NCBI GenBank assembly: GCA_020724775.1
Contig: DYGG01000026.1
Span: 1-45,854 of the forward strand
Length of the DNA: 45,854 nt
Direction of reading: 5' to 3'
Source of the DNA: Ignavibacterium sp.
GTDB lineage: Bacteria > Zixibacteria > MSB-5A5 > GN15 > PGXB01
Part shown: piece after piece, positions 1-45,854 of the stretch
How the letters are laid out: each line of letters opens with the position of its first letter
Numbering within the stretch: position 1 is the stretch's first letter
Notes under the pieces: generated by a model
Told to the model about the DNA's origin: nothing
The model's input: the letters and a program-made list of their open reading frames with translations, nothing else
The model's database searches: none
Program-made: the position numbers and the translations under genes

Positions 1-1123
1 CGACCGCCGGCTGAAGTTGCCGCCCGAAATCTTCCTGATGAACCCGGAAAGCGCCTCCGGACAGAAGCCCCAGATTATCAACAATCTGCGCCACGACATT
101 CCATTGTCCGGTTGAGGAATCAGCCCATGTCAGGCAGAGATTGCCAATGTTATCCGAGCAAAGCGCAACTTCTCTCTGGGCGGTGGTGCCGTCGTTAAGA
201 TTCACTTTCATTCCGGCGCCAAGCGCGGCGCCGGCGCTGTCATAACGGCGCAGGTAGATATCCGGGTTCTGCGGGTACTGCCCAGTGCGCCAGTCAACCC
301 ACGCGATATAGAACCGACGGTAACTATCGGCAGCGACCACCGGAAATGCCTGCCGGGCGTTCCCGGGGTCATCACTCACTTTGAACTCTGTACCGATAGG
401 ATTACCGCCCCGGTTAAACCGACGGCAATATATGTCATCGTTGCCAAGACGATTATCATACCAGACAACAATGAAACCGCCGTCAAGCAACCCGCAGATT
501 CGGGGCGAATGCTGGGCATATGTCCCCGGGTCGCTGTTGATTTTGAAGTTTGTCCCAAGGAGTCCCCCGGTGGAGGTCATCCGTTGCCCGTATATATCCC
601 AATTGCGGTTACGGTAATCAGCCCAGACAACCACCGCCGAACCATCGCTGAAAACGGCAATATCGGGTGATTCGGTAGCAGAATCAGGCAACTCCGCGGT
701 AACATTGAGGTCGGAAAATGCTTCCGCCGGCTCTGTCTTGGAGTAATAGATATCCGCGCCAAAAGGGTAGGCGCCGTTGCGGTAATCTTTCCATACTGCA
801 GCCGCCTGCCCGAAACGGTTGGCAGAGATTGACGGCTCCATCTGGGGAATGCCGACATCAGCATCATTCACCAATTGATTGCCGCCCGACAGATTTCCGG
901 CGCTGTCCAGGTACTGGCAATAAATATTATTCTGCCCCCCGCGCTTATCATACCAAATGACAATGATGGTACCTGGGGAGCCAAGGGTAAGACGCGGATT
1001 GAGTTGGTCGGCAGTAGAATTGTCGTCGCTAACTTTGATATCATACCGATCCAGAGGAAATGACAATCCCAGGCAAAGCGGAACGGCCAAGGCCAAAAAA
1101 AGCAATGTAAGCGGTTTCCGCAT
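1..1123 (-). CDS. Secreted W-x-D-x-R repeat protein, beta-propeller-like (3' end outside window)
   Basis: An open frame runs leftward without a stop from an ATG at 1123 to the window edge (374 codons). An in-frame ATG at 1132 is an alternative start, and neither has a clear ribosome binding site. The N-terminus is a signal peptide (Arg-Lys, then a Leu/Ala-rich core of about 15 residues). The rest is at least six imperfect repeats of 50-70 residues. Each has a Trp-x-Asp-x-Arg motif (WYDKR, WKDYR, WADYR, WYDNR, WVDWR, WADSS), usually followed by an Asp/Asn-Ile-Tyr strand and a Ser-x-Gly turn. Such repeats are common in exported proteins of FCB-group bacteria and probably fold as propeller blades. 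The C-terminus, where a sorting domain would lie, is missing. No enzymatic function can be assigned. Confidence 0.75.
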   Translation of the reverse strand, partial: MRKPLTLLFLALAVPLCLGLSFPLDRYDIKVSDDNSTADQLNPRLTLGSPGTIIVIWYDKRGGQNNIYCQYLDSAGNLSGGNQLVNDADVGIPQMEPSISANRFGQAAAVWKDYRNGAYPFGADIYYSKTEPAEAFSDLNVTAELPDSATESPDIAVFSDGSAVVVWADYRNRNWDIYGQRMTSTGGLLGTNFKINSDPGTYAQHSPRICGLLDGGFIVVWYDNRLGNDDIYCRRFNRGGNPIGTEFKVSDDPGNARQAFPVVAADSYRRFYIAWVDWRTGQYPQNPDIYLRRYDSAGAALGAGMKVNLNDGTTAQREVALCSDNIGNLCLTWADSSTGQWNVVAQIVDNLGLLSGGAFRVHQEDFGRQLQPAV

Positions 1124-1265
1124 GCCGGACATTTATGCAACTGATATGCCTTGAACGGCACCCGACTAAAACTTACTTCAGATAATCAGATCTTCGTACA
1201 AATCAACTGCTTAGACAACCGGCGTTTTCAGATTAAATGGGATTCTTGACCTAAGTACATACCAA

Positions 1266-1306
1266 AGGGGAAAAGAGTGCCTAAACTAACGGAACTCTTT
1301 TCCCCT
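1266..1306 (-). terminator. Hairpin downstream of the AURKAIP1-type gene
   Basis: A perfect 13-bp inverted repeat (arms 1266-1278 and 1294-1306, 15-nt loop) lies 25 bp past the stop of the small ribosomal protein gene. On the minus strand the hairpin is followed only by a short TTT, so it is a weak intrinsic terminator or an mRNA 3'-end stabiliser. It separates this transcript from the secreted repeat protein gene. Confidence 0.55.
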
Positions 1307-1330
1307 CAATTGCTTTGAAATCAGTAACGT

Positions 1331-1426
1331 CTATCTGACTTTCTTCTTGTGACGATCCGCTCTTCTGCGTTTTTTCCGCTTATGAGTCTTAATCTTTTGA
1401 CGTTTTCTTTTCTTGCCGCTTGGCAT
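1331..1426 (-). CDS. AURKAIP1/COX24-domain small ribosomal protein (31 aa)
   Basis: This 31-residue, extremely basic protein begins MPSGKKRKRQKIKTHKRKK and ends RHKKKVR. It matches the short bacterial AURKAIP1/COX24-domain proteins of Bacteroidota and relatives, which resemble mitochondrial mS38 and actinobacterial bS22 of the small ribosomal subunit. The ATG at 1426 is preceded by a strong GGAGG (1431-1435), and the stop is TAG at 1331. The frame is well below usual gene-calling length limits. It lies just downstream of the HU gene (35 bp) and ahead of a hairpin, so it is probably co-transcribed with HU. Identity rests on the MPSGKKRKR start and the Lys/Arg pattern. A role in the ribosome is inferred from the family. 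Confidence 0.8.
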   Translation of the reverse strand: MPSGKKRKRQKIKTHKRKKRRRADRHKKKVR

Positions 1427-1460
1427 CAATCCTCCGTTAGAGTTGAAAGCGAGACTTCGC

Positions 1461-1745
1461 TTAGACCGGCAGTTTCGTTATCAGATTTTTGAACTCGTTC
1501 GATGGCTTAAATACCGGGACCTTTCTTCCCGGAACCGGGACAACATCACCCGTACGCGGATTGCGCGCCTTGCGCGATTTCCGCAGTTTAACTTTGAATG
1601 TCCCGAAACCGCGGATTTCGATATTGTTACCGGTCTCCATCGATTTCTTCACCGTTTCAAGGAATGCATCAACAACCACTGCGACATCGGTTCTGGTCAA
1701 GCCGGTCTTCTCGGCTACTTTTTCTACCAGGTCAGCCTTGGTCAT
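1461..1745 (-). CDS. hup: HU-family DNA-binding protein
   Basis: This 94-residue protein has standard HU/IHF length. The N-terminal helices (MTKADLVEKVAEKTGL...) form the dimer core. GFGTF (46-50) and the Arg/Lys-rich strand lead to RNPRTG (61-66), the tip of the DNA-clasping arm that carries the intercalating proline. It is a nucleoid-associated protein that binds and bends DNA with little sequence specificity. The ATG at 1745 follows a GGGAGG ribosome binding site at good spacing. The gene has its own candidate promoter in the 164-bp gap after sppA. The small ribosomal protein gene lies 35 bp downstream. HU rather than IHF is favoured by the lone gene and the absence of a partner subunit nearby, but sequence alone does not settle this. 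Confidence 0.95.
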   Translation of the reverse strand: MTKADLVEKVAEKTGLTRTDVAVVVDAFLETVKKSMETGNNIEIRGFGTFKVKLRKSRKARNPRTGDVVPVPGRKVPVFKPSNEFKNLITKLPV

Positions 1746-1873
1746 TTCATCCTCCCTACCTGCTGGTTTATTTCGATTTTCATTTTTATTCGTTCAATAA
1801 GTTCTAAAGAATCTTCTAAAACGATAGAACATTTATTCTTAGCACACTTGTTTGACCCGCAATCAGCAATTAT

Positions 1874-1901
1874 TCTATACAAGTTTTATATGCAAATCAA
1901 A
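1874..1901 (-). promoter_or_regulatory. Candidate sigma-70 promoter for hup
   Basis: On the minus strand a TTTGAT/TTGATT -35 (1895-1901) is separated by 15-16 bp from a TATAGA -10 (1874-1879), in the AT-rich gap between sppA and hup. It would give a 5' leader of about 120 nt. Short spacing makes it only a candidate. Confidence 0.35.
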
Positions 1902-1909
1902 GATTTATT

Positions 1910-2806
1910 TTAATACAGATACATAATTCTCGGTCCGCCGCTTTCCCCCTGAACCGTTTCCTTAATCTCGTTCATTCCAACTCCCAGAAGGTCCCAGAGC
2001 CCTTTCTTCGGCTTCGGCTCTTGAATTGTCTGGGGTTCCCCTTTTATGCCGGCAAGTTCCGCCGCAATCTGGACAGCGTCATCAAAGGTTCCCAAGGTGT
2101 CAACCAACCCCAACCCATAAGCCTGTCGGCCGGTATAGATAGCACCGTTGGCAAGTTGGTAGACATCATCCTTATCCAGTTCCCGTCCCTCTGCCACCAC
2201 TTCAACAAACTGCTCATAAGTGTCCATAATGACCGCGGTCAGCATCTCCCTCTCTTTGTCAGTCATAGCCCGGTCCAGAGCCCCGACATCTTTCAAGTCC
2301 CCTGATTTTACTCGCTCGAACCCTATCCCAATTTTTTGCATCAGTTTTTCAGCGGTCAAAAACTGTAGAATGACCCCGATAGAGCCCGTTAACGTCCCCG
2401 GGTTGGCGACTATTCGGTCGGCGGCGCAGGCGATATAATAACCGCCCGATGCCGCCAGTGAGGACATCGATACCACGACAACTTTTTCTTCCTCATCCCG
2501 GATTTTCCTGATGGCGTCATATATTTCCTGAGAGGGCGCCACCCCTCCTCCGGGAGAATCAACATGAATTACAATACCTTTGACGCTGGATGATTTCCCC
2601 CACTTTTTCAACTGCTTGACTATCGGCTGAGCCTCGGTGATTGTTCCGAATACGTCGACCACGGCAATCCGCGCACCTCCGCCCGCGATACTTATCCCGT
2701 CATCCTCGCCCCAGGTTCCCAAAAAGAGCAAAATGAAAAATCCCCCCACAAAGAAAAATGTAAGGATAATGACAATAGCGACAATCGCGTCTCGTTTTCC
2801 AGCCAT
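1910..2806 (-). CDS. sppA: Signal peptide peptidase SppA (S49 family, short form)
   Basis: This is a membrane-anchored serine protease that degrades leftover signal peptides. One N-terminal transmembrane helix (about residues 9-32) is followed by the S49 catalytic domain. Numbering here starts from a possible TTG at 2812. The nucleophile is Ser122 in ASGGYYIA and the general base is Lys174 in SGDLKD. Their 52-residue separation is the same as in Bacillus SppA. At about 300 residues it is the single-domain form, not the tandem E. coli form. The ATG at 2806 is given as start. TTG at 2812 overlaps the mltD stop and would give translational coupling, and neither has a strong ribosome binding site. 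It is co-transcribed with the upstream murein hydrolase, so both probably belong to envelope maintenance. Confidence 0.92.
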   Translation of the reverse strand: MAGKRDAIVAIVIILTFFFVGGFFILLFLGTWGEDDGISIAGGGARIAVVDVFGTITEAQPIVKQLKKWGKSSSVKGIVIHVDSPGGGVAPSQEIYDAIRKIRDEEEKVVVVSMSSLAASGGYYIACAADRIVANPGTLTGSIGVILQFLTAEKLMQKIGIGFERVKSGDLKDVGALDRAMTDKEREMLTAVIMDTYEQFVEVVAEGRELDKDDVYQLANGAIYTGRQAYGLGLVDTLGTFDDAVQIAAELAGIKGEPQTIQEPKPKKGLWDLLGVGMNEIKETVQGESGGPRIMYLY

Positions 2807-2808
2807 AA

Positions 2809-4887
2809 TCAATTACTGAAGATTTTCAGCCTTTCCCCGACTTTGATATTGCTGGGGTCATCGAGTTTATTCCAAGCCAGCAACTTGGCGACCGATGTCT
2901 TGAATTGGTCGGCGATTCCATAAAGCGTGTCGCCGCGTTTGACGGTATAGATGCGGTAACTTGAGGTCGAATCAGCACTCGAGATAAGAAGTTTCTGTCC
3001 CGGATATATTTTCCCGCGGCTACCCAGATTATTCAATTTTCTGAGATATGAGACCGAAATCCCGAATCGCTTGGCGATATCCCAGAGGGTATCACCTTTA
3101 CGTACCACATAGACACTTGCTCCCTCTGCAGAACTGGCGCGAATTCCGGCATTCTGCTCGGCGCCATCAGAGCGGACTTTCAGTCTCTGTCCGACATAAA
3201 TGAAGGAATTACGGTTCAGACGATTTAACCGTCGAATCTCCTCGGCGGTAGTGCCAAAAGCGGCGGCAATATCAGAAACTGTATCCCCGGCTCGAACCAC
3301 ATAGGTGTCTCCCTCGGCGGCGTATTTGCGGGATGCTTTCGGCTCCGCTTCTGCGTAGGTGGTGCCGCCGGGAACAGGAATAATGAGATTTTTACCGGCA
3401 ATGATTCTCGATTTGGAACTGAGGTTGTTTGCCTCCCTTATGGCATAGACCGAAACCCCGTACTTGCGGGCAATGGTCGACAGCGACTCCCCACGCCTGA
3501 TATTATGATAGACCCAACTGGTCTGCTTTGATGACGGCATTTCATCATAGGCGGCAAGAAACGCATCTTTGGTCCCCACCGGAATTCTGAGCATGTAATT
3601 CTTTACGTTGGGTGGAGTATGCTGACGAAGCAATTCGGGATTCAGTTCTTTGAGTTCTTCCTCCGTGCGACCTATTGCCCTGGCGACAGTCTTCAGTTCA
3701 AGACTTTTGTTAATCTTGACCTCGTCATATCTCCACTCCGGTTCATAGTTGATATCAGTAAAGCCAAACCGGGCAGGGTCCTTGCATATCATTACCGCCG
3801 CCATAAAAAACGGCACATAATCCATTGTCTGTTTGGGAAGCCGCATCATCCAGAAATCCTCATTGCGCGTTTTCTTTATGGCGGTACGAATCCGTCCGGG
3901 ACCGCAATTGTACGCCGCCAGCGCCAGTTCCCAACTGTTAAACTCATTGTACAAATCCTTCAGATGCCGCGCCGCGGCGTGGGTCGCCTTGACCGGGTCC
4001 TTCCTTTCATCATACCACCAGGTGCGGTCAAGATTATAAAGCCTTCCGGTAGAGGCAATAAATTGCCATAGACCCATAGCGCGTGCCCAGGAATAGGCGT
4101 GCGGATTATATCCGGATTCCACCAGAGCCAAATAGGACAGATCCAGCGGCAATCCATATTCGGCGAATGTCCGCAGAATCATCGGATTGTACTTCGTGGA
4201 ACGCCCTAAATAACGTTTCACCGCATCCCGCGCCACAGTTTGATAATAGACAATACATTTCTTGACCCGGTCATTAAAAACAATCGGGATATCGTAACTC
4301 AGTTTTTCCTGGGTATAGATCTCAAGACGTTTGTATTCTGAGGAATCAAACTTGAGATTATTCATCTCGGAAAACCGTGATATCAGAGCCTCCGGCGAGA
4401 CATCCTCGGGCAGATGTCCCAGCGACACCAGGGTGGTGCGGTAGTTGGCGGTGATTTCCGCCAGAAGACGATTATATCGTATCCCTTCGGAGGTCAGTGA
4501 GTCAGACTCGGTATCTATATCGAGTTCACCCAGGATGGAAAGCGATTTCTCAAAATAATACTCGGCTTCCTCCCAGGCTGTCTCCCGGTTCGCCAATATT
4601 CCCATGGTGCAGTATTCCTGGGCGATATCAAGCCGTCTCGATATGAAATCGTCAATAGCAGTGGCACTGTTGAATGCCATTGCCACTGAATCGTTTACCT
4701 CCTGAGGGGTATCGCCCAGCGATTCCAGTCCAAATGTTTCTATCTCATCAGAGTCATTTTCACCGGCTCGCCCCTGTTGCCCGGCTTCCCCTTTATCACC
4801 AGCCTTTTGCAGACGAGGATTGGTACATGAGAATAAAAGCAATCCAGTCGCCACAAAAATCAAGAACGGAAATGCCTGCTTATACAT
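2809..4887 (-). CDS. mltD: MltD-like lytic murein transglycosylase lipoprotein with four LysM domains
   Basis: This 692-residue lipoprotein has a signal sequence ending LLLFS-Cys21, the lipobox. Residues about 50-230 are a helical region. The SLT/GEWL transglycosylase domain follows, with the catalytic Glu257 in ALVES, the AMGLWQFI motif (270-277) and AAYNCGPGRI (324-333). Four LysM peptidoglycan-binding modules end the protein at about 458-503, 528-571, 592-635 and 646-690, each with the G-(D/E)-(T/S) start. The enzyme would cleave peptidoglycan glycan strands non-hydrolytically from the inner face of the outer membrane. E. coli MltD also pairs the catalytic domain with C-terminal LysM repeats, but four is more than the usual two. 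A good promoter precedes the gene, and sppA follows with the stop and start overlapping. Confidence 0.93.
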   Translation of the reverse strand: MYKQAFPFLIFVATGLLLFSCTNPRLQKAGDKGEAGQQGRAGENDSDEIETFGLESLGDTPQEVNDSVAMAFNSATAIDDFISRRLDIAQEYCTMGILANRETAWEEAEYYFEKSLSILGELDIDTESDSLTSEGIRYNRLLAEITANYRTTLVSLGHLPEDVSPEALISRFSEMNNLKFDSSEYKRLEIYTQEKLSYDIPIVFNDRVKKCIVYYQTVARDAVKRYLGRSTKYNPMILRTFAEYGLPLDLSYLALVESGYNPHAYSWARAMGLWQFIASTGRLYNLDRTWWYDERKDPVKATHAAARHLKDLYNEFNSWELALAAYNCGPGRIRTAIKKTRNEDFWMMRLPKQTMDYVPFFMAAVMICKDPARFGFTDINYEPEWRYDEVKINKSLELKTVARAIGRTEEELKELNPELLRQHTPPNVKNYMLRIPVGTKDAFLAAYDEMPSSKQTSWVYHNIRRGESLSTIARKYGVSVYAIREANNLSSKSRIIAGKNLIIPVPGGTTYAEAEPKASRKYAAEGDTYVVRAGDTVSDIAAAFGTTAEEIRRLNRLNRNSFIYVGQRLKVRSDGAEQNAGIRASSAEGASVYVVRKGDTLWDIAKRFGISVSYLRKLNNLGSRGKIYPGQKLLISSADSTSSYRIYTVKRGDTLYGIADQFKTSVAKLLAWNKLDDPSNIKVGERLKIFSN

Positions 4888-4979
4888 TGTTACCTACCAA
4901 ATTTTTAATATCCCTGTCTTGAATATATCGGCAGACAAATAAATCTGCTTTACACTCAAATCAGGCTAACTCATTGCGA

Positions 4980-5009
4980 TATATACAAAACTGCTTAAAA
5001 GACTGTCAA
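4980..5009 (-). promoter_or_regulatory. Sigma-70-type promoter for mltD-sppA
   Basis: On the minus strand a perfect TTGACA -35 (5004-5009) is followed after 18 bp by TATATA (4980-4985). It begins just past the miaA stop codon and predicts a leader of about 85 nt before mltD. Confidence 0.7.
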
Positions 5010-5013
5010 GGGA

Positions 5014-5964
5014 TTATTTTTCCTTTTTCCAGAGAACCCTTAGTATATCAATAACTTCCTTATTATTTCGGGCAAATTTGATTTTTTCCATCCCTTTAAA
5101 CCAGGTAATCTGCCGCTTGGCAAACCGACGAGTGTTCTGCTTTATCTGGGTCAGCGCCGTATCAAGGCTGATTCGATCGTCCAGATATTCAATTAACTCA
5201 TTATATCCAATGACATTAATTGAAAGAATAGCATCCTTCATCCCCCGGTTATAGAGCCCTTCAACTTCACGCAGCAATCCTGCCTTCATCATTTTGTCAA
5301 CCCGGTCGTCTATAGCCTTATACAGTCTCTCCCTATCCGGCATAAGGCAGATCACCATAAATTCGACGTCGGAATTGCTTTCCGACCGGCTATCGGTCAA
5401 GAACGATGACTTCGGCCGTCCGGTAATCTTGTAGATTTCCAGCGCTCTAACAATCCGGCGGATATTATGGGGATGAATTTTATCCGCCTCAGCCGGGTCG
5501 ATCTCCTTAAGTTGCTCATAAAGATACTGCGGTCCTTTGGTCACCACTTCTTCTTGAAGTTGCTCCCGAAAATGATAGTCTCCTTCCGGAATTTCCGCTA
5601 TTCCTTCCACTAATGAACGGATATAAAGTCCGGTACCTCCGCACACCAAAGGTTTTCGTCCCTCGCTTTGTATTTTCTCCAGAAGTCGCCGCGCATCGCG
5701 GGTGAAGTCAAAAGCGGTATAGCGCTCGCCCGGCGAAATGATATCAATCAGATGAAACCGATATCTTTCCCTCTGTTCGGGGGTAGGCTTATCGGTCCCG
5801 ATATCGAGTCCGCGATAGATCTGCCGTGAATCGGCGGAAATCACTTCCAGGTCAGGGAATTCCCGGAACAACTTTAGCAGTATCTCGCTCTTGCCGGAAC
5901 CGGTCGGTCCGGTCAGAACCGCCACGGTCGGCTTATTTTCGTCCGAATTTGAAATCAAGTTCAC
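5014..5964 (-). CDS. miaA: tRNA dimethylallyltransferase MiaA
   Basis: MiaA transfers a dimethylallyl group to N6 of A37 in tRNAs reading UNN codons, the first step to ms2i6A. The 316 residues show the P-loop GPTGSGKS (19-26), the DSRQIY motif (45-50), GTDKPT, GGTGLYIRSL in the substrate-binding region, and the C-terminal RRFAKRQITWF motif. The start is GTG at 5964, inside the last 32 nt of mutL, so translation is probably coupled. The mutS-mutL-miaA order is a frequent bacterial arrangement. Length is normal for the family. Confidence 0.97.
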   Translation of the reverse strand: MNLISNSDENKPTVAVLTGPTGSGKSEILLKLFREFPDLEVISADSRQIYRGLDIGTDKPTPEQRERYRFHLIDIISPGERYTAFDFTRDARRLLEKIQSEGRKPLVCGGTGLYIRSLVEGIAEIPEGDYHFREQLQEEVVTKGPQYLYEQLKEIDPAEADKIHPHNIRRIVRALEIYKITGRPKSSFLTDSRSESNSDVEFMVICLMPDRERLYKAIDDRVDKMMKAGLLREVEGLYNRGMKDAILSINVIGYNELIEYLDDRISLDTALTQIKQNTRRFAKRQITWFKGMEKIKFARNNKEVIDILRVLWKKEK

Positions 5965-7774
5965 TCTTACTGATTCTAAAAATGGTAGGGCGACCGTGAG
6001 GGCAGCAGTAATTGTCCTTAGCCGCCAGCAAACGTTTAAAGAGATTCAAAGCCTCGTCGGCGCCAAGGCGGTCCCCCGCCATGACTGCGGAGCGGCAGGC
6101 AATCGACTGGGCGACCGCCTTTTTCAAATCATGCTGCGCTCCTTTAATCACCCCAATGTCGTCGATAATCTGAAGGAAGACTTTTTCGGGTGATCTTCGG
6201 GAGAGTACCGATGGTACTGCCGACAACAGTACTGTCCTCTGACCGAACGGTTCAGCCACAAACCCGGCCGCCTGCAGTAGCCGCTCGGTTTCTTCAAACA
6301 AGACGTATCGGTCCGGCGCCAGGGGGATTGTTACCGGGAACAGCAGATTCTGAGCCACTCCCGAGCCTCGATTTATCACTTCCAGATTCTCCTCATAAAG
6401 AACTCTCTCATGAGCGGTATGCTGGTCAATAATAAATAGCTCTTCACGATTTTTGAAAATTAAATAGAGGTCGGCAAATTGCCCGAGAAAGAGGAAGTCG
6501 CCGCCGGATAGCATCTCTCCGGTAGTGACGTCAACCATCTCCGGTCCGGTTACATCTTGTCCCTCACCGGTTACAACTGACGAAGAACCTGCCATTTGCT
6601 CCGCATCAGTTGCGCCGTACAGTTGCTTCAAAAATTCCGCGTTCTTGATATAACTGCTTGAAGCAAAGGCGTCAGCACGGTTGAACGGCTGATTAGTTGC
6701 AGTTCCGGGGTTCGCCGTTACGCTCGGTGTTGCGATTGTGCCGGTGTGTTGCCCGGACTCGCGCAGCCCCCGTCGCACCGCCTGAAAAAGAAGGTCATGC
6801 ACCTGACTTTCTTCGGAGAGGCGCACCTCCGCTTTGGTGGGATGCACATTTACGTCAACCCGCGAGGGCTCAATGCGCAGACTGACCCCTCCGGCCGGAT
6901 AGAAGCCACGCGGCAGCGCTTCCCCGTACCCGGCGATAATAGCGTGCATCAGGCTGGTCGATTTAATGAACCGGCCGTTAATGAAAAGATAGAGCCCATA
7001 CTGGTTTTGCCGGGCGTTCTGCGGCATAGAGATATAACCGAGGATGTTGATACCATCTATCTGCGACTTCAATTCCAAAAGGCCGCTATCCTGTCCCGAG
7101 AAGAGAAGATTGGAGATGCGCCGTCGAAAACTGGAATCTGTTTCCGAAGCCAGATTATAAACCTCTTTATTATTGAGGCGGTAACTGAATTTTAAATGCG
7201 GAGCGCTCAAAGCCAGCGCTACGGCGGTTCGGGTCAAATGGCGCGCTTCGGTAACTTCCGCTTTTAGGAATTTCCGTCGCGCGGGAGTATTAAAGAACAG
7301 ATTGGAGACTTCCACCGTGGTGCCTACCGGCGCCGCAATCGGCTTGAGATATTGAACCACTCCCCCCTCGATTACTATTTCGCGCCCGCTGTCGGCGTCA
7401 TCCGTCTTTGAAACCAGACGAGTCCGTGACACGGAGGCTATTGACGGCAGCGCCTCCCCGCGAAACCCGTAACTGGCAAGTTTTTCCAGGTCGGAAAAAT
7501 CGCTTATCTTGCTTGTCGCGTGACGGGCAAAGGCGACTTCAATCTGCTCGGCGGCAATGCCGCACCCGTTATCGGCGACCGATATGAGTTTTGTGCCTGA
7601 TTTTTCAATGATAATATCTACCCGGGTGGCGCCGGCATCAAGAGAATTTTCCACCAGTTCTTTGAGGACGGCAGCGGGACGCTCGATTACCTCGCCGGCG
7701 GCAATTTTGTTTACCAGCCGTTCCGGCAGCGGACGAATCCTTCGCGGGGTTGCTAGTGACGGTCTATTGCTCAT
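5933..7774 (-). CDS. mutL: DNA mismatch repair protein MutL (endonuclease type)
   Basis: Residues are counted from a TTG at 7777; the next codon is an ATG (7774), the more likely start. The N-terminal GHKL ATPase has ELVENSLDAGA (40-50), DNGCGI (69-74) and GFRGEAL (104-110). Linker and dimerisation regions follow. The C-terminal domain holds the nuclease metal site: DQHTAHERVLYE (451-462, normally DQHA-x2-E-x4-E), ACR (560-562) and CPHGRP (592-597). This is therefore a nicking MutL, as in most bacteria without MutH, and it works with MutS just upstream. The start overlaps the mutS end by 11 nt. The fourth residue of the DQHA motif is Thr instead of Ala. The metal-binding His and Glu are kept, so activity is probably intact. 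Confidence 0.96.
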   Translation of the reverse strand: MSNRPSLATPRRIRPLPERLVNKIAAGEVIERPAAVLKELVENSLDAGATRVDIIIEKSGTKLISVADNGCGIAAEQIEVAFARHATSKISDFSDLEKLASYGFRGEALPSIASVSRTRLVSKTDDADSGREIVIEGGVVQYLKPIAAPVGTTVEVSNLFFNTPARRKFLKAEVTEARHLTRTAVALALSAPHLKFSYRLNNKEVYNLASETDSSFRRRISNLLFSGQDSGLLELKSQIDGINILGYISMPQNARQNQYGLYLFINGRFIKSTSLMHAIIAGYGEALPRGFYPAGGVSLRIEPSRVDVNVHPTKAEVRLSEESQVHDLLFQAVRRGLRESGQHTGTIATPSVTANPGTATNQPFNRADAFASSSYIKNAEFLKQLYGATDAEQMAGSSSVVTGEGQDVTGPEMVDVTTGEMLSGGDFLFLGQFADLYLIFKNREELFIIDQHTAHERVLYEENLEVINRGSGVAQNLLFPVTIPLAPDRYVLFEETERLLQAAGFVAEPFGQRTVLLSAVPSVLSRRSPEKVFLQIIDDIGVIKGAQHDLKKAVAQSIACRSAVMAGDRLGADEALNLFKRLLAAKDNYCCPHGRPTIFRISKSELDFKFGRK

Positions 7775-10385
7775 CAAGCCGCTCTTTCCATCTGTTCAAA
7801 ATCCGCAACGCCTCAAGAGGTGTCAGGCTGTTAAGTTCGAGCCGTCGCAATTCCTCCTCCAATTCCGAGGATGGTTTCTCGAATAGGGAATGCTGATTAA
7901 TATTCTTTTGAATCCCTCGCGCCAGTTCTGATTGCGAGAATTTCCCCGACTCAAGCAGTTTCAAAAGGTCGCGCGCCCGTCCGATTACTTTACGCGGAAC
8001 ACCCGCCAAACGAGCCACTTCGATGCCATACGAGTCGTCACACCCGCCGGGAACAATCTTGTGCAGGAAAACTATCTGGTCCTGCCATCTCTTAACCGCC
8101 ACCTGAAAATTCCGCACTCTTTCATATAACGCCGCCAGTCCGGTCAGTTCGTGATAATGAGTCGCGAATATTGTGCGGGCTTTTACATTTTCATTGATGT
8201 ACTCAACAACCGCCCAGGCGATGGAGAGACCGTCAAAGGTAGAAGTCCCCCGGCCTACCTCATCCAGAAGAATCAAAGAACTCTCCGTGGCATTGTTCAG
8301 GATATTTGACGCCTCAATCATTTCCACCAGGAATGTCGATTGCCCCCGCGCCAGATTATCTACAGCTCCGACTCTGGTGAAGACCCGGTCAACCAGACCG
8401 ATAGTCGCCTTTTCCGCCGGCACAAAGGAGCCTATCTGCGCCATTATTACGATTAATCCGATCTGCCTAAGATAGGTTGACTTGCCTGACATATTCGGGC
8501 CGGTCAGAATCATGATTCGTTCGCGGTTCGAATCCAGACTCAGTTCATTCGGTATGAATGTTCCGGGCGGAAGTATCTCCTCGATTACCGGGTGACGTCC
8601 CGCCTTTATTTCAAGAATCTGACTCTCACTGATTTCCGGCTGCACATACATTTTCTCCGCCGCCAGATTAGCCAAAGAAACGATGAGGTCAAACTCGGCA
8701 AGAATCTCCGATGCCTCCAGTTGTCTCTTGATTGACTGCGCTACGGCTTCCACCAGTTCATTGAACAGCCGCTCTTCCAGTGAGAATATCTTCTCTTCTG
8801 CCGCCAGAATCAGTTCCTCTTTTGCCTTGAGGTCTTCGGTTATGAATCTTTCCGCATTGACCAGGGTCTGCTTTCTGATATAATTTTCCGGAGTCTTATC
8901 CAGATTGCTCCGTGTTATTTCGATGTAATAGCCGAAGACTTTGTTGAATCCGACCTTGAGTGAGGCAATTCCGGTTCTCTCCCGTTCAATCTTCTGAAGC
9001 GACGCTATATATTCCCGCGCCTCCCGTATCGACTCAATCAGTCGGTCCAATTCATTGGAATATCCCGGCTTGACAATATCTCCCTTGGCCGATGTAAGAG
9101 GAGGCTCATCGACAATGGATTTTTCGATTAATTCCGCAACTTCCCGCAATTCAGGATATGCAATGCTACCGGCTCGAAAAACTTCTGCCTCAAGCGCCCG
9201 AGTCAGTTCAATCACATTGTTTCCAATCCGGATAGCGCTTCCTATTAATGCCAGTTGGCGAGGATTGATTTTGCGCATTCCCAAACGGCCGCAAAGCCGT
9301 TCCCAGTCAGCAAGTTCTTTTAACAAATCTGCCAGTTTCGTGGCCGGTTCCCGTTTCTGGTGCAGTTCCGCTACACCCGCCATCCGTCTTTCGATAAACG
9401 CCCGCGACTTGAACGGTCGGAGAATGCTCTCTCTGAGTCGTCGCGCGCCGGCCGCGGTCGCGGTGCGGTTAAGGGAGTGGAACAGGGAGCCTTGCTCGGA
9501 ATTGTCGGAGAGGTTTCGCACCAGTTCCAGATTGCGCACAGTATTGTAATCAAGCAGCATATGCCGTTCATAATCAGCCGGCGATATCTGCGTGATATGG
9601 TCCAGTTTCGTTCGATTATTCTCTTTCAGATAGCGGAAGATCGCTCCGGCGGCCGAGAGCCCCTCTCTGAAATGTCCCACCCCGAAACCGTCCAGCGTGC
9701 TTACCCCAAAAAACTGCTGCAGTTCTGAAACCGCATTTCTGTAGTCGAAATTATGTTCTTCGGTCGGAGTGACCTGACGATTCAACGCTCGTGTCAACAG
9801 AAGCGATACTGGCGACGTTCCTGCGGAGCCATTGGAGTTCTGCGGGATTAGAATCTCGCGCGGGGATAGTATTTGGAGACGCTGGCTCAAATCGTCGCTC
9901 TGCCCTTCATAGACAAAAATCTTTCCGGTGGTCAGGTCAATATATGCCAGTCCCAACTTCTTCTCGGATTCGGCACAAACGGCGGCAAGATATAACGGCG
10001 CGCTGGCTTCGGTCATCCCTTCCAAAGTAGCCGTGCCCGGGGTCAGTATTTCAACCACTTCCCGCTTGACCACTCCCCGCGCTAATTTAGGGTCTTCCAC
10101 CTGCTCCACCACAACCACTTTTTCCCCTGCCGCCAGAAGCCGCGCCATATATTTGTCCATAGCATGATACGGCACCCCCGCCAACGGAATTTTTTTCCCG
10201 TCTATATTGCCGCGGGAGGTCAGCGCTACATTCAGTATCGGCGCCGCCTTGATGGCGTCATCCCCGAACATTTCATAAAAATCCCCCATTCGGAAGAACA
10301 GTATTTTATCGGGATGCTGCGACTTAATGCGGTAATATTGACGCATCAGGGGTGTCATGGCATCTTTTCGGGAACCTGTGCTCAT
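7764..10385 (-). CDS. mutS: DNA mismatch recognition protein MutS
   Basis: This 873-residue protein is a full-length MutS1. The mismatch-reading Phe-x-Glu is Phe36-Tyr-Glu38 in MGDFYEMF. Connector, lever and clamp domains fill about 120-590. The ABC-type ATPase has Walker A GPNMSGKS (629-636), the Walker B Asp708-Glu709 in LILLDEVGRGT, and the ATHYHEL switch (741-747). It binds mispairs and recruits MutL. ATG at 10385 overlaps the stop of the upstream SPOR-domain gene (ATGA). A second in-frame ATG at residue 10 fits the usual MutS N-terminus (MTPLMRQY) and could be the true start. It is tightly coupled to mutL downstream. Confidence 0.97.
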   Translation of the reverse strand: MSTGSRKDAMTPLMRQYYRIKSQHPDKILFFRMGDFYEMFGDDAIKAAPILNVALTSRGNIDGKKIPLAGVPYHAMDKYMARLLAAGEKVVVVEQVEDPKLARGVVKREVVEILTPGTATLEGMTEASAPLYLAAVCAESEKKLGLAYIDLTTGKIFVYEGQSDDLSQRLQILSPREILIPQNSNGSAGTSPVSLLLTRALNRQVTPTEEHNFDYRNAVSELQQFFGVSTLDGFGVGHFREGLSAAGAIFRYLKENNRTKLDHITQISPADYERHMLLDYNTVRNLELVRNLSDNSEQGSLFHSLNRTATAAGARRLRESILRPFKSRAFIERRMAGVAELHQKREPATKLADLLKELADWERLCGRLGMRKINPRQLALIGSAIRIGNNVIELTRALEAEVFRAGSIAYPELREVAELIEKSIVDEPPLTSAKGDIVKPGYSNELDRLIESIREAREYIASLQKIERERTGIASLKVGFNKVFGYYIEITRSNLDKTPENYIRKQTLVNAERFITEDLKAKEELILAAEEKIFSLEERLFNELVEAVAQSIKRQLEASEILAEFDLIVSLANLAAEKMYVQPEISESQILEIKAGRHPVIEEILPPGTFIPNELSLDSNRERIMILTGPNMSGKSTYLRQIGLIVIMAQIGSFVPAEKATIGLVDRVFTRVGAVDNLARGQSTFLVEMIEASNILNNATESSLILLDEVGRGTSTFDGLSIAWAVVEYINENVKARTIFATHYHELTGLAALYERVRNFQVAVKRWQDQIVFLHKIVPGGCDDSYGIEVARLAGVPRKVIGRARDLLKLLESGKFSQSELARGIQKNINQHSLFEKPSSELEEELRRLELNSLTPLEALRILNRWKERLDEQ

Positions 10386-11371
10386 CGCACCACCACTTGG
10401 TATGACTCTTTTTCCTCATCTTCAAGGCGGTCTCGGAATTCCATCGCTTTATCCGTGGAGCGAAAACGTCCCACGTATACCACATAATATTTCCTGCCGG
10501 AGATGGTTTTTGCGTCAATTTCCACCGGCGCCTTATATTTTTTCATCCGTTCGGCAAGCGCTTCGGCGTTGGCTTTTTGCGAGAAGACGCCTGTCTGCAA
10601 CGAATAGACTGTGCCGGTCAAGGTTTCCGCTTTCTGGTCGACGCTTCTTTGCTCAAAACTTTCAAACCGGTCGGCAAGTTCTTCCAGCCCGATTGAACCG
10701 GGATAACTCTCCTTCAGAAGATTATAGTAATGGATTGCATCATCAACTCGTCCCGTTTCAATCGCCGCCGACGCCATCAGGTACATCGCCGCCGCGGAAA
10801 GTTCTTCATCTTTTGACTTTATAATTTTCCGGCATAAATTCTGCGCCTCGCCATATTTTTTTCTCGCCAGGAATTCGCTTGACTGGCTCAAGCGAATCTG
10901 ATTAATCAGTTGCGCCGATGCCCCCTCTTTGATAATCTGCTCTTTCAGTTTAGCGGCTACCGTCTTATCGCCGCTTCTTTCGACCGCCAGCGCCCGAAGA
11001 TACATCATTTGCTCGCGGTACTTACCGGCCTCCCATACCCCCAAATATTCATCTGTGACTCGCAGAAGACTCTCAAAATTCCCATCCGCCAGCAGTAAGT
11101 AGGCTTTTGTCTTAAAAAAGTACTCGGCGTAGTTCGGAGGCACCCCGGCTCGCGAGGCTGTTTCCAGCAACTGCGACAACTTTTGGCCTTCTGTCTCCAG
11201 CAATGCCTGACCCAGCAGCAGAAGACCGTCGCGGCGCGACGCCGAGACCTGACGATTCAGTTCCAGTCGGGCTTCGCTCAAGTTACCGGAGTTTATCAGT
11301 TCAATGATATCGGTGGCCCCAGTTACTCTCGCTCCCCCTAAAACCGCCAGTAAAACAAGAAAAAAACGCAT
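10382..11371 (-). CDS. Exported SPOR-domain protein with helical repeats
   Basis: This 329-residue protein has an N-terminal signal peptide (MRFFLVLLAVLGGARVTGA). About 200 residues of TPR-like helices follow, including ALLETEGQKLSQLLE and AAMYLMASAAIETGRVDDAI. A C-terminal SPOR domain (about 253-329) contains YSLQTGVF, a central helix AEALAERMKK, and YYVVYVGRF. SPOR domains bind peptidoglycan stripped of stem peptides and place proteins at division septa, so a periplasmic cell-wall or division role is likely. Its ATG (11371) shares one base with the lapB stop (TGATG) and its stop overlaps the mutS start. It is therefore embedded in a translationally coupled string. The specific function is unknown. 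Confidence 0.85.
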   Translation of the reverse strand: MRFFLVLLAVLGGARVTGATDIIELINSGNLSEARLELNRQVSASRRDGLLLLGQALLETEGQKLSQLLETASRAGVPPNYAEYFFKTKAYLLLADGNFESLLRVTDEYLGVWEAGKYREQMMYLRALAVERSGDKTVAAKLKEQIIKEGASAQLINQIRLSQSSEFLARKKYGEAQNLCRKIIKSKDEELSAAAMYLMASAAIETGRVDDAIHYYNLLKESYPGSIGLEELADRFESFEQRSVDQKAETLTGTVYSLQTGVFSQKANAEALAERMKKYKAPVEIDAKTISGRKYYVVYVGRFRSTDKAMEFRDRLEDEEKESYQVVVR

Positions 11372-12510
11372 CAGATCACAAAACTGTCAACCGCTTTGCA
11401 GGATGGACACTGCCACTTTTTGGTGCGCGATTTGTATCCGCAGCGAGTACAGTGATACTCGTTCTCTACCGCCTCCCGACGATGCTCCAGACGGTTTATC
11501 AGGTCGCTCAGCCGCTTCTTATCTCCTACTGTCAGCGATATCTTGGCTAAGTCAAGTACGGGCATATATGACTCCGGATGGTCTTCAATCGCGACCGACA
11601 GATGGTCCATGGCGTCGCCATATTCCCCCTTTTTGTAATGATATTCCGCCAACGTCAGCCGGGCGTCCAGATTTTTCGGCGAGGTTTCCAGAATTTCGTT
11701 ACATATCGTATATATGTCGCCGAATTTCCCCAAGTCAAAGAGGGCTCTCTTCAACCGCCCCAGCACAAAGTGTGACGCTTCCGGAACCGTCTTAATTAAT
11801 CGTTTCCAGAATTCAACGGCATCTTCTTCTCGATTTTCAGCAAGGTATGAGTCGCCAATAAAAATGTATGCCGGAATGCAGGCGGCATCCAGATTAATTG
11901 CTTCCTTGAAAAGTAATCTCGCTTTGTGATATTCCTTTTCATTGTAGAGTTTCTCGCCCTGGAGAAACTTATAAACCGCAAGGGCTCCTTTCGACTTGGC
12001 TCCGTCACTTTTAACCAGCCGTTCTTTCATTTCAAACGCCGCTTCCCAGTCGCCGGTGCGGGAATACAGTTCCAGAAGTCTCTCCGCCGCCCAGCGGTCG
12101 TCACCCCCAATTGAAATCAATTCCCGCAGCGCCGATAGAGCCGAGGCATTGTCGTTCAACGCCAAAAAGTCCTCAGAGAGCGCCCGGAGAATCAGCCGCT
12201 TAGCATCGGGCGAAAGACCATGTCTAATGGTCAGGTCTTTGTGCACCTGAAGCGCCTTATCGATCTTGCCGTATTTTCGAAGAATATTGCCGATACGGAC
12301 GTAGGCGTCGATGTTTTCACTGTCTTCCGCAACCGCCTCCCGGAATTTGCCAAAAGCCTCATCATCGCGGCCGTCCAGCAACGCCTTCAGCCCCTCGATA
12401 TATGATGTTAAATCTTTCCCTTTCTTCTCCTTCTTGAAACGGTCGTAGTAGAGATATATGAATAGAAGCGCCGAGAGTGCCAAAATAAATATTATGACAA
12501 TGCTGTCCAT
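11371..12510 (-). CDS. lapB: LapB/YciM-like TPR protein with zinc ribbon
   Basis: This 379-residue protein has the LapB plan: an N-terminal transmembrane helix (about 3-22), a run of TPR motifs through about residue 340, and a C-terminal rubredoxin-type metal site with Cys354/Cys357 and Cys368/Cys371. In E. coli LapB sits on the cytoplasmic side of the inner membrane and steers LpxC to FtsH, balancing lipopolysaccharide synthesis. Presence here implies a lipid A-containing outer membrane, although lpx genes are not in the window. The lapA-type gene ends 3 bp upstream, the classical lapA-lapB pairing. Family assignment is firm from architecture plus neighbour; the LpxC role is transferred from E. 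coli. Confidence 0.88.
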   Translation of the reverse strand: MDSIVIIFILALSALLFIYLYYDRFKKEKKGKDLTSYIEGLKALLDGRDDEAFGKFREAVAEDSENIDAYVRIGNILRKYGKIDKALQVHKDLTIRHGLSPDAKRLILRALSEDFLALNDNASALSALRELISIGGDDRWAAERLLELYSRTGDWEAAFEMKERLVKSDGAKSKGALAVYKFLQGEKLYNEKEYHKARLLFKEAINLDAACIPAYIFIGDSYLAENREEDAVEFWKRLIKTVPEASHFVLGRLKRALFDLGKFGDIYTICNEILETSPKNLDARLTLAEYHYKKGEYGDAMDHLSVAIEDHPESYMPVLDLAKISLTVGDKKRLSDLINRLEHRREAVENEYHCTRCGYKSRTKKWQCPSCKAVDSFVI

Positions 12511-12513
12511 GTT

Positions 12514-12849
12514 TTACTCCTGATGGTCCCCGGGTTTGCTGAGAAGATTTTTGGCTTCTTCAATAGGCCTATTCCGAAGCGCCGTTACCTCCGTCTGAAG
12601 CCCCTTAATCGCCCTGTTAGATTCTCGCAATTGGTTGGACAGTTTTAGATAAACGGTAATGAATAACAGAAGCGAGACCAGCGCTCCCAGCACAAAAGAC
12701 CAGAAAACCACCGTTATAAGAGGGACATCATAGCGCTGAGTCCAGATCAGGTCAACATCCACGGTTTTGGCCGGGCCTGTATTATAGATGGCAAATCCGA
12801 CAACTATCAAAATAATAATGAGGATCAGAATTGACCTGAACACCCACAT
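12514..12849 (-). CDS. lapA: LapA-domain inner membrane protein
   Basis: This 111-residue protein has two transmembrane helices (about 5-22 and 43-66) joined by a short polar segment, then a cytoplasmic coiled-coil tail (LRESNRAIKGLQTEVTALRN). This is the layout of LapA/DUF1049 proteins, which pair with LapB. The ATG at 12849 has a very strong AGGAGG ribosome binding site. It begins the lapA-lapB-SPOR-mutS-mutL-miaA string, in which every junction is a 3-bp gap or an overlap. Confidence 0.85.
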   Translation of the reverse strand: MWVFRSILILIIILIVVGFAIYNTGPAKTVDVDLIWTQRYDVPLITVVFWSFVLGALVSLLLFITVYLKLSNQLRESNRAIKGLQTEVTALRNRPIEEAKNLLSKPGDHQE

Positions 12850-12924
12850 ACTTCCTCCTTGGAAGAAAATCCGTTTCTAAATATGAGATAAATATTGTCT
12901 ATCTGCCGTCGCCCGATGTCACAC

Positions 12925-13581
12925 TTATCTTTCAGTGAATTGCAGACCGTTCAGCAACTCCAGAAATTCCTTTTCGATACTGTCGAAATAGCGCCATTCA
13001 CAGACCAGGTTGAGCATGATGATATGTTTGTCCTTCTTGGCAAATAAAATAGAGCCGCCATAAAAGTCTGAAACCACATCGGCCCGGTCCGACTCGGAAC
13101 CGGCCCGCTGCACTTCCAGGGTATAGCGCAGTTGGGTCGAAATCCGCACGCCGGGAATCTCGCCGGCATTCATCCGTGAGCGCTTTTTCAACTGAAAATT
13201 GCCGAACATGTTCTTAAATTCTTGAAAGATATTGTTCTTCTGTTTGGACTTAAACCCCTCCGACAACATCGAATCCGCAAACTGGTCCGGTGTCAGAGAA
13301 GATGTATCAACATAAACGGTTACCTTGGGTATCGTAGTGTAATTAGGCGCATGCTGAAAATGAAGGGGGATATCGTACTGCTTCTTGACCAAAACCAGTC
13401 TTACCGGGCTTTTGGCTTTTTTGATAGAATAATCCCAGGCGGCCGGAATTGCCAGTGCGAAACCATAATCGTTGTCAGTGTACACGCTTTTATCTACCTG
13501 GCCTGCAAGATCCTTCTTCCTGGCGTCACTATCCCCGACATACAGAAGAACCAGCCCTAAGACAATTATCAACCTTTTCAT
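12925..13581 (-). CDS. Secreted hypothetical protein
   Basis: The start is ATG at 13581, supported by GGAGG seven bases upstream and a signal peptide directly after it (MKRLIIVLGLVLLYVGDSDA). An upstream extension to 13617 is open but has no ribosome binding site. The mature protein of about 200 residues contains YGFALAIPAAWDY, a pattern seen in PsbP/DcrB-like exported proteins that bind hydrophobic ligands. This resemblance is weak. No catalytic motif is visible. It has its own promoter and is separated by 75 bp from lapA, so it is probably a single-gene unit or the leader of the lapAB string. Confidence 0.75.
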   Translation of the reverse strand: MKRLIIVLGLVLLYVGDSDARKKDLAGQVDKSVYTDNDYGFALAIPAAWDYSIKKAKSPVRLVLVKKQYDIPLHFQHAPNYTTIPKVTVYVDTSSLTPDQFADSMLSEGFKSKQKNNIFQEFKNMFGNFQLKKRSRMNAGEIPGVRISTQLRYTLEVQRAGSESDRADVVSDFYGGSILFAKKDKHIIMLNLVCEWRYFDSIEKEFLELLNGLQFTER

Positions 13582-13607
13582 TACACTACCTCCAGATTGC
13601 TTATAAC

Positions 13608-13636
13608 TATTTATCAATTATACAGTTGGTAGTCAA
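13608..13636 (-). promoter_or_regulatory. Sigma-70-type promoter for the secreted hypothetical
   Basis: On the minus strand TTGACT (13631-13636), a 17-bp spacer and TAAATA (13608-13613) lie just upstream of the GGAGG and ATG at 13581, predicting a leader of about 20 nt. Confidence 0.55.
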
Positions 13637-13690
13637 GAAATATTTCAAAAAAATATTGCCGTACATTAATAATTGAACCGCATTGCCACT

Positions 13691-13724
13691 GATACCAACC
13701 GGTAAAGGAAACGGTCGTGGTATC
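13691..13724 (-). terminator. Hairpin directly after the DUF362 gene
   Basis: Arms 13691-13697 and 13718-13724 pair perfectly (GATACCA/TGGTATC), extended by an inner ACCG/CGGT. The hairpin starts at the stop codon of the DUF362 gene. There is no T-run on the minus strand, so it may act as a weak terminator or protect the mRNA 3' end. Confidence 0.4.
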
Positions 13725-14821
13725 TAAATGTTATGACGCCGCTTATATTGAGTGAATAATTGTCCCCATTCTGTCCTGCTGAATTTCCTTATAATCGACC
13801 GTCCGATAGTGGGATACCAGAGCCAGTCATGATAGAAGTTGCTCGCCATCGGGGCCCAGACTACCAGCGGCGAATGAAGCGCAATCTTTTCCAAAAACCG
13901 CAAGGGTCCCAGCCGTAACATCTGGTCGCCCCAGATTACAAAAGATTTCTTGGTCTTGAAGCCGAAATTAATCCCGCTAATATCTTTCCCTTTAATCTCA
14001 ATTTCTCTGATATCGGCAACTCCCAGTCCCCGGTCGTGACAGAGACGCAAATAAGGAATTTCCATCGGCTCAAAGCCCATCAGATGCGCCGCCACGGCAT
14101 CAATCGCCACGGAATCAGCCGACGCCAGCAGCATATTTTTCCCGTGCGGTACCATTGTTCGCGGTCCGGCTCCATCGCCGCAAACTGTTCCATCCATTAC
14201 GGCAAGGAGCGACGGGTGCAATTCTTTCTGCATTATCATCAAATCGACCAGAACTTCATGGATATATTTGTGCGCATAATGGCGAACTTCTTTTAAGAGT
14301 CCCCCAAAGGCATTCTTAATGGCGCCGGTGGTGACTGAATGCCCGTGAGTTTTTACCGTCGGCAAATGAATAATCTGCTTCCCCGGGTAGAGCGCCGGAA
14401 TTTCAATCCCCTCGGGGAAAATCTTGTTCAGCCGAAGCAATTTCTCTTTGAATTCATATTTAATCCATCCCACATCGGTCAACGCCGTGAATCCTAAGCC
14501 GTACTTATTTAATACCGGCATCCAGCAATTGTTTCTTGCCCCCTTTATCGGGTCGGTTACCACAGTCTTGTTTTCAAGCGGGATAATTCTTTCCGGCGCG
14601 TAACCGTCTTCCAGTAATGTCTTCACCACCCCTTCCAGTTGCCAGGGTTGAGAGGAGCAAGCCGGGAAATATTTTGTCCAGGAGAGATTCAACTTAAGAA
14701 TCGTCTCCCGTTCCGGCTTTATGATGTTCTGATAGCCGACAAGGTGAAGAAGGCGGCGATAATCCTCTATTACAGTCGTGGCCGATGTATCCAGCACCGC
14801 CACGAGGCTTCGTGCACTCAT
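13724..14821 (-). CDS. DUF362 domain-containing protein
   Basis: This 365-residue protein belongs to the DUF362 family. Recognisable pieces are the early KLNLSWT segment, HLPTVKTHG, TGAIKNAFGGL, the Asp-Gly turn AVMDGTVCGDGAGPR and the ADSVAIDAVAAHLMG helix. No Cys-rich ferredoxin cluster, found in some DUF362 proteins, is present. The biochemical activity of the family is not established. The ATG at 14821 overlaps the stop of the polysaccharide deacetylase gene (ATGA). It is thus the last gene of the polysaccharide block, which suggests a role tied to the cell envelope. A hairpin follows its stop. Confidence 0.8.
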   Translation of the reverse strand: MSARSLVAVLDTSATTVIEDYRRLLHLVGYQNIIKPERETILKLNLSWTKYFPACSSQPWQLEGVVKTLLEDGYAPERIIPLENKTVVTDPIKGARNNCWMPVLNKYGLGFTALTDVGWIKYEFKEKLLRLNKIFPEGIEIPALYPGKQIIHLPTVKTHGHSVTTGAIKNAFGGLLKEVRHYAHKYIHEVLVDLMIMQKELHPSLLAVMDGTVCGDGAGPRTMVPHGKNMLLASADSVAIDAVAAHLMGFEPMEIPYLRLCHDRGLGVADIREIEIKGKDISGINFGFKTKKSFVIWGDQMLRLGPLRFLEKIALHSPLVVWAPMASNFYHDWLWYPTIGRSIIRKFSRTEWGQLFTQYKRRHNI

Positions 14822-15681
14822 CGTTCAAACCCAATCGGTTTGCGATTCAGCGTCTCGAGGTATTCGCGCGCCGGGCAGAATTCAAAATCTCCGAGAAGGT
14901 GATTTAATTTTCGCAGCAAAGTGGAAATGGAGCCGTACTGACGGTACTTCTGAAGCAGGCTCAGACCTTTGAGGCGGGGCATATTATTATCGAGTTCCCA
15001 GGGATGAACATAAAGCACGGCGGGCTGCCCCAGGCGATTCATTTTTCTTATAATTCCCGCCGTGTACCAGAGGGGTGAATGGCGAAGGTAGCCGCCGCCG
15101 CAAACAGGAAGCCTCTTCCCCAGTACTTTAACAGTTGACGCGGGAATTTCGTGCAAAACCCGGCCATCCTCGAGTTTCATCTTGAAAATCTCGTTGGGCG
15201 CCGAGGGGTCACCATAGATATCATGTTTGATAGGAAAAAGTGAAGAATCGTATGAAAAGCCGAGGTCAGCAAGGACTTCAAACGCCCATTTGGTAGTGGA
15301 ATCAATCGACCAACTTGGCGCCCGGTAACCTACCGGCGCAATGCCGCAGGCGTTTCGAATTGCCTTGATTGCCATTTCCGTATCCAGTCGAAATAGTTCC
15401 TTGTCGGCTTTTTTGACCATGAGATGGCGATAACTGTGGCAGGCTATTTCATGTCCCGCGGCGGCTATTTCATCTATTAAAGCGGGGAACCGGTCGGCGA
15501 CCCATCCCAGCACAAAAAAGGTCGCCCGAACCTCATGCCTTTCAAATAAGTCAAGCAGTCGCTCGGTATTGCCAACCACCCGCGAGGGCAGTTCATCCCA
15601 CTCCCGAAAATCGATATTCTCTTTCAGATTTTCGACGACAAACCAGTCTTCCAGGTCAACGGTCAGGATATTAGTCGGCAC
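14818..15681 (-). CDS. Polysaccharide deacetylase (XrtA-system/DUF3473 type)
   Basis: This 287-residue carbohydrate esterase 4 (NodB-fold) protein carries the metal/catalytic Asp in TVDLEDWF (7-14), ATFFVLGWVADR, the His-x3-His motif in CHSYRHLMV, GYRAPSWS, and a late VLYVHPWEL motif. Length and C-terminal region fit the deacetylases found beside exopolysaccharide and exosortase loci. It would remove N-acetyl groups from a surface polysaccharide. No signal peptide is seen, which is usual for this subgroup. The start is GTG at 15681 with an AGAGG ribosome binding site. It lies 38 bp after the BY-kinase gene and overlaps the DUF362 gene. Confidence 0.9.
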   Translation of the reverse strand: MPTNILTVDLEDWFVVENLKENIDFREWDELPSRVVGNTERLLDLFERHEVRATFFVLGWVADRFPALIDEIAAAGHEIACHSYRHLMVKKADKELFRLDTEMAIKAIRNACGIAPVGYRAPSWSIDSTTKWAFEVLADLGFSYDSSLFPIKHDIYGDPSAPNEIFKMKLEDGRVLHEIPASTVKVLGKRLPVCGGGYLRHSPLWYTAGIIRKMNRLGQPAVLYVHPWELDNNMPRLKGLSLLQKYRQYGSISTLLRKLNHLLGDFEFCPAREYLETLNRKPIGFER

Positions 15682-15719
15682 CGACTTACCTCTCTTATTA
15701 TGAAGGAGATACGGAGCGC

Positions 15720-16424
15720 CTATTCTTTGGTAGGCGAATAATTGTAACCGTAATAACTGTAATCATAGTAATACGGAAGAGAGTGGGTCAAATTGTTGAC
15801 GACCACGCCTAACACCTTCTCTTTCTGGCGGGCGAGAAGGCCGGTGGTGCGGGTTATGACGCCACGCGGAGTGGAGCCGGCTTTCACCACCAATAATACT
15901 CCGTCCACCTCATCCATTAAAATCAGCGGGTCGGATACCGGCACCACGGGAGATGTGTCAATCAAAATCAGTTCGTAGTAAAATTTCAATTCCTCAAGAA
16001 GTTTGTGAATGGCCGGACCGTTTATAATGTCCGAAGGATTTTCCAGATGCCTTCCGGCCGTCAGTATGTCCAACTTCTCCAGCGCCGTCTGCTTAACGAC
16101 CGTGCGCACAGCCGCTCCATCGAGAAGCACCTCGGCTATCCCTTTTTCCCGCGATAATCCGAACAATCTGTGTATGGTCGGACGGCGCAGGTCGAAGTCG
16201 ATAAGAAGGGTCTTCCTGCCTTTGTGGCGGGCGGCCGTCATTGCCAGAAATGAGGATATCAGGGATTTCCCCTCCGAAACCATCGAGGACGTAATCATGA
16301 TAGACCGTTTGTTCTGGGGGGACTTAAGCCCGTTGAGATTATGCAATAGCCGCCGGAACTCCGATGCCTCAGGTGATTCTACATCATAATAATCGACTAA
16401 ATTAAGATATTTTTCCTTTCCCAA
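15720..16424 (-). CDS. CpsD/CapB-type BY-kinase
   Basis: This is a 234-residue bacterial tyrosine kinase catalytic subunit. It shows Walker A SEGKS (50-54, Lys53), Walker A' LLIDFDLRRP (73-82) and Walker B ILIDTSP (153-159). The C-terminal tail has a Tyr cluster with eight tyrosines between 218 and 229, the usual autophosphorylation sites. These kinases control polymerisation and export of capsular or exopolysaccharide. They need a transmembrane activator (CapA/Wzc-N type), but none is encoded nearby. The start is TTG at 16424, supported by GGAGGAG just upstream, whereas the next in-frame ATG lies inside the catalytic domain. Confidence 0.9.
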   Translation of the reverse strand: MGKEKYLNLVDYYDVESPEASEFRRLLHNLNGLKSPQNKRSIMITSSMVSEGKSLISSFLAMTAARHKGRKTLLIDFDLRRPTIHRLFGLSREKGIAEVLLDGAAVRTVVKQTALEKLDILTAGRHLENPSDIINGPAIHKLLEELKFYYELILIDTSPVVPVSDPLILMDEVDGVLLVVKAGSTPRGVITRTTGLLARQKEKVLGVVVNNLTHSLPYYYDYSYYGYNYSPTKE

Positions 16425-16435
16425 GTCTCCTCCGT

Positions 16436-17560
16436 TCAGACATACTTTTCCGTTATATCAAAAATGGCATCGGTCAGTTTCAGATAATTTTCTTCCGACA
16501 GTTCCAGGGATCGTTTGGCTTTAGCCAGACTCGGATTTATTTCCAGAGCCTTTTTAAACTGCTCGATACTTTTCTGCCAGGCAAATTTGGCCTGGTGCAG
16601 GTAACAGGCGCCCAGTTCGTAATAGAGGTCTACATAGCCGGGATTGCGGTCAATGTCATTCTGCAACTGCTTTATTCGGTCATCAATGTTACTCTGCGAC
16701 AGCCATTCGGTGTACATCAGGAAGCGATGAAAATGAGCCGCCTTTCCCTGACGCTGCTTTTCTTTCTTTTCGTCCCGCACCCCCTTAAACAGCGCAAAAG
16801 CCCGTTTCAGTTCCCCGTTGGTCAGCGCCGCCACAGCCTCGTCAAAAGTCGACGTCTTATAGTCGGGATTTATCAAGACCGCCTTGTTCAGCAAATCCAT
16901 AGTTTTGGTCGTGAGGTCGGTATAGAGGTTAAAATCTTCCTTGGTCACAGCGTTCAGAGTGTAGGCCAGCGCCAGATTGAAATAGGCGTCGGCATAATAG
17001 ATGTTAAGTTTGATGGCATCTTCGAATTCAATCACCGCCCGGCGACAGGAACCGGCCGCCATAAACGCCTCGCCCAGAACATTGCGATAATCGGCGAACT
17101 GAGGGCGAATTTCCACCGCCTTTAATCCGGCTTTAACGGCGGCATCGATATGATTCGACATCAATTCCGTCTGCGAAAGATAATAGTACGCCTCATGATA
17201 ATCGTGGCGAATCTTCACTGCACACTGAAATAACTGCCGCGCCTCCGGATACATCCGACGATAAAAAAGAGCCGTCCCCAGATGATACATCATTTCCGGT
17301 CGCCCTTCCTCCAGAATATTGCGGTAACTCTTCAGAAGATATTCCAGTTCCGATTTCTTGTCGCCGTGAGTAGTTTTAACCAGATTTAATATCTCATTCT
17401 CGCTCATCTCTTCCGAATGAGGCATAATACTGGCGTCCATCAACTCCCCGTTGACAAAAAAGGACGTCTTTATAACCCCCTGGCGAACATCATTGACAGT
17501 CTGTATCAAGTATTCTTTTTCATTGTCAACAATTCGACTATCCAAACGATACGAGTCCAT
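16436..17560 (-). CDS. Cytoplasmic TPR protein of the polysaccharide cluster
   Basis: This 374-residue protein has no signal peptide. After an N-terminal region of about 90 residues come TPR-like helix pairs, such as MYHLGTALFYRRMYPEARQLFQ, AYYYLSQTELMSNHIDAAVKAG and ADAYFNLALAYTL. The last repeat is YYELGACYLHQAKFAWQKSIEQFKKALEINP. The ATG at 17560 has a strong GGGGGAG ribosome binding site. It lies between the SLBB export gene and the BY-kinase with gaps of 57 and 11 bp, so it is probably a scaffold for polysaccharide assembly or its regulation. That role is inference from position only. Confidence 0.8.
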   Translation of the reverse strand: MDSYRLDSRIVDNEKEYLIQTVNDVRQGVIKTSFFVNGELMDASIMPHSEEMSENEILNLVKTTHGDKKSELEYLLKSYRNILEEGRPEMMYHLGTALFYRRMYPEARQLFQCAVKIRHDYHEAYYYLSQTELMSNHIDAAVKAGLKAVEIRPQFADYRNVLGEAFMAAGSCRRAVIEFEDAIKLNIYYADAYFNLALAYTLNAVTKEDFNLYTDLTTKTMDLLNKAVLINPDYKTSTFDEAVAALTNGELKRAFALFKGVRDEKKEKQRQGKAAHFHRFLMYTEWLSQSNIDDRIKQLQNDIDRNPGYVDLYYELGACYLHQAKFAWQKSIEQFKKALEINPSLAKAKRSLELSEENYLKLTDAIFDITEKYV

Positions 17561-17617
17561 TTCACTCCCCCGAATGGTTTAAATTCAGGGCAATACTCCG
17601 CTCATATTCCATTGAGC

Positions 17618-18613
17618 CTATTGCCCGCTTTCGCTACCCAGGCCGAACAATTCCAACTGGTAAGCGATTAATACGACCGAGCCGATACCACCCAGAACCC
17701 CCAGCCAGCCGGTAACCGAATCAATCCCCAAAAATCCTCGACTTCGCCGGTTAAGCACTATGGTATCCTCCGGTTTGAGGAAATACCGTCCCGGTGCGCC
17801 GCTGCTTTGGTATCTTTTCAGGTTATATTGAATCACCTGCGCCGATGTTCCATCCTTGGAAATAACCGTCACATTCTTCAGGTCAGCGTACTGGGTCGGT
17901 CCACCGGCCAGCGCGATGGCGTCAAGCAAATCAATATTACTTTCCATCGACAGCGGTCCGGGCCTTAGAATCTCTCCCATTACGTAGAAGATATTCCTCT
18001 GCGCCATCTGGTCGGTCAGGGTTCGCGCCGGGAGCCCCGCCGGGGTCGCCGGAATCTCAATCGAGTCGCCGGGACGGACTTCCGGTAGTTCGTTTCGTTT
18101 CCCCGATGTCACCAGCGCCGAGACATTGACCACCTCGACTTTGCCGGCATCGGAACCGCCGCGGATAATCATTACCCGGCTTAGGTCGCCCATATCGGTG
18201 GCTCCTCCGGCTTCATTGATAATTGTCCAGAGGTCCGGCATTTTCTCAAAGGCGTATTTGCCGGGCGTCCGCACCTGTCCCGACACAAAAACCCTCAAGT
18301 GATTGTATTCGACCACCCGCACGACTGTTTGAGAGATGGCGCTGTTGAAGCGGGAAATCTGCCGGATTATCCGCCGCTCCAATTCCTGTGTTGTCAGTCC
18401 CGCGGCTTCGATTTCACCTGCAATATCGAGCGATATCATTCCGTCCTGCCGCACTTTTACCACCTGGTCGAGCGTTCGGTCCTGCCAGAAGCGAATTTCC
18501 AGAACATCGCCCGGTCCAATTTGATAAGCCTGTCCGTATGCCATACCGCCAAACAGCAGAATCGCCGCCACTGCCGCCAGCAGCCCAATTTTCATCCTGA
18601 AATTTCCTGTCAT
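17618..18613 (-). CDS. SLBB-domain polysaccharide export protein
   Basis: This 331-residue protein has a signal peptide (MKIGLLAAVAAILLFGGMAYG, from an in-frame ATG at 18595). The polysaccharide export (Wza N-terminal) domain begins YQIGPGDVLEIRFWQD. Two SLBB-type segments follow, VFVSGQVRTPGKYAFE and IFYVMGEILRPGPLSM. A C-terminal hydrophobic helix (WLGVLGGIGSVVLIAYQL) could be an outer-membrane helix like that of Wza. It lacks the lipobox Cys of Wza. The protein would form the export channel for a surface polysaccharide. It is first of the polysaccharide block (SLBB-TPR-kinase-deacetylase-DUF362), after a 127-bp AT-rich gap that probably holds a promoter. Confidence 0.9.
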   Translation of the reverse strand: MTGNFRMKIGLLAAVAAILLFGGMAYGQAYQIGPGDVLEIRFWQDRTLDQVVKVRQDGMISLDIAGEIEAAGLTTQELERRIIRQISRFNSAISQTVVRVVEYNHLRVFVSGQVRTPGKYAFEKMPDLWTIINEAGGATDMGDLSRVMIIRGGSDAGKVEVVNVSALVTSGKRNELPEVRPGDSIEIPATPAGLPARTLTDQMAQRNIFYVMGEILRPGPLSMESNIDLLDAIALAGGPTQYADLKNVTVISKDGTSAQVIQYNLKRYQSSGAPGRYFLKPEDTIVLNRRSRGFLGIDSVTGWLGVLGGIGSVVLIAYQLELFGLGSESGQ

Positions 18614-18740
18614 TATTACCTATTCTCCAATAATCGAGAGTGCTATATACTTAATCGGCAAATATATTAAACGCTTTTAGAATCGACATAGTTTTAATAT
18701 TAGGTTCTCTTTTATCAAATATTGGGCAAATAATTCTAAG

Positions 18741-20429
18741 TTAGCGGCTGTACCCGGGTCGTCGATAATCAGGCTGATACATTCGCGAAAGATTCCCTCC
18801 CTCTTCTTTGGCTTGCAAGAGCGCCATATCGGCCGCATTAATCAATTCGTCAATTTCCTCGGCATCTTCCGGATAGACGGCCGCCCCGATGGAGACCGAA
18901 AACTTGAAATCGCTGGAAATCCCCTCCCCGGCGGCATGCTCGGAAGCGATTTTCACCCGGAACCGCTCCATAAACAGCAGCGCCTTATCCCGGTCCGCCT
19001 CCGGAATTATGAGGCAAAATTCATCACCGCCATATCGAGACGCGACATCTATGGCGCGCACCGATTTCGTCAATATCTTCCCAAAGGCTTTCAGAATGGC
19101 GTCCCCGGCGAGATGTCCGAACCTGTCGTTAATGCTCTTCAAATTATCTATGTCCAGAATCATCAAAGCCAGGGTGCGATGATACCTCTTGGCGCGCTGC
19201 ATTTCTTCTTCCAGTCGTCGGTGAAAATAACGGAAATTGTGTAGTCCGGTCAGACCATCGGTATATGACAAGGCTTCAATCTGCTCAAAGTGATAGGCGT
19301 TCTCGATCAAGGGCATCGCTTCCATGCGGAAACGTCGGAGTTTCACGGCGACTTCTTCGGGAGATTTTTCTCCGTTCCAGAGAAGCAACGCTCTTCTGTC
19401 TTCTACCCAGGAAAGCGCTGTCAGATATCGCAAACTCCCCGATTTTATCGCCTTCGATTCCGCCGCGTCCAAGCCCAGATTATTATTATCCTTAAAATCG
19501 ACTATCGTTTCCGGCTTTACCGCCGCGAGAAGAGAATCATACTGGCCACGCAGGATGCGGTCTGTTTCCTCCGGAAGATTCCAGTTTACCGCAAAGACGA
19601 CATCATCGACCTTGCCGGAAGTAACGTAAAATGCCATTTTCGAAAACCCGCAATCTTTTCGCAGCCCGGCGATCAGTTCCGGGACCAACTTTTCGCAGTT
19701 TTTTATCCGAAGCAGACGTGGCATTTCGGTGCGATACTCTCCCCCATCCTCAAGCGCGGCGGCTTTTGTTGCTGAGGATTTGTCCCGAGAGGACTGCAAT
19801 GCCCGCACGCGCTCTTCGAACTTCTTCAACTGCTGCTCCTGAATACCGATATGATAGGCTGCCGAAAGATTGAATGCCAGAGCGGTGGAAAGAAATTTCA
19901 ATGAGCGGTCATCAAGAGGAAGAGAAGTTTTGATGAAATAAACTCCGTATAGATTTTCTCGCAAAAAAACCGGAAAGAACGCCGACATTTCCAGGGCTTC
20001 TATAGTCTTCAATGTCAAGTCCGGCAGAATTTTGCGAAGATTCCCAGTCCGTTCCAGATGGGAAAATTTCTTTAGGTGACCCTGAATCTCCGGAGTCAAC
20101 TTAAACGAAACCGCCGCCCGGTCAACTCTTATCAGCCCGTGCAGGTAGTTTACCTCCAACCGACCTTTGTAATACCGCAGAAATAGAATTCGCTCACACC
20201 CCAGAAATTTCTTCAGAATATTGGAAACCCGTCCGGCAATATCCTGCACCGCTCCCTCTCTGATATTATTCGCTATGGCGGACAGCAGTTCGTTGATGGC
20301 GTCCTCTCTTAGAGGAATGGTTCGTCGGTCCCGAATCTTGCGAATTATTATCAAGGTCGCCAAAATGACCACCAGGAGCGCCAGGACAATAATTAAGACT
20401 TTCTCTGCCATAAAGTTGAGATAATCCAC
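18741..20429 (-). CDS. Membrane-bound GGDEF diguanylate cyclase with GAF-like sensors
   Basis: This 562-residue protein starts with a transmembrane helix (about 9-29). Two GAF-like regions follow (about 45-195 and 230-370), then a GGDEF domain with DGLTGLHNFRYF, LDIDNLKSINDRFGH and an intact GGDEF at 467-471. The inhibitory I-site Arg458-x-x-Asp461 lies exactly five residues before it, so product feedback is likely. It should make cyclic di-GMP at the inner membrane. The start is GTG at 20429 with a GAGG ribosome binding site. ATG at 20411 is an alternative. It lies between the partner-switching genes and the polysaccharide export genes, consistent with c-di-GMP control of exopolysaccharide. 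Confidence 0.93.
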   Translation of the reverse strand: MDYLNFMAEKVLIIVLALLVVILATLIIIRKIRDRRTIPLREDAINELLSAIANNIREGAVQDIAGRVSNILKKFLGCERILFLRYYKGRLEVNYLHGLIRVDRAAVSFKLTPEIQGHLKKFSHLERTGNLRKILPDLTLKTIEALEMSAFFPVFLRENLYGVYFIKTSLPLDDRSLKFLSTALAFNLSAAYHIGIQEQQLKKFEERVRALQSSRDKSSATKAAALEDGGEYRTEMPRLLRIKNCEKLVPELIAGLRKDCGFSKMAFYVTSGKVDDVVFAVNWNLPEETDRILRGQYDSLLAAVKPETIVDFKDNNNLGLDAAESKAIKSGSLRYLTALSWVEDRRALLLWNGEKSPEEVAVKLRRFRMEAMPLIENAYHFEQIEALSYTDGLTGLHNFRYFHRRLEEEMQRAKRYHRTLALMILDIDNLKSINDRFGHLAGDAILKAFGKILTKSVRAIDVASRYGGDEFCLIIPEADRDKALLFMERFRVKIASEHAAGEGISSDFKFSVSIGAAVYPEDAEEIDELINAADMALLQAKEEGGNLSRMYQPDYRRPGYSR

Positions 20430-20477
20430 TCTTCCTCTTTTAAGGTACCCAATAAAAATTTTGTGTCAATTAAAATA

Positions 20478-21176
20478 TCAGCCTTGATGATGTCGCTGGC
20501 GGGCGTAACGGAAGCGGGCGCGGCGAGAGACAAGATGATTCTTGCGGAGAAGTTTGAAGATTCCCCACCAGCCGATTTTCAGACCGGGATGCGCTTCTTC
20601 CAATACCATCTTTAGTTCGCCGATGGTATAGAAGGGGTCTTGCCGGATAGCGCCAAGAACCAGTTCCTCAGTCTCGTCGAGATAAGACCGGGAGGTCGCC
20701 TGGCGTGAAGCCGCAGCGGTGCCGCCCCCTTCTCGAGAGGTAAATCCAGGCAGTTCCTCAATGGTCGTGCCGGAGAGGCGGGCTATCGGCTCTTTTTTTT
20801 TTAGCGGGTCGGTCCCCGCCGAGCCGCCGAAAGAGGATTTGGCGCTGCTGAGATTTTCATAACTGGTCAATATGTTATCAAACTCCAGGAGTTCGTAAAT
20901 CTCCTTCACATTCGGCACCATATTGGCAAGTTTTATGTCACCCCGGTTCTCCCGGACTTCTTTAATACGGGAGATGAAAATACCCCATCCCGCGGACGAA
21001 ATATAATCTACTCCGGCAAGGTCAAGAATGATATTGAACCGCTCTCGTTTCAGCAGTCGCTCCAGCACTTCTTCCAGTTGCGATGCAGTCAGGGTATCGA
21101 TAACTCCGTCCACCCGGACGACCGACACGGTATCTTCCCGCCCCCCCTCGGAGACTGAAATTTTGATATTCTCCAT
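20478..21176 (-). CDS. STAS-domain protein with C-terminal winged-helix-like segment
   Basis: The start is taken at ATG 21176 (MENIKISVSE); an upstream TTG at 21200 adds eight residues. Residues 1 to about 105 are a STAS domain of the anti-sigma-antagonist type, with the phosphorylatable serine pair Ser60-Ser61 in DYISSAGWG. A low-complexity linker (about 105-165) contains a lysine triplet coded by a ten-A run. The last 66 residues (TEELVLGAIRQDP, TIGELKMVLEE, GIFKLLRKNHLVSRRARFRY) look like a winged helix with a basic wing. The upstream gene encodes an RsbW-like kinase plus SpoIIE phosphatase, its likely modifiers. The STAS call is firm. DNA binding by the tail is inference. Confidence 0.85.
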   Translation of the reverse strand: MENIKISVSEGGREDTVSVVRVDGVIDTLTASQLEEVLERLLKRERFNIILDLAGVDYISSAGWGIFISRIKEVRENRGDIKLANMVPNVKEIYELLEFDNILTSYENLSSAKSSFGGSAGTDPLKKKEPIARLSGTTIEELPGFTSREGGGTAAASRQATSRSYLDETEELVLGAIRQDPFYTIGELKMVLEEAHPGLKIGWWGIFKLLRKNHLVSRRARFRYARQRHHQG

Positions 21177-21259
21177 AGCCGCAATTATAATCGATACCAA
21201 CTCAAAATGGCACTAAAAAATTACAGAGAAAATATTGAAGAAAATGCGAGTAATTCGAT

Positions 21260-23266
21260 TCAGTTGTGCTTTTCTATTTCGATGCGAATTTCGTTTTCTG
21301 TCGCGACCGGCGGGCAGCATTTCAGGGCGACAAAAGTTATATCGTCATTCTGGACCGCCATTCCGGCATGGCGGTCAATATCCTCCAGTACCAGCGCGGT
21401 AACTTCCTTAGGACTGACCGAGGAATTCATGGCGACCCGCTCCCGAAACAGGTTTAAGAGCCGCTCCATGCCATATTTCTCCCCGGTGCGGCTCATCGAT
21501 TCGGTTATGCCGTCGGTGTAAATAAAAACAATGTCGCCATCTTGAAGTTCTATCGCCTGCTCCCGTAATTTCAGACCGAAATCCTCCGGCCGGTCCAGGG
21601 GCAGTCCAAGCGGCACCCCGGACGGATTAATCAGCTCCACTTTCTTTTCGCGGTTCTTGAAATAAAGAAGCGGATTATGCCCGGCAGAGACAAAATTCAA
21701 GGTTCGGTTTTCGCTGTTAAAGACACCAAGACAAATGGTAATAAAGATTCCCGGGGGAATATCGTCGAGAATGAAATTATTGACCGCCTCCAGAATCGCA
21801 TGGGGAGTTTCCTTTCCCTTTGCCTGGGTCTTGATTACGGTTCGCAGCACCGACATCACCAGTGACGCCGGTATTCCTTTTCCTGAGACATCGGCCACCA
21901 GGAGGCAATAATGCCTCTTATCTATCGGAAAGACATCATAGAGGTCGCCGCCGATTCGTGACGCCGCCCGGTAGAAAGCATCCAGTTGCAGACCGGGGAC
22001 CTCCGGCAGTTTGCCGGGAAGGAGCATTTTTTGAATCTGCCCGGCCACCTCTATTTCTTTGGCGACCCGCTCCCGCTCTATGATATTTTCCCGGTCGCGG
22101 CGCAATCGGCTCATCATTTCATTCAACGCTTTGGATATTTCAAAATATTCTTCCACACCTTCCAGAGGAAGTTCCGTCTCGATATCTCCGGAACTGAATT
22201 TGCGGACTCTCTCGGTAATGCGCACAATGGGACTTACAAAATAATTGGACAGCAGATAGATTCCGCCGATGCCGATAGCCAGCCCTATCAAAGTCAAGAA
22301 TATGATTCTCTGCCTTTCCGCATCGATTTCAGCCAAATACAGCTCACCGGTGTAAACCATCTGGATACCCCCCATTTTCATCTCCCCGCTCTTGACCTCC
22401 CGGTAAAGGTAGTACAGTTCTCTTTCGCCGTTGCCGAATTTCTGCGGCACGCCGGCTGCCTGACCGTCAACATTTTCGGGCGGCTCAAATTTCTTATGGA
22501 GATTCCTGATATCACGAGTGTCGGCAAGGATATTACCTGATGAATCTGTTATCACCAGCCAGATCAACTCGGGATTGGCTTCAATATAGCTAATCGCCAA
22601 TTCGTCAAATTCAACATCGGACCTCCGATTCAAAACGAATCCCGATGCCTGTGCCGCCACCGTTTTCGAAAGAGCCGTGACCGTGTCATGCAGATGCTCA
22701 CGGATTCCTTTCACGCTTCGCTCGTTGATGAGAATATATGCCCCGGCAATAATGGTCAGCATAATGACGAAGGTGTAAACCGAGAATTTCACCCGCAGGG
22801 TGAACATCCGCCCCATGAACAGGCGCGCCTTCTCCGGCTGGCGCGAAATCAATTTGGTCATGCGAAGTTCGTTGAAACCGGGGGCAGATATGTACTCCAC
22901 CGAGTCCATTATCTTGCTTATCATGTAGAAACCCAGCCCCCCCTTGCGACCCGATTCGACAAGTTTCTTCAAATCCAACTTGGTGTCGGTATGCGGCTGG
23001 AAAGGGCGTCCAGTATCCATCAAGGAGAACACAATCCGCCGCTGGTATATGACTATCCGAATGCGGACAAGACCTTTTTCGTACAAGTAGGCGTGGCGGA
23101 TGATATTTGTTACACCTTCTTCGATGGCAAGGGTGACTGCCGTGGCATCCTTGCGCGTCATTCCGGCGTTTATGCAGGTCTCGCGAATTAGATTCTGAAT
23201 CGAAGGCAGAAACTGCTCTTCCGCCTGATATTCAGCATGAATTTCTTTTATCGGCTTGTTGAACAT
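21260..23266 (-). CDS. RsbW-type kinase / HAMP / SpoIIE-RsbU phosphatase fusion
   Basis: This 668-residue membrane protein starts with a cytoplasmic HATPase_c domain of the RsbW/SpoIIAB type (about 1-140). It shows the N-box AIEEGVTNIIRHAY (47-60, Glu50/Asn54), the G1 box MDTGRPF (83-89) and GGLGFY (109-114). Transmembrane helix 1 is at about 161-181, followed by an extracytoplasmic sensor-like region (about 182-320), transmembrane helix 2 (321-341) and HAMP (342-395). A PP2C/SpoIIE phosphatase (about 400-650) has metal-binding residues Asp441 (GGDLYD), Asp459 (VADVSGKG), Asp585 (TDG) and Asp641-642 (DDITF). Opposing kinase and phosphatase activities on one sensor would set the phosphorylation of the STAS protein encoded 83 bp downstream. 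An N-terminal kinase ahead of the membrane segment is uncommon; the usual order is phosphatase then kinase. Confidence 0.93.
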   Translation of the reverse strand: MFNKPIKEIHAEYQAEEQFLPSIQNLIRETCINAGMTRKDATAVTLAIEEGVTNIIRHAYLYEKGLVRIRIVIYQRRIVFSLMDTGRPFQPHTDTKLDLKKLVESGRKGGLGFYMISKIMDSVEYISAPGFNELRMTKLISRQPEKARLFMGRMFTLRVKFSVYTFVIMLTIIAGAYILINERSVKGIREHLHDTVTALSKTVAAQASGFVLNRRSDVEFDELAISYIEANPELIWLVITDSSGNILADTRDIRNLHKKFEPPENVDGQAAGVPQKFGNGERELYYLYREVKSGEMKMGGIQMVYTGELYLAEIDAERQRIIFLTLIGLAIGIGGIYLLSNYFVSPIVRITERVRKFSSGDIETELPLEGVEEYFEISKALNEMMSRLRRDRENIIERERVAKEIEVAGQIQKMLLPGKLPEVPGLQLDAFYRAASRIGGDLYDVFPIDKRHYCLLVADVSGKGIPASLVMSVLRTVIKTQAKGKETPHAILEAVNNFILDDIPPGIFITICLGVFNSENRTLNFVSAGHNPLLYFKNREKKVELINPSGVPLGLPLDRPEDFGLKLREQAIELQDGDIVFIYTDGITESMSRTGEKYGMERLLNLFRERVAMNSSVSPKEVTALVLEDIDRHAGMAVQNDDITFVALKCCPPVATENEIRIEIEKHN

Positions 23267-23331
23267 CGATAAAATAATAAACCTTCATCGCGGCGCCTTC
23301 AATATAAAACAGGCATTCTGCGACGATTAGT

Positions 23332-25161
23332 TTATTCCTTACCCTGCATCCGTAAACGGGCCTGTTCGATATTGTTTATAGTATTCTTGTTGCCCGGGTA
23401 ATATTTGAGCACTTCCTGCCAGAGAATTATCGCCTTTTCATAGTCGGCACTCCGGAAATGCTCCAGCGCCTCCAGATATATCTTCCAAACACGGTCATCT
23501 TTCTGCAAGTCTTCAAGTTCGGTCGCTTCCTTCATCTCGGTTAATATCCGGTTCATATAATCCTGGGCGACCAGGTTGCCGGGATCTGATTTCAACACTT
23601 CCTCAAATCGCGCTTTGGCGTCGGACAGATTCCCCAGGGCATACAGTTCGGCGCCCTTGCTTATGAGTTGGGCATTATTCAGTATGGTTCCGTTACGGGC
23701 AATCATCTGTTTCACCGCCACATTCCCCGGCGAGAGTTCCATTACCCGGTTATAATATGTTACGGCATCAGCATACCGGCCTTCTCGTTCCGCCTTGGCG
23801 GCGTTATCCATCATTCGGCGAATCTCAGAATCGCGGGCTTCAAAGACCTGATTGCGCAGTTCGACAAATTTCTGATTTTCAGGCGAAATCCCCAGCCCGA
23901 TATTGATAATGTCAAGTGCGGCCGCGTAGGAACCCTTCTTGTAAAAAACTTCTGCCTGAGAGAAATAACTGTCCAGAATCGGCTGGGTCATTTCTCGCTG
24001 TACCAATTCTTTCTGCGCCCGCTCAGATATCATCCGCCGCATATCATCGATATGGTCAATCCGGTTACGCACATCACGGTCGTTTTCATTATATGCCAGC
24101 GAACGTTGATAATAGACATATGCCGAATCAATGGAATTGCTTCGGTAATATTTGTCCGCCAGTCCTTTGTAAAACTGGAACTGCCGCCGGCGGTCGTCCA
24201 GTATCAACGTACTGCCGCGGGCGCTCTCCAGTTCCTTCTGCCGCTGGATTTTTTCCGAAACCGACATCCCCACTTTAAACGAAAGCCCCAAACGATGTGA
24301 ATCATCTATGCCGTCAAGAAACTTATAGCCGTAATCAAGCCGCAACCTTTGATACTGGAATCCCAGCCCGAAGGTAAAATTGTCCCGGTCGTATCCGGCG
24401 CGGAGTGATAGGGTTCGGCGGTAAACTGCCTCCAGACCCATTCTGACTTTGAGACTTCGCTCTTCCGGCTTTTCAAGTGAGATGCCGAGATTATGATACA
24501 AGTCTCGTCCCAGCGGAAACTCCTTCACCCCTATTCCGAGTATGACCGTGGTGGGGGTGACTTCCGATTCTTCGCCTGTCCGGAGTTTGGGTGATATAAT
24601 GTCTTGAAAAGTAATGCCGGCGTTTAAGTATCGATAGAGATTCCGGTAGAACGAAATATCCAGCCCGGCGCCATAAGAGGAATTATTGTCCATTGTCTGA
24701 TTGACTATCTTAAGAGCGGAGCCGACCGCAAATCCACCCTCCAACCTTCGCCCATAACCAAAGAGCATCTGCCAGGTGAAATAGGAAAATTCCCCCATCT
24801 CCCGCCAATCGCGCCGTTTCAAAATATCCCCCGTTCCCAGGCGCATGAAAGAGACGCCGAATCCGCCGAAACGCTCGTGCGGATATACATAAGATACCAC
24901 GTCGTATATGCTCCCTTCGAACAGGCTGAGATGCATCAAGTTGAACTCCTGCTGGTCAAGAAGGGTCAAGGCGGCCTGATTCCAGAATATCGCCGAGGCG
25001 TCATCCCCCAGCCCTACAAACCCTCCCCCCATACCGAGCGCCCGCGCTCCCGAACCGATAGAAAACTGCGACTCCCGGCCGGCATCACCGGCTGTGATAG
25101 ACAGTACCGGCGCCATAATCAGCGCCGCAAACACGATAATCAGAAGGCCGATGCGCTTCAT
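23332..25161 (-). CDS. PorV/PorQ-like outer-membrane barrel fused to TPR domain
   Basis: This 609-residue protein has a signal peptide. A PorV/PorQ (UPF0164)-type beta-barrel of about 290 residues opens with SIGSGARALGMGGGFVGLGDDASAIFWNQAAL, the family hallmark split here across residues 34-65. Its later strands alternate aromatic and polar residues (LGFQYQRLRLDYGYKF). From about residue 310 the sequence is TPR-like helix pairs, ending ALEHFRSADYEKAIILWQEV. PorV is the outer-membrane shuttle of type IX secretion; other family members have unknown roles. Its ATG overlaps the stop of the large Ig-repeat gene (ATGA), so the two products are probably made together and may act together. The barrel-TPR fusion is distinctive. 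Confidence 0.88.
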   Translation of the reverse strand: MKRIGLLIIVFAALIMAPVLSITAGDAGRESQFSIGSGARALGMGGGFVGLGDDASAIFWNQAALTLLDQQEFNLMHLSLFEGSIYDVVSYVYPHERFGGFGVSFMRLGTGDILKRRDWREMGEFSYFTWQMLFGYGRRLEGGFAVGSALKIVNQTMDNNSSYGAGLDISFYRNLYRYLNAGITFQDIISPKLRTGEESEVTPTTVILGIGVKEFPLGRDLYHNLGISLEKPEERSLKVRMGLEAVYRRTLSLRAGYDRDNFTFGLGFQYQRLRLDYGYKFLDGIDDSHRLGLSFKVGMSVSEKIQRQKELESARGSTLILDDRRRQFQFYKGLADKYYRSNSIDSAYVYYQRSLAYNENDRDVRNRIDHIDDMRRMISERAQKELVQREMTQPILDSYFSQAEVFYKKGSYAAALDIINIGLGISPENQKFVELRNQVFEARDSEIRRMMDNAAKAEREGRYADAVTYYNRVMELSPGNVAVKQMIARNGTILNNAQLISKGAELYALGNLSDAKARFEEVLKSDPGNLVAQDYMNRILTEMKEATELEDLQKDDRVWKIYLEALEHFRSADYEKAIILWQEVLKYYPGNKNTINNIEQARLRMQGKE

Positions 25162-28100
25162 TTCAGCACCGCCATTTTCAATTTGTGACTCTGTCCGGAT
25201 GTCCCTTCCCTGAATACAACGACATAGACTCCATTGAGTACAATTTTCCCTTTGTCATTCCGACCATCCCAGGTGACATAGTTGGCTCCTTGACGACCCC
25301 CTTCGCTTCCGGCGGCAAAGACCTTTTCAAAGACTTCTTCACCACTAAGGGTGTAGATCGTCATGGTAACGGTTTCGTCAGCGGCCAGACTGTAAGCGAT
25401 CTCAGCGCTTTCCCGATTGGGATTGAAAGGATTGTTCCGCGCCATGAGCGAATGCCCCAGTGACGGGGGAGTAATAATGAAATTTCCACTAAGGCGAAAA
25501 TTGCTGTCGAATTCGCCTCGAACCGGGACCGGTTGAGTAATCCGGGGACCGGAGGCAAAGACGGCGCTAATGTCACGATTTTCCAGCCTTAATCCGAAAC
25601 CGTTCACTTCAATCTCATCTCTGAGACGCGCCTTAAATCTTAACAATTTCTCTTCCTGCGAATGCATCAGAAAGTTCTCAAAGCGAAACTGAATATAGCC
25701 GCCGTCGGTATCGCCGTACGCCACTGCCGCGCCATTCGATAAAAACGCTGTACTTTCCGGTATCAAAATGGCGCCGGGCTCGAGCAGGTTGTCCCGATTG
25801 TCGGTAAACATCAATTCTATCGCCAGAAGCCCCACCACATTGAGAGGATTGTCGGTATTGTTTCTTAATTTCAGTTCAAAAAGAATCGGTGACGACCCCT
25901 CTATCACAAGCGGTCCCTGCAACACCTGTCCTGAAACCACCAACTCGGCATCGCCCGGCTCGACCCGGATAGGAATTACCGCCGAGCCGACCTTTACTTT
26001 CGCCGGCAGGCCGGTGTTCCGGTCAATCGGAATTGTTGTCAAACTCAATTGGAGGTTTGTACTGACCGAGAAAGACGGCGCAATCATATTGAAGTTGGCA
26101 ATGCCGCCGATTTCTACGGTTTGAGAAGAGGGGTCCGGAATTCCGAAATCGACACCGCCGGTTGAAAGAGTTATTTCTCCAGGCAGAGCGCCGGCTTCAC
26201 CCAGGTTCCGAAGTCGCGCCGCCACGACGAAATTTTCTCCAAAATCGACGTACCCTTCATAAACCCCACTCAGGGTATAGACCAACTCAATTTCCGCCGG
26301 CGATTGTATCGAAACTGCAGCGGTATTATCATCCGATGGTATAGTTGTGGCAAAAGGAGAGCGGACCGCCGAGCGGTAAATTTTTATCGGGACCGAAAGA
26401 GATTCCGCCGTCAGAGGAAGAGAAATCTCCAAATCCTGCATCGGATTCAGATTATTGCCGGTACTGGTTGCCAGGGTATCCAATCCATCCTCGGAAACAA
26501 TCCAGAGGGTAACATTTGATATTGGCGCATCGGAAAGATTGCGTACTGTCGTTTTAATCCGAAACTCCTGCCCATAGTTGACAAAAGGGGGATTGACTGT
26601 CTCCAGTTTGGTCGAGACTATCTTTATTTCCGGAAGTCCGGTCACAAAGATATTTTCGCCTTTGAAGGCAATTGTGTCAATCCGTGTGGTATAAAGTTCC
26701 GTTCCTCTGGTTATCAGGCGCGGTATCAACTGCTGATCCAGCAATTCAAGAGAGATATAAATCTCTCCTGTCGTGATTTTGTTGCGGCCCGGATGAAGCA
26801 CAATCGGATTTCCCTGAAGCCGTGCCTCCAGAGTTCGGTCATATCCAATAAGTTGAAAAAGTGACCGGGCCGAATCCAGAGTAAGGTCGGTCGAACCATC
26901 CAGTTCAATGCTAAACTCGAAACGGCGTGTTTCCCCGGCCGGAATCACTCGTGGCAGCAAACTAAATCTGTTGTATGAGAGCGTCCCCCGGGGAAGAACA
27001 TATAATGAATCAAAGTCGGATATTCTTTGACGAAGGACAATTCCTTCTGACGAGCGCATGGTTATGTCAGCGGAGATGTACTTGTATCCTACGGCGAGTT
27101 CTTCCTCTATCTCAGGAATCTGGAAATAAGCACCGGATAGAGTCAGAATTCTTCCATCTGTGGACACCGTGACTGATTGTCCGGAGTCGCTTATTGCCAC
27201 TTCGGTACTATCGCTTCGCCTGAGGAAGTAATGAGCGCTGATGCTGTACTGCAGCGGGTCAATGGGGTGGTTCAATTCCATTTCCAACGAGAAGGGAGGA
27301 GTAACAGATGGCGCAATGACCGAATCAAGGGTCAGTGAGTTAGGAATATACTGGATAAGGAGCGAATCGAGCAGATATATTCGATGGGTCAAATGCTGGC
27401 GCGCAAAATATTCGGCGCCGTTCAAGATATATCGGGATAGAATTCCCAGTTGTAAGGTATCTTCGCTGTTGGGCATCAAATAGGTCGTATGTTTCTGCAA
27501 TCGTACACATATGTCTGTACCGGGCAGTGGCGGCTTAAGCACCAGCAGCGAGTCACTGCACAAGTCGCCACAGGAAAGAAACTGTGAAGTGACAATCGCC
27601 GGTGATTGGGGGGGTAGGTCGCCGTCGTTTATTATAGACAGGTTCAGGTCAAGATGCTGCCCGGCGAAAATTGTATCCGACGGCGAGGTTCGGAAAGCCA
27701 GATGAAGCCCATTATAGAACAGGTCAACGATATTGCTGGTAATATCCCCCGAAGAAGCATAGATATGAATTATTCCAGCCGGCCCGTCGTAAATAATCTC
27801 GTTGAGCGCAGACGTAGCGACTCCCATTTCAAAGTCGTCTTTCTCATCGAGAACCCCATTTAGAAGCGAACCGTGGTCGGCGCTGAATATGACCGGGTTT
27901 ACGGAGGCATCATAATCTGTTTTCAGATTGCCAAAGCGGTCAATCATGGTAAGAGACGCCTCTCCCAGAATCGGATTGCCGAGGAACTGCGTAGCAGGAA
28001 TAACCAAATCCATCCGTCCCAGTTCTCCGGGCAAAACGGCTGTCTCATATTCTCGGGCAACCGAATCAACCGCTGCTTTCAGTACATTGGTACCGGCACG

Positions 28101-29477
28101 ATAAAGATATTGCCCGGCCGCTCCTTCGCCGTCTATGACATAAATATCATTCAGAATCGGGGGGAATCCATGCGGGGAAACGCCGTTAGTCAGAAGCGTA
28201 ACCGTCGCAACGCCCGAAGCGGCATTGCCAAAGCGGTCCACTGCCTCCGTAATCCGCAGTTCCAGGCGCTCACCGGCGGCAACCGGTCCCCTGCCTGTAA
28301 GTACAAATGAGGAGATTTTCCCGGGAAGAACTGTTATCGGGCCACTCGTGCCCAAGATGCTTCCGTCGGTGCAGGAAATAGTCTGGAAGCCGGACGATTT
28401 GAGAATGAAATTATTTCCAGAAAAAAGATGCTGTCCGCTATCGGTAATTTCGAATTGATATTGGTTCAATTCGTTGTAATAGAATTCGCCGTCTTCATCG
28501 GAAGAGATGAAATAAACGGCGCCATCATAATCAAGAACCTGATTCCCGAAAAGGTCCACGGCGCGCACCATCACGGGAGCAGAAAAAATCTCTCCGGCTC
28601 TGACAGTCGGAGGATATGAAATTATCTCAAAATCTGCGACTATTCCCGAGATAACCGTGATAAGCCCCGATATCGCAGTCAAGTTTTCCAGGCTCGCCTG
28701 CACCTGTCCTTGTCCGAGCCCGGTGGCAAAAAAATAACCGGAAGTCACTTCACCGATCGGGTCGGAATCATCAGTCAGGCTCCACTCCAGCGAGGAATCA
28801 TTTATGGGATTTCCGAAACGGTCAGTAACAAGAGCTGCGAAATAAAAAGTCTGGCCGGCGCGAATAGTTACGGCCGTGTCCGGTGAAACGGTCAAGGCAA
28901 AGGGGACATCTGCCAAAATCGGAAAACTTTCCGACAGAGTGGGGCCAAATTCCACTCGATACCACTTGTTGAATATCAATCCGGCGATCTGATAATTCCC
29001 GGCCGCTACCGGATTCCTTATAGAGCGTATGGTGAACGTCACTTCTGTTCCGGCCGGCGGAGATATCCCCCATCTGAAGAACAGTACAATAATATTGTTC
29101 TGAATATAGACTTTTCTTATCTCTAAATCTTCGCCACTGTAAGTGTCGGAATATTCAATCTCGCTTATCTGATTTAAGCCAAACGACGACGGGAAACTGA
29201 AAGAGACTCCTCCCAGTTTAGGAATACCGCCCGTTGGCAATGTCATCTTTAACTGGTACTGCTCCCGTCGGTCAACGATTCCTGACTCCGGTATTACCTG
29301 CAATCGTGGCAGAGGTGGTGTCACCGAAAGCGCCATATCCCCTACAAATTCCCCCTCCAGATTCCAGAAGAAGATCTCCTTAAGCGAATCAGGAATGGAA
29401 TATTCTATCTCCACTGCCGATACGGCGGTGGAAGATAGAACTATGGCTGCGAACAAAAATAGGGTAAAAATTCTCAT
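25158..29477 (-). CDS. Giant Ig-repeat surface protein with FlgD-like C-terminal domain
   Basis: The start is ATG 29477 (MRIFTLFLFAAIVLSSTAVSA, signal peptide), giving about 1,439 residues; the frame is open to 29513. Four Ig-like (Big-1/invasin-like) modules carry a D-(R/L)-FGN motif at about residues 219, 308, 414 and 513, spaced near 100. The middle and later regions hold CARDB-like adhesion modules (YGQEFRIKTTVRNLSD, FGENFVVAARLRNLGE). The end has NPFNPN, then a FlgD-Ig-type domain with VTWDGRNDKGK and a final Lys, resembling type IX-type C-terminal domains of FCB bacteria. It is probably a secreted or surface-attached adhesin or scaffold. A 269-bp spacer upstream should hold its promoter, and the PorV-like gene follows by overlap. 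Confidence 0.85.
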   Translation of the reverse strand: MRIFTLFLFAAIVLSSTAVSAVEIEYSIPDSLKEIFFWNLEGEFVGDMALSVTPPLPRLQVIPESGIVDRREQYQLKMTLPTGGIPKLGGVSFSFPSSFGLNQISEIEYSDTYSGEDLEIRKVYIQNNIIVLFFRWGISPPAGTEVTFTIRSIRNPVAAGNYQIAGLIFNKWYRVEFGPTLSESFPILADVPFALTVSPDTAVTIRAGQTFYFAALVTDRFGNPINDSSLEWSLTDDSDPIGEVTSGYFFATGLGQGQVQASLENLTAISGLITVISGIVADFEIISYPPTVRAGEIFSAPVMVRAVDLFGNQVLDYDGAVYFISSDEDGEFYYNELNQYQFEITDSGQHLFSGNNFILKSSGFQTISCTDGSILGTSGPITVLPGKISSFVLTGRGPVAAGERLELRITEAVDRFGNAASGVATVTLLTNGVSPHGFPPILNDIYVIDGEGAAGQYLYRAGTNVLKAAVDSVAREYETAVLPGELGRMDLVIPATQFLGNPILGEASLTMIDRFGNLKTDYDASVNPVIFSADHGSLLNGVLDEKDDFEMGVATSALNEIIYDGPAGIIHIYASSGDITSNIVDLFYNGLHLAFRTSPSDTIFAGQHLDLNLSIINDGDLPPQSPAIVTSQFLSCGDLCSDSLLVLKPPLPGTDICVRLQKHTTYLMPNSEDTLQLGILSRYILNGAEYFARQHLTHRIYLLDSLLIQYIPNSLTLDSVIAPSVTPPFSLEMELNHPIDPLQYSISAHYFLRRSDSTEVAISDSGQSVTVSTDGRILTLSGAYFQIPEIEEELAVGYKYISADITMRSSEGIVLRQRISDFDSLYVLPRGTLSYNRFSLLPRVIPAGETRRFEFSIELDGSTDLTLDSARSLFQLIGYDRTLEARLQGNPIVLHPGRNKITTGEIYISLELLDQQLIPRLITRGTELYTTRIDTIAFKGENIFVTGLPEIKIVSTKLETVNPPFVNYGQEFRIKTTVRNLSDAPISNVTLWIVSEDGLDTLATSTGNNLNPMQDLEISLPLTAESLSVPIKIYRSAVRSPFATTIPSDDNTAAVSIQSPAEIELVYTLSGVYEGYVDFGENFVVAARLRNLGEAGALPGEITLSTGGVDFGIPDPSSQTVEIGGIANFNMIAPSFSVSTNLQLSLTTIPIDRNTGLPAKVKVGSAVIPIRVEPGDAELVVSGQVLQGPLVIEGSSPILFELKLRNNTDNPLNVVGLLAIELMFTDNRDNLLEPGAILIPESTAFLSNGAAVAYGDTDGGYIQFRFENFLMHSQEEKLLRFKARLRDEIEVNGFGLRLENRDISAVFASGPRITQPVPVRGEFDSNFRLSGNFIITPPSLGHSLMARNNPFNPNRESAEIAYSLAADETVTMTIYTLSGEEVFEKVFAAGSEGGRQGANYVTWDGRNDKGKIVLNGVYVVVFREGTSGQSHKLKMAVLK

Positions 29478-29571
29478 AACTTGGTAAATCAACTGTATCA
29501 CCGATTCCAGCAAAGATTATGCCTTAACCTGTCAATCTTCCAGACGGCAACTAAAATACCAATTGTTCGAG

Positions 29572-29645
29572 TTGCGAACTAAAGAATTCTTATAACTTGC
29601 GAAATGACAAAGAATTAAGTTGGACAATAACTAATTCTTGGCGAA
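29572..29645. repeat. Short repeated boxes upstream of the giant surface protein
   Basis: TTGCGAA occurs at 29572-29578 and 29597-29603, and AAAGAATT at 29581-29588 and 29609-29616. A GTTCG/CGAAC palindrome lies at 29565-29579, and a further AATTCTT-GGCGAA follows near 29633. These lie in the gap between folD and the Ig-repeat gene. They could be operator sites for the surface-protein operon. No convincing -35/-10 pair was found in this gap. Confidence 0.3.
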
Positions 29646-29746
29646 AAGTCGCAATCACTGACAAAGTAAGTCCAGCGGCGACAGGCTGACGGCTAAGTCA
29701 CTATGAATTATTCTGCGTCCTATGTGAAATAGATTGCAAGGTCGTT

Positions 29747-30637
29747 TTATGGCTGTATCTTGAGCCGATTCTCGGCGGAAAGGACGGTGTTGGATAGCAG
29801 CATGGCAATTGTCATTGGGCCCACGCCACCCGGAACGGGAGTAATGAATGACGTTTTCTTACGGCACTCTTCAAAGTCAACATCGCCGACAAGTTTATAT
29901 CCTTTGGATGAGCCGGTATCCTCTACCCTGTTGATGCCGACATCAATCACAACCGCACCATCTTTAACCATATCTGATTTTATGAAAGCCGGGCTTCCCA
30001 TCGCCGCAATCAGAATGTCGGCGCGATGGCAGATTTCGGCGATATTCTTTGTCCCACTGTGGCAGACTGTAACGGTCGCATTGGCCCCCTTTTGTTTCTG
30101 AATCAGCATCGCCATAAGTGGTTTGCCGACAATATTGGAGCGACCGACGATTACTACTTCCTTCCCTGAAGGGTCAATGTTGTACCGTCTCATCAACTCA
30201 ATGATGCCATAGGGGGTGCAGGACCGGAAGGATGGTTTGCCGATTAGAGTCAAACCGACATTATATGGGTGGAAGCCATCGACATCTTTTCCCGGTTCAA
30301 TAAGGAGCGTTACCGCATGTTCATCAAGATGTGACGGCAAAGGCGATTGCACCAGGATACCGTCAATTTCATGGCGCTCGTTCAGGTCCCGCACGACGGC
30401 GGTCAGTTCCTTTTGTGAGATTTCCTTAGGCTTCTTTATTACTTCCGAGTAAATCCCAATTTTCTCACAGGCTTTTGCCTTGCTGTTCACATAGGTAATA
30501 GAAGCGGGATTATCCCCCACCAGTACGGCGGCCAGTCCCGGGACAACCCCGGCACCGCGCAGCCGCTCGACTCGAATTTTCAGTTCGTCTTTTATTTCGT
30601 CCGAGATTTTTTTTCCGTCGATTAATACTGTCTCCAT
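29747..30637 (-). CDS. folD: Methylenetetrahydrofolate dehydrogenase/cyclohydrolase FolD
   Basis: This is a 296-residue bifunctional enzyme interconverting 5,10-methylene-, methenyl- and 10-formyl-tetrahydrofolate with NADP. It shows ITYVNSKAKACEKIG with the catalytic Lys53, the DGILVQSPLP motif, KDVDGFHP, the Rossmann segment VVIVGRSNIVGKP and the C-terminal TPVPGGVGPMT signature. The ATG at 30637 lies 3 bp after the ymdB stop, so it is the last gene of the zapA-rny-ymdB-folD transcript. It supplies formyl groups for purines and initiator tRNA. Confidence 0.97.
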   Translation of the reverse strand: METVLIDGKKISDEIKDELKIRVERLRGAGVVPGLAAVLVGDNPASITYVNSKAKACEKIGIYSEVIKKPKEISQKELTAVVRDLNERHEIDGILVQSPLPSHLDEHAVTLLIEPGKDVDGFHPYNVGLTLIGKPSFRSCTPYGIIELMRRYNIDPSGKEVVIVGRSNIVGKPLMAMLIQKQKGANATVTVCHSGTKNIAEICHRADILIAAMGSPAFIKSDMVKDGAVVIDVGINRVEDTGSSKGYKLVGDVDFEECRKKTSFITPVPGGVGPMTIAMLLSNTVLSAENRLKIQP

Positions 30638-30640
30638 GAC

Positions 30641-31465
30641 TCATAGTCCCTTTACATCATCTTCCTTCGGGCTTTCACCACTGTAATCTATTTTGAATCT
30701 TTCAATATGCTCAGCGCCGCCGTCAGCCGTATCAATCGTCACTACCACTCCGGAGATTTTGATATCATTGCGGGCGCAGGCGAACCTTTTAGGCATACCG
30801 GTCAAGAATCTCTCCAGAGACGGCGCTTTTTCCATGCCGATGATAGAATCATGTGGCCCGGTCATCCCCACGTCTGTAATATAGGCGGTTCCTCTCTCCG
30901 AGACGGTTTCATCGGCTGTCTGCACATGAGTATGCGTCCCGATTATTGCCGAGACCTTACCATCCAGGTAATAAGCCAGCGCCTGTTTTTCGGAAGTAAC
31001 TTCCGCATGAAAGTCGATGATGACAATCTCGGTAGATTCACGGATCTTGCGCAGTTCCCGATCGGCGGTCCGGAACGGGCAATCAATCTCTTTCATATAG
31101 GTCCGCCCCATGAGATTTAAGACCGCCAGTTTGGTTCCATTGATATCGTCAATAAGAAAGCCATTGCCCGGAACGCCGGGAGGATAATTGGCGGGACGGA
31201 GAAGTCTGGGTTGTTCGTTTAGATATTGAAGGATATCGGCCCGGTCCCAGATATGATTCCCGGATGTCTGGCAGTTCACCCCGTACGAAAAAATTTTTCG
31301 TGACATCTCCGGCGTGATGCCAAACCCGCCCGCGGCATTCTCGATATTGGCGATGACATAATCAGCCCCAAACTTTTCCTTAAGTGACTTGCACATTTGA
31401 GAAAGCACAAACCGACCCGGCTTGCCTACCAGGTCGGCAAAAAACAAGACTTTTATGAGAGCCAT
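30641..31465 (-). CDS. ymdB: YmdB-family metallophosphoesterase
   Basis: This 274-residue protein is of the TIGR00282/YmdB family, di-metal phosphodiesterases related to a 2',3'-cAMP phosphodiesterase of Bacillus. Metal ligands are visible in LFFADLVGKPGR, NIENAAGG, SGNHIWDR, DFHAEVTSEK and GTHTHVQTAD. The start is ATG 31465, with AGGAG seven bases upstream; the preceding TTG is in frame but less likely. It lies 9 bp after rny, a conserved rny-ymdB pairing that links it to RNA turnover. The in vivo substrate is not known from sequence. Confidence 0.93.
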   Translation of the reverse strand: MALIKVLFFADLVGKPGRFVLSQMCKSLKEKFGADYVIANIENAAGGFGITPEMSRKIFSYGVNCQTSGNHIWDRADILQYLNEQPRLLRPANYPPGVPGNGFLIDDINGTKLAVLNLMGRTYMKEIDCPFRTADRELRKIRESTEIVIIDFHAEVTSEKQALAYYLDGKVSAIIGTHTHVQTADETVSERGTAYITDVGMTGPHDSIIGMEKAPSLERFLTGMPKRFACARNDIKISGVVVTIDTADGGAEHIERFKIDYSGESPKEDDVKGL

Positions 31466-31474
31466 CAAATTCTC

Positions 31475-33040
31475 CTATTTGGCAAACTCGGTGGCTCTGG
31501 TCTCTCGAATCACAGTCACTTTAATCTGCCCGGGATATTCCATTTCCTGTTCTATTTTCTTGGCGATATCGCCTGCCAGAATCGTTGTTGCCAGGTCGTC
31601 GATAGTTTCGCACTCTACAATGACTCGCACTTCTCTACCAGCCTGAATGGCAAAAGCCTTGGAAACTCCCTTGAATGAATCCGCCAGTTCTTCCAGTTTC
31701 TCCAGCCGCTTGATATATGCTTCCAGCGGCTCCCGTCGCGCGCCCGGACGGGCTCCCGAAATGGCGTCGGCCGCCTGAACCAACACCGGGTAGGGCGTCT
31801 CCTGAGGAACATCACCGTGATGTGACGCCACCGCATTTACTATAATCGGATTCTCCCCCAATCGGGATAGAAAATTGGCGCCGATTTCAGTATGAGTTCC
31901 TTCCGTTTCACGGTCAATCGCTTTTCCGATGTCGTGGAGCAGTCCCGAACGCTTTGCCAGGTTCGGGTCTAGCCCCAGTTCCGCCGCCATCAACCCGGCC
32001 AGAATCGCCACCTCTTTGGAATGCTGCAAAACATTCTGTCCGTAAGAAGTTCTATATTTCAGTTTTCCCAGAAGTTTAATCACTTCGGCATGAAGCCCCT
32101 GAACGCCAACATCAAACGCCGCTTGCTCGCCGGCTTCACGAATCAGCATCTCCATCTCTTTCTGTGTCTTCTCTACTATCTCTTCAATTCGCGTCGGGTG
32201 AATCCTTCCATCGGTAATCAGTTTCTCCAGCGCCATCCGCGCTACCTCGCGACGAATCGGGTCATATCCCGAAAGAATCACTGCCTCTGGAGTATCATCG
32301 ACAATAACGTCGATTCCGGTGGCGGTTTCAAAGGAACGAATATTTCGTCCCTCGCGTCCGATAATCCTCCCTTTCATCTCCTCGTTGGGCAGATTAACCA
32401 CCGAAACTGTTGATTCCACCGCATGGTCGGCTGCGCAGCGGTAAATCGCCTGTATGATTAACTCGCGGGCATCTTTCTCAGCATTCCGCTCGGCGATCTC
32501 TTTTATCTCCTTTATCATAGCCGCCGCTTCCACTTTCGCCTCGCTGATAAGGTTCTCTTTTAGTTCCCGCTTGGCTTCTTCGGCGGTCATCTGGGCTATC
32601 CGCTCCAGTTTTTCATTCTGTACCTGAATTGCCTTCTCCAGTTCCTGCTCCCGCAACGTAATCCCTTTTTCCCTTCCACTTAGAGTCCGCTCCCGGAACT
32701 GAATGTCCTTCTCCCGCTTGGCGAGAGATTCCAGTCGTTTGTCAACGCTGCTTTCTTTGTCCTGAAGCCGCTTTTCGACTTTCTGGATATCGTTTCGTTT
32801 ATTCTGAAGTTCTCTTTCAAAGTTGGACTTGGCTTTATACCACTCTTCTTTGGCCTCCAGAAGCGCTTCTTTCTTTTTTATCTCCGCTTCTTTTTCCGCC
32901 TCTGAAATAATCTTTTTGGAAAGTTCCTCGGCATTAGCAATCCGCGTATTGGCTATTCTTCGCAGGACCAGCCAGGCAACGGCAAACCCCGCAATTCCGG
33001 CCAGCACCGAAAACAGCACTATCAAAAGCGTGCCATTCAT
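31475..33040 (-). CDS. rny: Ribonuclease Y
   Basis: This is the 521-residue membrane-anchored endoribonuclease that initiates mRNA decay. An N-terminal transmembrane helix (about 5-26) is followed by a long charged coiled coil (about 30-200). The KH domain has [14 protein letters not shown], and the HD domain has [12 protein letters not shown] and later [21 protein letters not shown]. The ATG at 33040 has GAGGAGG four bases upstream (33045-33051), preceded by a perfect hairpin. It is co-transcribed with zapA upstream (90-bp gap) and ymdB downstream. Confidence 0.97.
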
Positions 33041-33051
33041 GCGACCTCCTC

Positions 33052-33069
33052 GCCTTCAAAAATGAAGGC
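33052..33069 (-). promoter_or_regulatory. Hairpin abutting the rny ribosome binding site
   Basis: On the minus strand GCCTTCA-TTTT-TGAAGGC forms a perfect 7-bp stem with a 4-nt loop. It ends exactly where the GAGGAGG of rny begins. It could stabilise the RNA 5' side, cause pausing, or serve in autoregulation of the ribonuclease. Confidence 0.5.
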
Positions 33070-33130
33070 AATCTATCTAAAAGTTCCGTCGATGAAAATG
33101 AAGATAATTAAATGAGATAGTTGAGGGATA

Positions 33131-33445
33131 TCAGTCGGCGTCCCCTACCGGTAATTTGCTCTCCAGCAACTCAAGAATTGTTTTTGCCCGGTCCTCGACG
33201 CTGGATATTTTGTCCGATCGCTGCGCTTCAAGTTCAAGTAATTCCCCCGCTATATTCAAGGCGGCTAATACTGCCACTTTCTCGGGCGATCTATTTTTTG
33301 ACTTGGAGGCTATGTCCCGCATCTTACGGTCAACATATTCGGCAACTCGCAAAATAAACTCGGGTTCGGCTGACCCCCGGATAGGATATTCTTCGCCTAA
33401 AATTACAACTTTTACGGTTTGTATTTTCTCTGATAAACCAGACAT
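33131..33445 (-). CDS. zapA: Cell division protein ZapA
   Basis: The start is ATG 33445 (MSGLSEKIQTVKVVILGEEYP), giving 104 residues; an upstream in-frame TTG at 33463 is unlikely. The N-terminal beta-strands VKVVILGEEYPIRG and the YVDRKMRDIA helix match ZapA, followed by a coiled coil (VAVLAALNIAGELLELEAQ). ZapA bundles FtsZ filaments at the division ring. It lies downstream of pheT and a small coiled-coil gene and upstream of rny, the usual pheT-zapA neighbourhood. A near-consensus promoter sits directly upstream. Confidence 0.92.
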   Translation of the reverse strand: MSGLSEKIQTVKVVILGEEYPIRGSAEPEFILRVAEYVDRKMRDIASKSKNRSPEKVAVLAALNIAGELLELEAQRSDKISSVEDRAKTILELLESKLPVGDAD

Positions 33446-33509
33446 TAAAATTGATTTCCTCAATTCTTCTCGAATTATCTTCTCGTCTATTTAAAAATAC
33501 GATACAAAA

Positions 33510-33538
33510 ATATTATTCACGGCATTAAAATCTGTCAA
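33510..33538 (-). promoter_or_regulatory. Near-consensus sigma-70 promoter for zapA-rny-ymdB-folD
   Basis: On the minus strand TTGACA (33533-33538), an exact 17-bp spacer and TAATAT (33510-33515) lie in the gap before zapA, with a predicted leader of about 58 nt. It is the best promoter match in the window. Confidence 0.8.
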
Positions 33539-33553
33539 CTAAAATATTGACAG

Positions 33554-33787
33554 TTATGCTTGTTCCAGCATTCCCAACTTGTCAAGTATAGTTCCCAGTT
33601 TGGTCTTTATGGCGTCTGCCCGCTCCGCATCTTTCCTCTCCAGTTCCATTAAGCAAGCCTTTGTCTCCGCCAGTTCCTTTCCCAGTCGATCCTTCTCGTT
33701 CTTCAGTATCTGATTATCTTCCTTTAGTTTATCTATCAGGGCAACCGCCTTGTTAATCCTTTCTTCCAGCCGTTCCAGGGCATCCAT
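33554..33787 (-). CDS. Small coiled-coil protein (ZapB-like)
   Basis: This is a 77-residue protein that is almost entirely one heptad coiled coil (ALERLEERINKAVALIDKL, ILKNEKDRLGKELAETK). It starts 4 bp after the pheT stop and ends 108 bp before zapA. ZapB of E. coli is a similarly short coiled coil that binds ZapA. Size, structure and position next to zapA make it a plausible ZapB-like partner, but coiled coils are low-information sequences and homology cannot be shown here. Confidence 0.75.
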   Translation of the reverse strand: MDALERLEERINKAVALIDKLKEDNQILKNEKDRLGKELAETKACLMELERKDAERADAIKTKLGTILDKLGMLEQA

Positions 33788-33791
33788 ATCG

Positions 33792-36176
33792 CTATCCTTC
33801 CCGAATCTCCGCCTTAAACTGATTCTTTAAGTAATCTGTGATTTTATCATATATATCAGAAACTTCCTTGCTCTCCAAACTTCGCTCGTTAGAGCGAAAA
33901 GTCAGCGCAAAAGCCAGCGATTTTTTCCCATCCCCGATCTGTTTCCCCCGATACAGGTCAAATAGCACTACTTTTTCCAGAAGTTTTCCGCCGGTTGTCT
34001 TAATCCCTTGCATCAGGTCGGCTACTTTGACACTTTCATCAACAATCAGGGCGACATCACGCGGTGCTGAGGGATACTTGGGCAACGGCTCATATTCCGC
34101 CGCCGGCTTACGATATTCAAGTAACGCTTCGAAATCTAAGACCGCCACATACCCGGTCTGTTTGATGTCAAATATTCGAAGAATGTCAGCCGCTATTTCT
34201 CCCGCCTTCCCGACCTCTTTACCGCCAATTCTCAGCGAGAAGGAAATTCCTGCCTCGAAAGGCACCGTATTATCAGGTTGAAATTCTATTTCCTCCAGAG
34301 GAACAGCGGCGAGAATGCCCTCCAGCGCCCCTTTCAGGTCAAAAAAGTCATACTTTCTCTCTTTTGCAAACCAGTGCATTTCGGAACTTCCCGAAACTAT
34401 AATTCCGAGTTGCTCCGTTTCGACCGGCGGAGCGCCCTGAGCCGCAGGATGAAAAACCTTGCCCAACTCAAACAATCGAATATCGAGATTACGGTGGGCG
34501 AAATTATGGGCGGCGGCCCGCAGAAGCGAGTATATCAGGCTGTTCTGGAGCACCGACATCTCTTCCGCTATCGGATTAAGTATCTTAACAGCCGGTTGGA
34601 AACCGCTGACAACCCCCAAAAGCCTCGGGTCTGCCATTCCGGATCCGTAGATTTCATCATATCCCTGCGCGGTCATAATCTGCCTGAGCGCTTGCCGCAA
34701 GATATCATCCTCAGCCAGATGAGTGAAAAGAGGTCCTATATTCCGGTCAGCGGTTGGAATCTTGTCGTACCCTTCAATCCTGGCAATCTCTTCAATTAAG
34801 TCCATCTCTCTGGTAATGTCCGGGCGGAAAGTCGGTACAAGCACTTCCGGGGTCTCATCTCCCATCGGCTCAAACTCCAGCCCCTTGAGAATCTCCTTGA
34901 TTCGTTCTGCCGTTATATTAGTGCCCAGAACTTTGTTTACCCGTGTCGCCCTCAGTTTAATCCGGAGAGGAAAAATCTTCCGAGGATAGCAATCGACGAT
35001 TCCCTGAAGTATCTGCCCGCCGGCATATTCCTGAATCAGATAGGCGGCGCGGTTCAGCGCCTCGGTCACAATGTTCGGGTCGGCTCCTTTTTCGAAACGG
35101 GCAGACGACTCCGTGGTTATGCCCAGTCTCTGACGGCTCCTGCGAATCGTAATGGGATTGAAATATGCCGACTCTAAAAGGATTTCGCTGGTGGAATCAG
35201 AAACCTCGGAATTTAATCCTCCCATCACACCGGCAGCGGCGACACCCTGCTTTCCATCTGTGATAAGCAGAACTTCTTTGTTCAGTTGATGCTCTTTTCC
35301 GTCAAGAGTAGTGAACTTCTCCCCTTCTTCAGCCCGGCGCACCAGGACCTCTTTGCCGCTGAAGAGATTGTAATCAAAGGCGTGGAGCGGATGCCCCAAT
35401 TCGAGCATTACCAAATTGGTAATATCGACCACATTTGAAATGGGGCGAATTCCTGAGATAATCAGTTTTCGCTTAATCCACCAGGGAGATGGTCCCACTT
35501 TCACCTCTTTGATAATCCTTGCCGCATACCGCGGGCAAGCCTCCGAATCGGCGATTGAAATTTTGACCCAACTGTCGGCCCGCTCGCGGATTTCTTCCAT
35601 TATATATTCCGGTTTTCGAAGTCTCTTATCGGCTAAAACTGCGGCATCCCGCGCTATTCCAACCGCTGAGAGCGAATCGCCCCGGTTTGGGGTCAAGTCG
35701 AATTTAAGAAGATAGTCGTCTATACCAAGATAACCGGCCACCGGCTCGCCGACCGGCGCATCCTTATCCAGAACCATAATGCCGGAGTGGTCATCAGACA
35801 GTCCCAGTTCCCGTTCCGAGCAGATCATCCCGTACGATTCCACTCCCCGTATCTTTGCCTTCTTTATCTCCCCCACCCCTTTAAGGACCGCTCCCACTTT
35901 TGCCAGAACCACCTTCTGCTCCGCGCGGGCATTCGGTGCCCCGCAGATGACCTGCAAGACCTCGCTGCCTATATTAACTTGAGCGGTGCTCAAATGGTCT
36001 GTCCCCTTGACCGGTTTTATTTCCACAATCCTGCCGACTACAATACTTTCCAGACTGGTTTCGACAAACGGCGCCGCTTCAGCCTGCGTTCCGCAGAGAG
36101 TAAGTCGCTCGGCCAGTTCCTTCGGCGACCAGGTAATATCGACCAGTTCCTTTATCCAGCTATAGGGAATTTGCAT
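33792..36176 (-). CDS. pheT: Phenylalanyl-tRNA synthetase beta subunit
   Basis: This 794-residue protein has normal length. The N-terminal MQIPYSWIKELVDI is followed by an EMAP-type tRNA-binding domain (about 40-150). The B3/B4 editing domain lies in the first half, then B5, the catalytic-like core, and a C-terminal FDX-ACB anticodon-binding domain (about 700-794, PKYPSAPRDVALIV). The beta subunit recognises tRNA-Phe and clears Tyr-tRNA-Phe. Its ATG shares one base with the pheS stop (TAATG), so synthesis is coupled. Confidence 0.97.
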   Translation of the reverse strand: MQIPYSWIKELVDITWSPKELAERLTLCGTQAEAAPFVETSLESIVVGRIVEIKPVKGTDHLSTAQVNIGSEVLQVICGAPNARAEQKVVLAKVGAVLKGVGEIKKAKIRGVESYGMICSERELGLSDDHSGIMVLDKDAPVGEPVAGYLGIDDYLLKFDLTPNRGDSLSAVGIARDAAVLADKRLRKPEYIMEEIRERADSWVKISIADSEACPRYAARIIKEVKVGPSPWWIKRKLIISGIRPISNVVDITNLVMLELGHPLHAFDYNLFSGKEVLVRRAEEGEKFTTLDGKEHQLNKEVLLITDGKQGVAAAGVMGGLNSEVSDSTSEILLESAYFNPITIRRSRQRLGITTESSARFEKGADPNIVTEALNRAAYLIQEYAGGQILQGIVDCYPRKIFPLRIKLRATRVNKVLGTNITAERIKEILKGLEFEPMGDETPEVLVPTFRPDITREMDLIEEIARIEGYDKIPTADRNIGPLFTHLAEDDILRQALRQIMTAQGYDEIYGSGMADPRLLGVVSGFQPAVKILNPIAEEMSVLQNSLIYSLLRAAAHNFAHRNLDIRLFELGKVFHPAAQGAPPVETEQLGIIVSGSSEMHWFAKERKYDFFDLKGALEGILAAVPLEEIEFQPDNTVPFEAGISFSLRIGGKEVGKAGEIAADILRIFDIKQTGYVAVLDFEALLEYRKPAAEYEPLPKYPSAPRDVALIVDESVKVADLMQGIKTTGGKLLEKVVLFDLYRGKQIGDGKKSLAFALTFRSNERSLESKEVSDIYDKITDYLKNQFKAEIREG

Positions 36177-37189
36177 TAATGAAACTGCCTGATAAAACGG
36201 ATATCATTCTCATAGAGTAAACGAATATCGGTAATACGGTATTTCAGCAGCGCAATTCTCTCCACTCCCATTCCAAACGCATATCCGGTATACTTCTCCG
36301 AATCGTATCCGACATTCCGCATCACATTCGGGTCAATCATGCCGCAGCCAAGAATCTCCAGCCACCCTTCGTACTTGCAGAGTTGGCACCCTTTTCCTTT
36401 GCATAAGAGACAGGATATATCTACTTCCGCCGAAGGCTCTGTGAATGGGAAGAAACTGGGTCGGAAACGAAGTTTCAGTCCCTCTCCATAGAAATCCCGG
36501 CAGAACGCCACCAGCACCCCTTTGAGGTCTCCCATCGTAATCCCTTCATCGACTAAGAATCCATCAACCTGATGAAATACGCAGTACGACCGTGTCGAAA
36601 TCGCCTCGTTGCGGTATGTTTTCCCTGGCGTAATGACTTTTACCGGCGGCTTATTCGATTCCAGTACTCTTATCTGAACCGGTGTGGTATGGGTTCTTAA
36701 GAGCAGACCTCCATCGAGATAAAATGTGTCCTGCATATCTCGCGCGGGATGGTCGGGAGGAAAATTGAGCGCCTCGAAATTATAGTAGTCGTTTTCAATA
36801 TCCGGTCCGCGCGCAATGGAAAAACCCATTCCGTAGAACGATTGACAGATACGGTCGATTACACGGGTGATTGGATGCAGCGATCCCTGTCTCTGTTTTA
36901 TGCCAGGGAGGGTATAATCGAACGGCGAGTCCTGTTTGACCCCCTCGAACTTCTGACGAGCCGAGATGAGGGCTTCTTCCAGACGGAGCCGCGCTTGATT
37001 GGCGGCCGCTCCGACCACTTTGCGACTTTCCGGCGGCAAGTCCTTGATTCCTTTAAGAACCGCCGTTATTGCCCCCCTGCGGCCCAGATATTTTACATCA
37101 ACCGCCTCTAACTCCTGAGGCGACCGCGCCCCTTCAATTGCGGTCAGTGCTTCCTGGAGAATGCCATCTATATGGTCAAGCCCGGACAT
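36176..37189 (-). CDS. pheS: Phenylalanyl-tRNA synthetase alpha subunit
   Basis: This 337-residue class II synthetase alpha subunit begins with a coiled-coil tRNA-binding arm (about 1-90). It then shows the class II core HPITRVIDRICQSFYGMGF, HTTPVQIR, FHQVDGFLVDEG, FRPSFFPFTEPSAEVDI and GMGVERIALLKY. A Cys-rich insert (CLLCKGKGCQLCK) is common in bacterial PheS. With PheT it forms the alpha2-beta2 enzyme. It starts 16 bp after rplT, and there is no attenuator or T-box in that gap, so control must lie upstream. Confidence 0.97.
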   Translation of the reverse strand: MSGLDHIDGILQEALTAIEGARSPQELEAVDVKYLGRRGAITAVLKGIKDLPPESRKVVGAAANQARLRLEEALISARQKFEGVKQDSPFDYTLPGIKQRQGSLHPITRVIDRICQSFYGMGFSIARGPDIENDYYNFEALNFPPDHPARDMQDTFYLDGGLLLRTHTTPVQIRVLESNKPPVKVITPGKTYRNEAISTRSYCVFHQVDGFLVDEGITMGDLKGVLVAFCRDFYGEGLKLRFRPSFFPFTEPSAEVDISCLLCKGKGCQLCKYEGWLEILGCGMIDPNVMRNVGYDSEKYTGYAFGMGVERIALLKYRITDIRLLYENDIRFIRQFH

Positions 37190-37205
37190 TCATTTATATC
37201 CGGGT

Positions 37206-37556
37206 TTAATTCTGTCTGGCTATTTCGGCTAAACGGCCGAAGGTAGCCGCATCGCGGGCGGCTATATCCGCCAGGATTTTTCGATCGAGGTTGACGCCGG
37301 CTTTCTTCAATCCGCTTATAAAAGTGGAATAATTTATGCCATGAATCTTGGCCGCCGCCGAAATGCGTGCAATCCAAAGATTGCGGAATACTCTCTTTTT
37401 ATTCTTGCGGTCGCGGTAAGCGTACGCCATCCCCTTGTGCACCGTCTCAATCGCTGTCCGGTACAGTCGCGAACGACCGCTGAAATTTCCTTTGGCTTTC
37501 TTAAGAATCTTCTTATGCCTTCTATGAGCGGCAACATTATTCATCGCGCGTGGCAT
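37206..37556 (-). CDS. rplT: 50S ribosomal protein L20
   Basis: This 116-residue protein has the L20 N-terminal basic extension ([20 protein letters not shown]) and the globular end with [18 protein letters not shown]. The ATG has an AGGAGA ribosome binding site. L20 is needed early in large-subunit assembly and in several bacteria represses its own operon by binding the infC-rpmI mRNA. It lies 28 bp after rpmI. Confidence 0.97.
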
Positions 37557-37584
37557 CGTTCAATCTCCTGAATCAAAAATAAAG

Positions 37585-37782
37585 TCATGCGTACGGAATC
37601 AGCAGCCGGACTCGCTTATGGTCGGACTTGCTGGTCAATGTCGATTTCCGAAGTTTTCTTTTCCGCTTCGTTGTTTTCTTCGTCAAAATGTGCGTATGGA
37701 ACGCCTTTTTCCTTTTAATCTTGCCCGTCGCGGTTTTCCGAAACCGTTTCGCTGCGGACCGATTTGTCTTTATCTTGGGCAT
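37585..37782 (-). CDS. rpmI: 50S ribosomal protein L35
   Basis: This 65-residue, very basic protein has the L35 signature [21 protein letters not shown]. The ATG at 37782 lies inside infC, 68 nt before the infC stop, in another reading frame. A GAGG about seven bases upstream of the ATG, also inside infC, serves as ribosome binding site. Translation is therefore bound to that of infC. Confidence 0.97.
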
Positions 37783-38326
37783 TCTCTGGCCTCTTCGCTT
37801 TGGCTTTTATTGCCTGCGGCTTGGGGTTCAGAATCACCGTAAGATTCCGTCCCTCCAGTTTCGCAGTCTGTTCTATCGTACTTATATCACTCAATTCCTG
37901 AACTACTCGTTCCAGAAGTTTATAGCCGTATTCCGTGTGCGCCATCTCCCGGCCGCTGAACATCACGAAAGCCTTGACCTTACTTCCCTGCATCAAAAAT
38001 TCACGAACATGTTTGGTCTTGAACTGAAAATCGTGCTCGTCTATTTTGGGACGATACCGCATCTCCTTCATCTGGACCACATGCTGTTTCTTGCGGGCTA
38101 ACTTCGCCTTCTTGGCAAGTTCATACTTGTACTTTCCAAAATCCATTATCCGGCAGACCGGCGGTCGGCTTGTCGGCGAGACCTCGACCAGGTCAAGATT
38201 CGCTTCCCGCGCCCGCTCCAGGGCCTCCCGAATCGGGATTATCCCGATCTGTTCGCCGCTTGCCCCTATCAAACGGACCGGCGAAATCGAAATCTGCTCG
38301 TTAACCCGTATTCCTTTCTGGACTAT
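37715..38326 (-). CDS. infC: Translation initiation factor IF-3 with AUA start codon
   Basis: The first standard start codon in frame (TTG 38272) would remove the conserved N-terminus. Reading upstream, the frame is open to ATA at 38326, encoding [20 protein letters not shown], which matches IF-3 N-termini. A strong AGGGAGG (38331-38337) lies five bases before that ATA. The protein is thus about 203 residues. [20 protein letters not shown] and [14 protein letters not shown] are family hallmarks. IF-3 proofreads start codons and in E. coli represses its own AUU start, so a rare start is expected. A C-terminal tail of about 30 residues after LNPKPQ overlaps rpmI. Confidence 0.93.
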
Positions 38327-38337
38327 AACTTCCTCCC

Positions 38338-40278
38338 TTATATTATAGGCGATATCGCCTTTTCACGTATTTCGCTTCTCATAATCTCAATCAGCTTCTC
38401 CAGCTCGAAACTCCCCTTATCTCCTTTTCCATGTATCCGCAGCGCCACCGAGCCGGATTCTCTTTCTTTGGCGCCTATTATAAGCATATATGGAACTTTC
38501 TGCAACTCCGATTCTCTGATTTTGTGCCCGATTTTTTCCGAGCGAGAATCAAGTTCCGCCCGAATCGAATGCGCTTTCAGCCTCTCCAGAACCTGCTCCC
38601 CATATGAATTGAATTCATCCGTAATCGGAAGCACCCGCGCCTGAATCGGCGACAGCCAGAGCGGAAAATTACCGGCATAATGCTCAATCAATACTCCAAA
38701 AAACCGCTCGATGGAACCAAGCAATGCTCGATGAATCATATAGGGACGCTTCAATTGACCGTCTTTATCGGCAAAGACTAGGTCAAATCGCTCCGGCAGA
38801 TTGAAATCGAACTGAATTGTCGAGCATTGCCAGGAGCGCCCCAGGGCATCCTTTATCTTTATATCTATCTTGGGACCGTAAAACGCTCCCCCACCCTGGT
38901 CAACCAGATACTTCAGCCCCAGAATCTCCAGGGCGCGTCGAAGCCCGTTCTCCGCCTTGACCCAATCTTCTTCTTTGCCGATTGCGCCGGCTGGACGAGT
39001 CGAAAGATAAATGTCATAATCCTTGAATTTAAACGGCTCCAATATATGCAGGCAGAATTTTATCAGCCAGACCAGTTCTTCTTCCATCCTGTCCGGAGTC
39101 ACAAAATGATGAGCATCATCCTGGGTGAAACCACGCACTCGCATCAAGCCGTGAAGCACGCCCGGCATCTCATACCGATAAACCGTCCCCAATTCAGCCC
39201 AGCGGAGGGGCAATTCCCGATAACTCCAGCGCCGCGATTTATACATCATGATATGAAATGGGCAATTCATCGGCTTAATCTGGAATTGCATCTCATCAAC
39301 GGCCATCGGATGATACATATTTTCCTTGTAAAAATCGGTATGCCCGGAACGTTTCCAGAGGTCCAGATTGGCAATATGAGGCGAATAGACAATATTATAT
39401 CCGCTCTTGAAGTGCTCTTCGCGCCAGAAATTCTCTATCTCGTTGCGCATAACCGCGCCTTTGGGAAGCCAGAGAATCAGACCGGCGCCAACCTCGTTGG
39501 TGATATGAAATAATCCCAACTGCTTTCCCAGTTCGCGATGGTCGCGACGCCTGGCTTCTTCCAGACGGAAAAGATACTCATCGAGCATGCTTTTCTTGGG
39601 ATATGAGACGCCATAGATGCGCTGAAGCATCCGATTTCTTTCGTCGCCGCGCCAGTAAGCGCCGGATGAGGCAATCAGTTTAAATGCCTTCACAACGCCG
39701 GTGTTCGGAATATGAGGACCGCGACAGAGATCTTCAAAACTGGAATGCTTATAGACCGAGACCCGGTCATCTAAAATATCCTGCTCCAGCATTTCGATTT
39801 TGTACGATTCCCCCTTCTGGCGATAATACTTGAGTCGTTCTGCTCGGCTTACCTCTTCCCGTTTGAATTCGGCGTTTTCCTTTATGATTTCCGCCATCCG
39901 GGTTTCAATTTTCTGCAGATCTTCCGGCGAAAACGGTTTCTCCACTTCAAAGTCATAATAGAAACCTTCCTCAATCGGCGGACCGATGGCCAGTTTTACC
40001 CCCGGATAAAGTTCCTGCACCGCCTGTGCCATAATATGGGCGGTGGAATGCCAGAATACCTGCTTCCCTTCGGGGGATTCAAAAGTCAGTACCTCGATAG
40101 GCGCATCGCTCTCAATCCGGCAGGAAAGGTCTTTCACGGCGCCATTTACTTTGACCGCAATAGCCTCTTTTGCCAGGCGAGGCGAAATCGCTTCGGCAAT
40201 CTCACGTCCAGATGTCCCTTTCGGAAAGGGGCACTCGGAGCCATCGGGAAATATTATCTTAATCTGCTCTGAACTCAT
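38338..40278 (-). CDS. thrS: Threonyl-tRNA synthetase
   Basis: This 646-residue enzyme has the full bacterial plan. TGS domain (1-65) is followed by the editing domain with HSTAHIMAQAV (77-87) and DLCRGPHIP. The class II catalytic core carries the zinc ligands in PMNCPF, DAHHF and IEHYAGNFP, plus MRVRGFTQDDAHHF and GGGAFYGPKIDI. A C-terminal anticodon-binding domain starts at about 540. The infC gene follows, with its ribosome binding site touching the thrS stop. The gene is 62 bp after tRNA-Val and probably shares its promoter. No T-box or clear operator is visible in the leader. Confidence 0.97.
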   Translation of the reverse strand: MSSEQIKIIFPDGSECPFPKGTSGREIAEAISPRLAKEAIAVKVNGAVKDLSCRIESDAPIEVLTFESPEGKQVFWHSTAHIMAQAVQELYPGVKLAIGPPIEEGFYYDFEVEKPFSPEDLQKIETRMAEIIKENAEFKREEVSRAERLKYYRQKGESYKIEMLEQDILDDRVSVYKHSSFEDLCRGPHIPNTGVVKAFKLIASSGAYWRGDERNRMLQRIYGVSYPKKSMLDEYLFRLEEARRRDHRELGKQLGLFHITNEVGAGLILWLPKGAVMRNEIENFWREEHFKSGYNIVYSPHIANLDLWKRSGHTDFYKENMYHPMAVDEMQFQIKPMNCPFHIMMYKSRRWSYRELPLRWAELGTVYRYEMPGVLHGLMRVRGFTQDDAHHFVTPDRMEEELVWLIKFCLHILEPFKFKDYDIYLSTRPAGAIGKEEDWVKAENGLRRALEILGLKYLVDQGGGAFYGPKIDIKIKDALGRSWQCSTIQFDFNLPERFDLVFADKDGQLKRPYMIHRALLGSIERFFGVLIEHYAGNFPLWLSPIQARVLPITDEFNSYGEQVLERLKAHSIRAELDSRSEKIGHKIRESELQKVPYMLIIGAKERESGSVALRIHGKGDKGSFELEKLIEIMRSEIREKAISPII

Positions 40279-40340
40279 TTCGTCTCATAATCATAAGCGG
40301 GAACAAACCATACTTAATACGGCTTATTTCCCGCCAAATA

Positions 40341-40417
40341 TGGTGGGCGATACTGGAATCGAACCAGTGACCCCTTGCATGTCAAGCAAGTACTCTAACC
40401 ATCTGAGCTAATCGCCC
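40341..40417 (-). tRNA. tRNA-Val (GAC), CCA encoded
   Basis: On the minus strand a complete cloverleaf is present. The acceptor stem GGGCGAT pairs perfectly with ATCGCCC, then discriminator A and encoded CCA (40343-40341). D-arm GCTC/GAGT, anticodon stem CTTGC/GCAAG with loop TTGACAT (anticodon GAC), variable region, and T-arm ACTGG-TTCGATT-CCAGT follow. It reads GUC and GUU valine codons. It lies upstream of thrS in the same direction. Confidence 0.97.
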
Positions 40418-40466
40418 AATCACTAATCAAAAATCTGCTTAATTCGGCAAACACATTAAGCCTTAA

Positions 40467-40495
40467 AGTTTATATCTTAATATCGTTAATGTCAA
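40467..40495 (-). promoter_or_regulatory. Candidate promoter for tRNA-Val and the thrS operon
   Basis: On the minus strand TTGACA (40490-40495) is followed after 17 bp by TAAACT (40467-40472), or after 15 bp by TATAAA (40469-40474). It lies 50 bp upstream of the tRNA 5' end. Upstream of it, arms 40506-40512 and 40558-40564 (AAGAGAC/GTCTCTT) could form a long-loop hairpin ending the DUF2905 transcript. Confidence 0.6.
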
Positions 40496-40564
40496 GCAAA
40501 ATATTAAGAGACAACAGACTAAAAGGGTTCCCGGCAAATCGTCGCTTCCATTATTGCGTCTCTT

Positions 40565-40789
40565 TTACTTTCCACCTCTGAATAGATTCATAATCATCGT
40601 AAGGAACAATGAAATCAAAAGCATCGACACAATCGGAAAATAGACTTTGAAGTTGCCGAATCGCCAATTAAGGTCGCCAGGCAGACGTCCCAGATATGGA
40701 ATCTTTCCAGACAAAATGAGAATAATTCCGGCGATAATTAGCCCTATCCCCAACAATATCAAAACCTTGCCAGTTTGCAGCTGATTCAT
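40565..40789 (-). CDS. DUF2905 small membrane protein
   Basis: This 74-residue protein has two transmembrane helices (about 8-27 and 49-70) around a conserved GRLPGDLNWRFGNFKVYFPI segment, the DUF2905 signature. Function of the family is unknown. There is no ribosome binding site before the ATG at 40789, and a promoter lies only six bases upstream of it, so the message may be leaderless. It is divergent from the dehydrogenase/ackA operon. Confidence 0.88.
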   Translation of the reverse strand: MNQLQTGKVLILLGIGLIIAGIILILSGKIPYLGRLPGDLNWRFGNFKVYFPIVSMLLISLFLTMIMNLFRGGK

Positions 40790-40795
40790 GCGGCA

Positions 40796-40824
40796 AATTT
40801 ATCCATTTTACGGCGGCGCGTCAA
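40796..40824 (-). promoter_or_regulatory. Promoter for the DUF2905 gene, possibly leaderless
   Basis: On the minus strand TTGACG (40819-40824), a 17-bp spacer and TAAATT (40796-40801) place the transcription start within one or two bases of the ATG at 40789. Confidence 0.5.
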
Positions 40825-40877
40825 TATCCTGCTTATCCCCCTTATGCCCAAATAGTTCATTTCTTCGCAGAAAATAG

Positions 40878-40905
40878 TTGCGGGTAAATTCTTAGATGAT
40901 ATATT
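40878..40905 (+). promoter_or_regulatory. Candidate promoter for the hbd-like/ackA operon
   Basis: On the plus strand TTGCGG (40878-40883), 16 bp and TATATT (40900-40905) precede the ATG at 40952 by about 46 bp. The -35 match is modest. Confidence 0.35.
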
Positions 40906-40951
40906 TGTAGGTGATTGTTACTTTTTTCACATAATGGCAGAGGTTTAAGGT

Positions 40952-41863
40952 ATGCCTGATAATAAGATTGTAATTGTCGGCGCCGGGGTAATGGGGCAAG
41001 GCTTAGCCGAGACGATTGCCACTACCGGTCAAGAAGTGATATTGCTTGACCGCACTATCAAAATGGCTAAAGAAGGTATCGATAGAATTGGCGATAGTCT
41101 CGATCATGCCATTCAGCGCTGGGGGATGACGGCGTCAGACAAGCGAGCAGTATTATCACGCATCACCCCCTCCGCGGATTTGCAGGTCGCTAAGGAAGCG
41201 TACCTGGTAATCGAGTCTATCCCGGAAAATATTCGCCTTAAACGGGAACTGTTGGCGAAACTTGATGACCTCTGTCCGGAAGATACGATTTTCATTACCA
41301 ACACCGCCACTCTTTCAATAACAGAACTGGCGGCAGTTACTAACCGTGCTGATAGAATTATCGGCATGCATTTTCTGAATCCCGTGCCCAAAATTCCGGT
41401 GGTCGAAATTGTCCGCGGACTGAATACTTCCGATTCCACCTACCTTAAGGCCCGCGAATTCGCCGACATGCTCGGCAAAACGCCGGTGCTGGTATATGAA
41501 TACCCCGGCTATGTGACCACTCGAATCATTGTGCCGCTGCTGAATGAAGCGATGCATGTCCTGATGGAAGGCGTTTCGACGGCCGATGATATCGACACCG
41601 CCATGAAACTTGGCTATGGTTTCAATGTGGGTCCTCTGGCTCTTGCCGATATGATGGGACTTGATGTCGTCATGTCCTGGATGGAAAACCTTCTGGCGGA
41701 ACTTTCCGAGCACAAGTATAATCCTTGTCCTTTGCTGCGGAAGATGGTCCGCGCCGGGCAACTGGGTGTCAAGACCGGACAGGGATTTTTCAAATATGAT
41801 AAAGAGGGGAATCGGATCCCCGATGAAGGGACCTCTTTTGTCGGTTTGAGGGTTGAAAAATGA
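40952..41863 (+). CDS. 3-hydroxyacyl-CoA dehydrogenase-like protein with altered active site
   Basis: This 303-residue protein has the two-domain fold of 3-hydroxyacyl-/3-hydroxybutyryl-CoA dehydrogenases. The Rossmann motif is VGAGVMGQG (9-17), and GMHFLNPVP (138-146) and DDIDTAMKLGYGFNVGPLALAD follow. The catalytic His140 and Glu152 are present. By alignment of conserved motifs with the human enzyme, the active-site Ser of NTSS is Ala119 and the Asn of the PGF-x-x-NR motif is Thr190. The NAD site looks intact, so it is probably a dehydrogenase, but classical 3-hydroxybutyryl-CoA activity is uncertain. Its stop overlaps the ackA start (ATGA), which ties it to acyl-phosphate/acyl-CoA metabolism. 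Confidence 0.85.
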   Translation: MPDNKIVIVGAGVMGQGLAETIATTGQEVILLDRTIKMAKEGIDRIGDSLDHAIQRWGMTASDKRAVLSRITPSADLQVAKEAYLVIESIPENIRLKRELLAKLDDLCPEDTIFITNTATLSITELAAVTNRADRIIGMHFLNPVPKIPVVEIVRGLNTSDSTYLKAREFADMLGKTPVLVYEYPGYVTTRIIVPLLNEAMHVLMEGVSTADDIDTAMKLGYGFNVGPLALADMMGLDVVMSWMENLLAELSEHKYNPCPLLRKMVRAGQLGVKTGQGFFKYDKEGNRIPDEGTSFVGLRVEK

Positions 41864-43062
41864 ATATCTTAGTTCTCAACTGCGGCTCATCATCAATCAA
41901 GTACCAATTCTTCGATATGGACCGGGAATTTACTCTGGCGAAAGGGATGGTTGCCCGTATCGGCATGACCGGCGCGGTCGTTTCGCACAAACCATTCGAC
42001 CGTCCCGAAGTGAAAGTTTCCGGTGAGATTCTTGACCACATTGTCGCGACCAGTTATGTGATATCGATTCTTCTCTCGACAAATCACGGGGTCATCAAAG
42101 ACAAATCAGAAATCAATGCCGTAGGTCATCGCGTGGCTCATGGCGGCGAGCGTTTCACGCAATCGATGCTTATTACCGATGAGGTCTTAAGCGAAATTCG
42201 AAATCTTATCGACCTTGCCCCCTTGCACAATCCGCACAACATCCGGGGCATTCAGGCTTGCAAGAAGACTCTTCCCAATATCCCCCAGGTTGCGGTATTC
42301 GATACGGCGTTTCATCATCAAATGCCTCCCTCGGCTTATATTTATGGCATTCCATATATTCTTTACAAGAAATATGGCATTCGCCGTTACGGATTTCACG
42401 GCACCTCTCACTACTTTGTTTCCCAGCGGGCCGCCGATATCATCGGCAAGCCGCTTGACGAACTCAAAGTCATCACCTGTCATCTTGGCAATGGGGCTTC
42501 CCTTGCCGCTGTCGACCGCGGTGTCTCTGTTGATACTTCTATGGGATTTACCCCGCTTGAAGGACTGCTGATGGGCACCCGTTCCGGTGACCTCGACCCG
42601 GCTGTCATTCTGCATATTATGGGGCGCGAGGAATTGTCTCTTCATGAAGCCAACACCCTGCTGAATAAGCACTCCGGCCTTATTGGCATCTCGGGTGTAT
42701 CATCCGATATGCGCGAGATTATCGATGCCTCTGGTTCCGGGCATACCAACGCCAAATTAGGACTCGATATCTATTGTTACCGTTTGAGAAAATATATTGG
42801 CTCCTATGCCGCCGCCATGAACGGACTGGATGCGGTTGTTTTCACTGCCGGTGTCGGCGAGAATTCGCCGGTTGTCCGTGAACTTACCTGCCATGGACTT
42901 GAATTCCTGGGCGCCGATATCGACCAGGAGCGTAACAACGCCGCCATCGGTAAAGAGATGGTTATCTCGCGGGATGATTCCCGCGTGAAAATTCTGGCGA
43001 TTCCTACTAACGAAGAGTTGGTCATTGCCCGCGACACCAAGAACTTAATCACAAATTCCTGA
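41860..43062 (+). CDS. ackA: Acetate kinase
   Basis: This 400-residue ASKHA kinase makes ATP from acetyl phosphate and ADP. Active-site residues fall at the numbers known from the Methanosarcina enzyme: Asn7 (LVLNCGSSSIK), Arg91 (GHRVAHGGE), Asp148 (VFDTAFH), His180 (YGFHGTSH) and Arg241 (LMGTRSGDLDP), with a late Glu in PTNEELVIA. The gene overlaps the dehydrogenase-like gene by 4 nt and is 66 bp ahead of nfnA. No phosphotransacetylase gene is in the window. Acetate kinase rather than butyrate or propionate kinase is the best fit by length and motifs. Confidence 0.95.
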   Translation: MNILVLNCGSSSIKYQFFDMDREFTLAKGMVARIGMTGAVVSHKPFDRPEVKVSGEILDHIVATSYVISILLSTNHGVIKDKSEINAVGHRVAHGGERFTQSMLITDEVLSEIRNLIDLAPLHNPHNIRGIQACKKTLPNIPQVAVFDTAFHHQMPPSAYIYGIPYILYKKYGIRRYGFHGTSHYFVSQRAADIIGKPLDELKVITCHLGNGASLAAVDRGVSVDTSMGFTPLEGLLMGTRSGDLDPAVILHIMGREELSLHEANTLLNKHSGLIGISGVSSDMREIIDASGSGHTNAKLGLDIYCYRLRKYIGSYAAAMNGLDAVVFTAGVGENSPVVRELTCHGLEFLGADIDQERNNAAIGKEMVISRDDSRVKILAIPTNEELVIARDTKNLITNS

Positions 43063-43128
43063 CAATGACCGATAGTTTACAAATCCCCAAAAGCAGACAT
43101 TGGAAAACAAGATAGATTTGGAGGCATT

Positions 43129-44010
43129 TTGTTCAAGATACTGGATAAGAGAGAACTGTGTGAGAAGGTGCATCAATTCCGCATCGTTGCCCCGCGTCTG
43201 GTACAGAAGGCTAAAGCGGGACAATTCGTCATCCTCCGCAAAGATGAAGCCGGCGAGCGGGTGCCGATGTCAATCGGCGGACTCGACAAGAAAAACGGCA
43301 TTCTGACGGTTGTTATTCAGGAAGTCGGCAAGACTTCGGCTGCGATGAACCGGATGAAAGCCGGCGATTATTTTGCCGATGTGGTCGGTCCGTTGGGACT
43401 GCCCTCCCATATTGAAAAATTCGGCCATTGCATCTGCATAGGCGGCGGTGTTGGAATTCCCCCTATATACCCAATCGCCCAGGCTCTTAAAGATGCCGGC
43501 AATAGTGTCACCACAATCATCGGCGCGCGGTCAACGAATCTTCTGACTTTCGACGAGGAACTCCGCTCCGCCTCCGACCGGCTTCTTATCTCCACTGATG
43601 ATGGCTCCTATGGCACACACGGATTTGTGACGACAGTTCTTCAGAAACTGATAACCGATGGTGAAAAAATCGATATGGTCATCTGTGTCGGTCCCGTCCC
43701 GATGATGAAGGCGGTGGTTAATACTACGCGTGAGCCTAAAATAAAGACATTTGTCAGCCTCAATCCTGTTATGGTCGATGGTACTGGTATGTGCGGCGCC
43801 TGCCGGGTCACGGTGGGGGGCAGGACCCGATTTGCCTGTGTCGATGGTCCTGACTTTGATGGCCATCAGGTCGATTTTGACGAGATGACCAAGCGGATGA
43901 AAATGTATGTCCGTTATGAAAAAATCGCGTATGAAGGATTTCTCGAAGATGACTGCCGTCTGGGCAAGCAGGTCAAAGCGATGAACGAAACTTCAGGGAG
44001 CAAGAAATGA
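43129..44010 (+). CDS. nfnA: NfnA / sulfide dehydrogenase-type FAD, 2Fe-2S subunit
   Basis: This 293-residue protein belongs to the PyrK/SudB/NfnA family of ferredoxin-NADP reductase-like subunits. The flavin-binding barrel has KAGQFVILR and RVPMSIGG, and the nucleotide-binding GGGVGIPPIYP spans 105-115. A C-terminal 2Fe-2S site has Cys222, Cys225 and Cys237 plus Asp218, fitting the three-Cys/one-Asp ligation known for NfnA. The start is TTG at 43129 with GGAGG four bases upstream; MFKILDKREL matches the family N-terminus. It overlaps nfnB by ATGA. The pair would be the electron-bifurcating NADH-dependent ferredoxin:NADP oxidoreductase, although a sulfide dehydrogenase reading is possible. 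Confidence 0.9.
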   Translation: MFKILDKRELCEKVHQFRIVAPRLVQKAKAGQFVILRKDEAGERVPMSIGGLDKKNGILTVVIQEVGKTSAAMNRMKAGDYFADVVGPLGLPSHIEKFGHCICIGGGVGIPPIYPIAQALKDAGNSVTTIIGARSTNLLTFDEELRSASDRLLISTDDGSYGTHGFVTTVLQKLITDGEKIDMVICVGPVPMMKAVVNTTREPKIKTFVSLNPVMVDGTGMCGACRVTVGGRTRFACVDGPDFDGHQVDFDEMTKRMKMYVRYEKIAYEGFLEDDCRLGKQVKAMNETSGSKK

Positions 44011-45482
44011 CGGAAGAGAAAAAAGGAAATCCGCTCGAAAAGAAGGAGCGGATGAAAATCCCCCGGCAGAAGATGCCGGAGCAGGAGCCGGAAATCCGGG
44101 TGAAAAATTTTAAAGAGGTCCCGCACGGATTAACGCCGGAACTGGCGATACGGGAAGCCGAGCGCTGTCTTGCCTGCCCCAAGCCTCCCTGCATTAAAGG
44201 CTGCCCGGTGGAGGTCGATATTCCGGAATTTATTCGGATGGTTGCTGAAGGTGATTTTGTAGCCGCCGCCAAGAAGATAAAAGAAACCAACGCTCTCCCC
44301 GCCATCTGCGGAAGAGTCTGCCCGCAGGAAGAGCAGTGCGAGAAATTTTGTATCCTGACCAAGAAATATAATTCGGTCGGCGTTGGTAATCTCGAGCGAT
44401 TTGTCGCCGACTTTGAGCGGGAGCAGGGTGAAATTGAGATTCCGAAACTTCCTCCTTCCACCGGCAAGAAGGTTGCCGTAGTCGGCTCCGGTCCCGCCGG
44501 TCTTACGGTCGCCGCCGACCTGGCGCAGATGGGACATAAGGTCACCGTCTTTGAAGCCCTGCATAAACCGGGCGGTGTGCTGATTTACGGTATCCCGGAA
44601 TTCCGCCTGCCGAAAGCCATCGTGAAATCAGAGGTGGAGTATCTTCAAAAACTCGGCGTGGAGATTCATACCAGTTATGTCGTGGGAAAACTTGACACGG
44701 TCGATGAACTGTTTGAAATGGGGTTTGACGCAGTCTTTATCGGTACTGGAGCGGGGCTGCCCAATTTTATGAAAATCGAAGGGGAGAATCTCAATGGCGT
44801 CTATTCTGCCAATGAATTTCTGACCCGCAGCAATTTGATGGCGGCGTATGATTTCCCTCATCACGACACCCCGATATTTGTCGGCGAAAATGTTGCCGTT
44901 CTGGGCGGCGGCAATACTGCCATGGATTCGGTTCGCACCTCCCTTCGCCTTGGCGCCAAGAATGCCTATATCGTCTATCGTCGAAGCCGCACCGAAATGC
45001 CGGCTCGTCTCGAAGAAGTTCACCACGCCGAGCAGGAAGGTGTCCAGTTCATGTTCCTGACCAATCCGCTCAGATATATTGGTGATGAGGACGGCTGGGT
45101 GAAAGCGATGGAATGTGTCAAGATGGAGTTGGGTGAGCCTGATTCTTCCGGTCGTCGCCGCCCCGTGGAAATTCCCGGCTCTAATTTCGTTCTTCCGGTT
45201 GACACCGTGGTGGTAGCGGTTGGGAATTCTTCGAATCCACTCATCCCGCAGACAACTCCTGGTCTCAAGACTAACAAATGGGGGAATATTGAGGTGAACG
45301 AAGCGACCATGATTACATCACGTCCCGGTGTTTTTGCCGGCGGCGACATTGTGACCGGCGGCGCCACCGTGATTCTGGCGGCAGGCGCCGGAAAGGTTGC
45401 CGCTCGCGCCATTCACAAGTATGTGATGGGGATTCCTTTTGATGAGCCAAAACCGGTGGAGAGAAAAGCGGCGACGAAATAG
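44007..45482 (+). CDS. nfnB: NfnB / GltA-type FAD, 4Fe-4S NADP oxidoreductase
   Basis: This 491-residue protein of the glutamate synthase small-subunit type has eight N-terminal cysteines for two 4Fe-4S clusters: 54, 57, 62, 66 and 101, 105, 111, 115. FAD-binding VVGSGPAGL is at 158-166 and an NADPH-binding VAVLGGGNTAMD lies in the second Rossmann domain. A late GVFAGGDIVTGGATVILAAGAGK segment, shown here in outline, closes the FAD site. No large glutamate synthase gene is adjacent, and the NfnA partner directly precedes it, so NfnAB is the best reading. The pair balances NADH, NADPH and ferredoxin during fermentative growth with ackA. A strong terminator follows. Confidence 0.92.
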   Translation: MTEEKKGNPLEKKERMKIPRQKMPEQEPEIRVKNFKEVPHGLTPELAIREAERCLACPKPPCIKGCPVEVDIPEFIRMVAEGDFVAAAKKIKETNALPAICGRVCPQEEQCEKFCILTKKYNSVGVGNLERFVADFEREQGEIEIPKLPPSTGKKVAVVGSGPAGLTVAADLAQMGHKVTVFEALHKPGGVLIYGIPEFRLPKAIVKSEVEYLQKLGVEIHTSYVVGKLDTVDELFEMGFDAVFIGTGAGLPNFMKIEGENLNGVYSANEFLTRSNLMAAYDFPHHDTPIFVGENVAVLGGGNTAMDSVRTSLRLGAKNAYIVYRRSRTEMPARLEEVHHAEQEGVQFMFLTNPLRYIGDEDGWVKAMECVKMELGEPDSSGRRRPVEIPGSNFVLPVDTVVVAVGNSSNPLIPQTTPGLKTNKWGNIEVNEATMITSRPGVFAGGDIVTGGATVILAAGAGKVAARAIHKYVMGIPFDEPKPVERKAATK

Positions 45483-45516
45483 ACCAATATAAGCCTGCTG
45501 ATATTCTATATAGACT

Positions 45517-45554
45517 CGCCGCCTGATATTAGTAATCGGGCGGCGGTTTTCTTT
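45517..45554 (+). terminator. Rho-independent terminator after nfnB
   Basis: CGCCGCC (45517-45523) pairs with GGCGGCG (45539-45545), 15-nt loop, followed by GGTTTTCTTT. The GC stem and T-run lie 35 bp after the nfnB stop. Confidence 0.9.
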
Positions 45555-45585
45555 AGATTGCTCTGTATTAAATGGTTCTGAATTC

Positions 45586-45648
45586 GGCTCTCATGGCCCA
45601 CAGATTGGCGCGGAACCGCCCTTAAACAGGTTGCCAATGATATGAGCC
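45586..45648. repeat. Nested inverted repeat, non-coding
   Basis: Outer arms GGCTC (45586-45590) and GAGCC (45644-45648) and inner arms ATTGGC (45604-45609) and GCCAAT (45633-45638) are arranged symmetrically over 63 bp, giving a possible stem with internal loops. It opens a stretch of about 300 bp to the window end in which I see no protein gene. Confidence 0.5.
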
Positions 45649-45650
45649 GA

Positions 45651-45709
45651 GTAGGTCAAAATCCCCCCGAGCCACTTGTCCATAGCACGGCGCGAGTGGG
45701 GGTTTTGAC
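45651..45709. repeat. REP-like palindromic repeat, copy 1
   Basis: The first 24 bases (45651-45674) recur exactly at 45800-45823. The element is itself a palindrome: GTCAAAA-T-CCCCC (45655-45667) pairs with GGGGG-TTTTGAC (45698-45709) with one bulged T. Such an element in intergenic DNA next to a terminator resembles repetitive extragenic palindromes. Confidence 0.7.
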
Positions 45710-45722
45710 ATTCTTCCGTAGA

Positions 45723-45742
45723 GGCGAACCCATGTGTTCGCC
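45723..45742. repeat. GGCGAAC/GTTCGCC palindrome
   Basis: Perfect 7-bp arms (45723-45729 and 45736-45742) with a 6-nt CCATGT loop lie between the two REP-like copies. It is probably part of the same repeat family cluster. Confidence 0.6.
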
Positions 45743-45799
45743 CATTGTTAGCTCTCTCCCCAATCAAGAGCATAATGTCCGTTCTTAGTATAGAGCGCC

Positions 45800-45854
45800 G
45801 TAGGTCAAAATCCCCCCGAGCCATGTGTGCATCGCGTGTCGCGGGCGGAGGTTT
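45800..45854. repeat. REP-like palindromic repeat, copy 2 (cut by window end)
   Basis: A 24-bp exact match to copy 1 (45800-45823) is followed by a diverged loop. The G-rich right arm (GGGCGGAGGTTT) is interrupted by the window edge. The expected TTTTGAC completion lies outside. Confidence 0.65.

Follow-up and report, generated by a model that had tools for sequence, protein, structure and literature searches.

A candidate slippage site in the STAS-HTH partner of a predicted membrane kinase-phosphatase in Candidatus Zixibacteria

How might a single membrane protein carrying both a kinase and a phosphatase set the state of its STAS partner, and on what would that partner act? The question is raised by two adjacent minus-strand genes in the 45,854-nt contig DYGG01000026.1, the whole stretch of DNA analyzed here (the window). 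Our preferred reading, to which we assign a probability of about 70%, is that the genes encode a membrane partner switch and that slippage at a conserved run of ten A residues (A10) yields STAS-only and STAS-HTH (helix-turn-helix) forms of the partner in families f1 and f2. The support for both parts is comparative sequence evidence, in which domains, conserved residues, gene order, run conservation, frame lability and off-frame stops are read directly, and from which we infer the activities, the slippage, its transcriptional nature and the outputs.

The first gene (21260-23266, minus strand) encodes a 668-aa bifunctional sensor with the order HATPase_c_2 kinase–TM–sensor–TM–HAMP–SpoIIE phosphatase as read from Pfam searches together with an AF2 model based on 47 homologous sequences, bearing out the anatomy given in a preliminary description of this locus, together with the STAS gene downstream. 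The serine-kinase domain (aa 16-138, 22853-23221; E 3.5e-22) has the N and G boxes of an RsbW/SpoIIAB-type ATPase intact, and E49/E50, N54, D84, G86, R107 and GGLG 109-112 are invariant in the 47 fusion homologues, so the loss of the ATP site across homologues that was named as refuting the idea was not seen. The extracytoplasmic sensor region between the membrane segments (about aa 188-318, 22313-22705) is Cache-like at most, with sCache_3_2 falling below the cut-off, and is modeled as an alpha/beta periplasmic region between two long helices. It is followed by a HAMP domain (aa 338-389, 22100-22255; E 2.2e-7) and a SpoIIE/PP2C phosphatase domain (aa 450-649, 21320-21919; E 2.8e-45), for which the metal-binding aspartates D441, D459, D585, D641 and D642 are invariant in the same 47 sequences. 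Foldseek returned Rv1364c RsbU-RsbW, SiaA-PP2C (the second best PDB entry), RssB and SpoIIAB as the best solved relatives. Matches at E<=1e-30 occur in 132/132 Zixibacteria genomes, about 100 of them full-length, and the fusion is an orthologue conserved phylum-wide in Candidatus Zixibacteria, the phylum to which named relatives assign the present genome. One membrane enzyme would probably both add and remove phosphate on the STAS partner, and it is plausible that a single external sensor sets net phosphorylation: an extracytoplasmic signal would be converted into the phosphorylation level of the adjacent STAS protein by the 668-aa protein's own kinase and phosphatase domains.

The kinase-first order itself had been put forward as the novelty of the locus. 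Fused versions with the kinase after the phosphatase are indeed found in HsbR/CrsR and Rv1364c, but SypE of Vibrio fischeri is a kinase-REC-phosphatase protein that acts on a STAS protein (PMC10120452). Like the fusion described here, SypE combines an N-terminal serine kinase and a C-terminal PP2C in one polypeptide with a STAS target, and the SypE-SypA pair controls polysaccharide biofilm (PMC10120452, PMC4517449). The two differ in their input, which in SypE is a central REC fed by a phosphorelay and here comprises two TM helices, a periplasmic sensor and HAMP, and in their partner, SypA being STAS-only whereas the partner here is a STAS-HTH protein with a candidate slippage run. This two-frame STAS-HTH gene is a more unusual feature than the domain order.

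The STAS-HTH gene lies in ORF 20478-21200 (minus strand), which has a Pfam STAS match at 23-120 (E 1.6e-18) and a likely start at the ATG at 21176; the in-frame long form (20478-21176), delimited by Pfam, alignment and an AF2 model, is 232 aa. Its STAS domain (aa 1-117, 20826-21176) is SpoIIAA/RsbV-like (PF01740/ant_ant_sig), being nearest to anti-anti-sigma factors, and S60 and S61 are invariant in 37 STAS homologues. In the AF2 model, the C-terminus consists of a disordered linker and then four helices, forming a domain (aa 162-232, 20481-20693) with transposase-type HTH similarity. Transposase-type HTH families were matched in Pfam by 37/63 relatives of this domain (best 3.4e-6); the window's own domain has a best match of 0.018, making its HTH identity weak by sequence, and a PDB profile search with the STAS C-terminus gave nothing significant (best 0.065). 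A winged helix was considered and discarded, the model having four helices and no wing strands. Going by the modeled fold and these weak family matches, the HTH form could bind DNA. The HTH domain, the A10 run in the linker and the GGDEF domain of the third gene of the cluster are all absent from the preliminary description.

Within the linker, KKK is coded by an A10 run (20793-20802 on the minus strand, T10 on the plus strand) in the context ...CTAAAAAAAAAAGAG..., a candidate slippage site conserved as A9-A11. The STAS gene of families f1 and f2 was found in 57 loci, one of which (L055) is cut by a contig end, leaving 56 readable. A run of at least nine A at the frame junction is kept in 55/56 (46 A10, 8 A9 and 1 A11), and the exception (L134/G050), which has lost the run, is also the sole f1 or f2 locus without the HTH. 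Among 323 other genes of the same loci (465.8 kb), no A-run on the sense strand exceeded 8, and of 27 KKK stretches in neighboring genes not one was coded AAAAAAAAA, although AAA makes up 55% of Lys codons. Across all contigs of the home genome there are only three isolated A10 runs, one in the STAS-HTH gene and one in coaBC. In deeper families, 22 loci have no run, and the HTH is in frame in all 22.

The downstream HTH ORF is likewise conserved, and its frame relative to the STAS domain is labile. Read through the run, 22 loci, including the window, have the HTH in frame, whereas 29 require one additional A (+A) and four the loss of one A (-A) to reach it (the frame state of L072 was taken from its translation); in 33/55 run-bearing loci, the HTH can therefore be reached only via a one-A indel, in one direction or the other. 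On the fusion-protein tree, a quick tree with SH-aLRT support only, we count at least 10 changes between the in and out states.

Homopolymers are typical of phase-variable regulators and surface genes (PMC3711429), and replication slippage in the DNA could in principle alter the run length and toggle the HTH in subpopulations. We regard this as highly improbable. In a phase-variable gene the length of the run varies and sets the frame; here length is near-constant (46/55 A10) and A10 is common to out-of-frame loci and all 22 in-frame loci, the two states differing mainly by fixed flanking indels, with the run itself still A10. The same device is also present in the housekeeping gene coaBC (see below). 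Many of the genomes, which are species representatives, are MAGs, and single loci may carry errors; the difference between L140 and its near-identical sisters L138 and L139, for example, may be such an error. As a general cause, homopolymer assembly error was rejected, since A10 occurs in both states, the flanking indels differ and single-contig assemblies show both states; assembly errors are unlikely to explain the pattern across 55 loci.

The off-frames are closed soon after the run. In the window, the loss of one A (or gain of two) leads to a TAG at 20783-20785 and the gain of one A to a TGA at 20758-20760 (both minus strand, by frame reading), giving a STAS-only product in either case. 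Among in-frame loci, 19/22 have stops in both off-frames within 12 codons of the run versus 6.5 expected from synonymous resampling, and among out-of-frame loci both off-frames are closed within 12 codons in 31/32 versus 11.9 expected; the corresponding figure for random control stretches is 17%. These stops are partly inherited among related loci, so that P-values overstate independence and the expected numbers are the more useful comparison.

We therefore turn to how the two forms could arise. In the reading that we favor, RNA polymerase (or, less likely, the ribosome) would slip at A10 between STAS and HTH, so that the STAS gene of f1 and f2 would be read in two ways: one fraction of product would be STAS alone, ending a few codons past KKK, and another would be STAS joined to the helix-turn-helix domain. 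Close parallels exist in the programmed transcriptional slippage of Thermus and Chlorobi dnaX and Shigella mxiE/spa13, which also have A9-A10 runs with joined and truncated products (PMC5009743, PMC3711429). Thermus dnaX (A9, one ORF, stops in both other frames) resembles the in-frame STAS-HTH loci, and Chlorobi dnaX (A10, two ORFs) resembles the out-of-frame ones (PMC5009743, PMC3711429). In contrast to these genes, the gene here encodes a STAS regulator and has switched repeatedly between one-ORF and two-ORF versions in one clade, and coaBC carries the same device.

Programmed -1 ribosomal frameshifting would be the principal competitor to polymerase slippage as the source of both forms: A_AAA_AAA is a classical -1 heptamer (PMC3711429), and 29/33 out-of-frame loci require the net -1 shift (+A) that it would give. 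Four loci, however, require -A, the run is maintained at 10 and not 7, and both off-frames are closed in both frame states. Moreover, we found no RNA structure downstream of the run (mean z -0.23 over 55 loci) and no excess of Shine-Dalgarno sequences near it (10/55 loci), so such a shift would act without a stimulatory signal of either kind. The lack of structure and of a Shine-Dalgarno excess, together with the use of both +A and -A, favors transcription over stimulated -1 ribosomal shifting, and the occurrence of both shift directions has been used before as an argument for transcriptional realignment (PMC3711429). We consider ribosomal frameshifting unlikely as the source of the two forms and, weighing it directly against transcriptional slippage, put the odds at about three to one for the latter. 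Slippage at A10 is thus probably programmed and transcriptional in kind.

A literature search for slippage in Zixibacteria found no paper, and the main text of the GeneTack paper does not mention STAS, anti-sigma, phosphopantothen-, dfp or trmE.

To our knowledge, programmed slippage is known in few cellular genes, mostly with a single frame state on view. Here one clade offers both the in-frame and the out-of-frame version of one gene, with at least 10 switches between them, which opens the selective value of the homopolymer and the off-frame stops to direct test.

The run in coaBC of the home genome (G000:C83:20498-20509, L166, P0001) lies exactly between CoaC and CoaB, and the CoaC|CoaB linker carries an A9-A11 run in 44/50 coaBC loci (L168-L217). 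The outgroups sampled have no such run (A7 in G065, none in G075). In 15 loci CoaB requires +A. CoaBC makes CoA, and the shift in the out-of-frame genomes is therefore presumably productive.

Out-of-frame genes might instead be the result of plain fission, with STAS and HTH separate genes that have their own starts and an incidental run. Some out-of-frame STAS loci do have a GTG or TTG near the run, and coaBC of G043 and G044, which has no run, resembles a true fission with an ATG. Against this, eight out-of-frame STAS loci offer the HTH no ATG, GTG or TTG in its own frame upstream of the domain, and the same is true ahead of CoaB in 14 of the 15 out-of-frame coaBC loci; only these three start codons were considered, and rarer ones are possible, as in the clade's mnmE genes, which seemingly start at ATT/ATC/ATA. 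Moreover, no locus has a stop in the HTH frame between the run and the domain, and the run is retained. Fission thus appears most improbable, and a shift at the run remains the reading that we prefer.

For mnmE itself, an A9-A10 run lies ahead of the reading frame in 13/30 loci read (L261-L290). Five f1 genomes (L218, L223, L229, L235, L245) have an ATG followed by A10 and a long ORF in another frame. This case is less clear, because other mnmE loci, including that of the home genome, seem to use those rarer starts after a Shine-Dalgarno sequence. Taking the three genes together, we see an even chance that A10 transcriptional slippage is a clade-wide expression device, acting in STAS-HTH, between CoaC and CoaB and near the mnmE start, and that the slippage ratio is a regulatory setting that splits STAS into soluble and DNA-binding forms under one kinase-phosphatase. 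If so, slippage would set the dose of the predicted DNA-binding half of a partner-switch antagonist, in a phylum with few cultured members. In practical terms, more than half of these STAS-HTH genes and roughly one coaBC gene in three are liable to be annotated by gene callers as broken or split.

What the STAS protein acts on is suggested by its neighborhood. The third gene of the cluster (18741-20429, minus strand; Pfam, synteny) encodes a diguanylate cyclase with an N-terminal TM segment and a C-terminal GGDEF domain, the fourth (17618-18613, minus strand; synteny) a Wza-like polysaccharide export protein, and the sensor gene, with its TM-HAMP-PP2C architecture, is on the same strand as the cyclase gene in one adjacent cluster. 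The order FUS>STAS>DGC>WZA (fusion, STAS, diguanylate cyclase, Wza-like) is found in 49/78 loci, and the cyclase matches retain GGDEF/GGEEF in 56/60. Linkage of a STAS gene to the fusion, the lack of which the preliminary description named as refuting its idea, holds for the most part: FUS>STAS adjacency occurs in 61/78 loci (12 of these without the full four-gene order), STAS is not at that position in 17, and the STAS-HTH orthologue of families f3 and f17-f19 is unlinked, elsewhere in the genome. In f3 (L077-L081), no STAS gene lies between the fusion and the cyclase, and the distant STAS-HTH orthologue has no A run.

As had been noted, no sigma factor gene is nearby: Sigma70_r2 is absent from the contig, which removes a nearby sigma factor as the output. 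The genome has 15 Sigma70_r2 genes elsewhere, and these, with the kinship of the STAS domain to anti-anti-sigma factors, would allow an ordinary fused partner switch whose STAS output is a distant sigma factor and whose run has no function. We give this very little credence, as little as fission, given the conserved DGC/Wza neighborhood and, for the run, its conservation, its absence from neighboring genes and the lability of the frame.

Under the partner switch that we prefer, the cyclase and the Wza-like exporter, present in 49 loci, make an output like that of HsbRAD or SiaABCD likely. HsbR-HsbA-HsbD of P. aeruginosa and CrsR-CrsA of Shewanella likewise unite kinase and phosphatase in one protein with a STAS-type antagonist, and HsbR acts on HsbA, which when phosphorylated binds the diguanylate cyclase HsbD, an output for biofilm (PMC6482189); here too, a cyclase gene is in the cluster. 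HsbR and CrsR differ in having REC-PP2C-kinase order and response-regulator input in place of a membrane sensor, and no HTH is reported there for the antagonist (PMC6482189), whereas the antagonist here has one. SiaABCD of P. aeruginosa shares the sensor phosphatase with two TM helices, HAMP and PP2C, a kinase, a SpoIIAA-like substrate and a diguanylate cyclase (PMC7647112), and SiaC activates SiaD (PMC8457831, PMC7647112). In SiaABCD the kinase is a separate protein (SiaB) and the substrate is of the SiaC family, whereas here the kinase is fused and the STAS domain is PF01740/ant_ant_sig; SiaC is phosphorylated on Thr68, and the portion of the text consulted (PMC7647112) describes no HTH form or slippage site. 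By analogy, the STAS protein probably acts on the neighboring GGDEF protein and hence on exopolysaccharide: STAS would control the cyclase, as HsbA and SiaC do, the most likely outputs would be the neighboring diguanylate cyclase and exopolysaccharide genes, and the HTH form would contribute a DNA-bound or localized function.

Upstream of the switch, most loci have genes for a PorV-family TPR protein and a large secreted-looking protein (23332-25161 and 25158-29513 in the window, minus strand). In some deeper families (L085-L100), the kinase-phosphatase is extended at its C-terminus by about 300 aa, and its gene is separated from the STAS gene by one for a ParA-like ATPase (examples L087:7110-8000:- and L087:6328-7113:-). 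The L087 extension, the sole one scanned, matched HTH_28/HTH_32, and this HTH-bearing extension and the ParA-like gene again hint at a link to DNA or the chromosome.
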